Source: Bradyrhizobium sp. SRS-191 (GTDB lineage: Bacteria > Pseudomonadota > Alphaproteobacteria > Rhizobiales > Xanthobacteraceae). Taken from it: DNA of 64,000 nt. The DNA is taken from positions 62,001 through 126,000 of the forward strand of contig NZ_JANBVS010000007.1 of the NCBI RefSeq assembly GCF_024586915.1. Direction: 5' to 3'. Shown piece by piece: positions 1 through 64,000 of this stretch (position 1 is the first letter of the stretch; each line of letters opens with the position of its first letter). A program made the position numbers and the translations under genes. The notes under the pieces are model-generated. The model searched no databases and was not told where the DNA came from. It saw only the letters and a list, made by a program, of their open reading frames with translations.

Positions 1-519
1 GGCGGCTTCGACGCGGTGGCGATCCAGTCGCACCCCGAGCTCGAGCGCGTCAACTACGTGCATCACGCCGGCAACTCCTCAGGGATCGTCGACGGCGCCG
101 GTGCGGTGCTGCTCGGCAGCAAGGAGGCGGGTGAGAAGTACGGCATGAAGCCGCGGGCCAAGATCCGCGCCTTCGCCAATGTCGGCTCTGAGCCGGCGAT
201 GATGCTGACCGGCCCGGTCGACGTCACCGAGAAGCTGTTCGCGCGCTCCGGCATGAAGAAGTCGGACATCGATCTGTTCGAGCTCAACGAGGCCTTCGCC
301 TCGGTCGTGCTGCGCTACATGCAGGCCTTCGAAATCGACAAGGACAAGATCAACGTCAATGGCGGCGCCATCGCGCTCGGCCATCCGCTCGGCGCCACCG
401 GTGCGATGATCCTCGGCACCGTGCTCGACGAGCTCGAGCGCACCGGCAAGGCCACCGCTCTGGTCACGCTGTGCATCGGCGGCGGCATGGGCACCGCGAC
501 CATCATCGAGCGGGTGTGA
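1..519 (+). CDS. Acetyl-CoA acetyltransferase (thiolase), 3' part only
   Basis: The gene starts left of the window; 172 C-terminal codons remain, in frame from base 1 to the TGA at 517-519. It is the C-terminal half of a thiolase, which cleaves 3-ketoacyl-CoA with CoA or runs the reverse condensation. Visible family marks are the NEAFA segment near residue 96, the catalytic-His motif [15 protein letters not shown] near residues 121-135 and the second catalytic Cys in LCIGGGMG near residue 158. It is followed 140 bases later by a fatty-oxidation alpha subunit, so the pair probably forms a FadA/FadJ-like beta-oxidation unit. The exact chain-length specificity cannot be read from the fragment. 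Confidence 0.93.
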
Positions 520-524
520 CAGCC

Positions 525-601
525 GTAGGGCGGGTTAGCCGCAGGCGTAACCCGCCCTGTTGCGAGAGACGGTGGGTTACGCTGCGCTAACCCACCCTAC
601 G
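525..601. repeat. REP-like palindromic intergenic repeat
   Basis: The thiolase-fadJ gap is almost filled by a compound palindrome. It opens with GTAGGGCGGGTTAGC and closes with GCTAACCCACCCTAC, and has smaller inverted arms (GGCGTAACCCGCCC, GGTGGGTTACGC) inside. The RNA would fold as one long or two short hairpins. It looks like a dispersed REP-type element and may tune readthrough between the two genes. Confidence 0.7.
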
Positions 602-659
602 ATCGACGAATACAGGACAACGCCGCGCCGACCGGCTGCTGGCACCGAGGGAGCACCAT

Positions 660-2873
660 ATGGCCTTCAAGAACTTCAAACTCGAAACCGATGCCGACGG
701 CATTGCGCTGATCACCTGGGACATTCCGGGCCGTTCGATGAACGTGCTCGACGAGACCTCGACCAACGAGCTCGAGGCCCTGGTCAAGCAGACCACCGCC
801 GACGCCGCCATCAAGGGCGTCGTCATCACCTCGGCCAAGGAGGCGTTCTGCGCCGGCGCCGATCTGTCCATGCTCGAAGGCATGAACCGCATCTACGCGG
901 ACGTGCTGAAGAGCAAGGGCGAGGAAGCCGCCAACCAGATGCTGTTCGACACCAGCCGGCGCTTCTCGCAGATCAACCGCGCGATGGAGACCTCGGGCAA
1001 GCCGTGGGTCGCCGCGATCAACGGTCTCGCGCTCGGCGGCGGCTTCGAGATCACGCTGTCGTGCCACTACCGCGTCGCGGCCGAGAACCCGAAGACCCGC
1101 CTCGGCCTGCCCGAGATCAAGGTCGGCCTGTTCCCTGGCGCCGGCGGCACCCAGCGCGTGCCGCGCATCGTGCAGCCGCAGGACGCGATGAACCTGCTGC
1201 TGAAGGGCGAGGCGCTCACCCTCGACAAGGCCAAGGCGCTCAAGCTGGTCGATGCGATCGTGCCTGCCGCGGACCTGATCAAGGCCGCCAAGGACTGGAT
1301 CAAGGGCGGCGGCAAGGCGGTTCAGCCGTGGGACGAGAAGGGCTTCAAGCTGCCCGGCGGCCCGGTATTCTCCAAGAACGGCATGATGATGTTCCCGGCG
1401 GGCAACGCCATCTACCGCCGCGAGACCTACGACAATTATCCTGCCGCGCGCGCCATCATGAGCTGCGTGTATGAGGGCCTGCAGCTGCCGATCGACGCCG
1501 CGCTGCGCGTCGAGTCGCGCTACTTCACCAAGATACTGCGCTCCAAGGAAGCGGCGGCGATGATCCGCAGCCTGTTCCTGTCGATGCAGGAATTGAACAA
1601 GGGCGCGCGTCGTCCGGCCGATGTGCCGGCGACCAAGCTGAAGAAGATCGCCGTGATCGGCGCCGGCTTCATGGGCGCCTCCGTCGGCTACGTGTCGGCG
1701 CGCGGCGGCCTCGAAGTCGTGCTGATCGATCGCGACCAGGAGAGTGCCGACAAGGGCCGCGCGCATGCGCAGGGCGTGGTCGACGGTCTGGTCAAGAAGG
1801 GCCGCACCAAGCCCGGCGAGGCCGAGGCGATCATGGGCCGCATCACCGCGACCGCCGACTACGCCGCGCTCAAGGATTGCGATCTCGTCATCGAGGCCGT
1901 GTTCGAGGACCGCAAGGTCAAGGCCGAGACCTACGCCAAGGCGCAGGCCTATCTGAAGGACGGCGCGATCTTCGCGTCGAACACCTCGACCCTGCCGATC
2001 ACCTCGCTGGCCGAGGAGTTCAAGGACCAGGGCCGCTTCATCGGCATCCACTTCTTCTCGCCGGTCGAGAAGATGATGCTGGTCGAGATCATCATGGGCA
2101 AGGCCACCGGCGACGTCGCGTTGGCGACCGCGCTGGATTATGTCCGCACCATCGGCAAGACGCCGATCGTGGTCAACGACTCCCGCGGCTTCTTCGCCAA
2201 CCGCTGCGTGATGCGCTACATCGCCGAGGGCAACGAGATGTTCCTCGAGGGCGTGCCGCCGGCGCTGATCGAGAACGCCGCCAAGATGGCCGGCATGCCG
2301 GTCGGCCCGCTGTCACTGTCGGACGAGGTCGCGCTCGATCTCGGCCTGAAGATCATGAAGGCGACCGAGCACGATCTCGGCGCCAACGCGATCAACCAGG
2401 ACCACAAGAAGCTGATGGTCGAGCTGGTCGAGAAGCAGGGCCGCTTCGGCCGCAAGAACGCCAAGGGTTTTTACGACTATCCCGAGAAGGGCAAGGGTCA
2501 GAAGAGCCTGTGGCCGGATCTCGCGAAGCTGCAGCCCAAGCATCTCGATCCCGATACGCTCGATGTCGAGGAGCTGAAGCAGCGCTTCCTGGTGGTGCAG
2601 GCGGTGGAAGCCGCGCGCACCGTGGAGGACCACGTCATCACCGACGTGCGCGAGGCCGATGTCGGCTCCATCCTCGGCTTCGGCTTCGCCCCGTTCACCG
2701 GCGGCACGCTGTCCTACATCGACTTCATGGGGACGAAAAAGTTCGTCGAGCTGTGCCACAAGTACACGGCGAAGTACGGCTCGCGCTTCGCCCCGCCGAA
2801 GCTGCTGGAGGAGATGGCCGCCAAGGGCGAAACCTTCTACGGCCGCTTCCCGCCGAAGAAGGCGGCGGCTTGA
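660..2873 (+). CDS. fadJ: Fatty oxidation complex alpha subunit (enoyl-CoA hydratase / 3-hydroxyacyl-CoA dehydrogenase)
   Basis: This 737-residue bifunctional enzyme carries out the hydration and NAD-dependent dehydrogenation steps of beta-oxidation in the cytoplasm. Residues 1-200 form a crotonase domain with the oxyanion-hole segments FCAGADLSML and ALGGGFEI and the catalytic region LPEIKVGLFPGAGG. Residues 325-510 form the NAD-binding domain, with a Rossmann motif GAGFMGAS near 331 and the catalytic His in GIHFFSPVEKMM near 463. A C-terminal 3HCDH domain follows. The ATG at 660 has GAGGGAG upstream. Length and domain order fit FadB/FadJ proteins. The upstream thiolase is the natural partner beta subunit. 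Confidence 0.95.
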   Translation: MAFKNFKLETDADGIALITWDIPGRSMNVLDETSTNELEALVKQTTADAAIKGVVITSAKEAFCAGADLSMLEGMNRIYADVLKSKGEEAANQMLFDTSRRFSQINRAMETSGKPWVAAINGLALGGGFEITLSCHYRVAAENPKTRLGLPEIKVGLFPGAGGTQRVPRIVQPQDAMNLLLKGEALTLDKAKALKLVDAIVPAADLIKAAKDWIKGGGKAVQPWDEKGFKLPGGPVFSKNGMMMFPAGNAIYRRETYDNYPAARAIMSCVYEGLQLPIDAALRVESRYFTKILRSKEAAAMIRSLFLSMQELNKGARRPADVPATKLKKIAVIGAGFMGASVGYVSARGGLEVVLIDRDQESADKGRAHAQGVVDGLVKKGRTKPGEAEAIMGRITATADYAALKDCDLVIEAVFEDRKVKAETYAKAQAYLKDGAIFASNTSTLPITSLAEEFKDQGRFIGIHFFSPVEKMMLVEIIMGKATGDVALATALDYVRTIGKTPIVVNDSRGFFANRCVMRYIAEGNEMFLEGVPPALIENAAKMAGMPVGPLSLSDEVALDLGLKIMKATEHDLGANAINQDHKKLMVELVEKQGRFGRKNAKGFYDYPEKGKGQKSLWPDLAKLQPKHLDPDTLDVEELKQRFLVVQAVEAARTVEDHVITDVREADVGSILGFGFAPFTGGTLSYIDFMGTKKFVELCHKYTAKYGSRFAPPKLLEEMAAKGETFYGRFPPKKAAA

Positions 2874-2917
2874 CGGCCACCAGCGGCCTGTGGCGCAAGC
2901 TCGCTAGCGCCCCATCG

Positions 2918-2967
2918 CCGGTGCACTCCCCTCCCCCTTGCGGGGAGGGGTCGGGGGTGGGGATCTC
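2918..2967. repeat. GC-rich palindromic repeat, copy A (left)
   Basis: The core CCCCTCCCCCTTGCGGGGAG forms a hairpin and is followed by a GGGGGTGGGG tail. An inverted copy lies at 3281-3332, on the other side of a small antitoxin-like gene. Two more inverted copies occur at 49867-49916 and 50021-50070. Confidence 0.8.
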
Positions 2968-2997
2968 AGGAAAAGGTCTCAGTTGGTGAGACCTCTT

Positions 2998-3225
2998 TCA
3001 TTTCGAAGTCTCAGCACGAGATTTGCTCGCAAATTCGTGCTCGATATCGTCCCACGGTGCAGCGCCTCGCGCATCCGCATCGAAGGTGGCCATGCGACGG
3101 GTCACTTCGGCTTGTTGAGCTGAAGTCAGCTGCACGTCTTCGGTTGTCAGGCTGTCCCACAGCAGCTCGATGAGAACGAGCCGTTGTTTCGTGGTCAGCT
3201 TGGAAATCTCGACCGGAAGGGACAT
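2998..3225 (-). CDS. Addiction-module antitoxin-like protein (CHP02574 / Unstb_antitox type), orphan
   Basis: This 75-residue acidic protein has the layout of the putative addiction-module component family: a short N-terminal helix (MSLPVEISKLTTKQRLVLIE), a central LLWDSL motif, and an Arg/Asp-rich C-terminal part with a PWDDIE segment near residues 57-62. Members usually sit just upstream of a RelE/ParE-type toxin. The start at 3225 was chosen because the family begins here and GAGG lies 8 bases upstream; in-frame starts further upstream add an unrelated N-terminus. No toxin gene follows: the next gene is a glutathione S-transferase. It is therefore an orphan, enclosed between inverted repeats at 2918-2967 and 3281-3332. 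Confidence 0.7.
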   Translation of the reverse strand: MSLPVEISKLTTKQRLVLIELLWDSLTTEDVQLTSAQQAEVTRRMATFDADARGAAPWDDIEHEFASKSRAETSK

Positions 3226-3280
3226 CAGGTTAGCCTCAGTTGAAGACGGGAGGTCCAGGGACATCGTTAGAGTCCCCGTG

Positions 3281-3332
3281 TGGACCCCCACCCCCTACCC
3301 CTCCCCGCAAGGGGGAGGGGGGCTCACCGGCT
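3281..3332. repeat. GC-rich palindromic repeat, copy A (right, inverted)
   Basis: This is an inverted copy of the 2918-2967 element. Its reverse complement gives the same CCCCTCCCCCTTGCGGGGAG core, then the G-rich tail. Together the two copies enclose the orphan antitoxin-like gene. Confidence 0.8.
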
Positions 3333-3372
3333 TCGCGGCCACACGGTCGCGTCCTAGAAAGCGAGCTTTAGC

Positions 3373-3987
3373 TCACCCCGCCTTCATCAGCCCTTCCTTC
3401 TCCAGCGCCTCCTGCACCTTCGGGCGGGCCGCGACGCGGTTCTTGTAGGCGACCAGGTTCGGCATCGCCGACAGGTCGAACTTCATCCGGTCGGCCCAGG
3501 TCAGCACCGTGAACAGGTAGCCGTCGGCGACGGTGAACTCCTTGCCCATCAGATAGTCGCGGCCGGCGAGCTGGCTGTCGATGTATTTGAACTTGCCCAT
3601 CACCCGGTCCTTGAAGAAGGCCTTGGCGTCGTCGGCGAGCACCGGCGAGAACATCGGGCCGAAATTCTTGTGCAGCTCGGAGGTGATGAAGTTCAGCCAC
3701 TCCAAGAGCTTGTAGCGCTCGCCGCTGTCGCGGGCTGGCGCCAGGCCCTTGTCCTTGGCCTGGTCGGCGATCATCTGGACGATGACCGGGCCTTCGGTCA
3801 CGATTTCGCCGCTCGGCAGCCCCAGGGCGGGCACCTGGCCCTTCGGATTGACCTTCAGGTAATCATCGCCATTTTCCAGGGTCTTGGCGCGCAGATCGAC
3901 CTTCACCAGATCGTAGGGCAGGCCGGCTTCGAGCAGGGCGATATGGGGCGACAGCGAGCAGGCGCCGGGTGAATAATAAAGCTTCAT
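3373..3987 (-). CDS. gst: Glutathione S-transferase (beta-class-like)
   Basis: This 204-residue cytoplasmic enzyme conjugates glutathione to electrophiles. The N-terminal thioredoxin-like domain opens with MKLYYSPGACSLSPHIALLE; Cys10 is the residue typical of bacterial beta-class enzymes, and KGQVPALGL supplies the cis-Pro of the glutathione site. The C-terminal helical domain follows from about residue 85. The start at 3987 is supported by GGAGGACAT upstream and by the family N-terminus; a longer frame to 4062 lacks support. It is divergent from a MarR regulator, and an 18-base palindrome lies between them, so MarR control is likely. A glutathione-synthesis gene (gshA) lies 0.7 kb away. Confidence 0.92.
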   Translation of the reverse strand: MKLYYSPGACSLSPHIALLEAGLPYDLVKVDLRAKTLENGDDYLKVNPKGQVPALGLPSGEIVTEGPVIVQMIADQAKDKGLAPARDSGERYKLLEWLNFITSELHKNFGPMFSPVLADDAKAFFKDRVMGKFKYIDSQLAGRDYLMGKEFTVADGYLFTVLTWADRMKFDLSAMPNLVAYKNRVAARPKVQEALEKEGLMKAG

Positions 3988-4075
3988 CCTGTATGTCCTC
4001 CGTGAGACCGTTTTGGGTGGAACCAACTGGGCGGTAACACCCGCCCCTAAATGCATTGGCATGGAATCGTCAAGA

Positions 4076-4093
4076 TTGATGCAGCTGCATCAA
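4076..4093. promoter_or_regulatory. Perfect 18-bp palindrome, likely MarR operator
   Basis: TTGATGCAGCTGCATCAA is an uninterrupted dyad between the divergent gst and marR genes. Size, symmetry and position match MarR-family operators, which are recognised by a winged-helix dimer. Binding here would block both promoters. No other long palindrome was seen in this gap. Confidence 0.65.
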
Positions 4094-4131
4094 ATGCGCT
4101 AGAACGAGGACCAGAGGATACGAGCCGGCCC

Positions 4132-4620
4132 ATGAAACGCAAACCATCGACCGAGGCGACCGCCGCCTGGATCCGCCTGATGCGGGTCCAGAGCCGGGTG
4201 CTGGACTGCGTCGAGCAGGAGCTGAAGAAGGCCGGTTTCCCGCCGCTCGCGTGGTATGATGCGCTTCTCGAGCTGTCGCGCGCGCCCTCCGGCGAGCTGC
4301 GCCCGGTCGAGCTCGAGCGTCAGATGCTGATCCCGCAATATTCGACCTCGCGGCTGATCGACCGGCTGGTCGATGAAGGTCTGGTCACCAGGCGCGAATG
4401 CAAGATGGACAAGCGCGGCCAGTTCGTCGAGATCACCGAGGCCGGCCGCGAGCTGCAGAAGCGAATGTGGTCGGCCTATTCGGCCGCGATCGAGAAGCAT
4501 GTCGGCTCGAAGCTGTCGGATACCGATGCCGCCAAGCTCTGCATGCTGCTGGATCGACTCGGTTGCTCCTGCGGTCAGGCCGCGCCGTTGGCGGCCGGAG
4601 AGGGCGCGTCGACCCGATGA
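4132..4620 (+). CDS. MarR family transcriptional regulator
   Basis: This 162-residue winged-helix regulator has N-terminal dimerisation helices, then the DNA-binding helix in ERQMLIPQYSTSRLIDRLV (about residues 59-77), and the wing around RRECKMDKRGQFVEITEAG. MarR proteins usually repress their own gene and a divergent neighbour and release DNA on binding small phenolic or oxidising ligands. Here the neighbour is a glutathione S-transferase with a shared palindrome at 4076-4093. The C-terminus contains a Cys pair (GCSCG) that could sense oxidants, though this is a guess. The start at 4132 follows a GAGGATA segment; upstream in-frame codons run through the operator, so they were rejected. Confidence 0.88.
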   Translation: MKRKPSTEATAAWIRLMRVQSRVLDCVEQELKKAGFPPLAWYDALLELSRAPSGELRPVELERQMLIPQYSTSRLIDRLVDEGLVTRRECKMDKRGQFVEITEAGRELQKRMWSAYSAAIEKHVGSKLSDTDAAKLCMLLDRLGCSCGQAAPLAAGEGASTR

Positions 4621-4716
4621 CCCATCCGCTTCCCATCACATCCGCGGCTCCCCGGAGTCCGCGGCCCTTCCTGTCACCACGCGCGACCATCGAAGCGCTT
4701 CTGAACCGAGACTCCC

Positions 4717-6087
4717 ATGGCGCGTGACCAGATCGATATGACCCCGCTGCAGTCGCGCGACGAGCTCGTGGCGTGGCTGGAGGCCGGCGTGAAGCCGCCG
4801 TCCGCGTTTCGCATCGGCACCGAGCACGAGAAGACGCCGTTCACGCTCGACGGTCACCGCCCCGTGCCTTACGAGGGCGCACGCGGCATCGGCGCGCTGC
4901 TCGAAGGCATGAAGCTGCTGCTCGGCTGGGAGCCGATCATGGAGCGCGGCAACATCATCGGGCTCTATGACGTCACCGGCGGCGGGGCCATCTCGCTCGA
5001 GCCGGGCGGCCAGTTCGAACTCTCAGGCGCCCCGGTCGAGACCGTGCACCAGACCCAGAGCGAACTGATGGCGCATCTGGCGCAGGTGCGCGAGATCGCC
5101 ACCCCGCTCGGCATCGGCTTCCTCGGCCTCGGCATGACGCCGTCCTGGTCGCGCGACGAAATCCCGGTGATGCCCAAGGGCCGCTACAAGATCATGCGCG
5201 GCTACATGCCGAAGGTCGGCAGCTACGGCCTCGACATGATGTTCCGGACCTGCACGGTGCAGACCAATCTCGACTTCTCCTCGGAAGCCGACATGATCAA
5301 GAAGCTGCGCGTCTCGGTCGCGCTGCAGCCGATCGCCACCGCGCTGTTCGCCAACTCGCCCTTCACCGAGGGCAAGCCGAACGGCTTCCTGTCGTTCCGC
5401 TCGGAGATCTGGCGCGACACCGACAATCAGCGCGCCGGCATGATCCCCTGGGCGTTCGAGGACGGCATGGGGTTTGAGCGCTGGGTCGACTACGCGCTCG
5501 ACGTCCCCATGTACTTCGTCAAGCGCGAGGAAGACTACATCGACGTCTCCGGCACGTCGTTCCGCCAGTTCTTCGAAGGCAAGAATCCGGCAATGCCCGG
5601 CGAGCGCCCGACACTCTCGGATTGGGCCAATCATCTCTCGACCGCATTCCCTGAGGTCCGCCTGAAGCGCTATCTGGAAATGCGCGGCGCCGACGGCGTG
5701 CCGTGGGGCCGACTGCCGGCGCTGCCGGCGTTCTGGGTCGGCCTGCTCTATGACGACACCAGCCTCGATGCCGCCTGGGACCTGGTCAAGAACTGGACTG
5801 CGTTCGAGCGCCAGAACCTGCGCGACGACGTTCCACGGCTCGGCTTCAAGGCGCGCATCCGCAATCGCTACGTGTTCGAGGTGGCCAAGGACTGCCTGAC
5901 GCTGGCGCATCATGGCCTGCGCCGGCGCAACCGCGTCGACCATCATGGCCGCGACGAGAGCCGCTACCTCGAGCCGCTCGACCAGATCATCGATTGCGGC
6001 CGCTCCCCCGCGGAGGAGATGCTGGAGAAGTACAACGGCCCGTGGCACGGCTCGGTCGAGCCGGCCTATGACGAATACGCGTTCTGA
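4717..6087 (+). CDS. gshA: Glutamate-cysteine ligase (type 2, plant/alphaproteobacterial)
   Basis: This 456-residue enzyme makes gamma-glutamylcysteine from glutamate, cysteine and ATP, the first step of glutathione synthesis. Family marks run through the whole length: the FRIGTEHEK substrate/metal-binding segment near residue 30, SLEPGGQFELSGAP near residue 95, the GYMPKVGSYGLDMMFRTCTV stretch near residue 165, and DVSGTSFRQFF near 275. Length fits the alphaproteobacterial/plant class rather than the E. coli class. The gene has the same orientation as marR and starts 96 bases after its end, close to a glutathione S-transferase, so the locus is thiol-oriented. Confidence 0.95.
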   Translation: MARDQIDMTPLQSRDELVAWLEAGVKPPSAFRIGTEHEKTPFTLDGHRPVPYEGARGIGALLEGMKLLLGWEPIMERGNIIGLYDVTGGGAISLEPGGQFELSGAPVETVHQTQSELMAHLAQVREIATPLGIGFLGLGMTPSWSRDEIPVMPKGRYKIMRGYMPKVGSYGLDMMFRTCTVQTNLDFSSEADMIKKLRVSVALQPIATALFANSPFTEGKPNGFLSFRSEIWRDTDNQRAGMIPWAFEDGMGFERWVDYALDVPMYFVKREEDYIDVSGTSFRQFFEGKNPAMPGERPTLSDWANHLSTAFPEVRLKRYLEMRGADGVPWGRLPALPAFWVGLLYDDTSLDAAWDLVKNWTAFERQNLRDDVPRLGFKARIRNRYVFEVAKDCLTLAHHGLRRRNRVDHHGRDESRYLEPLDQIIDCGRSPAEEMLEKYNGPWHGSVEPAYDEYAF

Positions 6088-6334
6088 TCGGAGCGGCTGA
6101 ACCTGCGGTCGTCGCGGGTTCGGCGCGCCGCCACCGGTTTTTGGCGCAGACGGCGCTCGATCTACTTTTTTGTTGCGATTTGTGTCTGCTGCGCGGTTCG
6201 AGGCCCGCGCCCAGGAGCTCCAGCGGCGCTTTGCTTAGAGCTGTTCCAAGACGCCAATGCCGTTCATGCGCCATACAGGTTCGTGGCGATCAAATGACCA
6301 CCCAAAAGCACGCAAGAAAACACAAGCGTTAACA

Positions 6335-7006
6335 ATGGGTCGGATGGTTCAGCGGCGCGCGGGGCGCTTCATCGGGGCATGGCTGCGGGCACTGGCGTGC
6401 CTGCTCGCGGCCCTGTGCCTGACGCCCGCTGATGCCCAGACCTATTCCGACCGTCCCGGCGGCGACTACATGAGCGCGCCGATCGCCTCAGGCGACCCGG
6501 CCGATTGCGCGCTGCTGTGCGAGCACGACCGGCGCTGCCGCGCCTGGAGCTTCAACTATCCGACCGTGATGGAAGCCGGCGCCGTTTGCTGGCTGAAGAA
6601 CAGCGTGCCGGCGCGGGTTCCTGACAATTGCTGCGTCTCAGGCGTGCGCGGCGCCGGTGTCGTCGAGATCCGCAACGATGCGGTGGAGACCTCGATCGAT
6701 CGGCCCGGCGGCGACTATCGCAGCTTCGACATCAAGACCACCGATCTCAAGGCCAACGACAAGGTGGAAAAGCCCGCCGACAAGGTCGCTGACAAGGGCA
6801 GCGACACCAAAGTGGCGGACAAGAAGGACGAGAAGGCCGCCGACGCCGAGGAGATCTGCAAAGCCGCCTGCACCGGCGACAACAAATGCCGCGCCTGGAC
6901 CTTTGCGCGGCCCGGCTATGCGGGCAAGGAGGCACACTGCTTCCTGAAGAAGGAGATCAAGCCGCCACGGCGCAAGGCCGGTTTCACGTCCGGCGTCGTG
7001 CGCTGA
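6335..7006 (+). CDS. Secreted PAN/Apple-domain protein with Lys/Asp-rich insert
   Basis: This 223-residue protein has a signal peptide (RRAGRFIGAWLRALACLLAA, cleavage after PADAQ) and two PAN-type modules. Each begins with a DRPGGDY motif, at about residues 40 and 125, and carries the Cys pattern CxxxCxxDxxCxAWxF, as in CALLCEHDRRCRAWSF and CKAACTGDNKCRAWTF. PAN domains are disulfide-stapled adhesion folds that bind proteins or sugars. The second module is interrupted after RSFDIKTTD by about 35 residues rich in Lys, Asp and Ala with repeated KVADK units. The first ATG of the longer frame at 6257 gives no signal peptide, so 6335 was chosen. Ligand unknown; a periplasmic or surface site is inferred. 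Confidence 0.8.
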   Translation: MGRMVQRRAGRFIGAWLRALACLLAALCLTPADAQTYSDRPGGDYMSAPIASGDPADCALLCEHDRRCRAWSFNYPTVMEAGAVCWLKNSVPARVPDNCCVSGVRGAGVVEIRNDAVETSIDRPGGDYRSFDIKTTDLKANDKVEKPADKVADKGSDTKVADKKDEKAADAEEICKAACTGDNKCRAWTFARPGYAGKEAHCFLKKEIKPPRRKAGFTSGVVR

Positions 7007-7143
7007 GGCGTCGAGCCCCTGGCCGTCAGGATTATTTTCTCCGTCAGCGCGTAACATTGCAGCGGTCCCGTTCGAAATGAGTTGCGCCGCCGGAGTTCTT
7101 TTGCCGGCTGCTCGTCGCAACGCAAAGATCGGGATTTGCCAGG

Positions 7144-7542
7144 ATGTTTTCGCGCAGGTTTTTCGCCACCGCAGCCGTGGCTGCCACGGTCGCCGTGGCC
7201 GGGTTTGGCACGGCCTTCGCCGTCGAAACCACCCCCTATTCGGACGCTGCCTTCAAGGCGGCGCAGACCGCAGGCCAACCGATCCTGATCGAGATACACG
7301 CCGGCTGGTGCCCAACCTGCAAGGCGCAGAAGCCGATCATCGACAAGCTCGCGGCCGAGCCGAAATTCAAGGACCTGAAGATCTTCCGCGTCGATTTCGA
7401 CGACCAGAAGCCGGCGGTGAAGGGCTTCGGCGCGCAGATGCAGTCGACGCTGATCGTGTTCAAGGGCGCGAGCGAGACCGGGCGCTCCGTCGGCGACACC
7501 AAGGAAGCCTCGATTGCCGCGCTGCTCGACAAGAGCCTGTAA
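7144..7542 (+). CDS. Exported thioredoxin-like protein
   Basis: This 132-residue protein has an N-terminal signal (SRRFFATAAVAATVAVAG, Tat-like twin Arg) and a thioredoxin fold with the redox motif WCPTC at residues 55-59 and a later TLIVFKG strand in place of the usual cis-Pro loop. It ends 6 bases before a CcdA-type membrane protein, so the two are almost certainly co-transcribed and probably work as a pair: CcdA passes electrons from cytoplasmic thioredoxin across the membrane to this periplasmic partner. Clients are unknown. Cytochrome c maturation or disulfide repair are the usual ones. Confidence 0.88.
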   Translation: MFSRRFFATAAVAATVAVAGFGTAFAVETTPYSDAAFKAAQTAGQPILIEIHAGWCPTCKAQKPIIDKLAAEPKFKDLKIFRVDFDDQKPAVKGFGAQMQSTLIVFKGASETGRSVGDTKEASIAALLDKSL

Positions 7543-7548
7543 CGCATC

Positions 7549-8265
7549 ATGATCGCGCTGGCGCTGGCCTTTCTGGCCGGCCTGCTCTCGATCCTGTCGC
7601 CCTGCGTGCTGCCGCTGGTGCCGATCGTGCTCGGCGCCGCGGCCTCGGCGCATCCACGCGGCGTGGTGGCGCTGGCGGCAGGCCTCGCGCTGTCCTTCAC
7701 CGGCATCGGCCTGTTCATTGCGCTCGCTGGCAATCGGCTGGGTCTCGATGCCGGCGCGTTCCGCCTAGTCGCGGCGGTGATCATGCTGGCGATCGGCGTC
7801 GTCCTGCTGGTGCCCTCCTGGCAGGCGCAACTCGCCGTCGCCGGCGGCCCGGTGCAGCGCTGGGCCGACCGGCATTCACAAGGCTTCGCGGTGTCGGGCG
7901 CGGGCGGTCAGTTCGTGATCGGGCTCCTGCTCGGCGCCGTCTGGTCGCCCTGTGTGGGACCGACGCTGGGCGCCGCCTCACTGCTGGCCTCGCAGGGGCG
8001 CGACCTCGTCCGCGTCACCCTGACGATGCTCGCGTTCGGCCTTGGCGCCGGCCTGCCGCTGGTCGTGCTCGGAATGGTGTCGCGGACCACCATGATGCGG
8101 CTCCGCGAGCGGCTGCTGTCCGCCGGCAAGCTCGGCAAGATGCTGATGGGCGCCGCGTTCGCGGTCGTGGCGGTCGCGATCCTCAGCGGCGCGGACAAGC
8201 AGCTCGAGGCCTGGCTGGTCGCGATCTCACCGGCGTGGCTGACGGAACTGACGACGTCAATCTAA
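7549..8265 (+). CDS. ccdA: CcdA/DsbD-type transmembrane thiol reductant carrier
   Basis: This 238-residue membrane protein has about six hydrophobic helices. The two redox Cys sit in the paired motifs SPCVLPLVP (residues 17-25) and SPCVGPTLG (about residues 127-135), the signature of CcdA/DsbD beta domains. It moves reducing equivalents from the cytoplasm to periplasmic thioredoxin-like proteins. The preceding gene encodes just such a protein 6 bases upstream. Sequence alone does not show whether the target is cytochrome c maturation or general disulfide reduction. Confidence 0.88.
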   Translation: MIALALAFLAGLLSILSPCVLPLVPIVLGAAASAHPRGVVALAAGLALSFTGIGLFIALAGNRLGLDAGAFRLVAAVIMLAIGVVLLVPSWQAQLAVAGGPVQRWADRHSQGFAVSGAGGQFVIGLLLGAVWSPCVGPTLGAASLLASQGRDLVRVTLTMLAFGLGAGLPLVVLGMVSRTTMMRLRERLLSAGKLGKMLMGAAFAVVAVAILSGADKQLEAWLVAISPAWLTELTTSI

Positions 8266-8304
8266 ATTGCCCACGGGACGCGCTGGCCGCGCAACACGCT
8301 CGCT

Positions 8305-8404
8305 GTCATTCCGGGGCGGGCCGCGCAGCGGCACGAGCCCGGAATCCATACTCCCGGTCGTGGCTATGGATTCCGGGCTCGCGCTCCGCGCGTCCCGGAA
8401 TGAC
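8305..8404. repeat. Palindromic intergenic repeat (CATTCCGGG family), copy 1
   Basis: A 100-base element starts with GTCATTCCGGGGCG and ends with GTCCCGGAATGAC. Its inner arms are GAGCCCGGAATCCATA and TATGGATTCCGGGCTC. It lies between the convergent ccdA and nucleotidyltransferase genes, where its RNA would form a long hairpin on either strand. Related copies are at 24095-24276 and 63604-63759. Confidence 0.8.
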
Positions 8405-8434
8405 GCGTAGAGAGAGCTGTGGCTCCCCACGGAA

Positions 8435-9004
8435 TCATGGCTCGGGTGCGATCACCGTGATCTCCGGCCACAGCGCCTTCCAGCGCGCCGCCTTGGCCGC
8501 GTAGTTGGCCGCCGTGAAATTGGCCGTGTAGTTCGGCCGCACGATCATCTGGTCGATGTCGTCCAGGCCCTTGGGCGCATAGATCTCGTATCCGTCGCGG
8601 ACAGGGCGAAGGCCGACCTGCGTGTTGGCGGTCAGGAACCGATCGATGCCGTCGGTCGATCGCGACAGAGGCGGGTAGGGGCGGCCGTGCTTGGCCGGGT
8701 ACCACAGATGCACGCGGGCCTGATTGCGCACTTCGACTTTGGCATCGATCCCGACGAGACAGGATGCGACCCGCCGGATCACCACATCTTCGGCGTCCCA
8801 CGACGTGTCAGGATCGAAATAGAATACATCATAGTCGAGGATGCCGTGGTCGACGGGGCGTCCGGTGCGCACGTTCCAGACCGTCTGCACGAGGCAGCCC
8901 GACACGATCCATGCATCCGGCAATGCCGTTGCGCGCAACACGTCCATGATCGCCGCGTTGACAGGATTTTTTATCGCTGACGTGACGAAGTCATCTTCGG
9001 TCAT
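8435..9004 (-). CDS. Nucleotidyltransferase family protein (DUF925/COG3575-like)
   Basis: This 189-residue protein resembles the NTP_transf_6 group. The segments WIVSGCLVQTVWN (about residues 31-43) and YDVFYFDPDTSWDAEDVV (about residues 58-75) supply the GC...N and D-x-D type features of a nucleotidyltransferase fold, and APKGLDDIDQMIVRPN near residue 145 is also typical. The substrate is unknown. An in-frame GTG at 9019 would add five residues. The ATG at 9004 has AAGGGA close upstream and was preferred weakly. No operon partner is evident: its neighbours are a repeat and a convergent gene. Confidence 0.75.
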   Translation of the reverse strand: MTEDDFVTSAIKNPVNAAIMDVLRATALPDAWIVSGCLVQTVWNVRTGRPVDHGILDYDVFYFDPDTSWDAEDVVIRRVASCLVGIDAKVEVRNQARVHLWYPAKHGRPYPPLSRSTDGIDRFLTANTQVGLRPVRDGYEIYAPKGLDDIDQMIVRPNYTANFTAANYAAKAARWKALWPEITVIAPEP

Positions 9005-9085
9005 GTCCCTTGATAGCACGCGAATACCGTCCGCTCACGCGGACATCGCACGATTCCCCGCAACGGATGTGGGAAAACGAAGCGC

Positions 9086-9424
9086 TCAGCCGCGCTCGAA
9101 CGTGGCGACGGCTTTTTTCGACGCCAGCGCCCGCCATTGTCGCCGCAACAACGGCTCGACGTCAGCCGGCCGCGCCGTCGACAGCCGCAGCAGCACGATC
9201 GGATAATCGCGATAGTGATCGGTGAAATAAAACAGTTTTGGCCGGCTCTCGACCAGCATCGCGCGCTCGTCCGATGGCACGCCGGGCAGGACGAGACTAT
9301 CCCCGTCCTCCTTCAGCCGCGCCAGCATCTTCTTGCGGACCTTCAGCGCCGGCGTCCCGTAGGACGTGCCGTCCTCGACCTCCGGCCATGCCAGCGCGAG
9401 CGCCCTGACATCGTCGAAGGTCAC
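9086..9424 (-). CDS. MmcQ/YjbR family protein
   Basis: This 112-residue protein matches the YjbR/MmcQ (DUF419) family. It opens with a helix containing ALAWPEVED, continues with SYGTPALKVRKKMLARL (about residues 21-37), the usual conserved core, and has a FYFTDHYRDYPIVLLRL strand pair later. The fold is CyaY-like and its biochemical role is unsettled. The start is the GTG at 9424, 13 bases after the lepB stop. The longer open frame upstream is a shadow of lepB. It is probably translated in the tldD-lepB-yjbR transcript. Confidence 0.8.
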   Translation of the reverse strand: MTFDDVRALALAWPEVEDGTSYGTPALKVRKKMLARLKEDGDSLVLPGVPSDERAMLVESRPKLFYFTDHYRDYPIVLLRLSTARPADVEPLLRRQWRALASKKAVATFERG

Positions 9425-9437
9425 GGTCGTCGTCCGC

Positions 9438-10244
9438 TCAGCGCACCGCGGTGAAGAAGCGGTCGAGCCGGAAGCCGGACAGCCAGGCCCAGACCGGCTG
9501 GTTCTTGAAGCCGAGATCCCAGGAGCCGACCACCGCATCGGCGCGGCCGACCAGATTGTCGATCGGCAAGAAGCCGACGCCGCCGTCGCGCAGCGAGACG
9601 CGGCTGTCAGCGGAGTTGTCACGGTTGTCGCCGAGCACGAACAGCTTGCCGGGTGGCACGGTGACCTCCGTCGTGTTGTCGAGGCGGCCGTTGTCGCGCA
9701 TCTTGAAGATCAGGTGCGACACGCCGTTCGGCAGTGTCTCGACGTAGCGATAAGCGGGCTCGTTGCGGCCGGTGTCGTCCTCGGCGTCGCCGATGCCGTC
9801 GGGCTTGAGCCCTGCTGCCTCGCCGTTGATGTAGAGCTGGCCCTGGCGCATCTGGATGCGGTCGCCGGGCAGGCCGACGACGCGCTTGACCCAGGCCTGC
9901 GAGGTGTCGCCCGGCCAGCGGAACACGACGACGTCGCCGCGCTTCGGCGTCTCGCCGAACAGACGTCCCGTCTCCGGCAGGGTGATCTGCATCGGCAGCG
10001 ACGAGGTGCCGTAGCCGTAGGGGAATTTCGACGCGAGCAGGGCATCGCCGATCAGCAGTGTCGGCTCCATCGAGCCCGAGGGCACATAGAACGGCTCGGC
10101 GATGGCGCCCTTGGCCAGGAAGACGACCGCCACCACGGCTGCGAGCTGGGCGATCTGTCCGCCCCAGCCTGTCTCTTTACGGGTGGTCTCTTTGCGCGGG
10201 GCCTTCGTGCTGACCTTGCTCGTGGACATTTTGTCGAGGCTCAT
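9438..10244 (-). CDS. lepB: Signal peptidase I
   Basis: This 268-residue membrane-bound peptidase removes signal peptides from exported proteins. One N-terminal membrane segment (about residues 30-47) precedes the catalytic Ser motif PSGSMEPTLLIGD at about residues 54-66, the catalytic Lys motif WVKRVVGLPGDRI near residue 120, and the GDNRDNSADSR box near residue 205. These are boxes B to E of type I peptidases. The ATG at 10244 overlaps the tldD stop as ATGA, which implies translational coupling. Confidence 0.95.
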   Translation of the reverse strand: MSLDKMSTSKVSTKAPRKETTRKETGWGGQIAQLAAVVAVVFLAKGAIAEPFYVPSGSMEPTLLIGDALLASKFPYGYGTSSLPMQITLPETGRLFGETPKRGDVVVFRWPGDTSQAWVKRVVGLPGDRIQMRQGQLYINGEAAGLKPDGIGDAEDDTGRNEPAYRYVETLPNGVSHLIFKMRDNGRLDNTTEVTVPPGKLFVLGDNRDNSADSRVSLRDGGVGFLPIDNLVGRADAVVGSWDLGFKNQPVWAWLSGFRLDRFFTAVR

Positions 10245-11665
10245 CGGCCCGTGCCTCCCACCGTGATGCGATCCATGCGAAGCGTCGGCTGTCCCACGCC
10301 GACCGGCACGCCCTGGCCGTTCTTGCCGCAGGTGCCGATACCGGTGTCGAGCGCGAGATCGTTGCCGATCATGCTGATGCGGTTGAGGTCGGTCGGGCCG
10401 TTGCCGATCAGCATCGCGCCCTTGACCGGCGCGCCGACCTTGCCGTCTTCGATCTTGTAGGCCTCGGTGCACTGGAAGACGTATTTGCCCGAGGTGATGT
10501 CGACCTGGCCGCCGCCGAAATTCACGGCGTAGATGCCGTTCTTGACGGAGGCGATGATCTCGGCGGGATCGCGGTCGCCGGCCAGCATGTAGGTGTTGGT
10601 CATGCGCGGCATCGGCACATGCGCGTAGCCCTGGCGGCGGCCGTTGCCGGTCGGCGCCATGTTCATCAGCCGCGCATTCTGGCGGTCCTGCATGTAGCCG
10701 ACGAGAATGCCGTCCTCGATCAGCACGGTGCGGCTGGTCGGCGTGCCCTCGTCGTCGATCGACAGCGAGCCGCGGCGCGAGGCCATGGTGCCGTCATCGA
10801 CCACGGTAACGCCCTTGGCCGCGACCGGCTTGCCCAGCAGGCCGGCGAAGGCCGAGGTCTTCTTGCGGTTGAAGTCGCCCTCGAGGCCGTGGCCGACGGC
10901 TTCATGCAGCATCACGCCGGGCCAGCCGGCCCCTAGCACGACGTCCATCTCGCCCGCGGGAGCGGGGACGGATTCGAGATTGACCAGCGCCTCGCGCAGC
11001 GCGCCGTCGGCGGCCTCGCGCCAGGCCTTGGTCTCGATGAAGCGCGCATAGGGCTCGCGGCCGCCATAGCCCTTGCTGCCGCTCTCCTGGCGGTCGCCCT
11101 GGCCGGCGACGACGGAGACGTTGACGCGCACCAGCGGACGGATGTCGCGATAGCTCTCGCCGTCGGGCCGCAGGATTTCCACGACCTGCCAGGTCGCACC
11201 CAGGCTCACCGTCACCTGGCGCACGCGCGGATCCTTGTCGCGCAGATAGGCGTCGATCTCGCCGAGCAGCTTGACCTTGCTCTCGAAGCCGGGCGCGTCG
11301 AGCGGATTGTCGTCGGCATACAGCCGCACATTGGTGTGCGGCGGCGCGCTCGCGAACGTGCCGGAATAGCCGCCGCGCACCGCGCTCACGGCATCGGCAG
11401 CGCGCATCAGGGCCGGCAGCGACACGTCGGAGGAATGGGCGTAGCCGACCGCATCGTCCTTCACCGCGCGCAGGCCGAAGCCCTGGCTGGTGTCATAGGT
11501 CGCCTGCTTGAGCCGGCCATTGTCGAAGGTCAGCGCCTCGGTCTGGCTGTATTCGAAGAACAATTCGCCGTCATCGGCGCCGGAAAGGCCGCGCGCGACC
11601 TCGCTCCGGACCGCATCACGATCCAGATTGGCGCGCTCGAGCAGAGAGGTGGTGGGAGCAGTCAT
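10241..11665 (-). CDS. tldD: Metalloprotease TldD homolog
   Basis: This 474-residue protein is TldD-like, the zinc-bearing subunit of the TldD/TldE protease, which processes modified peptides and antitoxins such as CcdA of plasmid F. The metal site is VMLHEAVGHGLEGDFN near residues 246-261 (HExxxH). Glycine-rich stretches such as NFGGGQVDI near residue 390 complete the family look. The partner tldE/pmbA is not in this window. It is first in a coupled minus-strand group with lepB. Confidence 0.93.
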   Translation of the reverse strand: MTAPTTSLLERANLDRDAVRSEVARGLSGADDGELFFEYSQTEALTFDNGRLKQATYDTSQGFGLRAVKDDAVGYAHSSDVSLPALMRAADAVSAVRGGYSGTFASAPPHTNVRLYADDNPLDAPGFESKVKLLGEIDAYLRDKDPRVRQVTVSLGATWQVVEILRPDGESYRDIRPLVRVNVSVVAGQGDRQESGSKGYGGREPYARFIETKAWREAADGALREALVNLESVPAPAGEMDVVLGAGWPGVMLHEAVGHGLEGDFNRKKTSAFAGLLGKPVAAKGVTVVDDGTMASRRGSLSIDDEGTPTSRTVLIEDGILVGYMQDRQNARLMNMAPTGNGRRQGYAHVPMPRMTNTYMLAGDRDPAEIIASVKNGIYAVNFGGGQVDITSGKYVFQCTEAYKIEDGKVGAPVKGAMLIGNGPTDLNRISMIGNDLALDTGIGTCGKNGQGVPVGVGQPTLRMDRITVGGTGR

Positions 11666-11749
11666 GGGTCAATCCGTTGTCGGAGCGTTCATTCCAAGAT
11701 AGTTGTTTTGACGCCGGGGCGCGAGGGGCAGGATGATTACCGAACTGAC

Positions 11750-12250
11750 ATGGTTGAGATCGTTCCCATTACGGCCGCTCACATCGAGAGCTTCCATCGC
11801 ACGCTGGACTGCGTCGCGCGCGAACGCCGCTACCTGTCCTTCGTGCAGGCGCCGCCGCTGGAGTCGACGCGCGCCTTCATTCTGAACAACATCCACGAAG
11901 GATATCCGCAATTCGTCGCTCTCTCGGCGGGCGAGGTGGTGGGCTGGTGTGATGTGACGCCCAAATCGGGGCCGATCGATGCCCGGATTGGGGTGCTCGG
12001 CATGGGCCTTTTGCCGCAGTTCCGGCACCAGGGCCTTGGCCGGCGCCTGATGGACGCGACGCTGGAGGCGGCGCGGGTCGCCGGCTTCTCGCGCGTCGAG
12101 CTCAACGTCTATCGCGGCAATACCAATGCGATCCGGCTGTACCAGAAGGCAGGCTTCCTTCTGAAGGCGGTTCAGCCGCGGGAGGCCGGCGATGATGGCT
12201 TCGACAGGACCCTGCTGGTGATGGCGTTGGCGCTGGACGCGTCGCGCTGA
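11750..12250 (+). CDS. GNAT family N-acetyltransferase
   Basis: This 166-residue enzyme has the GNAT fold. The acetyl-CoA pyrophosphate loop is FRHQGLGRRLMDATLEAA at about residues 91-108 (QxxGxG/A), preceded by a beta-4 strand GVLGMGLLPQ and followed by VELNVYRGNTNAIRLYQKAGF, the usual beta-5/alpha-4 splay. It acetylates an amine or protein N-terminus that cannot be named. The ATG at 11750 has GAGGGGCAGGATG some 20-30 bases upstream rather than a close ribosome site; codons further upstream belong to the complement of tldD. It is divergent from tldD with an 84-base gap. Confidence 0.85.
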   Translation: MVEIVPITAAHIESFHRTLDCVARERRYLSFVQAPPLESTRAFILNNIHEGYPQFVALSAGEVVGWCDVTPKSGPIDARIGVLGMGLLPQFRHQGLGRRLMDATLEAARVAGFSRVELNVYRGNTNAIRLYQKAGFLLKAVQPREAGDDGFDRTLLVMALALDASR

Positions 12251-12333
12251 GCTAGCAGCTTCCGCAACAAGGGCGAGAACGCACACCGATCACGGCAATG
12301 TGCACCAAGTCCTCGCGTCAATCCAGCGCGACG

Positions 12334-12960
12334 TCAGGGCAGCTTGTCAAATCCGTCGGCGAGGCCGTTCAGGCTGAGCGGGAAGCCGATGCCTTCCTCC
12401 GGCGTCTCGAAGATGATGAAGGTCGCGGTCTTCGCCGTCTTGAGCTGGCCGAGCAGCTTGTCTTCCAGCACCACCTCCGCGACGCAGCCGTTCGGCAGGC
12501 AGCGCACGAAGCCGGCGCGGCCGACATCCTGGTTATCGAGCTTGAGGCCGAGGCCGGACGGCAGCAGCACGCCGAGCGGCGCGACCACGCGCATCAGCCG
12601 GCTCTTCTGGTCGGCGGTCTTGAGCATGATCACCGTCAGGCCGGCATTGGAGCGGTCCTCGGCGACGACGCTTTGGATCAGGGCGCATTGCTCGGCCTGC
12701 GCGCCCGGCGGCGTGTCGCAACGGATCTGCCAGTCGCCATGCACCGAGCGCACGGCGCCCTGCGCAAAGGCCGCGTGCGGCACACCGATGGCCGTTGCCA
12801 TCACCACGAACACGCTCGCTGCGGCACAGACCATCGCGACGGCGCGCGCGAAGCGTCCGCTGTCAGCGCTGAGTCGGCACAAACGGCGCGAGTCATTCGC
12901 AGCTGGGGGGAGCATGTCAGCTGTCCTGTCCGTTGAAACCCTGGTTCGGGTCAGTGCCAT
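12334..12960 (-). CDS. Invasion-associated locus B (IalB) family protein, exported
   Basis: This 208-residue protein has an unusually long N-terminus before a hydrophobic export segment (about residues 38-62, cleavage near AAFAQ) and an IalB-like domain. Typical features are VHGDWQIRCDTPPGAQAEQC with its Cys pair, LMRVVAPLGVLLPSGLGL near residue 125, and RCLPNGCVAEV near residue 150. IalB of Bartonella aids erythrocyte entry, but environmental alphaproteobacteria carry many paralogs of unknown role. The start at 12960 has AGGAAA about 8 bases upstream. Confidence 0.85.
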   Translation of the reverse strand: MALTRTRVSTDRTADMLPPAANDSRRLCRLSADSGRFARAVAMVCAAASVFVVMATAIGVPHAAFAQGAVRSVHGDWQIRCDTPPGAQAEQCALIQSVVAEDRSNAGLTVIMLKTADQKSRLMRVVAPLGVLLPSGLGLKLDNQDVGRAGFVRCLPNGCVAEVVLEDKLLGQLKTAKTATFIIFETPEEGIGFPLSLNGLADGFDKLP

Positions 12961-13437
12961 GACAATTTCCTGTGGGTGATCTGCGCATCCGACGCCATGA
13001 TACGGCAATGATGGCGTCATGAGGACCGCCTCACCAGCCTACGGCACGAAACGATACGAAATATGGCCGCACCCGGTGCACTCCCGCTGCGCCTCGCCGA
13101 ATCAGCGTCGCAAGCGGTCATGTTCCGTTGCCTACATCGCAGCATACACCTGTCAAGCGCTCGTTGTCCGGGAAATCACGGCATGCGGCAATTTCTCGGA
13201 AAAATTAGCTCATTGCAGCCGATGACGCCGCGCGCGAAATCCGGCTTAAGACTGCATTGCGATAGATCAAGAATTATGGTTTGAGAAGAAAGATTTCGTC
13301 ATTCCAGTGAACTGGCCCAGGTGCTTTTCTAAGCGTCCGCCCGAAGGCCATTTGTCAGGAGAGCGGATCGAACGGCGCGCCGCCGCGTAAGACGGGCGGT
13401 GCGCTGAGGGGGAAAGTTCTGAAGGGAGCGCGACGGC
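12961..13437. promoter_or_regulatory. Divergent control region between ialB-like gene and aa3 oxidase operon
   Basis: This 477-base gap holds no credible gene. It contains an 8-base inverted repeat (GACGCCAT at 12991-12998, ATGGCGTC at 13011-13018) near the ialB-like start, and an FNR/FixK-like site at 13257-13270 on the ctaC side. The part after 13140 is less GC-rich than its surroundings, as expected for promoters. No clear -35/-10 pair could be assigned to ctaC. Confidence 0.5.
13257..13270. promoter_or_regulatory. FNR/FixK-type binding site candidate
   Basis: TTGCGATAGATCAA fits the rhizobial FixK2 consensus TTG(A/C)-N6-(T/G)CAA exactly. It lies 167 bases before the ctaC start codon. FixK proteins adjust oxidase gene expression to oxygen supply, so the place is sensible. 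The distance from the transcription start is unknown, so activation and repression cannot be told apart. Confidence 0.45.
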
Positions 13438-14268
13438 ATGAAGATGTCGAAAGGCCAATTGGGCGCCTGCTTGCTGGGGTTGGCCGTGGCAGGCATGACG
13501 GGTGGATCGGCATTTGCTGAAACCGGGCAGCCGGCGCCGTGGGAATACAAGCTGCAGGAAGCCGCAACGCCGGTGATGGAGAACATCACCTGGTTCCACG
13601 GGCTGCTGCTGGCGATCATCACCATCATCACGCTGTTCGTGCTGGCGCTGCTCGTCGCGGTGGTCGTGAAGTTCAACGCGCGCGCCAATCCGGTGCCGTC
13701 GCGGACCACGCACAATACGCTGATCGAGGTGGCGTGGACGCTGATTCCGGTGCTGATCCTGGTCATGATCGCGGTGCCGTCGTTCCGCCTCTTGTTCCTC
13801 GAGCTCGACGTGCCGAAGGCCGACCTGACGATCAAGGCGACCGGCAAGCAGTGGTACTGGAGCTACGCCTATCCCGACAACGGCAAGTTCGAGTTCGACT
13901 CGCTGATGGCGCAGGACAAGAAGCCCCGCCTGCTCGCGGTCGACAATGAGATGGTCGTGCCGGTCAACAAGGTGGTTCGTGTCCAGACCACCGGCGCAGA
14001 CGTCATCCACTCCTGGGCGATCCCGTCCTTCGGCGTGAAGATCGACGCCATTCCGGGTCGTCTCAACGAGACCTGGTTCAAGGCGACAAAGGTCGGCATG
14101 TATTACGGCCAGTGCTCCGAGCTGTGCGGCAAGGACCACGCCTACATGCCGATCGCGGTGCGGGTCGTGAGCGACCAGGAATTCACCGCCTGGGTCGAGG
14201 ACGCCAAGAAGAAGTACGCCAGCGCGCCCACGAGCACGTACGCCTCTGCTGCCGGCGTGTCGCAGTAA
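13438..14268 (+). CDS. ctaC: Cytochrome c oxidase subunit II (aa3 type)
   Basis: This 276-residue membrane-anchored subunit carries the CuA centre that takes electrons from cytochrome c. It has a signal peptide (about residues 1-24), two membrane helices (about residues 50-75 and 95-118), the aromatic electron-transfer patch KQWYWSYAYP near residue 138, and the CuA ligands in VIHSWAIPSFGVK and the CSELCGKDHAYMPI box near residues 225-238. The start at 13438 has GAAGGGAG upstream. It opens the operon ctaC-ctaD-ctaB-coxF-ctaG-ctaE. Confidence 0.96.
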   Translation: MKMSKGQLGACLLGLAVAGMTGGSAFAETGQPAPWEYKLQEAATPVMENITWFHGLLLAIITIITLFVLALLVAVVVKFNARANPVPSRTTHNTLIEVAWTLIPVLILVMIAVPSFRLLFLELDVPKADLTIKATGKQWYWSYAYPDNGKFEFDSLMAQDKKPRLLAVDNEMVVPVNKVVRVQTTGADVIHSWAIPSFGVKIDAIPGRLNETWFKATKVGMYYGQCSELCGKDHAYMPIAVRVVSDQEFTAWVEDAKKKYASAPTSTYASAAGVSQ

Positions 14269-14296
14269 CGCACGGGGACGAACGCGAAGGAATTGA

Positions 14297-15952
<1,656 letters not shown>

Positions 15953-15967
15953 GCCCCGACGGCCTCC

Positions 15968-15995
15968 GATGCGGCGCCGTTTTCGGCGCCGCATC
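15968..15995 (+). other. Strong hairpin between ctaD and ctaB
   Basis: GATGCGGCGCCG pairs perfectly with CGGCGCCGCATC across a TTTT loop just after the ctaD stop. There is no U-run after it, so it is not a classic terminator. It could stabilise the ctaCD part of the transcript or attenuate readthrough into the assembly genes. Confidence 0.6.
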
Positions 15996-16127
15996 GATAT
16001 CTGCCAGCCGGTACGCTCTTGGGCCTGACCCTGGGCATGCCGGCCGGATCTCCGAAGCCAACGTGCTGACCTGCGCGCTGCCTGCGCAAAAGTCCGGCGC
16101 CCTTTTGAATTGAAGTCTGGATTCGCC

Positions 16128-17066
16128 GTGTCGGTCATTGATCAGAACGCCATCGCCGTCGGCCCGCGGATTTCCGAGGCCGATGTCGGCGATTATCTCG
16201 CGCTGCTGAAGCCGCGCGTGATGTCGCTCGTGATCTTCACGGCGCTGATCGGCCTTCTGATCGCCCCCGGCCACTTCCACCCCGTGCTGGCGATCACCTC
16301 GCTGCTGTGCATCGCCGTCGGCGCCGGCGCGTCCGGCGCGCTGAACATGGCGCTGGAAGGCGACATCGACTCGTTGATGTCGCGCACCGCCAATCGTCCG
16401 ATCCCGCGCGGCCGCGTCACCCGCCAGGAGGCGCTCGCCTTCGGCATCACGCTGTCGTTCTTCTCGGTGCTGACGCTCGGCATCCTCGTCAACTGGTTCG
16501 CCGGCGCGCTGCTCGCCTTCACCATCTTCTTCTACGTCGTGATCTACACGCTGTGGCTGAAGCGCTGGACCGCGCAGAACATCGTCATCGGCGGCGCCGC
16601 CGGGGCGCTGCCGCCGGTCGTGGCCTGGGCCGCGGCCACCGGATCGGTGGCGCCGGAGCCGCTCTGGCTGTTCCTCATCATCTTCTTCTGGACCCCGCCG
16701 CATTTCTGGGCCCTGGCGCTGTTCCGCACCGACGACTACGCCCGCGCCGGCGTGCCGATGCTGCCCGTGGTCGCCGGTCCCGATGCGACCCGGCTGCAGA
16801 TCCTGCTCTACACCATCGTCCTCGTAGCCATCGCCGCCGCGCCCTGGCCGCTCGGCTATTTCGATGCCGTCTATGGCGTCGTCTCGCTCGCGCTCGGCGC
16901 CGGCATGCTGTGGCTGGCCATCGAGGTGTTCCGCAAGCGCGAGCGCAGCCAGTCGCTGCGCGCCAACCGCAAACTGTTCGCGTTTTCGATCCTGTATCTT
17001 TTCGCGCTGTTCGCGACGCTCGGCCTCGAGGCGGTCGCGCGCATGATCGCGCCGCTGATCTGGTAA
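16128..17066 (+). CDS. ctaB: Protoheme IX farnesyltransferase
   Basis: This 312-residue membrane enzyme (UbiA superfamily, about nine helices) adds a farnesyl group to heme b to form heme o, the precursor of heme a for the oxidase encoded next to it. The prenyl-diphosphate/Mg motif is [20 protein letters not shown] near residues 80-99. A second Asp-rich segment [16 protein letters not shown] lies near residue 200. The GTG at 16128 was preferred because upstream codons (TTG at 16111) add only a short unconserved leader. The gene lies between ctaD and coxF. Confidence 0.94.
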
Positions 17067-17073
17067 AGGACGA

Positions 17074-17250
17074 ATGGCAACCGCGATGGCCGATCCGAAT
17101 GAGCCAGAGGGCATCGTCCTCACCGAGGCGCAGCTGCGCAGCCGCCGCCGGCGGTCGATCGCGATCGCGCTGGCGCTCGGCGTCCTCGTGGTGCTGTTCT
17201 TCGCAGTCACCATGGTCAAGGGCCCCGTGGTGCTGAAGCGGCCGATGTAG
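17074..17250 (+). CDS. coxF: Small single-pass membrane protein, CoxF-like
   Basis: A 58-residue protein starts 8 bases after ctaB and ends shortly before ctaG. It has an acidic N-terminus ([20 protein letters not shown]), a basic RSRRRRS stretch and one membrane helix (about residues 29-48), ending in VVLKRPM. Size, topology and place match the coxF gene found in alphaproteobacterial aa3 operons; its role in oxidase assembly is poorly known. The tight packing and reading-frame integrity argue that it is a real gene. Confidence 0.75.
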
Positions 17251-17272
17251 AGATGTGAAGCAGAGCCAGCCG

Positions 17273-17938
17273 ATGGACAGCAGCGACCAGACCCCTCCGA
17301 CATCAGCGCAGGCTGCGCCGGCTTCCGCCGCGCAGGGCGCCACCGCGTCGCGCCGGGGTTGGGGTCGTGACGCCCTGGTCGGCACCATCTGCGGCACGGT
17401 CGTCGTGTTGATGGTCGGCGCCTCCTACGCCGCCGTGCCCTTCTACAACTGGTTCTGTCGCGCCACCGGCTTCAACGGCACCACGCAGGTCGCGACCGCA
17501 GCGCCGTCCTCGGCGCCGCTGGCGCGCCGCATCGGCGTGCGCTTCGACGCCAACGTCGCCGGCGGCCTGCCCTGGAAATTCGAGCCGGAGAAGACCGAGA
17601 TCGAGGTCGCGATCGGCGAGGTCGTCACGGTCTACTACAAGGTCACCAACCAGTCGGCGCGCACCACCATGGCGCAGGCCGCCTACAACGTGACGCCGCT
17701 GACCTCGGGCGCCTATTTCCAGAAGATCAACTGCTTCTGCTTCACCGAACAGACCATGGCCCCGGGCGAGACCCGCGAGATGCCGGTCGTGTTCTACGTC
17801 GATCCGGCGATCACGGGCGATCACGAGAACGACGGGCTGCAGACGATCACGCTGTCCTACACCTTCTATCCCGTCCGCGACGCCGAGCCCAAGCCGGTCG
17901 CCGCGGGCGAGCCGGACAAGCCGCGGGGCAATCTATGA
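17273..17938 (+). CDS. ctaG: Cytochrome c oxidase assembly protein CtaG/Cox11
   Basis: This copper chaperone of 221 residues inserts CuB into subunit I. It has an N-terminal cytoplasmic tail, one membrane helix (about residues 33-53), the [12 protein letters not shown] segment near residue 58 and the copper-binding [12 protein letters not shown] motif near residue 148, all diagnostic of Cox11. A GTG at 17255 would add six residues. ATG 17273 was preferred, but the evidence between the two is thin. It sits 22 bases after coxF in the oxidase operon. Confidence 0.94.
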
Positions 17939-18025
17939 CCGCGGCGACCTCCGGAATTCGGGGACCATCGCTGTTGAACGACACTTTGCCGGGGCGACCG
18001 GCATCGATCTGGGGAGAGACTTGCC

Positions 18026-18883
18026 ATGGCTGAGGCGCACGCCAAGCATCACGACTACCATCTGGTTGATCCAAGCCCGTGGCCGTTCGTCGGCTCGGTG
18101 TCGGCCTTCATCATGGCGTTCGGCGCGATCGGCTGGATGCACAAGATGTACGGCGCCGCGCCGATCGTGTTCGGCATCGGCACCATCGGCGTGCTCTACA
18201 CGATGGCGAGCTGGTGGGGCGACGTGATCAAGGAAGCCCAGTACAAGGGCGACCACACCCGTGTGGTGCAGCTGCATCACCGCTACGGCATGATCCTGTT
18301 CATCGCCTCCGAGGTGATGTTCTTCGTCGCCTGGTTCTGGGCCTATTTCAACGTCGCGCTGTTCCCGGGCTACGAGGTGCAGGCCACCCGCGACGCGCTG
18401 ATCGGCGGCGTCTGGCCGCCCAAGGGCATCGAGACCTTCGACCCCTGGCACCTGCCGCTCTTGAACACGCTGATCCTGCTGACCTCGGGCACCACCGTCA
18501 CCTGGGCGCACCACGCGCTGCTCGAAGGCGACCGCAAGGGCCTGAAATACGGCCTGATCCTCACGGTGCTGCTGGGCGCGACCTTCACCTGCGTGCAGGC
18601 CTATGAGTACGGCCACGCGACGTTCTCGTTCGCCGGCCACATCTACGGCGCCACCTTCTTCATGGCCACCGGCTTCCACGGCTTCCACGTTCTGGTCGGC
18701 ACGATCTTCCTGATCGTCTGCCTGATCCGCGCCTATGCCGGTCACTTCACACCCAAGCAGCATCTCGGCTTCGAGTTCGCCGCCTGGTACTGGCATTTCG
18801 TCGACGTGGTGTGGCTGTTCCTGTTCATCTGCATCTACGTCTGGGGCCACGGCGCCGAGTCCATGGCGCACGGCGCGCACTAA
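18026..18883 (+). CDS. ctaE: Cytochrome c oxidase subunit III
   Basis: This 285-residue, seven-helix subunit supports stability and proton uptake of the aa3 oxidase. Family segments are [20 protein letters not shown] near residue 89 and [14 protein letters not shown] near residue 217, and the ending [19 protein letters not shown]. It follows ctaG by 87 bases. A clear terminator follows at 18917-18945, which probably ends the operon. Confidence 0.96.
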
Positions 18884-18916
18884 AGCAGCACGCGCCGGTT
18901 GCATCGAACGTGTTAA

Positions 18917-18945
18917 GAAAGGGCGGCCGTCGGGTCGCCCTTTTT
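18917..18945 (+). terminator. Rho-independent terminator after ctaE
   Basis: AAAGGGCG pairs with CGCCCTTT across a GCCGTCGGGT loop and runs into TTTTT. It lies 34 bases after the ctaE stop and separates the oxidase operon from the DUF983 gene. Confidence 0.8.
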
Positions 18946-19067
18946 CGTATCGCGCCGCGCCGGCTGATCCAAATGTGATCCGCTCTCGTCGCCTCCGGTT
19001 GTATCACCGGCAGGCGTCGTCCGGGCCGCCCAGCTCGGGACCAGGGGCAAGAAAGGGGCAAGACAGC

Positions 19068-19457
19068 ATGACCACCCATCCGCCCGTCGCCTTGAGCCAG
19101 ACCATCTTTCGCGGGCTCGCCTGCCGCTGCCCGCGCTGCGGCCAGGGCAAGCTGTTCGAGGGCTTCCTCAACCTGCGCAAGCGTTGCGAGGCCTGCGACC
19201 TCGACTACGCCTTCATCGACACCGGCGATGGCCCTGCGATCTTCATCATGATGCTCGCCGGCGCCATCGTCGTCGGCGCCGCCCTGATCGTCGAGGTCAA
19301 GTACCAGCCGCCGTTCTGGGTGCACGCCGCGCTGTGGGGCCCGTTGATCCTGGTCACGACATTGCTGCCGCTCCGCGCGATGAAGTCGCTGCTGATCGCC
19401 CTGCAATTCCACCACAAGGCCGCCCCCGGCCGCCTGGTGGACAAGACGCCGCAATGA
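19068..19457 (+). CDS. DUF983 family membrane protein
   Basis: This 129-residue protein has a zinc-ribbon-like N-terminus (CRCPRCGQGKLFEGF then KRCEACDLDY, about residues 19-48) followed by two membrane helices (about residues 55-78 and 88-108). DUF983 genes are commonly found beside cta/SURF1 genes in alphaproteobacteria, and a role in oxidase biogenesis is inferred from that. The ATG at 19068 has AAGGGGCAAG upstream. Biochemical function unknown. Confidence 0.85.
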   Translation: MTTHPPVALSQTIFRGLACRCPRCGQGKLFEGFLNLRKRCEACDLDYAFIDTGDGPAIFIMMLAGAIVVGAALIVEVKYQPPFWVHAALWGPLILVTTLLPLRAMKSLLIALQFHHKAAPGRLVDKTPQ

Positions 19458-19504
19458 GTTTGGACCCTCTTTTTGAGAGGCAAGCCCGCGCCACGTAACT
19501 CGTG

Positions 19505-19660
19505 CGCTCCCTCTCCCCGTTCTTACGGGGAGAGGGTTGGGGTGAGGGGCATCCGCACGGGGAGTGTTCGTGGTGAGACCTGTACCCCCTCACCCGGATT
19601 GCATCTTGCGATGCAATCCGACCTCTCCCCGCAAGCGGGGCGAGGTGAGGACCGAACCCG
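19505..19660. repeat. Pair of GC-rich palindromic repeats before SURF1
   Basis: Two related hairpin units lie back to back: one around CTCTCCCCGTTCTTACGGGGAG (19509-19530) with a GGTTGGGGTGAGGGG tail, and an inverted one around CTCTCCCCGCAAGCGGGG (19622-19639), which also holds a second hairpin GGATTGCATCTTGCGATGCAATCC at 19590-19613. They resemble the 2918/3281 and 49867/50021 pairs but are more divergent. Confidence 0.7.
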
Positions 19661-19720
19661 CGGTAGGGTCTCGTGAAATCAACTGCAGGGGCGCCAAGAC
19701 ATGACTGATCCAACCTACTC

Positions 19721-20479
19721 ATGACCTCCAATCGTCCCAAAACCTCTTCCCGCGCCTTCGCCGCCTTCACCCTCGTGATGGTCGCTCTGTTCATCGGCCT
19801 CGGCGTGTGGCAGCTGCAGCGCCGCGCGGCCAAGCACGCGCTGATCGCCGCGCTCACCGATCGCGTCGCCGCGGCGCCCGCGCCGCTGCCGCCGCCAGGC
19901 GACTGGCGCATGTTGACGCCCGAGCGTGACGAATTCCGCCGCGTCAGCTTCAGCGCCACCTACGCCAAGCTCCCCGACGCGATGGTCTACAGCGCCGGCT
20001 CGGCCGTGCGCGAGGACGTCTCCGGCCCCGGCACCTGGGCCTTTCTGCCGGCGCGCCTGCCCTCCGGCGAGACCGTCGTGATCGACGCCGGCTTCGTCGC
20101 CAACACCATGCAGGAGCGCGGCATCCAGGATCGCCAGGTCGGCAAGCTCGTCACCGGTGAGCCCGTGATCCTCACCGGCTATCTGCGCTTCCCCGAAGCC
20201 GCCGGCCTGCTCACCGCGGCGGAAAACCACGACAAGCGCCTGTGGTTCACCCGCGACCATGTCGCGATGGCGCGCGCGCTCGGCTGGGGCGAGGTCGCAC
20301 CGTTCTACATCGACCTCGAATCCCCGGTGCCGGAGAACGGCATTCCCAAGCCCGGCCCGCTGTCGCCGCATCTGCGCGACGAGCACATGCAATACGCCAT
20401 CACCTGGTTCTCGCTGGCGGCGGCGCTGATCGCGGCCTTTGCCGTGTGGGCGAGGGGACGCCGCGCGGCGAACGGATGA
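19721..20479 (+). CDS. SURF1 family oxidase assembly protein
   Basis: This 252-residue protein has membrane helices near both ends (about residues 12-30 and 224-245) and a periplasmic domain between them, the SURF1 topology. The opening helix is followed by LGVWQLQRRAAKHALI, and GFVANTMQERG near residue 126 and YLRFPEAAGLLT near residue 152 are family-like. SURF1 helps insert heme a into subunit I. It lies just downstream of the aa3 operon after a repeat pair, so it probably has its own promoter. Confidence 0.9.
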   Translation: MTSNRPKTSSRAFAAFTLVMVALFIGLGVWQLQRRAAKHALIAALTDRVAAAPAPLPPPGDWRMLTPERDEFRRVSFSATYAKLPDAMVYSAGSAVREDVSGPGTWAFLPARLPSGETVVIDAGFVANTMQERGIQDRQVGKLVTGEPVILTGYLRFPEAAGLLTAAENHDKRLWFTRDHVAMARALGWGEVAPFYIDLESPVPENGIPKPGPLSPHLRDEHMQYAITWFSLAAALIAAFAVWARGRRAANG

Positions 20480-20523
20480 CGCCGCCGCCGCTCATGCCCT
20501 GGACACCGCCAGCGAAACGCCGC

Positions 20524-20554
20524 TTGACTTAGAGCGCGCTCGAACCCGTAGCCT
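20524..20554 (+). promoter_or_regulatory. MerR-type promoter with 19-bp spacer and operator dyad
   Basis: A -35 box TTGACT (20524-20529) and a -10-like TAGCCT (20549-20554) are 19 bases apart, the stretched spacing typical of promoters twisted open by MerR proteins. Between them lies TTAGAGCGCGCTCGAA (20529-20544), a dyad with only one mismatched pair. The first downstream gene is itself a MerR regulator, so autoregulation is the natural reading. Confidence 0.7.
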
Positions 20555-20584
20555 GCCCGGCGTCGTGAATGAGATGAGGCACGC

Positions 20585-21064
20585 ATGAAGATCGGCGAGC
20601 TGGCCAGACAGTCGGGGCTGACGGCCCACACGATTCGCTACTACGAGCGGATCGGTCTGCTGCCCAGAGCTGATCGCGATCATGCATGCCAGCGGGACTA
20701 CGACGCATCGATCCTGACCTGGATCGAGTTTCTCGGCCGCCTGAAGGCCGCGGGAATGCCGATCCGCGACATGCTCCGTTATGCGGAGCTGCGTGCCCGC
20801 GGCGCCGCCACCGAGCCGGAACGACGCCGGCTGCTGGAGCGGCATCGCGAGGTGGTCCGAACGCGCGTCGCCACGTTGCAGGATTGCCTTCTCGTTCTCG
20901 ACGGCAAGATCGCCGGCTATGCCGGCAGCAGCGAGAGGACTGATGACCATGACGCAATCCATCCCGAGCCGATCCGCGACAACGAGCACGGCGCCAACCG
21001 GCGCGCAATCCGACGCCAACCACGATCAGGACCGGTTGGCGCGCGGCCGGCGCGCGCTCGATAG
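20585..21064 (+). CDS. MerR family transcriptional regulator
   Basis: This 159-residue regulator opens with the MerR DNA-binding helix-turn-helix (MKIGELARQSGLTAHTIRYY) and wing (ERIGLLPRADRD), then a WIEFLGRLKAAGMPIRDML segment and a coiled-coil-like dimer helix to about residue 115. It resembles the NmlR/AdhR group, which respond to aldehydes or nitrosative stress; the Cys those proteins carry before the K-x-x-GM motif appears to be replaced here (GRLKAAGM). The last 40 codons overlap the next gene in a different frame, so the natural end may be nearer residue 120. The likely operator lies at 20524-20554. Confidence 0.85.
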   Translation: MKIGELARQSGLTAHTIRYYERIGLLPRADRDHACQRDYDASILTWIEFLGRLKAAGMPIRDMLRYAELRARGAATEPERRRLLERHREVVRTRVATLQDCLLVLDGKIAGYAGSSERTDDHDAIHPEPIRDNEHGANRRAIRRQPRSGPVGARPARAR

Positions 21065-21416
21065 AATCGACGGCGAGGCCGGTCACAACGTGATCGCGGC
21101 GCTCGCGGACATCGCGCCTGACTTCGCCACCTACGTGATCGAATTCCCGTTCGGCGACATCTATTCGCGCCCGGGTCTCGACCTGCGCAGCCGCGAGATC
21201 GCGACCATCGCGGCCCTGACCGCGCTCGGCAATGCCGGGCCGCAGTTGAAGGTGCATATTCACGCCGGCCTCAATGTCGGCCTCAGCCGCGAGGAGATCA
21301 CCGAGGTGATCATGCAGATGGCGGTCTATGCCGGCTTTCCCTCCGCCCTCAACGGGTTGTTCGCAGCCAAGGCTGTGTATGCCGAGGCCGATGCAAAGGC
21401 CGCTGCGGCCGCTTAG
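20943..21416 (+). CDS. Carboxymuconolactone decarboxylase family protein
   Basis: This 157-residue protein has the CMD/AhpD-like alpha-helical fold: the core LDLRSREIATIAALTALGNA (about residues 79-98) and VHIHAGLNVGLSREEITEVI (about residues 104-123), then MAVYAGFPSALNGLFAAK. The paired Cys of true AhpD is absent; it looks more like gamma-carboxymuconolactone decarboxylases, which use His. It starts inside the end of the merR frame with GAGAGGA just upstream, so the two are one transcript. It is probably part of a small detoxification pair; substrate unknown. Confidence 0.82.
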   Translation: MTMTQSIPSRSATTSTAPTGAQSDANHDQDRLARGRRALDRIDGEAGHNVIAALADIAPDFATYVIEFPFGDIYSRPGLDLRSREIATIAALTALGNAGPQLKVHIHAGLNVGLSREEITEVIMQMAVYAGFPSALNGLFAAKAVYAEADAKAAAAA

Positions 21417-21502
21417 CTCTCAGCGACGATGCGAGGGCGTCATGGCCCGCGCGAGCGAAGCGAGATGCGGGACTGGCGGTGACGCCCGCAGGTCGCTGCC
21501 GC

Positions 21503-22345
21503 TCAAGCGGGCGACGCCTCGATCGACCTCACGCTGCCGGAGACTCTCACCGGCGCGCCCGGTTGCCCGTCGAGATCGACCTGGAGGCCGCACGGCACGC
21601 CCATGTCCTCGCCCTGCCGGATCATGATCGACCCTACGGCCGGCCACGCCAGCTCGCGCAGATAGCCGGCGAGCGCCGCGGCGGCCGCGCCCGTCGCCGG
21701 GTCCTCGTAGACGCCGCCGAACGGAAACGGGTTGCGGGCGTGAAACAGCTCCGGCGTCTCGGCGTGAACGAGAGCGAAGGTGCAGTAGCGCTGGCGCTGC
21801 GCCAGCGCCTGACCACGGTTGAAGTCGTAAGCGATGGCGGCGAGGCGGCCGCGGTCGCGCAGCGCGATCACCGGATGATCCATTCCGGCGTGGGCGATGA
21901 CGGGCGGGATCCTTTCGTCGAGGTCGCCGTGCGACAGTCCGAACAGCGCGAGGATTTCGTCCAATGCGTCCGGAGACAGCGCGCGCGTCTGCGTCGGCGG
22001 CGATCGAAATGCCGCCCCCCATTCGCCAGCCGAGTGATGGCCGTCGACGGTGATGGCGGCATGGTTGAGCTGGAGCGCGAACGTCCCCGGGCGTTCGTGC
22101 CGCGCGAGCGCCGCGCCGAGCGCGATGGTCGCGTGCCCGCAGAAGTCCACCTCGGCCTCCGGCGCGAAGTAGCGCACACGCCATGTGTCACCGTCCGGCG
22201 CCGCGAACGCGGTCTCGGAATATCCGATCTCCGCCGCCATCGCCTGCATTGCAGCTGCTTCAGGCAGCGTCTCGCCAATCACCACACCCGCCGGATTGCC
22301 GCCGCGTGGTCCGTCGGTGAAGGCTGCAATGCGTTGGATGATCAT
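21503..22345 (-). CDS. PhzF family isomerase/epimerase-like protein
   Basis: This 280-residue protein shows the PhzF two-lobed fold. The N-terminal strand is MIIQRIAAFTDGPRGGNPAGV (catalytic-domain signature), then EIGYSETAFA with the conserved Glu near residue 45, VRYFAPEAEVDFCGHATIAL near residues 58-77, and the C-terminal RNPFPFGGVYEDPATGAAAA repeat of the same pattern near residue 215. Family members include phenazine-pathway isomerases and many uncharacterised homologs. No phenazine genes are nearby, so a general isomerase role is likely. Confidence 0.9.
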   Translation of the reverse strand: MIIQRIAAFTDGPRGGNPAGVVIGETLPEAAAMQAMAAEIGYSETAFAAPDGDTWRVRYFAPEAEVDFCGHATIALGAALARHERPGTFALQLNHAAITVDGHHSAGEWGAAFRSPPTQTRALSPDALDEILALFGLSHGDLDERIPPVIAHAGMDHPVIALRDRGRLAAIAYDFNRGQALAQRQRYCTFALVHAETPELFHARNPFPFGGVYEDPATGAAAAALAGYLRELAWPAVGSIMIRQGEDMGVPCGLQVDLDGQPGAPVRVSGSVRSIEASPA

Positions 22346-22576
22346 GAGGCTAGAGATAGTCGTTGGTGGTGGCCAGAAACTGTAACCAGGACGTCAGAGT
22401 TGCGCTTGCCACAATCATTGCCGAACGCTTGGGACCATTCTATCGTATCGTCGGACTAGCTAGTCAGATCAAGATAGGCATTCGTTCATTCCCGCAGCCC
22501 AGTTTCGGTAAGGTTCTTCAGGTAGCCGCATACTCGAAAAAGACCTCACCACTTCTTTTTGCTGGACGTCATTGTT

Positions 22577-23344
22577 ATGATTGAACCCTTAGATAAATTC
22601 AAGGAAGCGAAACTAAAGGTTAGATGGGCCCAGATTCATATCTACAAGCTTATTGATCAATATAGTGCGTTTCTCGCGTCTGAAGCTGCGCAGGCGACTA
22701 TCCTTCAAGATGAGAAAACGGGAAGCCATCATCTTGAACTCCAAGCTCCTCAGGAGTTGATGCCTAAAGTTGCGTTGATTGTAGGTGACGTGGTGCACAA
22801 TCTACGCACCGCGTTTGATTACATCTCGATTGGTATAACTGGCATCGAAGCGATGTCGTTGCCCGTTGGTCGAAGAAAGAGCGACCTTCTTGCTCTCAAG
22901 CGCTACAAGGAGATCAGGCAAGTGAACTCCACGTTGGCGGACTTTATCGTTGATGAGATCCAGCCTTATCATCGTGGGAGATACATGCTCTGGGAGCTAT
23001 CCGAGCTAGACCGTCTCGACAAGCATCGTCTGATACTGCCTACTATTCAACATGTGCATCGCCTTGGGATGATTTTAGAGGATGCGAACGGCAAAACTCT
23101 AGAGAATCGATGGGTTTCCAATCAAAGTAGTTTGGGTGCTCGAGTTCTGCCTGGCGATGGCCCGTTTAAAATCAGGGACCAAGGTCAATCGGGCATAAGC
23201 GTAAGCTTCGGGCCCGGAACGCCATTCAATAACGAGCCCGTACTCGAAACTCTAGATCGGCTGGTTGAATGTGCTCCCCGCGCTATTCAAGCGTTTGAAG
23301 AGTTCTACTTTGGAAAAAACTCTGATGCCGATTCGTCCGAATAG
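22577..23344 (+). CDS. Hypothetical protein of AT-rich, probably acquired origin
   Basis: The 255-residue protein has no domain I can name. A central segment VALIVGDVVHNLRTAFDYIS (about residues 67-86) looks like a conserved helix, and DELDRLDKHR-like text (SELDRLDKHRLILPTIQHV) follows near residue 140; this pattern recurs in hypothetical proteins I recall from scattered bacteria. No signal peptide or membrane segment is visible. Base composition and codon use (many A/T third positions) differ sharply from all neighbours, and AT-rich flanks run from about 22350 to 23430. ATG 22577 was preferred to an upstream TTG at 22559. Horizontal transfer is inferred. Confidence 0.65.
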   Translation: MIEPLDKFKEAKLKVRWAQIHIYKLIDQYSAFLASEAAQATILQDEKTGSHHLELQAPQELMPKVALIVGDVVHNLRTAFDYISIGITGIEAMSLPVGRRKSDLLALKRYKEIRQVNSTLADFIVDEIQPYHRGRYMLWELSELDRLDKHRLILPTIQHVHRLGMILEDANGKTLENRWVSNQSSLGARVLPGDGPFKIRDQGQSGISVSFGPGTPFNNEPVLETLDRLVECAPRAIQAFEEFYFGKNSDADSSE

Positions 23345-23415
23345 TTCAGTTATCGAAATCTACGTACGTGCATATGTCGATCAATCTTGAGTACAATTAG
23401 CTTTTCGATTCTTTG

Positions 23416-23640
23416 TTATTTTCGGTCCGTCCGCACATACGCCCGCTCGCCCGTGCGCGGCTGAAACCACACGTCCAGCGTCTCGCCGCTGCTGGGATCG
23501 ACGAAGCGCTCGTCGGTCTTGATCCAGTCTGGCCCGGGCGGGGCGGAGAGCGCGGCGCGCTTGTAGCCGCCCTGGCGGAAGAAGAACCACACCAGCACGA
23601 TGGCTGACATAACCGCGAGCCAGAGCATGAGGCCGATCAT
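23416..23640 (-). CDS. Small membrane-anchored hypothetical protein
   Basis: The 74-residue protein has one N-terminal membrane helix (MLWLAVMSAIVLVWFFF) and a soluble tail with a DERFVDPSSGETLDVWFQP segment. Its ATG overlaps the stop of the YbjQ-like gene as ATGA, so the two are coupled. The tail motif suggests a short extracytoplasmic or cytoplasmic beta domain, but I recognise no family. Its 3' end marks the edge of the AT-rich island. Confidence 0.65.
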   Translation of the reverse strand: MIGLMLWLAVMSAIVLVWFFFRQGGYKRAALSAPPGPDWIKTDERFVDPSSGETLDVWFQPRTGERAYVRTDRK

Positions 23641-23960
23641 GGCGCGGGTTCGATGACGGCGGCTGTGCCATAGGCGACGATCTCGCTCATGGTCTGGCCG
23701 ATCTCGGCGCTGTCGAAGCGCATCATCAGAATGGCGTTCGCGCCCATCGACGTCGCGTTGTGGACGAGCCGATCGAGCGCGTGGCGCCGTGCCTCCTCCA
23801 GCATCTGCGTGTATTCATGGATCTCGCCACCGACGATCGAGCGCAGGCTGGCCACCAGATTGCCGCCAAGCCCACGGCTGCGCACCACCACGCCAAAGCA
23901 CTGGCCCAGCATCCGCACCGTGCGGTGGCCGGTCACGTTTTCGGTCGTCACGACAATCAT
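23637..23960 (-). CDS. YbjQ/UPF0145 family protein
   Basis: This 107-residue protein matches the YbjQ heavy-metal-binding-domain-like family, which forms pentameric rings. Family segments are MIVVTTENVTGHRTVRMLG (opening), VRSRGLGGNLVASLRSIVGG near residue 26, and the MGANAILMMRFDSAEIG stretch near residue 73. Function is not settled. The start at 23960 has GGAGG upstream; a longer frame to 24011 was rejected. It is the first gene of a coupled pair. Confidence 0.85.
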   Translation of the reverse strand: MIVVTTENVTGHRTVRMLGQCFGVVVRSRGLGGNLVASLRSIVGGEIHEYTQMLEEARRHALDRLVHNATSMGANAILMMRFDSAEIGQTMSEIVAYGTAAVIEPAP

Positions 23961-24094
23961 GGGTAACCTCCGTCTGATGCCGGCTGTTGCGGCCGGCGCT
24001 CGATTTGACAATCGAGCGACCGTTTCGGTTCATGCGAGCCGCCAGCCTGCGCCAAGTCTCTTTCGGAGCCCATGCTGCGCCCCAAATTCCGCTG

Positions 24095-24276
24095 TCGTCC
24101 CGGGCAAGTGGGCCGGCGCGGCAGCGCCGGCGCGCGCCGACCCGGAATCCATACTCCCGATCGATGATAAGGCGGCAGGCTGGAGCGACAGCACGCCTCG
24201 CACGGGCGATGGTGGTTATGGGTCCCGGGTCGGCGCCCGACAACGCTTGCGCGTTGCCGGGCTTGCCCGGGACGAC
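24095..24276. repeat. Palindromic intergenic repeat (CCCGGAATCCATA family), copy 2
   Basis: The outer arms GTCCCGGGCAAG and CTTGCCCGGGAC enclose a GGCGCGGCAGCGCCGGCGCG hairpin and the ACCCGGAATCCATACTCCCG segment shared with the 8305 and 63604 copies. It is larger and more diverged than those. Confidence 0.7.
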
Positions 24277-24499
24277 CACCGAGGGCCAGGAGATTATGCG
24301 GGCCACGAAGCGTGCCAGCCTTGTCGTGTCGAACTGAGTCGCCCGACGGGCAGTCAGGATCGACGCCGGCGATCACACGAACTAATAAGTTCGGTCGCCC
24401 CGGAAATCCAATTTTCTCATCAGATCCAAAGCCATCAGCGTATCCAGCCCAGTCCGCCCAGAAATTTGACTTTCACTTTTTCCGAAATCATGATTGTCT

Positions 24500-24865
24500 A
24501 GGCCCATCCCGCCTCGTTGCGAGGGGCGTACGCGTCGTCACGGACGTGAGGTGGGATGCGATGGACGGGTCGGCTGCAACTGACGAGTGCGGCCGGCACG
24601 GACGGCGAAGTCGCGTGGTCCTGACACCCCGACGCTGGTGTCCCCCGCGGTGGTGCGCGCAAGCGCATTGTCGCGGCACGGTGGCCATAAGCCGGTGCAC
24701 CGAGGAGAGCGCGTATAAGTCGTAAGCCATCGCGCAGGGAAGGCCGGGTCGCTCTGGCTGAACCTGTGGTTCCTGCCCCGTGCATTCTTGTTCGCACGGG
24801 GGCCGCGGGTGCCAGCCGGCATCCGGTCTTCCCTGCGCCCTCCGTTCGAGGAGGGAGGAATTTCC
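24500..24865. repeat. Long dispersed repeat, copy 1
   Basis: About 365 bases are shared, in inverted orientation, with 37055-37425. Matching landmarks in order are GCGAGGGGCG, CGTCGTCACGGACGT, GGGATGCG, TGTGGTCCTG-like, CATCGCGCAGGGAAGGCCGGG and CTTCCCTGCGCCCTC. It carries no plausible gene. Such elements are common between genes in Bradyrhizobium as I recall, and are often mis-annotated as hypothetical proteins. Confidence 0.7.
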
Positions 24866-24972
24866 GCAAAGCTCGGGCGCCGATCGCGCCGCGAGAAGGT
24901 GAAGTTGCGCTCTGACGGGGGTCCAACCGTTGCCGCGCATGGGTTGCCTGGGAGGCTGTCGGCTCTTTCGAC

Positions 24973-25086
24973 GTCATTGCGAGGAGCGTCGCGACGACGT
25001 GTCCGCCGAAGCCCATCGGGCGAAGGCGGAAGCCATCCAGAGTCCCGCCCAGCACCCTGGATTGCTTCGCTTCGCGCGCAATGACG
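24973..25086. repeat. Palindromic repeat (GTCATTGCGAGGAGC family)
   Basis: The element begins GTCATTGCGAGGAGCG and ends TTCGCGCGCAATGAC, with a CATCCAGAGTCCCGC / CCTGGATTGCTTCGC inner part. The outer arms are inverted, so transcripts fold back on themselves. A single copy was seen in this window. Confidence 0.7.
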
Positions 25087-25156
25087 GAGGAACGAGCGGT
25101 GCTTTCAACGAGGAGTCTGACATGGGTCCCGGCTGCTCGCCACCTCCACCGCCGTT

Positions 25157-25252
25157 GTCCCCGCGAAGGCGGGGATCCAGTACGGCGCGACGGTTCGGTC
25201 GAGCACAGCCGCCGCGGCATACTGGATCGCCCGGTTGAACCGGGCGATGCCA
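25157..25252. repeat. Palindromic repeat (CCCCGCGAAGGCGGGGATCC family)
   Basis: A CCCCGCGAAGGCGGGG hairpin with ATCCAGTA on its right is answered by TACTGGAT and a GCCCGGTTGAACCGGGC hairpin. The paired ATCCAGTA/TACTGGAT boxes make the whole element an imperfect palindrome. It lies about 225 bases before thrC. Confidence 0.65.
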
Positions 25253-25476
25253 GCCGGGCTGGTCGGATGAGACGGTGGACCGACCAGCGCTGTCAGTCTC
25301 GTGCCGGTCGCCGTAACGCCGCCGTAACCCCGGATCGCAACCATGCCCCCCGGCAACAAGCGGTTTCACAGGCAGCCCAAAACCATTATGGTGCCGGACC
25401 ATGTTGCCGCCACGCGGTTCCGATTTCGAGTTCAATCAACGGGTTATGGCCTGGTGACGCAGGTCAGGAGAGCGGT

Positions 25477-26892
25477 TTGACGCGCTATGTTTCGACCCGC
25501 GGGGAGGCCCCCGCGCTCACCTTCTGCGATGTGATGCTGACCGGGCTCGCCCGCGACGGCGGCCTGTACGTGCCCGAGACCTGGCCGCAGCTGACGTCCG
25601 AGACCATCGCCTCGTTCTTCGGCCGGCCCTATTGGGAGGTCGCGGTCGAGGTCATCAAGCCGTTCGTCGCCGGCGAGATCTCCGATGCCGAGCTCGGCCG
25701 CATGGCCAACGAGGCCTACGCCACCTTCCGCCATCCCGCGGTGGTGCCGCTCGACCAGATCGCCCCGCACCAGTTCGTGCTCGAGCTGTTCCACGGCCCG
25801 ACCTTGGCGTTCAAGGACGTGGCGATGCAGCTGATCTCGCGGCTGATGGACCACGTGCTGGCCAAGCGCGGCGAGCGCACGACCATCGTGGTCGCGACAT
25901 CGGGCGATACCGGCGGCGCTGCGGTCGACGCCTTCGCCGGCCGCGACAATGCCGATCTGATCGTGCTGTTTCCGCATGGCCGCATCTCCGAGGTGCAGCG
26001 TCGCATGATGACGACGTCGGGCGCGTCGAATGTGCACGCGCTGGCGATCGAAGGTCATTTCGACGACTGCCAGGCGATCGTGAAGGGCCTGTTTAATCAT
26101 CACGCCTTCCGCGACTCCGTGGCGCTGTCCGGCGTGAACTCGATCAACTGGGCGCGTATCGTCGCCCAGGTCGTCTACTACTTCACGTCGGCGGTCGCCG
26201 TCGGCGCGCCGCATCGCGCCGTCGACTTCACCGTGCCCACAGGCAATTTCGGCGACATCTTCGCCGGCTACGTCGCCAAGCGCATGGGCCTGCCGGTGCG
26301 CACCTTGCGCGTCGCCACCAACGTCAACGACATTCTTTCCCGTACGCTGGCCACCGGCATCTACGAGGTGCGCGAGGTGCATGCGACGGCGTCGCCCTCG
26401 ATGGACATCCAGGTCTCGTCGAATTTCGAGCGGCTGTTGTTCGAGGCCGGCGGCCGCGACGCCGGCGCGGTGCGACGGCTGATGGAGAGCCTGAAGCAGT
26501 CCGGGCGCTTCGTGCTGCCGGATGCGATGCTTTCGGAGATCCGGTCCGGTTTTGAGGCGGGGCGTGCCGACGAGACGGAGACGGCGGCGGCGATTCGCGC
26601 CTGTTACCGCGAGGCCGGCGATCTGGTCGATCCGCATACGGCGGTGGCGCTCGCGGTGGCCGATCGCGACGGCACCGATACCTCGGTGCCGAACATCGTG
26701 CTGTCGACGGCGCATCCCGCCAAATTCCCCGACGCGGTCGAGGCCGCTTGCGGACAGCGTCCGCATCTGCCGGTCTGGCTGGAGGGGCTGATGAGCAAGC
26801 GCGAGGACATCAGGATCATGCGGAACGACCAGGCCGAGGTGGAGAAATTCATCCGCTCGGTCAGCCGGGCCGCCAAGCAGGGAATTGCATGA
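25477..26892 (+). CDS. thrC: Threonine synthase
   Basis: This 471-residue PLP enzyme converts O-phosphohomoserine to threonine. The PLP lysine is in HGPTLAFKDVAMQL near residues 106-119, the phosphate-binding turn in VVATSGDTGGAAVDAF near residue 138, and TVPTGNFGDIFAGYVAKRMG near residue 250 is a family hallmark. The N-terminal YVSTRG segment is typical. TTG 25477 is preferred as start: AGGAG lies 7 bases upstream and the family N-terminus begins here, while the frame extends further up into repeats. Its stop overlaps the next gene as ATGA. Confidence 0.95.
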   Translation: MTRYVSTRGEAPALTFCDVMLTGLARDGGLYVPETWPQLTSETIASFFGRPYWEVAVEVIKPFVAGEISDAELGRMANEAYATFRHPAVVPLDQIAPHQFVLELFHGPTLAFKDVAMQLISRLMDHVLAKRGERTTIVVATSGDTGGAAVDAFAGRDNADLIVLFPHGRISEVQRRMMTTSGASNVHALAIEGHFDDCQAIVKGLFNHHAFRDSVALSGVNSINWARIVAQVVYYFTSAVAVGAPHRAVDFTVPTGNFGDIFAGYVAKRMGLPVRTLRVATNVNDILSRTLATGIYEVREVHATASPSMDIQVSSNFERLLFEAGGRDAGAVRRLMESLKQSGRFVLPDAMLSEIRSGFEAGRADETETAAAIRACYREAGDLVDPHTAVALAVADRDGTDTSVPNIVLSTAHPAKFPDAVEAACGQRPHLPVWLEGLMSKREDIRIMRNDQAEVEKFIRSVSRAAKQGIA

Positions 26893-28181
26893 TGGGCGTG
26901 GAAGTCACCAAGCTGCCGACGGGGCTGACGGTCGTCACCGACACGATGCCGCATCTGGAGACGGCGGCGCTCGGCGTCTGGGCCGGTGTCGGTGGTCGCG
27001 ACGAGAAACCGGACGAGCATGGCATCTCGCACCTGCTGGAGCACATGGCGTTCAAGGGCACGACGACGCGCAGCGCGCGCGAGATCGTCGAGGCGGTCGA
27101 GGCGGTCGGCGGCGATCTCAACGCCGGTACGTCGACCGAGACCACGGCCTATTATGCGCGCGTGCTGAAGGCCGACGTGCCACTGGCGCTCGACGTGCTC
27201 TCCGACATTCTGGCCAATCCGTCCTTCGTGCCGGAGGAGCTGGAGCGCGAGAAGAACGTCATCGTGCAGGAGATTGGCGCGGCGCAGGACACGCCTGACG
27301 ACGTCGTATTCGAGCATCTCAACGAGCTGTGCTTCCCCGACCAGCCGATGGGCCGGTCGCTGCTCGGCACCGCCAAGACGCTCGAGGCGTTCGACCGCGA
27401 CAAGCTGCACGGCTATCTGTCGACGCACTATCGCGGACCCGACATGGTGGTGGCCGCCGCCGGCGCGGTCGATCATCAGCGCGTGGTCGAGGACGTGACC
27501 AAGCGCTTCGCCAGCTTCAACGGCGGCGAGGGACCGAAGCCGCTGCCGGCGGCTTTCGGCAAGGGCGGCTCGCGGGTGGTGCATCGCGATCTCGAGCAGG
27601 CGCATCTGACCCTGGCGCTGGAGGGCGTGCCGCAGGCCGATCCGTCGCTGTTCTCGCTGCAGGTGTTCACCAACATCCTCGGCGGCGGCATGTCGTCCCG
27701 CCTGTTCCAGGAGGTGCGCGAGAATCGCGGGCTCTGCTACTCCGTCTACACTTTCCACGCGCCCTACAGCGACACCGGCTTCTTCGGCCTGTACACCGGC
27801 ACGGATCCGGCCGACGCGCCCGAGATGATGGAAGTCGTCGTCGACATCATCGGCAACGCGGTGGAGAGCCTGACCGACGCTGAGGTGGCGCGCGCCAAGG
27901 CGCAGATGAAGGCGGGGCTGCTGATGGCGCTGGAGAGCTGCAGCGCCCGCGCCGAGCAGCTCGCGCGGCATATCCTCGCTTATGGCCGGCCGCAGACGCT
28001 GCAGGAGATGGTCGCCAAGATCGAGGCGGTGAGCGTCGAGAGCACGCGCGATGCGGCGCGTGCGCTGCTCGCACGCAGCAAGCCGGCGGTCGTGGCCTTG
28101 GGGACCGGCAGGGGTCTGGACACGGCAGTGACTTTCGCCGAAGGTCTCACCGGGCCGAAGTCGAAGGCCCAGCTGCATTGA
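26889..28181 (+). CDS. M16 family zinc peptidase (mitochondrial processing peptidase-like)
   Basis: This 430-residue peptidase has the inverted zinc motif HLLEHMAFKGTTTRS (HxxEH) at about residues 53-67 and the distal Glu in the GDLNAGTSTETTAYYARVL segment near residues 78-96. A second M16 half follows with the GGGMSSRLFQEVRENRGLCY stretch near residue 263. It belongs to the group related to mitochondrial processing peptidase beta, often found beside thrC in alphaproteobacteria. Its substrates are unknown. The start overlaps the thrC stop, so the two are translationally coupled. Confidence 0.93.
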   Translation: MMGVEVTKLPTGLTVVTDTMPHLETAALGVWAGVGGRDEKPDEHGISHLLEHMAFKGTTTRSAREIVEAVEAVGGDLNAGTSTETTAYYARVLKADVPLALDVLSDILANPSFVPEELEREKNVIVQEIGAAQDTPDDVVFEHLNELCFPDQPMGRSLLGTAKTLEAFDRDKLHGYLSTHYRGPDMVVAAAGAVDHQRVVEDVTKRFASFNGGEGPKPLPAAFGKGGSRVVHRDLEQAHLTLALEGVPQADPSLFSLQVFTNILGGGMSSRLFQEVRENRGLCYSVYTFHAPYSDTGFFGLYTGTDPADAPEMMEVVVDIIGNAVESLTDAEVARAKAQMKAGLLMALESCSARAEQLARHILAYGRPQTLQEMVAKIEAVSVESTRDAARALLARSKPAVVALGTGRGLDTAVTFAEGLTGPKSKAQLH

Positions 28182-28272
28182 GCACGGGTCCTGACACGTC
28201 GAGCACCTGGCGGATCGCCGCCGGGAGCGCCGGCGGTGGATTCGGGTGCTGAAGAGCAGGGGAGCATCACCG

Positions 28273-28860
28273 ATGGCCCTGTTTCGTTTACCGTCCAGTG
28301 GACCGGCTGCGCTCGCCCCGCGCGGCAATGGTCTGCTGCTGCGTTCGCCACAGATGGCCGACTACGCCCAATGGGCGCGGCTGCGCGAGATCAGCCGCGA
28401 TTATTTGACGCCATGGGAGCCGATCTGGCCGTCCGACGACCTGACGCGCTCCGGCTTCCGCCGCCGGCTGCGCCGCTATGCCGAGGACATCTCGGCCGAC
28501 CGCTCCTACCCGTTCATCGTGTTCCGCGAATCAGACGGCGCCATGCTCGGCGGCATCACGCTTGCCAATGTCCGGCGCGGCATCGTCCAGGCCGGCACGA
28601 TCGGCTACTGGATGGGCCAGCCGCACGCCCATCACGGCTACATGACGTCGGCGCTGCGGCTGCTGCTACCGACCTTGTTCGGCGAGCTCAATCTGCACCG
28701 TGTGGAGGCCGCCTGCATCCCGACCAATACGCCGTCGATCCGGGTGCTCGAGAAGTGCGGTTTCACCCGGGAAGGGCTGGCGCGGCGCTATCTCTGCATC
28801 AACGGGGTCTGGCAGGACCATTACCTCTATGGCCTCCTGCATGAGGATTTTCGCGGTTAG
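28273..28860 (+). CDS. RimJ/RimL-type GNAT acetyltransferase
   Basis: This 195-residue protein resembles ribosomal-protein N-terminal acetyltransferases. The family segments are LREISRDYLTPWEPIWP near residue 38, GYWMGQPHAHHGYMTSALRL (acetyl-CoA loop, near residue 117) and RVEAACIPTNTPSIRVLEKC with GFTREGLARRYLCINGVWQD at the end. ATG 28273 has GGGGAG upstream; a longer frame to 28246 was rejected. It follows the M16 peptidase by 91 bases and may share its transcript. Confidence 0.9.
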   Translation: MALFRLPSSGPAALAPRGNGLLLRSPQMADYAQWARLREISRDYLTPWEPIWPSDDLTRSGFRRRLRRYAEDISADRSYPFIVFRESDGAMLGGITLANVRRGIVQAGTIGYWMGQPHAHHGYMTSALRLLLPTLFGELNLHRVEAACIPTNTPSIRVLEKCGFTREGLARRYLCINGVWQDHYLYGLLHEDFRG

Positions 28861-29043
28861 CATTTGTGATCGGGCGGGGAGAATGCGAGGCCGAACGGGG
28901 CTGGTTCCGGCCTCTGAAATGGGTATAGACGCCTTCAGGTGAGCCGCCTTGATGCCGGCGTCCTTCGGCTTGGCCGCGCTCGCGCGATCCGAGCCGTGGG
29001 TCGGGCCGTCGAGCCGGGCGACCGAGATGCCGGGGACTTCGAG

Positions 29044-29685
29044 ATGCGACAGACGCGTGTGATTCGGGTGGGGACGTTGGCAGCCGTGCTGCTGGCCATG
29101 GGAGCGGCAGCGGTCGCACCGCCGGCTGCGGCCCAATCGCTCACGGACCGTTTCAAGAGCCTGTTCGGCGGCGGCTCGGACGACAAGGAGCAGCAGAACC
29201 TGCCTGCAGGCGGTCCGCCCGTCGATCCGACCGAGGGCTTGACCTGTCCGCAGGTCAACATCCGGGCTGGCGCCTCGACCTATGCGGTGGCGGTGCCCGG
29301 CAAACAGGCCGTCGGCAACGACGTGCGGTTTCAGGCCTCGATCGTCAAGACCGCGCGTGAGTGCAATCTCAACGGCGCCGAGATCGTCGCCAAGATCGGC
29401 ATCCAGGGCCGCGTCGTCGCCGGGCCCGCCGGCGCGCCGGCCACCGTCGATATCCCGGTGCGCATCGCGGTGGTCCAGGGTGGAATCGGCGAGAAGGTGA
29501 TCGCCACCAAGGCCTACCGGACCACGGTGCAGATGACCGGCGACGGCAGCGTGCCGTTCACGATTGTCGCCGAGGACATGGTCTATCCGGTGCCGCCGCC
29601 CGGCGCCAACGCCGACAATTACGTGTTCTACATCGGCTTCGATCCGCAGGCCCTGACGCCCGAGCGCGGCAAGAAGCGGAAGTGA
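29044..29685 (+). CDS. Exported hypothetical protein
   Basis: This 213-residue protein has a clear signal peptide (about residues 1-30, cleavage near PAAAQS), a Gly/Asp-rich linker (FGGGSDDKEQQ) and a soluble domain with two Cys (LTCPQV, ARECNL) that could form a disulfide. Alternating short strands such as IPVRIAVVQGGIGEKVIATK suggest a beta-rich fold. I recognise no domain. It lies between rimJ and the ATP synthase operon, convergent with the latter, and a shared terminator follows. Confidence 0.7.
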   Translation: MRQTRVIRVGTLAAVLLAMGAAAVAPPAAAQSLTDRFKSLFGGGSDDKEQQNLPAGGPPVDPTEGLTCPQVNIRAGASTYAVAVPGKQAVGNDVRFQASIVKTARECNLNGAEIVAKIGIQGRVVAGPAGAPATVDIPVRIAVVQGGIGEKVIATKAYRTTVQMTGDGSVPFTIVAEDMVYPVPPPGANADNYVFYIGFDPQALTPERGKKRK

Positions 29686-29734
29686 GGCGCGGCCGGTCGC
29701 ACCGGCGGCCAGGACGGGAACAGGTTGGAAAAGC

Positions 29735-29763
29735 AAAAGGCCGGTGCGCGGCACCGGCCTTTT
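29735..29763. terminator. Bidirectional terminator between exported protein gene and atpF
   Basis: AAAAGGCCGGTGC pairs perfectly with GCACCGGCCTTTT across a GCG loop. The A-run on one side and T-run on the other allow termination in both directions, which fits the two convergent genes. Confidence 0.88.
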
Positions 29764-29791
29764 GGAAGATGTTGGATCGATCGAGCGCGGC

Positions 29792-30283
29792 TCAGTTCAG
29801 CTTGCGGCCGACTTCTGCGATGCCCTTGGCGACCAGGTCTTCGCCGAGACCGCCCTTGACCGACTGCGACAGCACGGTCGCGGCGGCCTGGACAGCGGCG
29901 TCGGCCGCGGCGGCCCGGACGTCGGCCAAAGCCTGGGCTTCGGCGAGCGCGATCTTGCTCTCGGCGGCCTTGGTGCGACGGGAGACGAAGTCTTCCATCT
30001 TGGCCTTGGCGTCCGCCGCGATACGCTCGGCTTCCGCCTTCGCGCTGGTGACGATCTCCTCGGCCTCACGCTCGGCGCTGGCGCGGCGGGTCTTGTAGTC
30101 GGCGAGCACCTTGGCCGCCTCGTCCTTGAGCCGCTTGGCCTCCGCCAGCTCGTTCCTGATGCGATCGGCACGGTGGTCGAGCGCCTTCAGGATCATGCGG
30201 TGGACACCGAGATAGGCGAACAGGCCCATCAGGATCACGAAAGCAATCGCAACCCAGGTTTCCGGATCAGCGAGCAAATGCAT
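29792..30283 (-). CDS. atpF: ATP synthase F0 subunit b
   Basis: This 163-residue stator subunit has one N-terminal membrane helix (about residues 9-28) and a long charged coiled coil rich in Ala, Lys, Glu and Arg ([20 protein letters not shown]) that bridges F0 and F1. The ATG shares one base with the stop of the preceding b' gene (TGATG), so the two are coupled. Having b and b' together is usual in photosynthetic and alphaproteobacterial lineages. Confidence 0.93.
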
Positions 30284-30858
30284 CAGGCTGTTCCCTTCAA
30301 CGATGCATCGACCGCAGCTTCCACCGTCTTGGCCGCAGGGGCCTTGCCGGTGAGCTGCTGCACGATCGCAGAGGCCGCATCAGCGGCGATGCCGCGGACA
30401 TTGCTCATTGCGGTCGCACGCGTGGTGGCGATGGACTTCTCAGCTGCCGCGAGCTTGGCCGCGAGGCTATCTTCCAGCGCCTTGCGTTCGGCATCCGACG
30501 AGGCCGCGAGCTTGTCGCGGGTTTCGGCACCAATCGCCTGGGCGCGGGCGCGAGCCGTCGCCAGCTCGGTTTCATACGCCTTCATCGCGGCTTCGGATTC
30601 ATCCTTCAGCCGCTGTGCCTCGGCCAGATCGCCGTCGATCGCCTTCTGGCGGGCGTCGATGACGGCCCCGACCTTCGGCAGCGCCACACGCGACACGATC
30701 ACGTACAGCGCCACGAAGGCGATCACCAGAGAGACGATCTGGGAGGGAAAGGTTTCCTTCGAGAAGGGAGGGAAACCATGCCCGCCATCGGCCTCCGTAT
30801 GGGCGCTTGCGGTGCCCTTGGCCTCGCCGCCCTTGGCCTCACCATGACTTTCAGCCAC
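30283..30858 (-). CDS. atpG: ATP synthase F0 subunit b'
   Basis: This 191-residue stator subunit has a 28-residue charged, Gly/His-rich leader, one membrane helix ([20 protein letters not shown], about residues 39-58) and a coiled coil with [20 protein letters not shown] near residue 68. The start is GTG at 30858, chosen for AGGAG six bases upstream. It pairs with the following b subunit to form a b/b' heterodimer. Gene symbols for b' vary between genomes. Confidence 0.92.
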
Positions 30859-30886
30859 GGGCTTCTCCTGTCCGGCTCAGGCCGTC

Positions 30887-31114
30887 TTAGACGGCGTACA
30901 GCAGGAGCAGGGCGATCAGCAGCGAGAAGATGCCGAGCGCTTCGGTCACCGCGAAGCCGAAAATCAGGTTGCCGAACTGGCCCTGGGCGGCCGACGGGTT
31001 GCGCAGAGCAGCCGACAGGTAGTTGCCGAAGATGATGCCGATGCCGGCACCCGCGCCACCCATGCCGATGCAGGCAATGCCCGCGCCAATGTACTTCGCT
31101 GCGACCGGATCCAT
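30887..31114 (-). CDS. atpE: ATP synthase F0 subunit c
   Basis: This 75-residue proteolipid forms the rotor ring. It has two membrane helices joined by the polar loop containing RNPSAAQGQ near residues 38-46, and a carboxylate in the second helix ([19 protein letters not shown], Glu near residue 58) that carries the proton. A near-perfect AAAGGAG ribosome site precedes the ATG, as expected for the high copy number of this subunit. Confidence 0.96.
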
Positions 31115-31152
31115 GACGAACTCCTTTGAGAGGTTAGGTAGAGAGGGCCGGA

Positions 31153-31896
31153 TCAGTGGCCCGGATGGATAGCATCGTTGAGATAGATGCAGGTGAGGAT
31201 CGTGAAGACGTAGGCCTGGAGGAACGCGACCATCAGCTCGAGGCCGGTCAGGGCGACCGTGAGACCGAGCGGCAGCAGCGCGCCGACCTTGCCGACGAAA
31301 CCGAGCGCGCCGAGCATGGTCACGAAGCTCGCGAACACCTTCAGCGTGACGTGTCCGGCCAGCATGTTGGCGAACAGACGGACGCTGTGCGAGATCGGGC
31401 GGGAGAAGAAGGAGATGATTTCAATCACGACCACCAGCGGCAGGATCACCGCGGGGATGCCGGACGGCACGAACAGCTTAAAGAACTTCAGGCCGTTCTT
31501 GTAGAAGCCGTAGATGATGACCGTCAGGAACACCAGGAGCGCCAGCGCGAAGGTGACGATGATGTGGCTGGAGACGGTGAAGGTGTAGGGGATGATGCCG
31601 ACGATGTTCGAGACGAAGATGAACATGAACAGCGAGAACACCAGCGGGAAGAACGTCATGCCGTGCGAGCCGGCGCTGGTTCTGATGGTGTTGGCGACGA
31701 ATTCGTAGGACAGCTCGACCATCGACTGGAAGCGGCCCGGGACGAGCGCGCGTCCGGCGGCCATCATCATGACGGCGATGAGAACGACCGCGAGCAGCAT
31801 GTACGCGGACGAATTGGTGAAGGCGATCTCCTGATTGCCGATGTGGCCGATCGTGAAGATCTTGTTGAGGTGGAATTGATGGATCGGATCGATCAT
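31153..31896 (-). CDS. atpB: ATP synthase F0 subunit a
   Basis: This 247-residue membrane subunit has five to six helices and provides the proton half-channels. The essential Arg is in [20 protein letters not shown] near residue 175, and [16 protein letters not shown] forms the last helix end. It lies after atpI with a 104-base gap that contains a 16-base tandem duplication. Confidence 0.95.
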
Positions 31897-31948
31897 CCGC
31901 GTGGCGTCTCAGTTGTTCACCGGCCACGCCGGCGCTTTGCAATTCACT

Positions 31949-31980
31949 CGTGGGCCTTCAGAGTCGTGGGCCTTCAGAGT
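31949..31980. repeat. Two tandem copies of a 16-base unit
   Basis: CGTGGGCCTTCAGAGT is repeated exactly, head to tail, in the atpI-atpB gap, 53 bases upstream of atpB on the minus strand. It is a recent-looking duplication and may be polymorphic between strains. Confidence 0.9.
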
Positions 31981-32000
31981 CACGGTCTTTCGCGCAGAAC

Positions 32001-32393
32001 TCACTGGCGGGACCTGTCGGGAGCTATGCCTGCAGATCTCACCACGTTCAACACGCCGGCGGCGAAGCCGAGCAGGAAAAACACGATAAATCCGAAGGGC
32101 GATGTCGACAGCAAGCGGTCGAAGCCCCAGCCAAGCACCGCGCCGACGAGGACACCGGCGATCAACTCGGAGGACAGTTGCAGGCCACGCGCCATGGCCG
32201 AAGCCCGGGCTGCAGTGTCACCGCCGCTGTTTCCAGGTTGATCAGCCCCGATCTTTCGGCCGTCGCGAAATTCGGACAACCGTTGGTCGAGACTTCCGAG
32301 CCTTGCGGAAAGCGCAACCTCATCGGGCGACTTGTCGCGATCTCCGTGTCCGCTGCTCTCGTTCGTGCCATCCGCCATGTGCTTGTCCGCCAT
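32001..32393 (-). CDS. atpI: ATP synthase protein I (AtpI/AtpZ-like)
   Basis: This 130-residue protein has a polar 65-residue head and two membrane helices in the last half (LSSELIAGVLVGAVLGWGFD and FGFIVFFLLGFAAGVLNVV). This is the size and topology of AtpI, which helps assemble the c-ring. It leads the F0 operon. ATG 32393 and ATG 32378 are both possible starts and neither has a strong ribosome site. A sigma-70-like promoter lies 70-100 bases upstream. Confidence 0.88.
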   Translation of the reverse strand: MADKHMADGTNESSGHGDRDKSPDEVALSARLGSLDQRLSEFRDGRKIGADQPGNSGGDTAARASAMARGLQLSSELIAGVLVGAVLGWGFDRLLSTSPFGFIVFFLLGFAAGVLNVVRSAGIAPDRSRQ

Positions 32394-32462
32394 GTGTGGA
32401 GACCCGACCCGTTGCTGCGAGTTTCAGGAAATAGCGCCCCATCGCCCTTTAAAGCCGCGCGG

Positions 32463-32491
32463 ACCATACTGACCGCATCCCCCCAAGTCAA
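32463..32491 (-). promoter_or_regulatory. Predicted sigma-70 promoter of the F0 ATP synthase operon
   Basis: On the minus strand a -35 box TTGACT (32491-32486) and a -10 box TATGGT (32468-32463) are 17 bases apart, the optimal spacing. Transcription would start near 32456 and give a leader of about 60 bases before atpI. Confidence 0.65.
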
Positions 32492-32869
32492 GATTGCGTG
32501 TTGATCTGTTAGATGTCTGATTCTGCTCGTTTTCTCGGCTTTTTCGTCAGATCGGTCGCGCGTGTCACCGCGCCGCATCAACAGTGTTCTGTGCGGTTGC
32601 GATGGGGCGCAGGTCGAGCCGCTCAGCCGGTGCTCCAAGGCGGCGCCGATACGCCTGGTCCCCGGAGCCGGGAACCCGCGGCGGCGCACGTCCACGGCGG
32701 GGCCGGCACGACGTAAGGGACGAGCGCGTTGAAATCGCGCCGCGGCGCCTCTACGTGAGTTCAACCGGCGTCGCCTGTGGCAGGTGACCGCAGTCGAGGC
32801 AATGTCATGGCGGCGACACAATGCGAGCGTGCATGGCGGCCATCCCGAACGCGCCCTGGAGAGCGAGAC
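32492..32869. other. Intergenic region between atp operon and exported coiled-coil gene
   Basis: About 380 bases with no supported gene, repeat or terminator. The first part is mildly T-rich (32510-32550). The rest is GC-rich without clear structure. A promoter for the gene at 32870 should be here but I cannot place it. Confidence 0.45.
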
Positions 32870-33436
32870 ATGACTGTCATGAAGTCCTGCCGGCAGCCCC
32901 TCCTCGCCGTTCTGGCATTGAGCTGTCTCGCGGGAGCGGCCTTGGCGGCGGACGACAGCGCCCCCGATGGTGACAAAGGGCGCTATACAATGTCGACCAC
33001 GCCGGACGGCGTTGTCCGCCTCGACACGCGGACAGGGGCGGTCTCGACCTGCAACAACAATTCCGGTTCGGGCTGGGCGTGCTATGCCGTTCCGGACGAG
33101 CGCGCGGCGCTGGATGCCGAGATCGGCCGGCTGCAGGGAGAGAATGAGAGCCTGAAGGCTCAGCTCGCCTCGCGCGACCACAGCATCGCCGGCAAGATCG
33201 ACGAGGCGCTGCCGAAGGACCAGGCGCTACCGAAATCCGATCAGCTGAAGAAGGCCGAGCCCAAGGCAGGTGATAAAGCGGGCGACTCCAAATCGGCCGA
33301 TGCAACGCGCAAGCTGGAGATTCCGTTGCCCAGCGACCAGGACATGGATCGCATGATGGGCTTCCTGGAGCAGGCCTGGCGCCGGCTGCTCGACATGGCG
33401 ACGCGGGTGCAGAAGGACGTCTCTGGCAAGATCTGA
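32870..33436 (+). CDS. Exported coiled-coil hypothetical protein
   Basis: This 188-residue protein has a signal peptide (cleavage near AALAAD), a short domain with two Cys (VSTCNNNSGSGWACYAVPDE, about residues 62-81), a predicted coiled coil (RAALDAEIGRLQGENESLKA, about residues 82-101), a Lys/Asp/Ala-rich linker, and a C-terminal helix MDRMMGFLEQAWRRLLDMAT. Its function is not known. The coiled coil suggests oligomerisation in the periplasm. The ATG at 32870 has GGAGAG upstream. Confidence 0.75.
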   Translation: MTVMKSCRQPLLAVLALSCLAGAALAADDSAPDGDKGRYTMSTTPDGVVRLDTRTGAVSTCNNNSGSGWACYAVPDERAALDAEIGRLQGENESLKAQLASRDHSIAGKIDEALPKDQALPKSDQLKKAEPKAGDKAGDSKSADATRKLEIPLPSDQDMDRMMGFLEQAWRRLLDMATRVQKDVSGKI

Positions 33437-33460
33437 GGTCGAGCCGAGGAGGCGGGGCGC

Positions 33461-33928
33461 ATGCCCACAAGATCGACATCGCGGACGGCACCGTCGGCCA
33501 TAGCTCTCAATACTGTCGTGACCTCGACGTTGACCGTCCAGACGCGGGGCCGCGGCTTCACCGATCTCACGCGCGAGGCCGACGCGTTCCTGTGCGAGGT
33601 CTCCGCGAGAGAAGGTGTCGTCACCGCCTTCATCCGCCACACCTCGGCGTCGCTGACGATCCAGGAGAATGCTGATCCGACCGTGCTGCGCGATCTCACC
33701 ACGGCGCTGGCGCGGCTGGCGCCGGAGGACGGCGGCTGGGTGCACGACACCGAGGGGCCCGACGACATGCCGGCGCACATCAAGACCATGCTGAGCGCGG
33801 TCTCCCTGCAGGTGCCGGTGAAGGACGGCCGCATGCTGCTCGGCACCTGGCAGGCGATCTATTTGATCGAGCATCGCGCGCGTCCGCACGCCCGCGAGGT
33901 GGTGCTGCAGTTCATCGGCGCGGTCTGA
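33461..33928 (+). CDS. yjbQ: YjbQ family protein (UPF0047)
   Basis: This 155-residue protein has the compact YjbQ fold. The signature is VVTAFIRHTSASLTIQENAD near residues 53-72, with His and Glu/Asn residues that line a proposed metal or phosphate site, and MLLGTWQAIYLIEHR near residue 126. Some homologs complement thiamine-phosphate synthase mutants weakly, but the native role is uncertain. It follows the coiled-coil gene by 24 bases and ends at a strong terminator. Confidence 0.88.
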   Translation: MPTRSTSRTAPSAIALNTVVTSTLTVQTRGRGFTDLTREADAFLCEVSAREGVVTAFIRHTSASLTIQENADPTVLRDLTTALARLAPEDGGWVHDTEGPDDMPAHIKTMLSAVSLQVPVKDGRMLLGTWQAIYLIEHRARPHAREVVLQFIGAV

Positions 33929-33961
33929 TCGCAAAAGACGAAACCCCGGGGCTGAAACGCG

Positions 33962-33991
33962 GAACGGCCGCGGAGTGATCCGCGGCCGTTC
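33962..33991. terminator. Perfect 13-bp hairpin between yjbQ and MHS transporter
   Basis: GAACGGCCGCGGA pairs with TCCGCGGCCGTTC across a GTGA loop between two convergent genes. The U-run is short, but stem strength and position suggest termination for both. Confidence 0.75.
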
Positions 33992-34032
33992 GTTCGAAGG
34001 GGATGCGAGCGGGATTGCCGCTCGCATCATGA

Positions 34033-35697
34033 TCAGGTCGACTGGATGTCGACGTCCTTGGTTTCCGGCAGGAACAGGAAGCCGACCACCGCGGTGATGA
34101 CGGCGAACGTGATCGGGTACCAAAGGCCGGCATAGATATCGCCGGTCGAGGCCACGATCGCGAACGCGGTGGCCGGCAGCAGGCCGCCGAACCAGCCGTT
34201 GCCGATGTGATAGGGCAGCGACATCGAGGTGTAGCGGATCTTGGTCGGGAACAGCTCGACCAGCATCGCGGCGATCGGGCCGTAGACCATCGTCACGAAG
34301 ATCACCAGGATGAACAGCAGGCCGATGATCGCGGCGACCTGCGGACGGAAGACGTCGAACGGATGCGCCATCTTCACGATGGCCGCGTCGCCCGCCTTCG
34401 GATAGCCGGCGGCCTGGACGGCCGCGAGGATGGCCGGGTTGCCGGCCTTGGCGTCGGCATAGGCCACGTCGGTGCCGTTGACGGTCACCTTCACGCCCGA
34501 GCCGGCCGGGCCAGGAATGGTCGAGTATTTGACCGACTGCTGGGCCAGATAGGAGCGGGCGGTGTCGCAGGGCGCGCTGAAGACGCGGGTGCCGACCGGA
34601 TTGAACAGATCGCCGCAGCCCGCGGGATCCGCCACCACTTCAACCTTCGTCGTCTCGATGGCCTTTTCCAGCGCCGGGTTGGCGTTGCTGGTGATCATCT
34701 TGAAGATCGGGAAGAAGGTCAGCGCCGCGATCAGACAGCCGCCCATGATGATCGGCTTGCGGCCGATCTTGTCGGAGAGGATGCCGAACACGATGAAGAA
34801 GCCGGTGCCGAGCAGCAGCGACCAGGCGATCAGCAGGTTGGCGGTGTAGCCGTCGACCTTCAGGATCGATTGCAGGAAGAACAGCGCGTAGAACTGGCCG
34901 GTGTACCAGACCACGCCCTGGCCCATCGTGGCGCCGATCAGCGCGAGCAGCACGATCTTGCCGTTGCCCCAGTTGGCGAAGGCTTCGGTCAGCGGCGCCT
35001 TCGAGCTCTTGCCCTCTTCCTTCATCTTCTGGAACACGGGCGACTCGTTGAGGCGCAGACGGATCCAGACGGAGACGCCGAGCAGCAGCACGGACACCAG
35101 GAACGGAACGCGCCAGCCCCATTTCGCGAAGTCGGCCTCGCCGATGATGGTGCGGGTGAACAGGATCACCAGCAGCGACAGGAACAGGCCCATCGTCGCG
35201 GTGGTCTGGATGAAGGAGGTGTAGTAGCCGCGCTTGCCCATCGGAGCGTGCTCGGCGACATAGGTCGCGGCGCCGCCATACTCACCGCCGAGCGCGAGGC
35301 CCTGCAGCAGGCGCAGACCGATCAGGATCACCGGCGCTGCGAAGCCGATGGTCTCGGCGTTCGGCAGGATGCCGACGATGAAGGTCGACAGACCCATGAT
35401 CAGGATCGTGACCAGGAAGGTGTATTTGCGGCCGACGATGTCGCCGATGCGGCCGAACACGATGGCGCCGAACGGGCGGACCAGGAAGCCGGCGGCGAAG
35501 GCGAGCAGCGCGAAGATGTCGCGGGTGGCCGGCGGATAGGCGGAGAAGAACTGCGCGCCGATGATCGAGGCCAGCGACCCGTACAGGTAGAAGTCGTACC
35601 ACTCGAAGACGGTGCCGAGCGAGGAAGCCAGAATGACGAAACGTTCGTCCTTCGTCATGCCTCCCGTTCTCGCTGGTGTGGCGACCATTGTTGACAT
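34033..35697 (-). CDS. MFS transporter, metabolite:H+ symporter (MHS) type
   Basis: This 554-residue, 12-helix carrier belongs to the MHS branch, which imports organic acids or betaines with protons. Helix 1 holds FEWYDFYLYGSLASI near residue 28. The cytoplasmic loops carry the MFS motif GRIGDIVGRKYTFLVTIL near residue 80 and DKIGRKPII near residue 313. Helices 8-9 are separated by about 100 residues (340-440) with three Cys and little hydrophobicity, an extra periplasmic domain. ATG 35697 has GGGGAG at good spacing. Substrate unknown. Confidence 0.9.
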   Translation of the reverse strand: MSTMVATPARTGGMTKDERFVILASSLGTVFEWYDFYLYGSLASIIGAQFFSAYPPATRDIFALLAFAAGFLVRPFGAIVFGRIGDIVGRKYTFLVTILIMGLSTFIVGILPNAETIGFAAPVILIGLRLLQGLALGGEYGGAATYVAEHAPMGKRGYYTSFIQTTATMGLFLSLLVILFTRTIIGEADFAKWGWRVPFLVSVLLLGVSVWIRLRLNESPVFQKMKEEGKSSKAPLTEAFANWGNGKIVLLALIGATMGQGVVWYTGQFYALFFLQSILKVDGYTANLLIAWSLLLGTGFFIVFGILSDKIGRKPIIMGGCLIAALTFFPIFKMITSNANPALEKAIETTKVEVVADPAGCGDLFNPVGTRVFSAPCDTARSYLAQQSVKYSTIPGPAGSGVKVTVNGTDVAYADAKAGNPAILAAVQAAGYPKAGDAAIVKMAHPFDVFRPQVAAIIGLLFILVIFVTMVYGPIAAMLVELFPTKIRYTSMSLPYHIGNGWFGGLLPATAFAIVASTGDIYAGLWYPITFAVITAVVGFLFLPETKDVDIQST

Positions 35698-36072
35698 TGG
35701 CATTCGCTCCCCAAGATCGTTTGTGATGATGGCTTCGTCTCCGCATGCCGGACTTGGACGGCTGTCGTCGCGGAGGCCTTGGCGCCTAAGTAACATTGCA
35801 GTGAAACTCGGCCCAATACGACTTTCGGCCCTGGCTCCTGAGGCGGGCGGGAAAGGTGGGGACATTGCGGCGGATCAAGTTCGCTGATCGGGCGCTGCGC
35901 TACGTATGCTGCGTCGCACAAGGCGGGGATTAACCGCCTTCCCTCCAAGTGGAATTGCATGCTTGCATGCAACCGGTGGCCGGGCGAGTATTTCCGGAAA
36001 ATCGGCGCGCATGCAGATGCAGCATGCCGTCGCCGACGCGAGGTCACGTCAGGATTGTTCAAGTCAGGATTT
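35698..36072. promoter_or_regulatory. Divergent region between MHS transporter and response regulator
   Basis: No gene is supported in these 375 bases. It holds a hairpin (AAGGCGG / CCGCCTT, 35920-35940) and an 18-base dyad TTGCATGCTTGCATGCAA at 35955-35972. The dyad is about 100 bases before the regulator's start codon and is the best operator candidate. Confidence 0.5.
35955..35972. promoter_or_regulatory. 18-bp dyad upstream of NarL-type regulator
   Basis: TTGCATGC and GCATGCAA are perfect inverted 8-base arms separated by TT. It could be a binding site for the downstream regulator or another dimeric factor. Nothing else in the window repeats it. Confidence 0.5.
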
Positions 36073-36747
36073 ATGGCGGCTGCCAGCACCCATCTCGTCA
36101 TTGCGGATGATCATCCGCTGTTCCGTAACGCGCTGCGGCAGGCGGTCGCGAGCGTGCTCAGCGAGGCCGTGGTCGACGAGGCCGGCTCTTTCGAGGATCT
36201 GACTGCGCTCCTGGAAAAGGATTCCGAGGTCGACCTCGTGCTGCTCGACCTCACCATGCCCGGCATCTCCGGCTTCTCCGGGCTGATCTATCTCCGCGCG
36301 CAATATCCGGCGATCCCGGTGGTGATCGTCTCGGCCAGCGACGACGGCGCGACGATCCGCCGCTCGCTCGATTTCGGGGCGTCCGGCTTCATCCCAAAGC
36401 GCTTCGGCGTCGACACGCTGCGCGACGCCATCAAGAAGGTGATGGATGGCGAGGTCTGGGTGCCGGCGGACACCGACTTTGCCGCCGGCGCCGATCCGGA
36501 GATGGCGAAGCTGCGCGACCGCCTGGTGACGCTGACGCCGCAGCAGGTCCGCGTGCTGATGATGTTGTCGCAGGGGCTGCTCAACAAGCAGATCGCCTAC
36601 GAGCTCGGCGTCTCCGAGGCGACCATCAAGGCGCATGTCTCGGCCATCCTGCAGAAGCTCGGCGTCGAGAGCCGGACGCAGGCCGTGATCGCCGCGGCGA
36701 AGATCGCGGGCAGCGCGTGGCGGCAGGACGTGCCGACGGGGAAGTGA
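36073..36747 (+). CDS. NarL/FixJ-type response regulator
   Basis: This 224-residue two-domain regulator has a receiver domain (about residues 1-120) with the acidic pocket VIADDHPLFRN near residue 9, the phosphorylated Asp in LVLLDLTMPGISG near residue 58, and Lys in FIPKRFG near residue 107. The C-terminal LuxR-type helix-turn-helix contains LNKQIAYELGVSEATIKAHV near residues 175-194. The start at 36073 has AGGA upstream. No histidine kinase gene is adjacent, so it is an orphan regulator. Confidence 0.92.
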   Translation: MAAASTHLVIADDHPLFRNALRQAVASVLSEAVVDEAGSFEDLTALLEKDSEVDLVLLDLTMPGISGFSGLIYLRAQYPAIPVVIVSASDDGATIRRSLDFGASGFIPKRFGVDTLRDAIKKVMDGEVWVPADTDFAAGADPEMAKLRDRLVTLTPQQVRVLMMLSQGLLNKQIAYELGVSEATIKAHVSAILQKLGVESRTQAVIAAAKIAGSAWRQDVPTGK

Positions 36748-36805
36748 CGGGCTGATCGCCTGTTGATCCAAGCCTGTTCGATCCAAAGCCGGTCTCCAGG
36801 GCGAG

Positions 36806-36922
36806 ATTGTTGACCCTCGTGGTGAGGAGGCGCGTAGCGCCGTCTCGAACCATGAGGCCACAGCGCGGGCCTTGCCCTTCGAGACGCCCGCCTGCGGCGT
36901 GCTCCTCAGGGTGAGGGGCTCC
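36806..36922. repeat. Dispersed repeat (CCTCAGGGTGAGG family), copy 1
   Basis: Landmarks CCTCGTGGTGAGGAGGCG, GCCGTCTCGAACCATGAGG, CCCTTCGAGACGCCCGCC and GCTCCTCAGGGTGAGG also occur, inverted, at 52690-52845. GAGGAG/CTCCTC boxes at both sides make it an imperfect palindrome. Confidence 0.75.
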
Positions 36923-37054
36923 AATCCCCGTGAGTTCAGGCAGCGCGATCACAGCAACGCCGGCGCCAGAAGCTCAGCTCGTTTGATCGATGGTTCATCG
37001 CGACACACCTTCTCAGCCTCGCGGCGCATGACGCGTCCGAGCTTTGCTCATCAT

Positions 37055-37425
37055 CGCCCTCTCTGAAGCAGAGGGCGCAGGGAAGGCCGGGCGCTGGCCG
37101 CGCCCGTGGCCCGCCTGCAGAAAAAAAGCAGGCGGCAGTCACCACAGGTCTGGCCGAACACGCCCGGCCCTCCCTGCGCGATGGTTTTGACGGCTGCTCC
37201 GTGCTCTCCCCGGGGACCGGCGTTCTTGCCCCCGTCATCCGCAGCATCGTCGCTACGGACTTGGCATCAGCACCGGGATGCCAGGACCACACGGCTTGAC
37301 CGTGCGCGCCGGATCGTTCGTCCGCGAGACCAAAGCCCGCTGCGACCCGACGCGCCCACCGCATCCCGCACCCCACGTTCGTGACGATCGCGAAGCGCCC
37401 CTCATGGCGGGCACGGGACGACTCA
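37055..37425. repeat. Long dispersed repeat, copy 2 (inverted relative to 24500)
   Basis: It starts with GAGGGCGCAGGGAAGGCCGG and ends with ACGTTCGTGACGATCGCGAA, GCGCCCCTC. The reverse complement aligns by eye with 24500-24865 over most of its length. It includes a hairpin CCGCCTGC-AAAAAAA-GCAGGCGG at 37111-37135. Confidence 0.7.
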
Positions 37426-37528
37426 AAAGAGTAGCATGATTTCTGGGAAAAAGAAATAAATTTCTGTGCTCGGATTTGCTCGTACGTGTCGCATGTCAAG
37501 CCCACGCAGACCTGCTAACCTCCACCGC

Positions 37529-38086
37529 ATGACGCGAACCCGAACCTGGGTCGAACGACCGGTGGTCCCCACCTGCTGATCCCTGCCGATCTTCTGTCAG
37601 AATGGCACGGCATCGAGGGATGGGGCGATCACGACGACCCTTCCGATCAGAGCGACTATGCGCGCGCCTGCCGGGTGACGAACTGGCTCGGGGCGATCAG
37701 CTGCGGGCAGGGTGTCGCCGTCGTGTTGTCCGGTGATGCCGGCGATGTGGCCTGGTACTCCGACGACCGGGACGACCGGGGTTTCCTGGTGCAATGGCTC
37801 GGCGTCAACGACGAGGGACTGATCGGTCCTGCTCTGCAGACGTCGCAACTGCGTGTCGATCTCGACGGCCCCGGGGCAGAGCGGCTCGAATTCGAGACCG
37901 GTGTGTCGGGTGTGATGTGGCTGACCGATGCGGCTGATCCAGGCGATGATCGGCGCAGCAACCATCTGACCGTGGCGTTGCGGCCGGGGCGATATTTGGC
38001 GCGGGCGATGGCTCACGACTCTGCTCGCCTGCTGATTGTCGTCCGCGAGCTGTGTTGGACCGGCCCGTCGCCCGTGGGTAGGATGA
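37529..38086 (+). pseudogene. Imm21-like immunity protein gene, frameshifted
   Basis: Conceptual translation matches immunity protein 21 in layout: MTRTRTWVE, then in the next frame TGGPHLLIPADLLSEWHG, SDYARACRVTNWLGAI, GVAVVLSGDAGDVAWYSD, GFLVQWLGVNDE and ALRPGRYLARA. The N-terminal ATG (37529) frame and the body frame are joined only if one base is added near 37555 (GTC GAA -CG ACC GGT, expected WVEST). The body frame also lacks a stop near the expected end and runs on to 38694 into the next gene, while both other frames stop at 38079-38086. No cognate toxin lies nearby. An assembly error at one base is the alternative. Confidence 0.6.
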
Positions 38087-38161
38087 GAAAGCAGGCGGCC
38101 GCTCGCGGCTTCCTGATCCGGCGTGGGCTGTCACGCTGCACGACAGGGACGGGCCAGCACG

Positions 38162-38620
38162 ATGTCAGGATTCCGGCGCATGCGTCTGGCTTTTCCAGTG
38201 GCCGCCATTACGATCGCGCAGATCTCGCCAGCGGCCGCCTGCTCGTCCTTGAGCGGGCCGTCTTCCGAGGAGCAGTTGTTCGCGAAGGCGACTTCGGTGT
38301 TCGTCGCGCATGTGACGTCGGTCGCAGAGATCGCCGCACCGGACGATGTGAGGAAGCATTACCCGCAGATCCTCGAAGCGTCGATCAACACCATCGAGGT
38401 GATCAAGGGGCAGCCGCCCGCCGATGCGAAGGTCAGGAGCCTGCCGTTGGGATACGGCAATTGCACGCTGCCGCTGCTGGCAGGTGCCGACTACATCTTC
38501 TTCTTTCAGGATCAACTGTCCTACGTCACCTTCGTGACCGGATCCGCCGGACCCATCCTGAATCTCGCCGGGACCGAGGTGCGCGGGCGACTCGAGCGGC
38601 TGAGATCGCTGGCAAAATGA
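38162..38620 (+). CDS. Exported hypothetical protein with mature N-terminal Cys
   Basis: This 152-residue protein has a signal peptide (RMRLAFPVAAITIAQISPAA) and a Cys directly after AAA, so it could be a lipoprotein or begin with a disulfide Cys as in netrin-like (NTR/TIMP) modules. FVAHVTSVAEI, YPQILEASINTIEVIKG and YGNCTLPLLAGADYIFFF follow; this strand pattern with a late Cys fits NTR-like domains, but I am not certain. The same frame continues after its TGA into an ankyrin remnant. Function unknown. Confidence 0.65.
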   Translation: MSGFRRMRLAFPVAAITIAQISPAAACSSLSGPSSEEQLFAKATSVFVAHVTSVAEIAAPDDVRKHYPQILEASINTIEVIKGQPPADAKVRSLPLGYGNCTLPLLAGADYIFFFQDQLSYVTFVTGSAGPILNLAGTEVRGRLERLRSLAK

Positions 38621-38635
38621 GGCGCTTGCCTGCAC

Positions 38636-39088
38636 ATGGCCGCCGCGGCTCAACAGTCCCGGATCGTCAGCGAGCTGATCTCGCGGGGAGCTGACGTCCA
38701 TGCCCGCAACAGGGGCGGTGCGCAACCGCTGCACTACGCCGCCGATGGCGGGCCCGGATCGCCAGGCTGGAAGCCCGATGAGCAGGTCATCGTGATCGCC
38801 GCGCTGGTGCGAGCCGGTGCGGACCCGAACGCGCTCGACAACAGCGGCGTCGCGCCGCTGCCCCGCGCCGTATGTAATCGCTGTGCGAACGCGGTGATGT
38901 CTCCGATCGAGGCTGGCGCCGATCCACGTCTGCGCAACAAGAGAGAATCCGCCGATCGGCACATGCGGCCGGCAGCGATCGGGATCGCCGCCGGCAAGTG
39001 GTCAAAGCGGCGCTGCCCGCTCGATCCCGCTGCGCCTGCAGCGGATCAAGCTACGAACGATGCCTGGATCCATTCTCAGCGATCGTAG
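38636..39088 (+). pseudogene. Truncated ankyrin-repeat protein remnant
   Basis: Ankyrin units are clear: RIVSELISRGADVHARN, GAQPLHYAADG, VIAALVRAGADPNALDNSGV and IEAGADPRLRNKRES. Intact proteins of this kind have an N-terminal part and several further units. Here the text starts mid-unit (HMAAAAQQ) five codons after the preceding gene's TGA in the same frame, and after about residue 110 it degenerates into Pro/Ala-rich sequence with no repeats. It is probably a 5'-deleted, decayed gene. It may still be translated from the ATG at 38636. Confidence 0.6.
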
Positions 39089-39453
39089 TAGCCGTGATGA
39101 TGATGGTGGTGGTGATGATGATGGCCTCGTCCGATGCTGACGCCGCCGACGCCGGGAATGCCGATGACCGTGCGGTGATGGTGATGATGGTGGTGGTCGT
39201 GATAGTGCCGGCGGCCTCTGCGGATGATCACGGTTTCTGCCACCTTGACCTCGTCCGTTTTGGCCTGGGCGCGTGCGGCGTCGTCGGCCTGCAGCACTGC
39301 CAGAGCATTTGGAAGTGGTGCGAGCAACTCGGCGTAGGACGAGGCCTGCGGGATGGCGGACGGGTTCGCGCCTGGCAATGTATTGGCCTGTGCGCCACTG
39401 GCGGTGATTGCGGCGGCTGCGGCTCCGAGCAGTGCGGCTGTCTTCTTGTCCAT
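39076..39453 (-). CDS. Small exported His-rich protein
   Basis: This 125-residue protein has a signal peptide (MDKKTAALLGAAAAAITASGAQA), a mature helix-prone middle with AELLAPLPNALAVLQ, and a tail with two His clusters: HYHDHHHHHHH near residues 83-93 and ten consecutive His near residues 111-120, divided by a Gly/Ile/Val loop with IGIPGVGGVSIG. The start has GGAGA upstream. His clusters suggest binding of Ni, Zn or Cu in the periplasm; this is inference. CAT/CAC codon runs make it slippage-prone. No metal transporter is adjacent. Confidence 0.75.
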   Translation of the reverse strand: MDKKTAALLGAAAAAITASGAQANTLPGANPSAIPQASSYAELLAPLPNALAVLQADDAARAQAKTDEVKVAETVIIRRGRRHYHDHHHHHHHRTVIGIPGVGGVSIGRGHHHHHHHHHHGYYDR

Positions 39454-39604
39454 ATCGGTGTTCTCCAGGGACTGGATCTCGACACGCCGCTTTTCGACGC
39501 ATGGAAGCCTGAACGCAGATCCCGCTGCCTTGTTCCTTTCGGAGGTGCTGCGGACGGATCATTGTCGCACGGGCCGGTCACCGCGCGGCCGCTCGCCAGC
39601 CGCG

Positions 39605-40417
39605 CTAAAGAAAGCGCTTCACGAACTTCAGCGTCGCCTCCGCCACCTCGCGCCAGCCGCTGTCGATGGTCAGCGAATGGCCGCGTTGCGGAAGCTGAGC
39701 GAACTCGGTGACGGCGTGCTGGTTGCGCTTCTGCAGCTCATAGGCGGCGTGAGCGACGGAGGGCGGCACAGTGTGGTCGTGCTCGCCGGAGATGATCAGC
39801 AGCGGTCCGCGGTTCGCGGCCTCGCTGTCGACGCGGGCTTCGGTCCAGGGATTGAGGTTGGCGGCCGCGGCCTGGAAGATCGGGCGACCCGGAGCCGGCG
39901 CCTGATAGGCGTCGTAGAGGTTGTCGCTCTCGGTCTCGGGCACCGCGTTGGCGAAGGCATAGCGAAACTGGTCGGGCGTGAGGCTGACATTGCGGCTGGT
40001 GTTGGCGGGATTGTGCAGCACCGGCCAGGCCGAGCGGAGTGCGGAGATGGGCAGCGGCAGCACGCCGCGGAACGGCGCCGGATCGATCGCGACCGTCGCG
40101 GCCGATAGGCCGCGGCCGGCGAGGATCTGCGCGATCAGGCCGCCGAAGGAATGGCCGATGAGGGCGGGGCGGCGGTCGAGCCTGCCTGCGATCGCGGCGA
40201 AGTGGGCCGCGACCTCGCCGATGGTCTCCGGGGCGGCGGCGCCGCCCATCTCCGCCGGCCAGCCGGGGGCCAGCGCGGCGAAGCCGGCAGCGTTGAACAT
40301 CTCGGCCCAGCGGTCCCACGAACTCGGCTTCAGCCACAGGCCGTGAATGAAGATGACCGAGAGCCTTTGCGATGCGTTGGCCTCCCCAATCGCCTCATCG
40401 AGGGAATGCGTCGTCAT
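39605..40417 (-). CDS. Alpha/beta hydrolase, cytoplasmic
   Basis: This 270-residue enzyme has an alpha/beta-hydrolase fold without a signal peptide. The oxyanion strand is VIFIHGLWLKPSSWDRWAEM near residue 23, the nucleophile elbow GHSFGGLIAQ near residue 88 (Ser), the acid Asp in SGEHDHTVPPS near residue 217, and the catalytic His in QRGHSLTID near residue 250. Esterase or dienelactone hydrolase activity is possible, but the substrate is unknown. It lies 42 bases after the next hydrolase gene, in the same direction, so the two may be co-transcribed. Confidence 0.88.
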   Translation of the reverse strand: MTTHSLDEAIGEANASQRLSVIFIHGLWLKPSSWDRWAEMFNAAGFAALAPGWPAEMGGAAAPETIGEVAAHFAAIAGRLDRRPALIGHSFGGLIAQILAGRGLSAATVAIDPAPFRGVLPLPISALRSAWPVLHNPANTSRNVSLTPDQFRYAFANAVPETESDNLYDAYQAPAPGRPIFQAAAANLNPWTEARVDSEAANRGPLLIISGEHDHTVPPSVAHAAYELQKRNQHAVTEFAQLPQRGHSLTIDSGWREVAEATLKFVKRFL

Positions 40418-40459
40418 GATCGGTGTCCTTCCACGCGGGATTGGAGAGGTGATGTGAGA

Positions 40460-41416
40460 TCAGCGCGCTGACGGTGCGTTGAGGAAGGCGTCGATCGCGG
40501 CGACCGTCGCGGCGGGCTGCTCCTCCATCAGCCAATGGCCGGAGCCTGGAATGACCTGCTCCTGCACGTTGTCGGCGCCGGCCCGTGTCACCGTGGCCAT
40601 GGTCGCGCCGAACGATGCGCCGCCGCCGATCGCCAGCACCGGCATCGTCAGCTTGCCGTGCGCCGCGAGCCAGGCGCGGTTGTCGATCGCGTCCTGATCG
40701 AAGGCTGCAAACTGGCTGAAGCCGGCATGCATCCGTCCCGGGCCGGCGTAGAGCTCGGCGTAGTGGACGCGCGCGGCCTCCGGGAAGTTCGCAGGCTTGG
40801 CCGAGAACTCGTTCCAGAAGCGGTCGAGATAGATGCGCTCGCGGCCCTCGACCAGGCGCTCCATGTCCGGACCGCCGAAGCGGAAGTGCCACAGCAGCGG
40901 GTTCTTCAGGATCTCCTCCCATGGGCCGATGCCCGGCACCGGCGCATCCATCAGCACCAGCTTGGTCACGCGGTCGGAGTGCCGCGCGGCGAGCGCATAG
41001 GCGACCATGTTGCCGATGTCGTGCGCGACAACCTCGGCAGTGCGTGCGCCCAGCGCATCCATCACGCCGGCGATGTCCTCGGCTTGGTTGGCCTTCTCGA
41101 ACCCCTTGTCGGCGCGGGCGGAGAGGCCGAGCCCGCGCAGGTCGGGCACGATGACGGTGTGGTTCGCTGCCAGCTTGGCGGCGAGCGGCACCCACATGTC
41201 GCCGGTGTCGCCATAGCCGTGCAGCAGCACGACCGCCGGCCCGGTGCCGCCGACGCGGACGTGGATCGTGGTGCCGTTGGTCGGAATCTCCTGGGTGCGG
41301 AAGCCGGCCGGGAAATGGCCCGGCGCCTCGGTGGCGTCGGCAAGGGCGACGGCGGCCAGCGCGGTGAGTGCGGTGGCGGCGAGCGCGGTTCGTTGCAGCA
41401 GGCGGGGCAAAGTCAT
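40460..41416 (-). CDS. Exported alpha/beta hydrolase (epoxide hydrolase-like)
   Basis: This 318-residue protein has a signal peptide (about residues 1-26) and an alpha/beta-hydrolase domain. HGYGDTGDMWVPLAAKLAAN near residue 65 is the oxyanion region. The nucleophile elbow is VVAHDIGNMVAYALAARHSD near residue 122, where Asp rather than Ser sits after H, as in epoxide hydrolases and haloalkane dehalogenases. The catalytic His is in PGSGHWLMEEQP near residue 295. The start has GAGGAG upstream. It is divergent from a LysR regulator 101 bases away, which probably controls it. Confidence 0.9.
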   Translation of the reverse strand: MTLPRLLQRTALAATALTALAAVALADATEAPGHFPAGFRTQEIPTNGTTIHVRVGGTGPAVVLLHGYGDTGDMWVPLAAKLAANHTVIVPDLRGLGLSARADKGFEKANQAEDIAGVMDALGARTAEVVAHDIGNMVAYALAARHSDRVTKLVLMDAPVPGIGPWEEILKNPLLWHFRFGGPDMERLVEGRERIYLDRFWNEFSAKPANFPEAARVHYAELYAGPGRMHAGFSQFAAFDQDAIDNRAWLAAHGKLTMPVLAIGGGASFGATMATVTRAGADNVQEQVIPGSGHWLMEEQPAATVAAIDAFLNAPSAR

Positions 41417-41517
41417 GATGATCTCCTCTGGGCTTGTCGATGTACGCAAAGCTAGACGAGGGACGCTCGCGGTATTAGAGGGTATGGGCGCCAAGGATTT
41501 TTGCTCTGGACGCAAAG

Positions 41518-42429
41518 ATGATGCTGGCCAGTGCCGACCGTGCGAGGGATCTCGAAGTGTTCTGCGCCGTCGCCGACAGCGGCAGCTTCTCGGCGGCCGG
41601 GCGGAGCCTCGGGCTGACGCCATCGGCGGTCAGCCGCACGCTCGACCGCATCGAGATCAGGCTCGGCGCGCGGCTATTGCTGCGCTCGACGCGGGCGCTG
41701 ACGCTGACGGCCGAGGGGCAGGCCTATCTGGCGGCCGCCCGCCGCATCCTCGCCGATCTCGACGAGGCGGAGCAGGCGATCGCCGACCAGGGCGCGCCGC
41801 GCGGGCGCATCCGGGTCAGTGCCGCGCTCTCGCACGGCCGTCTCTGCATCGTGCCTCTGCTCGGCGAGTTCGTGCGGCGCTATCCGAACATCCTGGTCGA
41901 CATCAATCTCAGCGACGGTCTCGTCGACATCGCGGCGGGACAGGCGGACGTGGCGATCCGCGGCGGTCCTATGGCCGACAGCGCGCTGACGGCGCGCCGG
42001 CTCAGCGACAACGGCCGCAGCATCGTCGCCTCGCCCGATTATCTCGCGCGCTGGGGCGTGCCGGAGACGCCGGAGGATCTGCACAACCACAATTGCCTCA
42101 ACTTCAGCTTCCGCCGCGCCGAGCCGGTGTGGCCGTTTCGCCGCGACGGCGTCGACTACGCGCTGAAGCTGCGCGGCGCCATCGAAGCCAACAGCGGCGA
42201 CACGCTCACCGAACTCGCGCGCGATGGCGTCGGCATCGCCCGCGTCGGTGATTTCAGCTTGGGCAACGCGATCGCCGACGGCCGGCTGGTGCGGCTGCTC
42301 GAGGCGTTCAATCCCGGCGACCGTGAGGTCTTCCACGCGGTGTTCGTCGGCGGCGCCAACACGCCGGCGCGCGTGCGCGTGTTCGTGGACTATCTGGTGG
42401 AGCGGATGGGCGCGCGGCGAGAGTCGTAG
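41518..42429 (+). CDS. LysR family transcriptional regulator
   Basis: This 303-residue regulator has the N-terminal winged helix (LEVFCAVADSGSFSAAGRSL, then TPSAVSRTLDRIEIRLGARL, residues 12-52) and a C-terminal periplasmic-binding-like effector domain. LysR proteins usually act on a divergent neighbour, here the exported epoxide-hydrolase-like gene, with the 101-base gap as the operator region. The effector is unknown. It is closest in style to the group ending with RVRVFVDYLVERM. Confidence 0.92.
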   Translation: MMLASADRARDLEVFCAVADSGSFSAAGRSLGLTPSAVSRTLDRIEIRLGARLLLRSTRALTLTAEGQAYLAAARRILADLDEAEQAIADQGAPRGRIRVSAALSHGRLCIVPLLGEFVRRYPNILVDINLSDGLVDIAAGQADVAIRGGPMADSALTARRLSDNGRSIVASPDYLARWGVPETPEDLHNHNCLNFSFRRAEPVWPFRRDGVDYALKLRGAIEANSGDTLTELARDGVGIARVGDFSLGNAIADGRLVRLLEAFNPGDREVFHAVFVGGANTPARVRVFVDYLVERMGARRES

Positions 42430-42499
42430 TCGTCATGGATCACGCGTGCCGCCCGCTCGCGCTCGAAAGCCCAGGCGGGCGGCCTGCGTGTCCTGGCGA

Positions 42500-43048
42500 T
42501 CAGGCCGGCTGCAAGGTGAGATCGACCTTGGGGAAGTCGATGACGGTCTGCGCCGCGTTGTTGGTGTAGTTGGTGAGGACGTTGATCGCGACGTTGGCGA
42601 TGATCTCGAGCAGCCGGCCATCGTCCAGGCCTGCGGAGCGGGCCGCTGTGAGATCAGCGTCGGCCACCTGGCCCTTCGCTTCGAGGACGCGGCGCGCGAA
42701 GCGCGCGATGGCGGCGTCCGTCGTGTCGTCAGCCGTTCCCGCGCGCGCCTTGCGCAGGCCGTCGGGGGAGAGACCTGCACCCTTGCCCATCAGCGAGTGC
42801 GCCGCGAGGCAATACTCACAGCCGTTGGCCTGGGCGACGGTGAGCGCGATGATCTCGCGCTGCCTGGCCGTGAGCGCGCCCTTGGCGAGTGCATCCGAGA
42901 AGCCGACGTAGCCGTTCAGCACGGCCGGCGACTGAGCGAAGGTCGAAAACAGGTTCGGCGTCATGCCGATCTTGGCCTTCACGGCGGACAGCGTGGCGAG
43001 AACGCCGGCTTCGGCGCGGGCGGTGTCGACGACAGCGATACGGGGCAT
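42500..43048 (-). CDS. AhpD-like carboxymuconolactone decarboxylase family protein
   Basis: This 182-residue protein has the CMD/AhpD fold with the peroxidase-type CxxC motif in ANGCEYCLAAHSLMGK near residues 74-89, following LTARQREIIALTVAQ. AhpD-like proteins reduce peroxides with the two Cys and the nearby His. The N-terminal MPRIAVVDTARAEAGV segment and the C-terminal NYTNNAAQTVIDFPKVD are also typical of this subgroup. It is divergent from an AraC regulator 104 bases away. Confidence 0.9.
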   Translation of the reverse strand: MPRIAVVDTARAEAGVLATLSAVKAKIGMTPNLFSTFAQSPAVLNGYVGFSDALAKGALTARQREIIALTVAQANGCEYCLAAHSLMGKGAGLSPDGLRKARAGTADDTTDAAIARFARRVLEAKGQVADADLTAARSAGLDDGRLLEIIANVAINVLTNYTNNAAQTVIDFPKVDLTLQPA

Positions 43049-43152
43049 GGGGAAGATCCTTTATTGGACTGCGGGGTTGCACGCGCTCTCTATGCCGGAC
43101 TATTGGTGACATCAGGTGCCGAAAACATTGCAGATCGTACCGAGGGCGTCTC

Positions 43153-43974
43153 ATGGATCCGTTCGCCGCCTTGTTCGCCCATGTCACGCCGCGGGCCCGG
43201 ACCTTCTTCGCCGGCAACCTCTGCAACACCGTGGAGTTCGGGCCGGAGGGCCATCTGCATCTGTTCAAGGGCGGCGTGCTGACGCTGGTTCAGCCGGGCG
43301 CCGATGATCTGGATCTGCACGAGCCGACCTTGCTGTTCTTCCCGCGCGGGCGCACGCACCGCTTCCGCGTCGATCCCGACCGCGGCGCCGATCTGGTCTG
43401 CGCCACCGTCGAGCTCGGCGGCGCCGAGGGCAATCCGATCGGCGAGGGGCTGCCGGAGCTGGTGATCATGCCGCTCGCCGGGCATCCGACGCTCGCGCCG
43501 GTCTGCGACCTCCTGGTCGCCGAAGGCTTTGCCGAGGGTGGTGGGCGGCAGGCGGCGCTGGACCGGCTGTTCGACTATCTGCTGATCCTGATCGTGCGCC
43601 ATGTCGTAGCCGGCGGTCGCGTCGAGAGCGGCGTGCTCGCCGGTCTTGCCGATCCGCGTTTGGCGAAGGCGCTGACTGCGATCCACGAGGCGCCGGCCAA
43701 GGCGTGGACCCTGGAGGATCTGGCCGAGGCCGCCGGCATGTCGCGCACGCGCTTCGCCGACCTGTTCCGGACGCGCGTCGGCCGCACGCCGATCGACTAT
43801 CTCACGGCCTGGCGCATGACGCTGGCGCGGCAACTGCTGGCCAAGGGCAAGCCCGTGAAGAGCGTCGCGGCGCAGGTCGGCTACGACAGCCCCGCCGCGT
43901 TCTCGCGCGTGTTCAGCCGGACGTCGGGACGCCCGCCGAGGGAGCTGGCGGGCAAGGGCGATCGCGACGGCTGA
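43153..43974 (+). CDS. AraC family transcriptional regulator
   Basis: This 273-residue protein has an N-terminal cupin-like sensing domain (FFPRGRTHRFRV near residue 65) and a C-terminal AraC DNA-binding domain with two helix-turn-helices: LEDLAEAAGMSRTRFADLFR near residue 193 and VKSVAAQVGYDSPAAFSRVF near residue 236. Its divergent neighbour encodes an AhpD-like protein and is the likely target; such pairs usually respond to oxidative or electrophile stress. The ATG at 43153 was chosen over a longer unsupported frame. Confidence 0.92.
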   Translation: MDPFAALFAHVTPRARTFFAGNLCNTVEFGPEGHLHLFKGGVLTLVQPGADDLDLHEPTLLFFPRGRTHRFRVDPDRGADLVCATVELGGAEGNPIGEGLPELVIMPLAGHPTLAPVCDLLVAEGFAEGGGRQAALDRLFDYLLILIVRHVVAGGRVESGVLAGLADPRLAKALTAIHEAPAKAWTLEDLAEAAGMSRTRFADLFRTRVGRTPIDYLTAWRMTLARQLLAKGKPVKSVAAQVGYDSPAAFSRVFSRTSGRPPRELAGKGDRDG

Positions 43975-44068
43975 ACAGGCCGCGCTTCGCTGAGCCGCTC
44001 GTGCCTTCGCTTGAACGCTTTTGCGAACGACGGTAACCCAAGCTGGGTTGCGTGTGGGGCGTGTCATC

Positions 44069-46123
44069 GTGAATGAGGTCGAGGAAAAGGCGCTCGCTGG
44101 GGCAATGGCGGGCAAGGCCGAGGAGGTGCGCCATACGCCCGTCCCGGCCTGGGTGGATCTCGCCGCGTATGCGGTGGAGCCGTCGCCGGAGCAGGAGTCC
44201 TGCGTTGCCAACGGGGTCTGCCGGCTGCTGGCCGATGTCCAGGTCAACCTCACCGGATCACAGCCGCTCTGGACGTTTCGGTCGGCGCAACGGATCCTGA
44301 CCAAGGAAGGCGCCGAGAGGGCGTCCCACATCGTCATCGAGTTCGACCCCGGCTACCAGACGCTCGAGGTCCACTATGTCCGCATCCTGCGCGGCGACCA
44401 GCGCATCGAGCATGCGCAGCCCGGCTGTTTCCAGGTCTTCCGCCGCGAGCGCGACATCGAGCGGCTGATGCTCAACGGGCGCCTCACCGCGTCTTTCCTG
44501 GTCCCGGACGTGCGCGCCAACGATATCCTGGAGTTCTGCTGCTCGCTCCATGGCGACAAGCCGATCTTCCGCGGCAAGTATCTGACCTGGGTGGCGCTCG
44601 ACGCGTTCAATCCGACCTTCGATCACCGTCACCGGCTGTTGAAGCCGCGCGACCGCAACATCGCCAGCCGCGATTTCAACGACCCTCCGCGTCCAGAGAT
44701 CAGCGTGCATGACGACATCGAGGACATTCGCCGGCGTCTGGTGGGTCAGAAGAAGCGCGGCCCGAGCGCGCCATTGACGCCCCCCTGGGTTTTCGAGGTG
44801 CCTGCGTTTCAGCTCAGCGAGTTCGAGAGCTGGGGCGAGGTCGCGGGCTTGATGGCCGGGGCCTATGACAGCCACGGCATTCCGCCGGAGCTCGCCATCG
44901 AGATCGATCGGATCGGCCAAGCCTTTGCTGAGCCCGAGCAGCGGGCGGTGGAATGGCTGCGCCTGGTCCAGGGCGAGTTGCGCTACTTCTTTCTCTCGTT
45001 GGGGGAGGGCGGCCTGACGCCGCGCGACCTCGAGACGATCTGGTCCGGTCGCTTCGGCGACTGCAAGGACAAGGCGCGACTGTACGTGGCCGGTGCGCGC
45101 CGCCTCGGACTCGACGCCTGTGCCGCGCTGGTCTCGACGACGCATGGTGTCGCGCTGGACCAGGTGCTGCCGAGCCCGGCTGTGTTCGATCATTGCATCG
45201 TCCGCCTCCGCCTCGGCGGACGCAGCTATTGGCTTGATCCGACCCTCTCGCTTCAGGGCGGCAGCCTCGGCCAGATCGAAGTGCCGCATCTCGGATGGGC
45301 CTTGCCGCTGGCGCCGGACGTCTCTCGGCTGGAGCGCCTGCCGGAGCACGCCGTCCACCAAATCATTCACTGCCACGACGACTGGCGCATCGGTCCAACG
45401 CGCCAGGCTCCGGCCACGCTGCGTCGCAGCCTGGAATTCTCTGCCTGGGGTGCCGACCAGGTCAGAAACATGATTGCGAATGAGGGGGAGGCCGGCCTCG
45501 CACGCAGCTTGCTCAACCAATTGCAGGCCAATTGGCCGACGGCGACTGAAGCGATGCCGATCGAGATCCAGGACGACCGGGTCCAGAACAGGATATTACT
45601 GGATGCACGATACGCGGTCAGTGACTGTTGGCGCGGATCGGACAAGCCTGACGAAATTCGTCTGCAGTTCGTCGAAAACCATATCAGCACAGACGTGTCA
45701 GCCGCCGGACGTGCCGCGCGCGAGCACGATATCTTTCTTGGTCGTCCCAGGCGCCTCTCGTGGCTGCTTCAGGTAGAAATGCCACGCGACTGGCCGGACG
45801 CGAGGTCCGAGGAGTCCCATGATCTGCCCGGCCTCAGGCTCGCGAGCCGATGCAGCGCCGAAGGCCGCCATATCGAGAGCTTCATGGAATTGACGGTCGA
45901 GAGCTGGACCCTGCCGCGGTCCAAGGCCGAGGAGTACGACCTCCTCGTGAGGTGCGCGCAGCAGAACATCCTGTTTGTCCATGCATCGGCCAAGCACGAC
46001 AAGATCCGCCCGCCCGGCTTTCAATCGAACCTGAACCTGAAGTTCTCGGCTCCATTCGTCTTTGTGGTCCTCTGGCTCGCCATCGCTGTCCTCCGGGCGC
46101 TATTGACGGCAGGCAACCACTGA
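44069..46123 (+). CDS. DUF3857/transglutaminase-like domain protein
   Basis: This protein of about 684 residues has an N-terminal DUF3857-like beta domain (about residues 60-225) and a transglutaminase-like cysteine-peptidase core. The candidate triad is Cys in SGRFGDCKDKARLYVAGARR near residue 330, His in VFDHCIVRLRL near residue 375, and Asp in YWLDPTLSLQG near residue 389. One C-terminal membrane helix (FVFVVLWLAIAVLRALL) precedes the end. There is no clear N-terminal signal, which is unusual for DUF3857 proteins. The start is uncertain: GTG 44069, GTG 44054, TTG 44021 and ATG 44105 are all possible. Substrate unknown. Confidence 0.78.
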   Translation: MNEVEEKALAGAMAGKAEEVRHTPVPAWVDLAAYAVEPSPEQESCVANGVCRLLADVQVNLTGSQPLWTFRSAQRILTKEGAERASHIVIEFDPGYQTLEVHYVRILRGDQRIEHAQPGCFQVFRRERDIERLMLNGRLTASFLVPDVRANDILEFCCSLHGDKPIFRGKYLTWVALDAFNPTFDHRHRLLKPRDRNIASRDFNDPPRPEISVHDDIEDIRRRLVGQKKRGPSAPLTPPWVFEVPAFQLSEFESWGEVAGLMAGAYDSHGIPPELAIEIDRIGQAFAEPEQRAVEWLRLVQGELRYFFLSLGEGGLTPRDLETIWSGRFGDCKDKARLYVAGARRLGLDACAALVSTTHGVALDQVLPSPAVFDHCIVRLRLGGRSYWLDPTLSLQGGSLGQIEVPHLGWALPLAPDVSRLERLPEHAVHQIIHCHDDWRIGPTRQAPATLRRSLEFSAWGADQVRNMIANEGEAGLARSLLNQLQANWPTATEAMPIEIQDDRVQNRILLDARYAVSDCWRGSDKPDEIRLQFVENHISTDVSAAGRAAREHDIFLGRPRRLSWLLQVEMPRDWPDARSEESHDLPGLRLASRCSAEGRHIESFMELTVESWTLPRSKAEEYDLLVRCAQQNILFVHASAKHDKIRPPGFQSNLNLKFSAPFVFVVLWLAIAVLRALLTAGNH

Positions 46124-46160
46124 GCTGGCGACAGCGCAATTCGGCAAGAGAGGGCCTTCG

Positions 46161-49100
46161 CTACTCCGCCGCCACCATCTGCTGGATCCGCCATTGTCCG
46201 AGCAGCGCGCGCAGCGACGCCGGCTTCAGCGGCTTGTTGAGCACGGCGATGTTGTCGTCGCGGGCGGCGGCGCGGACGTGCGGGCTGCGGTCGGCGGTGA
46301 TCAGGATCGCGGGCAGCGTCTCGTTGAAGCGGCGGCGGATGTCGCGGATCGCGGCGATGCCGTTGCCGCGGTCGAGGTGATAGTCGACCAAGAGGCCGGT
46401 GACGGCGCCATTGCGCGCCGCGATGGCCTCCTCGGCGGACTCCGGATCTGAGACGGCGATCACTTCGGCGTCCCAGGCCGTGAGCAATGTGCGCATGCCG
46501 TCGAGAATCGCCGGATCGTTCTCGATGCAGACGATCAGCGCGCCGCCGATCGACGTCTTGGCGAGCGGCGTGGCGCTGGTGACGGCCGCAGTGTGGTTGA
46601 TGGCTTTCGCGATCGGCACGGTGACTGAAAAGACCGAGCCGCGGCCGGGCCGCGAGTCCAGCGCGATGCCGTGGTTGAGCACGCGCGCGATGCGCTCGAC
46701 GATCGACAGGCCGAGGCCGAGGCCGCGGGCGATCCGCGCGCCCTGTTCGAGGCGGTGGAATTCCTTGAAGATCTCGCCGCGCTTGACCGGGGGGATGCCG
46801 ACGCCGGTGTCATACACGCCGATCTGCAATGACGTGCCGTGGCGGCGGCAGCCGACCAGCACGCGGCCATTGGGCGTGTATTTGATGGCGTTGGAGATGA
46901 AGTTCTGCAGCAGCCGGCGCAGCAGCAGGCGGTCGGATTCGACCGGCAGTGAGGACGGCACGAAGATCAGCTCGAGACCTTTGGCGCGCGCGGCCGGCGC
47001 GAACTCGATTTCCAGCGAGCGCATCAGATCGGCCATCTTGAAGCTCGACACTGACGGCGTCATCGCGCCGGCATCGAGCCGGGAGATATCGAGCAGCGCG
47101 CCGAGGATTTCCTCGATCGCTTCGAGCGAGTCGTCGATGTTCTCGACCAGGCGTGAATCCTCGCCTGCCGTCTGCCGCTCGACCAGGCTCGTGACGTAGA
47201 GCCGCGCCGCGTTCAGCGGCTGCAGGATGTCGTGGCTGGCGGCGGCGAGGAAGCGCGTCTTGGAAATGTTGGCGTCCTCGGCGGCGCTCTTGGCGACCGC
47301 GAGCTCGGAGTTCAGCCGCGTCAGCTCCTCGGTGCGGTCGCGCACGCGCTTTTCCAAGGTGGCGTTGGCGCGCTCCAGCGCTTCGGCGGCCTCGAACGAC
47401 GGCGTCACGTCGGTGAAGGTGATGACGAGGCCGCCATCGGGCATGCGGTTGGTGCGGACCTCGATCACCATGTGGCGGTCGGCGAGGCGCTCGAGATAGG
47501 GCTCGCCCTCGGTGGTGTAGGCGGCGAGCCGTCGGGCCAAGAGCGCCTCGCTGTCCTCATAGGTCGGCGCGCCGATCGTGCCCATGAATTCGAGGATTTC
47601 CTTCAGCGGGCTGCCGATCTGCACGAGATGCGGCGGCAGGCCGAGCAGGTCGACGAACTGGCCGTTGGAGCAGATCAGCTGCAGATCGGCGTCGAACACG
47701 GCGATGCCCTGGCGCACATGGTTGAGCGCGGTCTGCAGGATCTCGCGGTTGAAATGCAGCGCGGCGTGGGAATCGTCGAGCAGCTTCAGCGCGGCCTTGG
47801 CCGACACGGTGCGCTTGCGCAGCAGGAGCGACATCACCAAGCGCGACGACGCCGCGCCGATCGACGAGGCGATCAGGTGCTCGGCATGACGCAAGAGTTC
47901 GAAATCCGCGGGCGAGGCCGGATCGAGCGACATGTTGCGCTGAAGGGCGAACGCCTCGAACGAGGCGCGGGCGCGGTCGGGACCGAGATATTGGCCGACC
48001 GTGCTCTGGATGTCCTGCACGGTCACGGTCGATCGCCAGCGGCGGAAGCTCGGCGCGCTCGGCGTCAGCTCGGCCGGTACGAACAGATCGGCCTGCAGCA
48101 GCTCGATCGACGATGGCTGCCGCGCCAGCGACAGCACGATATAGGTGAGCAGGTTGAGCGACAGGCTCCACAGCACGCCATGCAACAGCGGCGGCAGGTC
48201 GGTGCCGAGCAGCGCCTGCGGCCTGAGCGCCTCCAGCCCGAACGGGCCGTGCTGCAGGAACAGGATGCCCGCCGTCGAGGTGTCGAGGAAGCTCGGGATG
48301 AACAGGGTGTAGAGCCAGACGGCGAAGCCGACCAGCATGCCGCCCATGGCGCCGCGCGCGGTGGCGCGCCGCCACAGCAGGCCGCCGAAAAAGCTCGGCG
48401 CGAGCTGCGCGATCGCGGCGAACGACAGCAGGCCGATCGCGGCGAGCTGCGCGGTGCCGAGCGCGCGGTAGTAGAAATAGGCCATCACCATGATGGCGAA
48501 GATCGCGATACGGCGGGTGCCGAGCAGGAAGCCCGCGAAGTCGCGGCCGATCTCGCGCTGCGCCTCCTGGCGCTGCAGCACCAGGGGCACGACGATGTCG
48601 TTGCAGACCATGATCGACAGCGCGACGCATTCGACGATCACCATCGCGGTCGCCGCCGACAGGCCGCCGACGAACACAAGAATCGACAGCCATTGCGAGC
48701 CTGCCTCGATCGGCAGCGCCAGCACATACATGTCGCTGTCGACGGCGCCGAACGGAAAGGTGACGAGGCCGGCGAGCGCGATCGGGATCACGAACAGATT
48801 GATCGCGACGAGATAGAGCGGGAACAGCCAGCGCGCGCGGGAGACTTCCGCGTCGCCGGCGTTCTCGACCACGCTGACGTGGAACTGGCGCGGCAGCAGC
48901 ATGGCGGCGCAGAACGACAGCAACGTCATGGTGAGGAAGTTGCCGATCCCCGGCACGTATTCCAGCGCGCGCTCGGCCTCCGGCGATTTCATCGCGCGCT
49001 CGATCAGCTCGACCGGCGAGAACATCCAGAAGGTGACGAAGGCGCCGGCCGCGATGAAGGCGACCAGCTTGATGATCGACTCCGTGGCCACCGCGAGCAT

Positions 49101-49682
49101 CAGGCCATGCTGGTGCTCGGTCGCATCGGTCTGCCGCGTGCCGAACAGCACCGCAAACATCGCCATCGCGAGCGTCACCATGAGCGCCATGTCGCCGACG
49201 ATCGGGATGTGGGCGAAGGCGCGGTCGTCGATCAGGATGGTCTGCAGCGAGGAGGCGACGGCCTTCAGCTGCAGCGCGATGTACGGCACCGAGCCGATGA
49301 TCGCGATCAGCGCGACGGTGGCGGCCACCGCCTGGCTCTTGCCGTAGCGCGCGCCGATCAGGTCGGCGACGGAGGTGATGTTCTGCGTCTTGGCGAGATG
49401 GATCACGCGGCGCAGCAGCGGCGTGCAGGCGCCGACCATCAGGATCGGGCCGAGATAGATCGCGAGGAAATCGACGCTGGTGCGCGAGGCGAAGCCGACC
49501 GAGCCGAAGAACGTCCAGGACGTGCAGTAGATCGCCAGCGACAGCGGGTAGATCAGACCGGCCAGCCGCCCGCGCCCCTCCGCCGGCCGCCGCTCCCCGG
49601 CCCGGTTGCCGCGGCTGGCGACCAGGAACAGGAAACCGATATAGCCGAACGCGGCCAGGATCACGCCCCAGTCGTGCAGCAT
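46161..49682 (-). CDS. SSF-type hybrid sensor histidine kinase/response regulator
   Basis: This 1173-residue protein resembles CbrA-type sensors. The N-terminal half is a sodium:solute-symporter-like membrane domain of about 13 helices (residues 1-500) with SLAIYCTSWTFFGSVGFASR near residue 47. A PAS-like region (about residues 660-770) is followed by a coiled coil, the phosphorylated His in AASHDILQPLNAARLYVTSL near residue 815, ATP-binding boxes (NFISNAIKYTPNG and ARGLGLGLSIVERIARVLN), and a C-terminal receiver with Asp in LLVDYHLDRGNGI near residue 1097. It may couple substrate sensing or transport to phosphorelay. No separate output regulator is adjacent. Confidence 0.92.
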   Translation of the reverse strand: MLHDWGVILAAFGYIGFLFLVASRGNRAGERRPAEGRGRLAGLIYPLSLAIYCTSWTFFGSVGFASRTSVDFLAIYLGPILMVGACTPLLRRVIHLAKTQNITSVADLIGARYGKSQAVAATVALIAIIGSVPYIALQLKAVASSLQTILIDDRAFAHIPIVGDMALMVTLAMAMFAVLFGTRQTDATEHQHGLMLAVATESIIKLVAFIAAGAFVTFWMFSPVELIERAMKSPEAERALEYVPGIGNFLTMTLLSFCAAMLLPRQFHVSVVENAGDAEVSRARWLFPLYLVAINLFVIPIALAGLVTFPFGAVDSDMYVLALPIEAGSQWLSILVFVGGLSAATAMVIVECVALSIMVCNDIVVPLVLQRQEAQREIGRDFAGFLLGTRRIAIFAIMVMAYFYYRALGTAQLAAIGLLSFAAIAQLAPSFFGGLLWRRATARGAMGGMLVGFAVWLYTLFIPSFLDTSTAGILFLQHGPFGLEALRPQALLGTDLPPLLHGVLWSLSLNLLTYIVLSLARQPSSIELLQADLFVPAELTPSAPSFRRWRSTVTVQDIQSTVGQYLGPDRARASFEAFALQRNMSLDPASPADFELLRHAEHLIASSIGAASSRLVMSLLLRKRTVSAKAALKLLDDSHAALHFNREILQTALNHVRQGIAVFDADLQLICSNGQFVDLLGLPPHLVQIGSPLKEILEFMGTIGAPTYEDSEALLARRLAAYTTEGEPYLERLADRHMVIEVRTNRMPDGGLVITFTDVTPSFEAAEALERANATLEKRVRDRTEELTRLNSELAVAKSAAEDANISKTRFLAAASHDILQPLNAARLYVTSLVERQTAGEDSRLVENIDDSLEAIEEILGALLDISRLDAGAMTPSVSSFKMADLMRSLEIEFAPAARAKGLELIFVPSSLPVESDRLLLRRLLQNFISNAIKYTPNGRVLVGCRRHGTSLQIGVYDTGVGIPPVKRGEIFKEFHRLEQGARIARGLGLGLSIVERIARVLNHGIALDSRPGRGSVFSVTVPIAKAINHTAAVTSATPLAKTSIGGALIVCIENDPAILDGMRTLLTAWDAEVIAVSDPESAEEAIAARNGAVTGLLVDYHLDRGNGIAAIRDIRRRFNETLPAILITADRSPHVRAAARDDNIAVLNKPLKPASLRALLGQWRIQQMVAAE

Positions 49683-49866
49683 GTCTCGCGCGAACTCCTC
49701 GCTCGTTCCGCCCTGGATTGGGCCGCGAGCTTAGCGCCTTGGAGGAGGAGGGGCGATAGGGATGTGCCGGAGACGCAGGGAACGCGGAGGCATCGTTAAG
49801 GGCGGGCGGTCGCCTTCGCTCTCGCGGCGCGTCTTGCCCATGAGAGCCGACGTCGGCACAGCAGGG

Positions 49867-49916
49867 CCGGTGCACTCCCCTCCCCCTTGCGGGGAGGGGT
49901 TGGGGGTGGGGGTCTC
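49867..49916. repeat. GC-rich palindromic repeat, copy B (left)
   Basis: It matches 2918-2967 closely: GGTGCACTCCCCTCCCCC, the GCGGGGAGGGG hairpin side and a GGGGGTGGGGG tail. The inverted partner is at 50021-50070. Confidence 0.85.
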
Positions 49917-50020
49917 CGGGCGCTGAACTGAGATGGCGTGCGCGTCGGACGATCCGCTCGCGACTGAGCGGCGGGAGTCGTCGCTCTAGAGATCTTGGGG
50001 CCTCATTGAAAGCGGGACTC

Positions 50021-50070
50021 GTGGACCCCCACCCCCGACCCCTCCCCGCGAGGGGGAGGGGAGCGCACCG
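50021..50070. repeat. GC-rich palindromic repeat, copy B (right, inverted)
   Basis: The reverse complement shows CGGTGCGCTCCCCTCCCCCT, the GCGGGGAGGGG arm and the G-rich tail. It pairs with 49867-49916 across about 100 bases. Confidence 0.85.
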
Positions 50071-50114
50071 CTGTCGCGTCCACGCGTGCGGGCTCACCAC
50101 AACAAGTCGAACAG

Positions 50115-51344
50115 CTACTCCGCTGCCAGCGGCTTCTTGTGCAGCGCCAATCCCAGGCGCTCCCAGACCTGCAGCAGGGCTTCGGCCAGGCGGTCGATCA
50201 GGCCGTCGTCGTGGTAGGGCGAGGGCGTGATGCGCAGGCGCTCGGTGCCCTTGGCCACCGTGGGATAGTTGATCGGCTGGATGTAGATGCCGTGCTCTTC
50301 GAGCAGCAGGTCGGAGGCCTGCTTGCACTTCTCGGGATCGCCGACGAACAGCGGCACGATGTGGGTGTCGTTGTCCATGACCGGCAGGCCGGCGGCGTTG
50401 AGGATCGCCTTGACGCGCGCGGCGCGGTCCTGATGCCGCTCGCGCTCCCAGCTCGACGACTTCAGGTGCTTGATCGCAGCCGTCGCGGCCGAGCAGATCG
50501 GCGGCGGCAGCGCGGTCGTGAAGATGAAGCCCGGCGCGTAGGAGCGCACGGCATCGATGATCTCACCCTTGGCGGCGATGTAGCCGCCGAGGCAGCCGAA
50601 CGCTTTCGCAAGCGTGCCTTCGAGAATGTCGATGCGGTGCATGACGCCGTCGCGCTCGGCGATGCCGCCGCCGCGCGGGCCGTACATGCCGACCGCGTGG
50701 ACCTCGTCGACATAGGTCATCGCATTGTAGCGCTCGGCGAGATCGCAGATCGCCGATAGCGGCGCGACGTCGCCGTCCATCGAATACAGGCTCTCGCAGG
50801 CGATCAGCTTCGGCCGGGACGGGCCCGCGGCAATCAGCAGCTGTTCGAGATGGGCGAGGTCGTTGTGGCGCCAGATCTGGCGCTCGCAGCCGGACTGGCG
50901 CACGCCCTCGATCATCGAGTTGTGATTGAGCGCATCCGACAGGATCAGGCAGTCCGGGATCAGCTTGGCGAGCGTGGCGATGCCGGTCTGGTTCGAGACG
51001 TAGCCGGAGGTGAACAGCAGCGCCGCTTCCTTGCCGTGGAGATCGGCGAGCTCGGCTTCCAGCTGCACCAGGGGATGATGCGTGCCGGCGATGTTGCGGG
51101 TGCCGCCGGCGCCGGTGCCGACGCGGGTCGCGGTCTCGACCATGGCGCCGACCACCTTGGGGTGTTGGCCCATGCCGAGATAGTCGTTCGAGCACCAGAT
51201 CACGACGTTGCGCGGACCGCTCGGGGAGTGCCAGGTCGCGTGCGGGAACCGGCCGGCGATACGTTCGAGATCGGCGAAGACCCGGTAGCGGCGCTCATCA
51301 TGCAGACGACCGAGGGCGGCACTGAAGTACTGGTTGTAGTCCAT
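50115..51344 (-). CDS. hemA: 5-aminolevulinate synthase
   Basis: This 409-residue PLP enzyme condenses glycine with succinyl-CoA to give 5-aminolevulinate, the first heme precursor in alphaproteobacteria. The N-terminal [20 protein letters not shown], the glycine-rich [20 protein letters not shown] near residue 78, the [12 protein letters not shown] segment near residue 140 and the PLP-Lys motif [20 protein letters not shown] near residue 240 are all ALAS hallmarks. The start at 51344 has AGG upstream; a GTG directly before it was rejected. Heme supply links it to the aa3 oxidase elsewhere in the window. Confidence 0.95.
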
Positions 51345-51539
51345 CACGAAACCTGACGTGCTGCGCTGCAGCGCAGCGCCTGGAACGGACCCTCTAAGCG
51401 ACGGGGGCTTAAGGCCTTCTTAGAGCTTTTCCAGAGCGGCTGTCGAGCCGGAATCCCACGGCGGGACTTGGGCGATTTGTCCAAGGCTGCGCCGATGACG
51501 GCCGAACGACGGTGGTCTTGCGGCAGACCTGCGGCCACC

Positions 51540-52598
51540 TCAGGTGGTGCGATAATGCAGCACGCCGTCGACCTCCTGCGCGGTCAGGCGGCCCTCGACG
51601 AGCATGTAGTTGACGTGCGCGATCAGCTCGCCGGCGGCGAAGCCCATCTGGTGCGGATCGAGCACGTGCTTGTGGAACACCACGGGCACGAGCTGCGCCG
51701 AGGTCTTGGTCTCGTCACGGCAGGCATCCGCGATCATGCGGCAGCGCTCCTCGTGATGGTCGGCGAGCTGCTTGATCCTGGTCTTCAGGCCGTAGAACGG
51801 CACGCCGTGGCCGGGCAGCACCAGGAGATCATAGGGCAGGGTGGTGGTGAGGCTCGCCAGCGACGCCAGATATTCGCCGAGCGAGTTCTGGTCCGGTTCG
51901 ACCGCCCAGACGCTGACATTGGGCGAGATCTTGCTCAGCACCTGGTCGGCGGACAGGAACAGCTTGTCGGCGGCGCAATACAGCATCACCTGGTCGAGCG
52001 CGTGGCCGCCGCCGGTGATCACCTTGAAGCGGCGGCTGCCGATCTGGATCTCGTCGCCATGGGCGATGCGGCGATAGGAGGCCGGCAGCACCGAGACGCG
52101 CTGCAGATATTCCTGGCCGCGGCCGAGCAGCTTGTCGGTCAGCGTTTCGTCCATGCCGTGGCGGCGAAAGAACAGCCGCTGCGCGTTGCGCCGCTCCTCG
52201 GTGCCGCGGTTCTGGTGATAGACCGATTGCAGATATTCGACCTGCGACATCACCAGCGGACAGTTGAAGCGCTCGACGATCCAGCCGGCGAGGCCGACGT
52301 GGTCGGGATGCGAATGGGTGACGATCAGCCGGCTGATCTTTACATGCTTCAACGGCCCTTCGAGCAGCCGCGTCCAGGCGGCGATCGATTCCTCGTTGCC
52401 GAAGCCGGAGTCCACCGCGACCCAGCCGTCGCCGTCGGCGAGCAGGTAGATGTTCACATGGTTCAGCCGGAACGGCAGCTTCAGCCGCAGCCACAATACG
52501 CCGGGCGCGACCTCGACGACCTGGTCCTCACCGGGATGCTGCTCCCAGGGGTAGCGCAGGGCTTCGGCGGAGGAGGTGGCGGTGTCGGTCTTGGTCAT
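51540..52598 (-). CDS. Metallo-beta-lactamase-fold hydrolase
   Basis: This 352-residue enzyme has an MBL fold. The metal motif IVTHSHPDHVGLAGWIVERF is near residues 92-111, preceded by VAVDSGFGNEESI; later ligands are the His in VITGGGHALDQVMLYCAAD near residue 200 and the His in LVLPGHGVPFYGLKTRIKQL near residue 265. The C-terminal helical extension with VFHKHVLDPHQMGFAAGELI near residue 315 matches the LACTB2-like/glyoxalase II-like group that often acts on thioesters. The substrate is unknown. It lies between hemA and a repeat, not obviously in an operon. Confidence 0.88.
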   Translation of the reverse strand: MTKTDTATSSAEALRYPWEQHPGEDQVVEVAPGVLWLRLKLPFRLNHVNIYLLADGDGWVAVDSGFGNEESIAAWTRLLEGPLKHVKISRLIVTHSHPDHVGLAGWIVERFNCPLVMSQVEYLQSVYHQNRGTEERRNAQRLFFRRHGMDETLTDKLLGRGQEYLQRVSVLPASYRRIAHGDEIQIGSRRFKVITGGGHALDQVMLYCAADKLFLSADQVLSKISPNVSVWAVEPDQNSLGEYLASLASLTTTLPYDLLVLPGHGVPFYGLKTRIKQLADHHEERCRMIADACRDETKTSAQLVPVVFHKHVLDPHQMGFAAGELIAHVNYMLVEGRLTAQEVDGVLHYRTT

Positions 52599-52689
52599 GC
52601 CTCATCGATTAACGGCCACAGCGGGCGAGCGCCAGCCGAAAAACGCGGCGGATTCACATGGCTGCCGGGCATTCCGGGACGCGGCAGGC

Positions 52690-52845
52690 GGGGGCCTCAT
52701 GGTTCGAGACGGCGCTGGGCGCCTCCTCACCATGAGGGTTGAGGATCTGCGCTTCGATCGCTCGGTCGGCCGGCCCCTAGCGACCTGACCTCCTCACCCT
52801 GAGGAGCCCGCCAGAGGCGGGCGTCTCGAAGGGCGAGGCCCGGAT
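52690..52845. repeat. Dispersed repeat (CCTCAGGGTGAGG family), copy 2
   Basis: It is inverted relative to 36806-36922. It contains CATGGTTCGAGACGGCGC, CTCCTCACCATGAGGG, CTCCTCACCCTGAGGAGCCC and GGGCGTCTCGAAGGGC. Two CTCCTCACC...GAGG hairpins are visible. It sits between the MBL hydrolase start region and the chemoreceptor end. Confidence 0.75.
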
Positions 52846-52850
52846 GGCGA

Positions 52851-54989
52851 CTACGCCGCCCTGATGTTGGTCAGGAACGCGTCGACCTCCTCGCGCAGCG
52901 TCTCGGCCTCGCGGCGCAGTGTCTCCGAGGCGCTCAGCACCTCGTTGGCGGAGGTGCCGGCCTGGGCCGAGGCGCTGGAGACGCCGGTGATGTTGTTGGA
53001 GACCTCGGTGGTGCCCGACGCCGCCTGCTGGATGTTGCGGGCGATCTCGTGCGTCGCGGTGCCCTGCTGCTCGACGGCGGCGGCGATCGCTGTCGTGACG
53101 TTGTCGATCTCGGCGATGGTCTCGCCGATGTTGCGGATCGCCGACACGGCCGACGAGGCGACCTGCTGCATGCCGGCGATCTGGGTGCGGATCTCGTCGG
53201 TGGCCTTCGCCGTCTGGCTGGCGAGGCTCTTCACCTCCTGGGCGACGACCGCGAAGCCGCGGCCGGCCTCGCCGGCGCGCGCCGCCTCGATGGTGGCGTT
53301 GAGCGCCAGCAGGTTGGTCTGCGAGGCGATCGCCTGGATCAGGTCCACGACGACGCTGACGCGGCTGGCATTGTCGGCGAGGCCCTGCATCGTGGAGTCG
53401 GTGGCGCCGGCCTCCTCGACCGCCTTCTTGGCGATCTGCGCCGAGGTCACGACCTGGCGGCCGATCTCCGCGATCGACGACGACAGCTGCTCGGTACCGG
53501 CCGACACCGTCTGTACGTTGACCGAGGTCTCCTCGGCCGCGGCAGCGACGGCGCTGACCAGCGAGTTGGACTGATCGGCCGTCTGCGACATGCTCTGCGC
53601 GGTCGTCTGCATCGCGCTGGCGGAGCTCTGCAGATTGGCGAGCGCGCTGCGCACCGTGGCCTCAAACTCGGCGATCCGCGCCTCCATGCGCGTCGCGCGC
53701 TCGGCCTTGGCCACGTTCTCGCGATCCTGCTCGGCGGCGAGCGTGCGCGCCTGAATCATGTTGTCGCGGAACACCTGCAATGTGTCGACCATCGCGCCGA
53801 TCTCGTCGTGCTGCTTGGACGCCGCGATCTCGGTCTCGAGGTCGCCGCTCGACAGGTTCTGCATCGCCTGCTGCAGCCGCTTGATGCGGCGCAGGATGTT
53901 GCCGCCGACATAGAGCCAGACGAACAGCACCGAGCCGAGCAGGGTGGCCGCGCCGGCGCCGATCATGCCGAGCGTCCCCAACTCGATCTCGCGGCCGGCC
54001 GTGCCGGTGGCCCCTTCGGTCGATTTGCGCACGCCCTCGACCAGCTGCTGGACGCTGATGTCGAGGCCGACATTGAGCTTGCGCGTCTCCTCCAGCACGG
54101 TCTGGCCGTAATCGTTGGCGTCGAGCTCCTTCTCGCGGGTCTTGAACACGCGGGTCTTGCCTTCGCCGAGCGCGGCGAGCTTCATCGCGGCATCGTTGAT
54201 CGCCTTGGTGCCGCGGCCGCTCGGCAGCAGCTCCAGGTTCGATTTGAGCTGCGCCAGCGAGTCCTTGAACTGCCGCTCGACGGCCTCCAGCGTGTCGCTG
54301 TCATTGGCCGAGAGCGCGGCGGCCATCTGCGCCACGATCAGATTGCCGGATGCGATGACGTTGCCGAGCTGCTCGACGAAGCGCGCCGCCGCCGTTGCGT
54401 CGTCAGCCGACACTTCCGCCGCGCCGAGCACGGCATTGAGCTGCGTCTGCGCGTCGAGCATCGGCTCGTTCGCCGCCTTGGTGAACTCCTCCTGCGCCTT
54501 GCGCAGGGCGTCGTATTGCTGATTGTGCGTGGCCGCGACTGCGAGCCGCTCGCGCGCCGCCGAGACCAGGCTCTGATTGGCCTCGTTGATGTTCTTGATG
54601 GTCTCAGCGAGCGGCGCCACGACGCTCTTGGCGGCGCCGAGTGCTGCGATCTCGGCAAGCCGCTGCTCGGTGCCCTTCTGGATCTCCTGCATCTTCTTCA
54701 GCCGCTCGTTGAGCGCATCCTCGCTTTGCGAACCCAACAGCGCGGGGCCGAGGCTGGCGAGGCTCGAGCTCTGCGCCAGCAGCTGCAGGCTGGAGGTGAG
54801 GCGGGGAATGTCGCGGCTGGAGAGGTCGACCATGGTGCTGCCGATGTGGCGCAGCATCAGTCCGGCGCCGATGCTGATGGCGATCGCCATGCCCGCGATC
54901 ACGGCGAAGGCGGCGAACAGGCTGCCACGGACGCCCCATCTGGGACGCAGGACTCCGAGCATTCTGCTGAAGCTGAATCGACCCGCCAT
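52851..54989 (-). CDS. Methyl-accepting chemotaxis protein
   Basis: This 712-residue receptor has two membrane helices (about residues 22-42 and 335-357), a large periplasmic helical sensor of roughly 290 residues, a HAMP domain (NILRRIKRLQQAMQNLSSGD, about residues 363-410) and a signalling domain whose hairpin tip contains EVKSLASQTAKATDEIRTQI near residue 590 and [20 protein letters not shown]-like text just before it. It passes ligand occupancy to CheA/CheW. No che genes are nearby, and the ligand is unknown. The extended periplasmic part is helix-rich and lacks a Cache-like look. Confidence 0.93.
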   Translation of the reverse strand: MAGRFSFSRMLGVLRPRWGVRGSLFAAFAVIAGMAIAISIGAGLMLRHIGSTMVDLSSRDIPRLTSSLQLLAQSSSLASLGPALLGSQSEDALNERLKKMQEIQKGTEQRLAEIAALGAAKSVVAPLAETIKNINEANQSLVSAARERLAVAATHNQQYDALRKAQEEFTKAANEPMLDAQTQLNAVLGAAEVSADDATAAARFVEQLGNVIASGNLIVAQMAAALSANDSDTLEAVERQFKDSLAQLKSNLELLPSGRGTKAINDAAMKLAALGEGKTRVFKTREKELDANDYGQTVLEETRKLNVGLDISVQQLVEGVRKSTEGATGTAGREIELGTLGMIGAGAATLLGSVLFVWLYVGGNILRRIKRLQQAMQNLSSGDLETEIAASKQHDEIGAMVDTLQVFRDNMIQARTLAAEQDRENVAKAERATRMEARIAEFEATVRSALANLQSSASAMQTTAQSMSQTADQSNSLVSAVAAAAEETSVNVQTVSAGTEQLSSSIAEIGRQVVTSAQIAKKAVEEAGATDSTMQGLADNASRVSVVVDLIQAIASQTNLLALNATIEAARAGEAGRGFAVVAQEVKSLASQTAKATDEIRTQIAGMQQVASSAVSAIRNIGETIAEIDNVTTAIAAAVEQQGTATHEIARNIQQAASGTTEVSNNITGVSSASAQAGTSANEVLSASETLRREAETLREEVDAFLTNIRAA

Positions 54990-55175
54990 GTCTCGTTTCC
55001 CTCAATAGCCGCTACTTTGAGCTGATGTTTGCGGGGCACTATCGCGGCGGCGAGTTAACAATCCGGGAAATTACGCAGTTCGTGCTGATTTTTTGCGCAT
55101 TTCCGCATTTCATGTCGCGGCATTCTACAGCGCAGAAAGGGTTGTTAGTCCGCGGAACCGATAACCCATGATAAC

Positions 55176-55199
55176 AAAAGGCCGGCATCGCTGCCGGCC
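55176..55199 (-). terminator. Terminator after outer-membrane protein gene
   Basis: GGCCGGCA pairs with TGCCGGCC across TCGC. On the minus strand the stem is followed by TTTTG, so it ends transcription of the beta-barrel gene. It lies 36 bases past that gene's stop. Confidence 0.75.
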
Positions 55200-55234
55200 G
55201 CTCGCTGCTTGTTTTTATTTGACGCCTGTGTAGC

Positions 55235-55969
55235 TCAGTAGCGGGCCGCGACAGGAGCGCCCCAGTTGAAGCGGTAGTTCACGCCGGCCTTGAAGGTGTG
55301 ATCGTCTGTGCTGAAGCTGCCGGTCGGAACCAGCGCGGCGGGCGTCGTGAACGTGGCGTTGCCGAAATTGTAGTACTGATACTCGGCCTTAGCCGACCAG
55401 CTCGGCGCGAACATGTATTCGAGGCCGCCGCCGATGGTCCAGCCGTTGCGGTGATCGCCATTCGTGGCGAAGGGCACCGGGGTGCCGGCCAGCGTCACCT
55501 TCTCATTGTTGTCCGAATAGGCGTAGCCGCCCTTCACATAGAGCAGGCCCGGACCCCAGGTGTAGCCGAAGCGGCCGGTGATCGAGCCGAGGCCGCGCTG
55601 GCTGTTGGTATAGGTATAGCCGAGCGGGAACGCCGCGCCGACATTACCGCTCAGCCAGCTGTACTGGCCTTCCGCGCCGATCACCCAGGTGGGCGCGAAC
55701 TGCCAGTCGGCGCCGACCTGCACGCCGCCGAGGAAGCGGCCATTGGAATTGTTGCCGGTGCCGAGGCCGGAATAGTTGTTGTTGCTGGAGAACGCGCCGC
55801 CGAGATGGGCGCCGATGTAGAAGCCGGTCCAGTTGTAGATCGGCGAGACGTAGGCCGGCGGCGCCTTGGTCGCGTAGGGATAGGTGCGGGCGCCGAGGTC
55901 GGCGGCGAAGGCGGACGGAGCCGAGGCGAGCACGGCGAGCGCAACGGTGGCGAACAGGATCTTCTTCAT
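55235..55969 (-). CDS. Outer-membrane beta-barrel protein (Omp25/31-like)
   Basis: This 244-residue protein has a signal peptide (MKKILFATVALAVLASAPSA, cleavage near AFAAD) and an eight-stranded-barrel style of alternating aromatic strands: NWTGFYIGAHLGGAFSSNN near residue 50 is the classic opening of rhizobial and Brucella Omp25/Omp31-like porins, and it ends with KAGVNYRFNWG near the C-terminus. Such proteins stabilise the outer membrane and may act as small pores. The start has GGAGA upstream, and a terminator follows at 55176-55199. Confidence 0.92.
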   Translation of the reverse strand: MKKILFATVALAVLASAPSAFAADLGARTYPYATKAPPAYVSPIYNWTGFYIGAHLGGAFSSNNNYSGLGTGNNSNGRFLGGVQVGADWQFAPTWVIGAEGQYSWLSGNVGAAFPLGYTYTNSQRGLGSITGRFGYTWGPGLLYVKGGYAYSDNNEKVTLAGTPVPFATNGDHRNGWTIGGGLEYMFAPSWSAKAEYQYYNFGNATFTTPAALVPTGSFSTDDHTFKAGVNYRFNWGAPVAARY

Positions 55970-56188
55970 GGCGGGTCTCCAACTCAGACTAACAAGGCTC
56001 GCGCAGTGCGCGCCGTCGATGGGTTGGAGATAGATCGAATTTGAATCAAATGCTGTCACTCGCGCAGCACACCGCCCTCGAACCCAACCGGTTCGCCGGC
56101 AAACGTCGCGTCGTAGTTAGCAGAGTCCTAACGAAGCCTGTCGTGCGGATCGTTCGTGCACGCCGCTGTGCCGTTGCGGCACAAGCGG

Positions 56189-56500
56189 TTAACGCGCCTT
56201 AAGGGCTTCGTGCAGCGCCGCCGCGGCGTCGCGCAGCTGAGACCGGTGAAAGTCGTCGTCCGCGGGAATCGCGCCGACGCTTGCGGCGAGCTCGGTGAGG
56301 ATCGCGGCGAGCAGCCCATAGTTCAGGTGCATGTGGATCGACTTGCGGACGTCCTCTGCTCCCGGCCGCTCCAGGGTCAGCGCCAGCCCTGAGGGTTCGA
56401 GATGCACCTCGAAGCGCGAGGATCGTTCGAACGTGCCGACGTAGAACTTGTCGGGATATTCCAGCGCGATCTCGGCCTTGTCGGGAATGGGTTTCGACAT
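56189..56500 (-). CDS. Small conserved hypothetical protein
   Basis: The 103-residue soluble protein opens with MSKPIPDKAEIALEYPDKFY and shows short strands (GTFERSSRFEVHLEPSGL, LALTLERPG) followed by helices (HMHLNYGLLAAILTELAASV and LRDAAAALHEALKAR). I recognise no family. It has AGGAG seven bases upstream of the ATG at 56500, the codon use is native, and no signal peptide is visible. It sits alone between an outer-membrane gene and a divergent chemoreceptor. Confidence 0.75.
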   Translation of the reverse strand: MSKPIPDKAEIALEYPDKFYVGTFERSSRFEVHLEPSGLALTLERPGAEDVRKSIHMHLNYGLLAAILTELAASVGAIPADDDFHRSQLRDAAAALHEALKAR

Positions 56501-56842
56501 CGGAAGGCTCCTGAGGGGGATACGCCGCAGCCTCGCAAATCCGACGCGGCCCGCCTTGCGCCAGGTCAGACGATTGCCATCGCCGCCGAGCCCACCGCAG
56601 GCCGCATCGGCCGCCGCCACCGGCTGCGTCGCTCCGTCCAGGGGGCGCCGGCTCATGCGGCAAGGGCATGGCCGCAGTTCTACGGATACGGAAATTTACG
56701 TTCGTTGAAAAAGGGTTGTGCATGCTGATCGCATTAACCGCTCAGGCCGGAGCAGCTAAGCCGGCGCCCATCGATCCTCAGCGTGGATGTGGCGCACCCC
56801 GGCCCCCAGCCGTCTCGGTCCTCACGAGGAATGTCGTCCGAC
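56501..56842. other. Divergent intergenic region before PilZ chemoreceptor
   Basis: About 340 bases with no supported gene. Promoters for the small hypothetical gene and the chemoreceptor should lie here. The least GC-rich part is 56685-56745. No dyad stronger than six bases was seen. Confidence 0.4.
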
Positions 56843-58831
56843 ATGAAGATGCGTCTTTCCATTTCCGCGCTCATTGCAGTCTTCGGCCTCGTGCTCGCGC
56901 TCGGCTTCGGCGCCGTCGTCCTGACCAGCGCCTATGCGCTTCGTGAGCTCAAGGTCGGCGGACCGCTCTACAGCAAGATCAAGCTCGGCAACGACCTCGT
57001 GGCCGACATCCTGCCGCCGCCGGAATATGTGCTCGAGGCCTATCTCGAGGCGACGCTGGCGTTGCGTGAGCCCAAGAATCTGGACACGCATGCCAAGAAG
57101 CTCACGCAGCTCAGGAAGGACTACGAAGACCGCAAGGCGTTCTGGACCACTTCGCCACTCGAGCCTGAGCTGAAGTCGCTGCTGGTCGAACGGTCCGATG
57201 CCGAGGTCGGCAAGTTCTGGCGGGCAGCCGAAGGCGAGCTGATCCCAGCGCTCAGCGCCGGCGACATGACCAAGGCCGGCGCCGCCTATGCCCGGCTCAG
57301 CGACGCCTATGCTGCGCACCGCGCTCTCATCGATACGCTGGTCGAGAAGGCGAACAAGTTGAACTCGGACATGGAGGGTACGGCCGCGGATCAGGACAGC
57401 CGCATCTCGGTCGTGGTCTGGACCGTGGCTTGTATCGTGCTGGCGCTGGTCGTTGCGGGAATGACGGGCCTCGTCATCGGCGTCGTGCGGCCGCTGTCGC
57501 GCATGACCGGTCTGATGCGGCGGATTGCCGAGGGCCAGCTCGCCACGGAGATTCCCTATGCCGATCGCGGCGACGAGATCGGCGCGATGGCGCGCGCGCT
57601 CGACGTCTTCAAGACCAATGCGATCGAGAACAACAGCCTGCGGGACAAGCAGGACCGCGACCGCACCGCGGCCGAGCAGGCGAAGAAGCGGGCCATGCTG
57701 AACATGGCCGACGTCATCGAGCGCGAGACCGGCACGTCGGTCGAGGCCGCGGCCAGCGCCTCGCGCCAGGTCGAAGCGGTGGCCAGCGGTCTGTCCAACC
57801 TCGCGCACGAGCTCTCTGCCGATGCCCAGTCCGTCGCGGCGGCTTCGGAGCAGTCGCTCGCAAATGCCCAGACCGTCTCGTCGGCGGCCGAGCAGTTGAG
57901 CTCGGCGATCCGCGAGATCTCCAGCCAGGTCGCCCGGGCGAGCACCCTGACCAAATCGGCCGTCGGAGGGCGCGAAAAAGCCAAGACCACGATGCTGTCG
58001 CTGACCCAGGCGGTCGACAAGATCGCCGAGGTGTCGAACCTGATCGGCGGCATCGCCGGGCAGACCAACCTGCTCGCGCTCAACGCCACGATCGAAGCGG
58101 CGCGCGCCGGCGAGGCCGGTCGCGGCTTCGCCGTGGTCGCCGCCGAGGTCAAGTCGCTGTCGGATCAGACCGCCAAGTCGACGGAGGAGATCTCGCGCCT
58201 GATCGGCGAGGTGCAGGCCACCACGCAGGCGACCATCGACGTCGTCGAAGGCATCGGCAGCCAGATTTCCGAGATCGACGAGGTGGCGGCCTCGATTGCC
58301 GCGGCGATGGAGGAGCAGCACGCGGCGACGCAGGAGATCAGCCGTTCGGTCCACTCCTCCGCGAGCGCCGCGCGCGATGTCTCGTCCAAGATCGGCAATG
58401 TCGGCAAGGATGCCGGGATGGTCAATGATCGCGCCGCGGAGGTTCGCAGCGCGATCGGCGACGTCGCCTCCAGCCTGACGTCGCTGCGCACGACCCTGGT
58501 GAAGGTGGTCAGGACGACGACGGCCGAGGCCGACCGCCGGCACGCGCCGCGATTCAAATCCAGCTTGCCGATCAAGGTCATCGACAACACCAAGGGGATG
58601 GTGAAGGCCGATCTGGTGGACATCTCCGAGGGTGGCGCCTGGTTCCGCTTCGAGCCCGAGCCGGGGATCGGCGATCGCGGCGTTCTGCAGTTCGCAGGCT
58701 TCGACCACGATGTGCCCTATCTGGTTCGCGGCCGTGACCGCGACGCGTTGCGGGTCGAGTTCGATCTGGGCGCCGCGCGCGAGTCCTTCGTCACCTGGTT
58801 CAGGTCGGCCTTCACGCGCGAGGCGGCCTGA
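56843..58831 (+). CDS. Methyl-accepting chemotaxis protein with C-terminal PilZ domain
   Basis: This 662-residue receptor has two membrane helices (about residues 5-30 and 190-215) flanking a 150-residue periplasmic sensor, a HAMP domain (about 216-265), a signalling domain with [20 protein letters not shown] near residue 417, and a C-terminal PilZ domain from about residue 562. Both c-di-GMP motifs are intact: RRHAPR (RxxxR) near 563 and DISEGG (DxSxxG) near 592. Such receptors, known in Azospirillum and other bacteria, adjust taxis to c-di-GMP level. ATG 56831 is also possible, but GAGGA abuts it; ATG 56843 gives workable spacing. Confidence 0.92.
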
Positions 58832-58860
58832 GCCGTTTGCGGCGCTGATCAAAAGAAAAA

Positions 58861-58884
58861 GCCTCCGCCTGAGCAGGCGGAGGC
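58861..58884. terminator. Bidirectional terminator between chemoreceptor and molybdenum hydroxylase
   Basis: GCCTCCGCCT pairs perfectly with AGGCGGAGGC across GAGC. AAAAGAAAAA on the left supplies a U-run for minus-strand transcripts, and TTGTCTCTTT lies on the right. It fits the convergent genes. Confidence 0.88.
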
Positions 58885-58910
58885 TTGTCTCTTTGGCGGG
58901 CTCGTGTCCG

Positions 58911-61175
58911 TCACGCCCGGCGAACGAGGTCGCTGATCCGCACCGGGAAGCGCCTGATGCGGACACCCGTCGCGTGCGCCACGGCGTTGGCCACCGCGCC
59001 GGCCGAGCCGGTGATGCCGATCTCGCCGACGCCCTTGATCCCCAGCGGATTGACGAACGGATCGTGCTCCGCGACCGTGAACGCCTCGATCGCGGGGACA
59101 TCGGCATTCACCGGCACATGATACTCGCCGAGATTGGCGTTCATGATCCGCCCGCTGCGGCGGTCGGTGACAGCCTCCTCGTGCAGTGCCAGCGAGATGC
59201 CCCAGATCATGCCGCCGACGAGCTGGCTCTTCACCAGCTTCGGATTGATGATCCGGCCCGCCGCGAAGGCGCCGACCATGCGGGTCACGCGGACCTGGCC
59301 GAGATCGGGATCGACCTTCACCTCGGCGAAGACGGCGCCATGCGAATGCATCGCGTACTGCTCGTTGGCGGCCGGATCAGGCACGCCTGAACCGGAGCCG
59401 TCGACCTCGTCGAGGCCGGCGCGCGCGAGAATGTCCGCATAGCTCTCGCCGCGGCCCTCGTCGTCGCGCCGGATGAGGCGGCCGTTGCGGGCGATCACCC
59501 CGGCATTGCCGGCGCCGAACAGCGGCGAGCGCTGGTCTGATGTCGCGAGCTCGGCGAGCCTGGCGATGACGGCTGCACCGGCGTTGTGGATCGCGGTGCC
59601 GACGGTCGCGGTGTGCGCCGAGCCGCCGGCGATGCCGGCGTCGGGCAGGTCCGAGGTGCCGGCCTTGAACGTCACCTGATCAAGCTCCAGCGCAAGCGAA
59701 TCCGCCGCGACCTGCGCCAATGCGGTCCACGCGCCCTGGCCCATGTCATGCGCACCGCTCTCGACCACGCCGCTGCCGTCGCGCCGGATCACGGCCCGCG
59801 CCTGGCCTGCGAACATCAGCGCGTGGAACGTCGCGGTGCCCATGCCCCAGCCGACCAGGAAGCCGTCCTTGTCGCGCATCGTGCGGGCCTTCAGCGGCCG
59901 CTCCCACCAGCCGAAGCGCTCCGCGCCCTGCGTGTAGCACTCGCGCAGCGCCTTGGAGGAGAACGGCTTGCCGGTGGAAGGCTCGACCTCAGCGTAGTTC
60001 TTGACGCGGAAGGCGAGGGGATCGAGGCCGCAGGCCTCCGCCATCTCGTCGACGGCGCTCTCCAGCGCAATCGATCCCGGCGCGAGGCCGGGGGCGCGCA
60101 CGAACAGCGGCGTGCCGGTGTCCATGCGGACGGCGTCATAGGTCGTCGCGATCGCGGGGGCGGCGTAGAGCGTGTGCGTCACATGGGCTGCCGCTTCGTA
60201 GAAATCCTCGAAGCTCGAGGTCGCGATCCGCGCATGGTGATGGATCCCCGCGAGCTGCCCCGCGGCGCTGGCGCCGAGGCGCAAGGTCTGTTTAGTCGGC
60301 GAGCGATGGCCGAACGGACCGTAGAGCTGCTCGCGGCGGGCCACGAGCTTCACCGGACGGCCGACCATCTTGGCGGCGAGAATGCCGAGCACCTGCGGTC
60401 CCGCCATGAGGCCCTTGCCGCCGAAGCCGCCGCCAAGAAAGGGGCTGCGGATCAGGATGTTGTCCGGCGCGATCCCGAACAATTCGGCGAGGCGCGCGCG
60501 CATCATCACGAGCCCCTGCGTCGGGGTGTCGATGACGAGCCTGTCGCCCTGCCATTCCGCGACGATCGCATGCGGCTCCATCGCATTGTGGTAGTGCGGC
60601 GGGGTCTCGTAGATCGCCGTGATCTGCTTCTCGCTGGCGGCGAACGCCGCCTCGACATCGCCATGGCGCTGTTCGGCCGGCATACCCATGCCAACGACCG
60701 GCGGCACATAGGCAGCGTCAGCATCCAGACCGATGCGCGCCGGCTCAGCCTCGTAGCGCGGCGCCAGCAGGGCGGCGCCTTCGGTCGCGGCTTCCAGCGA
60801 CTCGGCGATGACGACGGCGATCGGCTGGTTGGCGTAGCGCACGCGATCGTTCTGCAGCGCCTCGAAGCGGAACGAGAACGGATTGGGCTTGCCGTCGGGA
60901 TCGGAATGCAGCGGCGGCCGGTTGGCCTGCGTCATGACCTCGACCACGCCGGGATGCGCCTTGGCCGCCGCAACGTCGAGCGCGGCGACGCGGCCACGTG
61001 CGACGCTGGAGACAGCCAGCACCGCATAAAGCAGGCCGGGCGGATTGTTGTCGGCCGCGTAGGTCGCGCGGCCCGTGACCTTGGCGAGACCATCGACGCG
61101 CGACAACGGCTGACCGATGTTCGAGCCATGGCGGAGATGGGCGGGATCGCGGGAGAGATTGAGCTCAGGCGTCAT
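58911..61175 (-). CDS. paoC: Molybdopterin-binding subunit of aldehyde/xanthine-type oxidoreductase
   Basis: This 754-residue large subunit binds the molybdenum cofactor of a xanthine-oxidase-family enzyme. RATYAADNNPPGLLYAVLAV near residue 38 opens the domain. GGGFGGKGLMAGPQVLGILA near residue 255 and the GVGEIGITGSAGAVANAVAH end near residue 725, with the catalytic Glu, match PaoC/YagR. The start at 61175 overlaps the paoB stop by 11 bases. It should oxidise aldehydes or heteroaromatics to acids. The exact substrate is unknown. Confidence 0.92.
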   Translation of the reverse strand: MTPELNLSRDPAHLRHGSNIGQPLSRVDGLAKVTGRATYAADNNPPGLLYAVLAVSSVARGRVAALDVAAAKAHPGVVEVMTQANRPPLHSDPDGKPNPFSFRFEALQNDRVRYANQPIAVVIAESLEAATEGAALLAPRYEAEPARIGLDADAAYVPPVVGMGMPAEQRHGDVEAAFAASEKQITAIYETPPHYHNAMEPHAIVAEWQGDRLVIDTPTQGLVMMRARLAELFGIAPDNILIRSPFLGGGFGGKGLMAGPQVLGILAAKMVGRPVKLVARREQLYGPFGHRSPTKQTLRLGASAAGQLAGIHHHARIATSSFEDFYEAAAHVTHTLYAAPAIATTYDAVRMDTGTPLFVRAPGLAPGSIALESAVDEMAEACGLDPLAFRVKNYAEVEPSTGKPFSSKALRECYTQGAERFGWWERPLKARTMRDKDGFLVGWGMGTATFHALMFAGQARAVIRRDGSGVVESGAHDMGQGAWTALAQVAADSLALELDQVTFKAGTSDLPDAGIAGGSAHTATVGTAIHNAGAAVIARLAELATSDQRSPLFGAGNAGVIARNGRLIRRDDEGRGESYADILARAGLDEVDGSGSGVPDPAANEQYAMHSHGAVFAEVKVDPDLGQVRVTRMVGAFAAGRIINPKLVKSQLVGGMIWGISLALHEEAVTDRRSGRIMNANLGEYHVPVNADVPAIEAFTVAEHDPFVNPLGIKGVGEIGITGSAGAVANAVAHATGVRIRRFPVRISDLVRRA

Positions 61176-62223
61176 GAAGCGCTCCTGGAACGGCGGAGAA
61201 GGGAGAGGCCGGCAGCGCCGGCATGCGCGACGGCGTGCCTTGCGCTGCGGCGGCAAGCGCGCGCACGATCAGCTGCCGTGCGAGCGGGATCTTGTAGGCG
61301 TTGTCGCCGGACGGCTTTGCCTCGCGCAGCGCCGCGTCGGCCGCGTGTTCGAACACCTCCGGCTCGGCGGACTGTCCGGCGAGGAGCGCTTCGGCGTCAT
61401 GCGCACGCCACGGCTTGGCGGCGACGCCGCCGAGCGCGAGACGCGCCTGCTTGATGCTGCCGTTCTCGATCACGAGGCCGGCCGCAGCGGAGACCACGGC
61501 AAAGGCGTAGGAGTTGCGCTCGCGGACTTTGAGATAGCGCGCGTGCCTGGCGAAACCTCGTGCGGCCGCGGGCAGCCGGACCGCAACGATCAACTCGCCG
61601 GGATTGAGCACGCCCTCACGCTCGGGCGTGCTGCCGGGCAACAGATGCAACGCCTCCAGCGCGACCTCGCGGCGGCTCGAGCTGCCTTCGATCTCGACGA
61701 CCGCATCAAACGCCGCCAACGGAACGCAGAAGTCGGACGGGTTGGTGGCGATGCAGGCGTCGCTCCAGCCGAGCACGGCGTGCTGGCTGTTCTCGCCGTC
61801 GCGGGCATCGCAACCCGACCCGGGCGCGCGCTTGTTGCACGCGGAGGCGGTGTCGTAGAAATAGGCGCAGCGCGTCCGCTGCAGCAGATTGCCGCCGACG
61901 GTCGCCGCATTGCGCAGCTGGGCCGAGGCTCCTGACAGCAGCGCTTCCGCCACCGCAGGGAAGTCGCGGGCGAAAGATGCGTCGTAAGCCAGGTCCGCAT
62001 TGCGTACCAGCGCGCCGATCCTGACATCGCCATTGTCCAGCGTCTCGATCCGCGTGAGCTCCTTGATCTGCGTGATGTCGACCAGCCGCTCCGGTCTCAC
62101 AACATTGCCCTTCATCAGGTCGAGCAGGTTGGTGCCCGAAGCGAGATACGCCGCGCCGGGTGCGCCGGCCGCCGCGATCGCTTCGGCAACCGTCGCGGGC
62201 TTCACATAATCGAACCGGTTCAT
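61165..62223 (-). CDS. paoB: FAD-binding subunit with extra [4Fe-4S] motif
   Basis: This 352-residue medium subunit has an FAD domain (AAYLASGTNLLDLMKGNVVR near residue 25; LRNAATVGGNLLQRTRCAYF near residue 103). The stretch RCAYFYDTASACNKRAPGSG followed by CDA supplies the Cys set for the additional [4Fe-4S] cluster that marks PaoB-type subunits, absent in ordinary xanthine dehydrogenases. Its start overlaps the paoA stop by 4 bases (ATGA). It passes electrons between the molybdenum and acceptor sites. Confidence 0.92.
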   Translation of the reverse strand: MNRFDYVKPATVAEAIAAAGAPGAAYLASGTNLLDLMKGNVVRPERLVDITQIKELTRIETLDNGDVRIGALVRNADLAYDASFARDFPAVAEALLSGASAQLRNAATVGGNLLQRTRCAYFYDTASACNKRAPGSGCDARDGENSQHAVLGWSDACIATNPSDFCVPLAAFDAVVEIEGSSSRREVALEALHLLPGSTPEREGVLNPGELIVAVRLPAAARGFARHARYLKVRERNSYAFAVVSAAAGLVIENGSIKQARLALGGVAAKPWRAHDAEALLAGQSAEPEVFEHAADAALREAKPSGDNAYKIPLARQLIVRALAAAAQGTPSRMPALPASPFSAVPGALHDA

Positions 62224-62714
62224 GCCGCGCGCTCCTTCTCGCCGGCGAGCGTCGCCTGCGCGTCCAGCACGGCCTCGACGATGCCGACATAGGCGCTGCA
62301 GCGGCACAGGTTGCCGCTCATGCCCTCGCGCACACGCTCGGGATCATCGCCGGCCTGGCCCTCGTTGAGGAGACCGACCGCGCTCATGATCTGGCCCGGC
62401 GTGCAGAAACCGCATTGCAGGGCGTCGTGGGCGATGAACGCCTCCTGCACGGGATGCAGCTGATCACCCTGGGCGAGGCCTTCGATGGTGGTGATGGCGG
62501 CGCCGTCGAGGCTGAGCGCGAGCGTCAGGCAGGAGTTGATGCGGCGCCCGTCGACAAGGACGGTGCAGGCGCCGCACTGGCCGCGGTCGCAGCCCTTCTT
62601 GGTGCCGGAGAGGTGAAGGCGCTCGCGCAGGAGGTCGAGCAGGGTGACCCGGGGGTCGTCGAGCGCAAGCGTGTGCGGCTCACCGTTGACGGTGAGTCTG
62701 ACAGTCCAATTCAT
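62220..62714 (-). CDS. paoA: [2Fe-2S] iron-sulfur subunit of molybdenum hydroxylase
   Basis: This 164-residue small subunit carries both clusters of the xanthine-oxidase family: the plant-ferredoxin type [20 protein letters not shown] near residue 42 and the C-terminal [10 protein letters not shown] and [12 protein letters not shown] motifs near residues 101 and 134. Unlike E. coli PaoA it begins directly with [16 protein letters not shown] and shows no twin-Arg leader, so the complex is probably cytoplasmic. First gene of paoABC; the TetR operator lies 137 bases upstream. Confidence 0.94.
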
Positions 62715-62850
62715 GCGTTGTTCCGATCGAAGCGATGGCCTAATCGGATCGCAGCGGGCATCGCCTTACGGGCAATGATCCGTCCAGATCCAGCGACCGC
62801 GGGACGACAGCATGGGAAGGTTGGCTGTCCCGGGTGGCAGGTCTATTTAT

Positions 62851-62867
62851 ACGGAGGGATCCTCCGT
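62851..62867. promoter_or_regulatory. TetR-type operator between paoABC and tetR
   Basis: ACGGAGGGATCCTCCGT has perfect 7-base inverted arms (ACGGAGG / CCTCCGT) around GAT, the size typical for TetR-family dimers. A TATTTATACGG stretch overlaps on its left, likely a -10 region. It can repress both divergent genes at once. Confidence 0.78.
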
Positions 62868-62910
62868 TTAGCAAGTGGACATGAACGGTCCGTCATCAAG
62901 AGCTGGTGAG

Positions 62911-63501
62911 ATGGAGACGAAACCACAAGAGCACCACCGCAAGCCGCGCGCCGACGCGCAACGCAACCGGGAGCGCGTGCTCGAGGCGGCCAAAGCCGTG
63001 TTCAGCGTCGGCGGCGCCGAGGCGAGCCTGGAGGCGGTGGCGCGTCAGGCCGGCGTCGGCATCGGCACGCTGTATCGTCATTTCCCCACCCGCGAGGACC
63101 TGTTCGAGGCGGTGTATCGGAGAGAGGTCGAGCAGCTCGCCGAGCTGGCCGAAGAGCTGAAGAGCGAGCCCTCGCCGGTCGAGGCGCTCCGGCGCTGGCT
63201 GCGTTCGACGGTGCAGTTCGTCGCCACCAAGAAGGGCATGATGGCCGCGCTCGCGATCGTCATGACGGCCAACTCCGAGCTCGCCGCCTTCTCGCACGCC
63301 CATCTCACCCGCTCGATCGGCGCGCTGCTCACCCGCGCCGTCGACGCCGGCGAGATCCGCGGCGACATCAGCGCCGACGACGTCCTGCGCGCGCTGATCG
63401 GCATGTGCTACATGCACGACCAGGCCGGTTGGCAGCAGAGCGTGCTGCGGCTGCTGGATGTGTTCGTGGATGGGTTGCGGGTGGGGAAGGGGCGGGAGTG
63501 A
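62911..63501 (+). CDS. TetR family transcriptional regulator
   Basis: This 196-residue repressor has the TetR helix-turn-helix near its N-terminus (RERVLEAAKAVFSVGGAEAS, then LEAVARQAGVGIGTLYRHFP, about residues 21-60) and a helical ligand domain that ends VLRLLDVFVDGLRVG. It is divergent from paoABC with the shared dyad at 62851-62867, so it very likely represses that operon and its own gene, released by an aldehyde-like or aromatic ligand. In-frame GTG 62875 and ATG 62881 are alternative starts. Confidence 0.9.
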   Translation: METKPQEHHRKPRADAQRNRERVLEAAKAVFSVGGAEASLEAVARQAGVGIGTLYRHFPTREDLFEAVYRREVEQLAELAEELKSEPSPVEALRRWLRSTVQFVATKKGMMAALAIVMTANSELAAFSHAHLTRSIGALLTRAVDAGEIRGDISADDVLRALIGMCYMHDQAGWQQSVLRLLDVFVDGLRVGKGRE

Positions 63502-63603
63502 ACTTGCTACGTGCGGCGCGTGGGCTGAGTGGCTTGTCGGGAGCACTGTTTCACAGCTCTCTCGTCCCGGCGATGCTCTGTCGATCCGGTTGCTCTCTCC
63601 CTC

Positions 63604-63759
63604 GTCATTCCGGGGCGCGCGAAGCGCTAGCCCGGAATCCATAACCACGACATCCGCTTCGGTTCGGGCTGCCCGCACACGGCGTTCTCGCTTCTCAACG
63701 GTCGCCCGTGAGTATGGATTCCGGGCTCATTCGCGTGCCGCGAATGCCCCGGAATGACG
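63604..63759. repeat. Palindromic intergenic repeat (CATTCCGGG family), copy 3
   Basis: The element begins GTCATTCCGGGGCGCGCG and ends GCCCCGGAATGAC, with inner arms GCCCGGAATCCATA and TATGGATTCCGGGC as in the 8305 copy. The centre is about 55 bases longer than in that copy. It separates convergent tetR and the zinc-ribbon gene. Confidence 0.8.
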
Positions 63760-63771
63760 GCGTCAGTGATG

Positions 63772-64000
63772 CTAAACGACCGGTGTCCCGCAGGCTGCGC
63801 AGAATTTCGCGCGCGGTGTTCTCAGCGGCTTTCCACACGACGTGCATGGCGGACCGAAATCGCTTCGTCGATGGTGCCAGATCGCAAGGGCGTTCGTCTC
63901 ATCGAAGCCGGTCAGTTCGCGATAGCGCTGCAGTGCCCCGCCTTTGCTGTCGACCGCGGCAGCGGCTGGCTCGAGATTGCATTCATTCGCCCGCCGATAC
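63772..64000 (-). CDS. Zinc-ribbon protein, 3' part only
   Basis: The gene enters from the right edge; 75 C-terminal codons are in frame from 63999 down to the TAG at 63774-63772. The fragment has a helical stretch with ALQRYRELTGFDETNALAIW and two Cys pairs, PPCTSCGKPL and FCAACG, spaced like a zinc ribbon. I recall similar short zinc-ribbon tails on conserved hypothetical proteins of Bradyrhizobium. Function unknown. Confidence 0.75.
   Translation of the reverse strand, partial: YRRANECNLEPAAAAVDSKGGALQRYRELTGFDETNALAIWHHRRSDFGPPCTSCGKPLRTPRAKFCAACGTPVV

What the first reader, a model, noticed from the sequence alone, without database searches (positions are those of the whole stretch)
22350..23430. 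AT-rich single-gene island
The gene at 22577-23344 and its flanks have a composition and codon use unlike the rest of the window. The protein has no clear family beyond a recurring helix with VGDVVHNLRTAFDY. Such lone acquired genes are often defence or mobile cargo.
Basis: partly seen in the sequence, partly recalled or inferred. Interest (0 to 1): 0.52.

Follow-up and report, generated by a model that had tools for sequence, protein, structure and literature searches.

The report
Solo copy of transposon passenger gene
A foreign-looking single gene in a soil bacterium belongs to a widespread, unnamed protein family that elsewhere is often carried inside small jumping DNA elements, and here it sits alone without the machinery that would move it.

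Summary
A 1.08-kb AT-rich island (22350-23427, GC 0.474; 768-bp windows elsewhere average 0.665, lowest 0.591) holds one intact gene, 22577-23344 (+), 255 aa. Five Bradyrhizobium genomes with both flanks at one place lack it and carry other spacers. The protein is no orphan: relatives (mostly 15-35% identity) occur patchily in many phyla, and none of 63 members scanned matched a Pfam model convincingly. The main result is where the relatives sit. In 21 of 63 distinct loci outside the Bradyrhizobium set an IS1595-type transposase (one of them only a relic) lies within 2 kb. Seventeen loci in all are complete transposons: inverted repeats (19/24 or better) and exact 8-bp duplications around transposase plus this gene (16 IS1595-type, one IS1-like). 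The family is thus a recurrent passenger of such transposons. The window copy, like the 18 other Bradyrhizobium copies examined, shows no transposase, inverted repeats or duplication: an intact solo copy, apparently stranded. Function is unproven. Conserved polar residues on three predicted helices, a weak fold resemblance of one member to HEPN domains, and rare co-passengers (methylase-Mrr fusion twice, PemK-like toxin once) make a defence or addiction enzyme the best guess, but the window protein lacks the HEPN R-x4-H histidine.

The parts
22350..23427 (.). AT-rich island occupying the spacer between a PhzF-like gene and a small gene
   Evidence: GC 0.474; flanks homologous to five relatives up to about 22345-22350 and from about 23422-23434, no blastn match of their spacers to the island
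22577..23344 (+). gene of the GD-HNLR-D / DKH family (IS1595 passenger family), 255 aa, intact
   Evidence: ORF; family alignment A3 of 62 sequences; AlphaFold2 pLDDT 91.0, pTM 0.87
22760..22840 (+). codons 62-88: predicted helix with the motif G70 D71 H74 N75 L76 R77 D81 Y82
   Evidence: of 62 rows: G70 62, D71 59, H74 56, N75 61, L76 62, R77 60, D81 62; position 82 H in 34, Y in 14 (most rows were found by patterns that include part of this motif, so these counts are flattered); helix
22988..23029 (+). codons 138-151: predicted helix ending in the D148 K149 H150 motif
   Evidence: D148 58, K149 62, H150 62 of 62 rows; invariant K149 and H150 also in the 10-row alignment A1, whose rows were not found by patterns; helix
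22610..22645 (+). codons 12-23 of the first long predicted helix, with conserved K14 and H21
   Evidence: K14 60 of 60, H21 52 of 60 rows
21503..22345 (-). left neighbour, PhzF-like (name by recall, no domain search), native composition
   Evidence: ORF, GC3 0.832; conserved beside the same site in relatives
23416..23640 (-). right neighbour, small conserved gene of about 74 aa; its domain content was not tested in the right frame
   Evidence: read from the sequence and its counterpart in L133; region conserved in relatives

Best explanation
The island is a horizontally acquired, transposase-free (solo) copy of a passenger gene family that, in other bacteria, travels inside IS1595-type transposons. 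Shown: in complete elements the order is usually inverted repeat, transposase, passenger, inverted repeat, with an exact 8-bp target duplication outside. Inferred: the transposase moves the passenger together with the element, and passenger copies then outlive loss of the transposase and ends. The window gene reached a variable spacer beside phzF either as such a stranded copy or by ordinary recombination of DNA that already held a solo copy. Inferred, weaker: the protein is a helical-bundle enzyme whose conserved K14/H21, D71/H74/N75/R77/D81 and D148/K149/H150 sit on three helices and form its working site (no distances were measured). The best guess for its role is a nucleic-acid-directed defence or addiction factor resembling HEPN ribonucleases (about 0.3). 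The confidence given is for the origin and family statement, not for the biochemical role.
For: IS1595-type transposase within 2 kb in 21 of 63 distinct loci. In the 30 of those loci with at least 7 kb on both sides, 13 transposase hits lie within 2 kb and 0 beyond. Phylum-wide sample: 2 of 7 other genomes with the gene (one of the 7, L150, is the same place as L032). Complete elements with inverted repeats of 19/24 or more and 8/8 duplications: L010, L014, L016, L018, L031, L037, L039, L043, L046, L047, L051, L055, L073, L076, L152, L155 (13 of 62 re-scored, L010 separately) and L176. Pfam finds IS1595 transposase domains in 12 of 102 neighbours and in those of L047, L152, L155. Right-end relics without an own transposase in L011, L013, L028, L061, L067, L078 and a transposase C-terminal relic in L030 suggest decay towards solo copies. 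The window row groups with L011, L013, L014 and L022 (SH-aLRT 86, not starred); L014 is a complete element, L011 and L013 keep a right end. Empty sites in five relatives. Family genes are AT-richer than their flanks in 57 of 62 loci.
Against: For this copy there is no direct trace of a transposon: no transposase relic, no IS1595 transposase match in the host genome, no IR or target duplication, and none at the 18 other Bradyrhizobium copies. 42 of the 63 other distinct loci have no transposase nearby either, though some are cut by contig ends. The tree cannot tell gain from loss of the transposon link, and the label is not clustered on it. The grouping with transposon-borne copies is weakly supported; the row most identical to the window's (31%) is a solo Bradyrhizobium copy, L002.
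Confidence: 0.66

Rival explanations
1. The family is primarily a chromosomal or phage defence gene that moves by many routes; IS1595-type elements merely capture it now and then, and the window copy never sat in a transposon.
For: Most copies have no transposase nearby (42 of 63, 18 of 18 Bradyrhizobium); copies occur on viral contigs and on five plasmid records; one element uses an IS1-like transposase instead.
Against: Complete elements are scattered across the tree, with similar inverted repeats in the 15 IS1595-type ones compared and mostly the same layout, which would need many independent captures in the same arrangement.
Confidence: 0.27
2. The island is a non-autonomous mobile insertion cassette: passenger gene between inverted repeats, moved in trans by an IS1595 transposase.
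For: Lone gene, compact island, variable site; such cassettes exist as a class (PMC3129680, passages).
Against: No such repeats at the edges: best IR match with an exact 8-bp duplication 13/24, best with 7/8 is 16/24 at places far from the edges, as in its shuffles; no shared 5-mer, direct or inverted, between the 60- and 70-base edge stretches. No IS1595 transposase match in the host.
Confidence: 0.03
3. The protein is an active HEPN-type ribonuclease (toxin or abortive-infection effector).
For: A second model (family member L055) has, among its best PDB second-look matches, sacsin HEPN 3o10_C (Z 8.2, rmsd 3.0, 119 aligned) and AF_0298 HEPN 2hsb (Z 7.6, rmsd 3.5, 119 aligned), with RnlA lower (6y2r, Z 5.1, rmsd 4.3, 114 aligned). 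Pattern R77-x4-H82: H at 82 in 34 of 62 rows, R at 77 in 60. Co-passengers include a PemK-like toxin and methylase-Mrr fusions.
Against: Foldseek gives no PDB match at E 0.001 for either model. A designed bundle scores Z 7.9 in the same list, and the tool warns that Z under about 13 may be a common arrangement for helical bundles. hhalign against two small HEPN alignments is no better than the transposase control. The window protein has Y82, not H; D81 and K149-H150 are better conserved than position 82.
Confidence: 0.25
4. The protein is a transposition accessory factor (regulator or target selector) of the IS1595 element.
For: Encoded inside the element, downstream of and in the direction of the transposase in 15 of 17 complete elements.
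Against: Intact solo copies persist, the window's in a genome without an IS1595 transposase match; the same family rides with an IS1-like transposase; in L037 and L047 the transposase points the other way.
Confidence: 0.1

Closest known systems
IS1595-family insertion sequences with passenger genes (transporter IS, tIS)
   Same: Family members elsewhere lie in elements with an IS1595 transposase (zinc ribbon plus DDE_Tnp_IS1595), inverted repeats and 8-bp duplications. The 8-bp duplications are stated for the family in PMC8101967 (passages); tIS as a class in PMC3129680 and PMC7986276 (passages).
   Different: The window island has no transposase, repeats or duplication. PMC8101967 gives a single transposase gene as usual for the family. 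Whether this passenger was listed in the 2009 paper that named the IS1595 family could not be checked (not held).
HEPN-domain ribonucleases (RnlA and relatives)
   Same: Helical-bundle resemblance in a second look for one family member; histidine at the R-x4-H place in about half of the family rows.
   Different: Beta strands inserted between helices; window has R-x4-Y; no sequence-profile similarity found with small alignments.
Mobile insertion cassettes (MIC)
   Same: Single passenger gene without transposase.
   Different: No inverted repeats here.
Methylase-Mrr fusion restriction modules
   Same: Sit 16 and 41 bp upstream of the family gene in elements L047 and L043.
   Different: Found beside the family gene at 2 loci only; no such gene beside the window copy.

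Membership tests
IS1595-family transposon (for the window island) | IS1595 transposase inside the element | tested here: not met
   No relic in six frames of 21400-24100; no PF12762 match in the host genome
IS1595-family transposon (for the window island) | terminal inverted repeats of the family type | tested here: not met
   Best matrix score in the island 5.5 against 15.6-33.0 for the arms that built the matrix; 8.8 with the larger matrix, below a chance site elsewhere in the window at 11.0
IS1595-family transposon (for the window island) | 8-bp target duplication | tested here: not met
   No shared 5-mer or longer between the edge stretches
IS1595-family transposon with passenger (for the gene family elsewhere) | transposase, inverted repeats and 8-bp duplication around the passenger | tested here: met
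   17 loci; 16 with IS1595-type transposase (in L010 split over two frames) and one with an IS1-like transposase
GD-HNLR-D / DKH protein family (defined here) | K14, G70, D71, N75, R77, D81, K149, H150 | tested here: met
   All present in the window protein
HEPN ribonucleases | R-x4-6-H catalytic motif (motif by recall) | tested here: not met
   Window R77-x4-Y82; H at position 82 in 34 of 62 family rows
HEPN ribonucleases | HEPN four-helix fold | tested here: inconclusive
   Z 8.2 (rmsd 3.0, 119 aligned) and Z 7.6 (rmsd 3.5, 119 aligned) to HEPN entries for the L055 model
HEPN ribonucleases | RNase activity | not testable with these tools
   needs experiment
Known anti-phage defence proteins (PADLOC) | match to a curated model | tested here: inconclusive
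   No match up to E 10; the library is of 2023
Mobile insertion cassette | inverted repeats around a transposase-free passenger | tested here: not met

The most novel reading that the evidence does not exclude
A widespread protein family without a convincing Pfam or PHROG match in any of 63 members scanned is a dedicated passenger of IS1595- and IS1-type transposons and encodes a divergent HEPN-like nuclease that protects or addicts the host, sometimes coupled to a methylase-Mrr restriction fusion; the window copy is a domesticated solo form.
Probability: 0.22. Interest if true: 0.66.

Novelty: new member of a known kind. Interest (0 to 1): 0.45.

Why it matters
It turns one anonymous AT-rich gene into a member of a broad, unmodelled family with a defined vehicle. 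Small transposons that carry one recurrent passenger across several phyla suggest selection on that passenger, and the precise element ends give a way to find and date movements. If the passenger is a defence or addiction enzyme, insertion sequences would be an under-counted carrier of immune genes.

Tried and rejected
Native gene with drifted composition: rejected by the empty sites and the compositional gap. Phage gene: no match in the phage records for the window protein, none in PHROGs for it and none better than E 0.014 among the families shown for 63 members; a weak relative (E 4e-4) in one Gordonia phage with family member L062 as query. MmcB-like Pfam hit (E 0.01, 16 bits, cut-off 22): below the cut-off and in 1 of 63 members, treated as chance. 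A possible decayed right end at 23401 noticed by eye scored -1.6 and was dropped. Sequence-profile link to HEPN: hhalign probability under 1% for both HEPN sets, the same as the transposase control; those alignments were small (6 and 9 rows as printed, one of the 6 below Pfam's cut-off) and hold ragged ORF ends; two HEPN_Apea loci were fetched but not used. Structure: Foldseek gave no PDB match at E 0.001 for the window model; the VIA second look for it was led by a designed bundle (Z 6.7, rmsd 4.6, 165 aligned) and listed no HEPN entry, which excludes nothing; BFVD gave one viral protein without a name, E 1.3e-8, TM 0.58/0.54.

Controls and biases. The inverted-repeat test: 4 of 300 random places in the window also scored 19/24 or more with an exact 8-bp match; a scan of the whole window found such pairs at one place only, 53283-58104, so the error rate is low but not zero. 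Shuffled flanks (3 per locus) reached a score of at most 18. The transposase count of 21 includes a C-terminal relic (L030), a hit cut by a contig end (L065) and one 1990 bp away with its own end (L061). In the 14 loci, L173 has a weak transposase fragment (E 6e-4) about 3 kb away. L026 has both repeat arms but no matching duplication, L053 has both arms at a contig end, L080 has arms without a duplication; these three are not counted as complete. Homologs were found by short motif patterns, so conservation inside GD..HNLR..D (and DKH) is partly built in; in A1, whose 10 rows came from protein searches, K14, A18, G70, L76, R77, D81, P96, I113, K149 and H150 are invariant. A3 leaves out, by my choice, duplicates (L012, L063, L068, L075) and L008, L034, L036, L041, L054, L057, L059, L060, L071 as fragments, ragged or near copies, and the plasmid row L010. 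In the tree L030 and L043 were labelled as lone copies; the transposon label was not clustered (17 changes, shuffled mean 15.1). The genome counts are lower bounds, since at most 10 and 6 first-look candidates per genome were scored.

Literature: none of the titles or abstract starts listed names this family; one search returned 0 papers, and motif strings 0 papers. Read as passages only: PMC12561309, PMC11092175, PMC7371123, PMC8101967, PMC7986276, PMC3129680. The 2009 paper on the IS1595 family was seen only in reference lists.

Full report
What is there. The island spans 22350-23427 and has GC 0.474 against a window background of 0.665; its single gene, 22577-23344 on the + strand, encodes 255 aa with GC3 0.494. 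It fills the spacer between the start codon of a PhzF-like gene and the end of a small gene. ARAGORN finds no tRNA gene in the window. The genus is Bradyrhizobium by inference: genome G001, given as same genus, holds the 4408-bp contig that a named record gives to Bradyrhizobium acaciae.

Empty site. A DNA search of 257 genomes of the genus gave five with both flanks at one place (G246, G231, G085, G222, G086). Reading these shows homology up to about window 22345-22350 and again from about 23422-23434, with spacers of about 175-860 bp between that have no blastn match to the island. One spacer (L137) holds a Barstar-family gene, another (L133) a different 133-aa ORF without a Pfam match. The spacer is thus a variable site. 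No listed match row outside the own genome touches the island (the list is cut at its weak end).

The family. The window protein has no match in NCBIfam, PHROGs, PADLOC or the sequences of solved structures, and only a sub-threshold Pfam hit. With single sequence or profile it has relatives in 9 and 16 of 265 genomes of the genus, own genome included, in 8 of 398 genomes across the phylum, own included, at 51 loci of named genomes (5 of them Bradyrhizobium, the rest Acidobacteria, Alpha-, Beta-, Gamma- and Deltaproteobacteria, Gemmatimonadetes, Chloroflexi, Actinobacteria and others), at 19 and 26 loci of viral contigs (partly the same contigs), and on five plasmid records. None of 63 members gave a convincing Pfam or PHROG match. 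Identity to the window protein is 15-31% over the 62-row alignment. Conserved positions over 62 rows: K14 60 of 60, H21 52 of 60, G70 62, D71 59, H74 56, N75 61, L76 62, R77 60, D81 62, D148 58, K149 62, H150 62. Part of this is built in by the motif patterns that found many rows; the 10-row alignment A1, made without patterns, has K14, G70, L76, R77, D81, K149 and H150 invariant.

The vehicle. A Pfam scan of 102 immediate neighbour ORFs (mechanical ORF calls of 100-700 aa, from the 60 loci kept; 6 duplicates or fragments left out) gave IS1595 transposase domains in 12 and a DNA methylase in 2; the other families shown match one neighbour each. PADLOC models for DNA methylases match 2 of the same 102 (25 of 99 families shown). 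A transposase profile built from six neighbours finds an IS1595-type transposase within 2 kb in 21 of 75 loci examined, which is 21 of 63 distinct loci after removing duplicates and the Bradyrhizobium loci (hosts of viral contigs are unknown). In the 30 of these with at least 7 kb on both sides all 13 hits are within 2 kb and none beyond. Looking for inverted repeats plus 8-bp duplications around the gene gives complete elements at 16 loci and one more (1 of 14 newly examined viral loci, four of which look like one virus). That is 14 of the 63 loci, 2 of 7 in the phylum-wide sample, and L176. Element sizes are about 2.0-3.9 kb; the IR consensus of the 15 IS1595-type elements is GGnAATTATATACTTGACnTAnCnAn. 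L043 has an IS1-like transposase. In 15 of the 17 the transposase comes first in the same direction; L037 and L047 differ. In L010 the transposase is split over two frames.

Decay. Six loci without an own transposase keep a right-end repeat 32-158 bp after the gene (L011, L013, L028, L061, L067, L078; scores 14.0-25.9 where the best in the 64-kb window is 9.0), and L030 keeps a C-terminal piece of the transposase. The 18 other Bradyrhizobium copies examined lack a transposase (two stretches are short, L012 and L158), a complete repeat pair and any convincing single repeat (best score 10.4). Some are broken (L019, L157, L166 split over frames; a stop inside the G148 copy). The window copy is intact but likewise has no transposase relic, repeat or duplication, and the host genome has no IS1595 transposase match.

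Tree. In a 62-row tree (quick method, 9 of 59 inner branches starred) the window row lies with L013, L022, L011 and L014 (support 86, unstarred), from Acidobacteria and Shewanella. Bradyrhizobium rows fall in several places. Transposon-borne and lone copies are mixed throughout. The tree is unrooted, so gain and loss cannot be told apart.

Structure and function. AlphaFold2 gives a confident model (pLDDT 91.0, pTM 0.87) with four main helices, a beta hairpin after the first and a small sheet before the last. A second member, L055, gives pLDDT 87.2, pTM 0.85. Foldseek finds no PDB match at E 0.001 for either. The VIA second look for L055 ranks two HEPN domains first and third (Z 8.2, rmsd 3.0 and Z 7.6, rmsd 3.5, each 119 residues) with a designed bundle between them (Z 7.9), and RnlA lower. 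This is suggestive at most. The window protein has R77-x4-Y82 where a HEPN ribonuclease would have histidine. Co-passengers inside elements are a methylase-Mrr fusion in L043 and L047, a PemK-like toxin ORF in L152 and DUF6338 in L073; most elements have no named co-passenger. I therefore put a defence or addiction role at about 0.3 and leave the chemistry open.

What is shown and what is inferred. Shown: foreign composition, empty sites, family, conserved positions, transposon residence of family members, absence of transposon features at the window. Inferred: that the window copy descends from a transposon-borne one; that the conserved positions form a working site; that the role is defence or addiction.

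Novelty. Passenger-carrying insertion sequences are an established class (PMC3129680 and PMC7986276, passages). This family as such a passenger was not found in the searches named under Tried and rejected, but the 2009 paper on the IS1595 family was not available, so prior listing cannot be excluded.

Noticed in passing
L137:1407-1790 (-), same site as the island in another Bradyrhizobium genome: A Barstar-family gene (Pfam E 2.6e-15) sits in the spacer where the window has its island, so this spacer takes different lone genes.
   Followed up: partly
L043:6266-7942 and L047:637-2196: DNA methylase-Mrr fusion genes lie 41 and 16 bp upstream of the family gene inside complete transposons with different transposase families.
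   Followed up: partly
L152:5881-6306 (+): PemK/MazF-like toxin ORF inside a complete IS1595-type element next to the family gene; no antitoxin looked for.
   Followed up: no
L034:5567-6226 (+): A 219-aa ORF without Pfam match overlaps the start of the family gene by 4 bp, a possible two-gene operon.
   Followed up: partly
L133, L134, L135 spacers: Palindromic repeats of the type GTCGTCCCTGCGAACGCAGGGACCCATA recur in the spacers of the relatives; none was noticed in the island.
   Followed up: no
G115 (loci L159, L161, L166): One Bradyrhizobium genome holds three separate copies of the family, one of them split into two frames.
   Followed up: no
window 31001-32500: A milder GC dip (about 0.605) elsewhere in the window.
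   Followed up: no
window 53283-58104: Inverted near-identical 24-mers (22/24) bracketed by matching 8-mers, judged a coding or low-complexity coincidence.
   Followed up: partly
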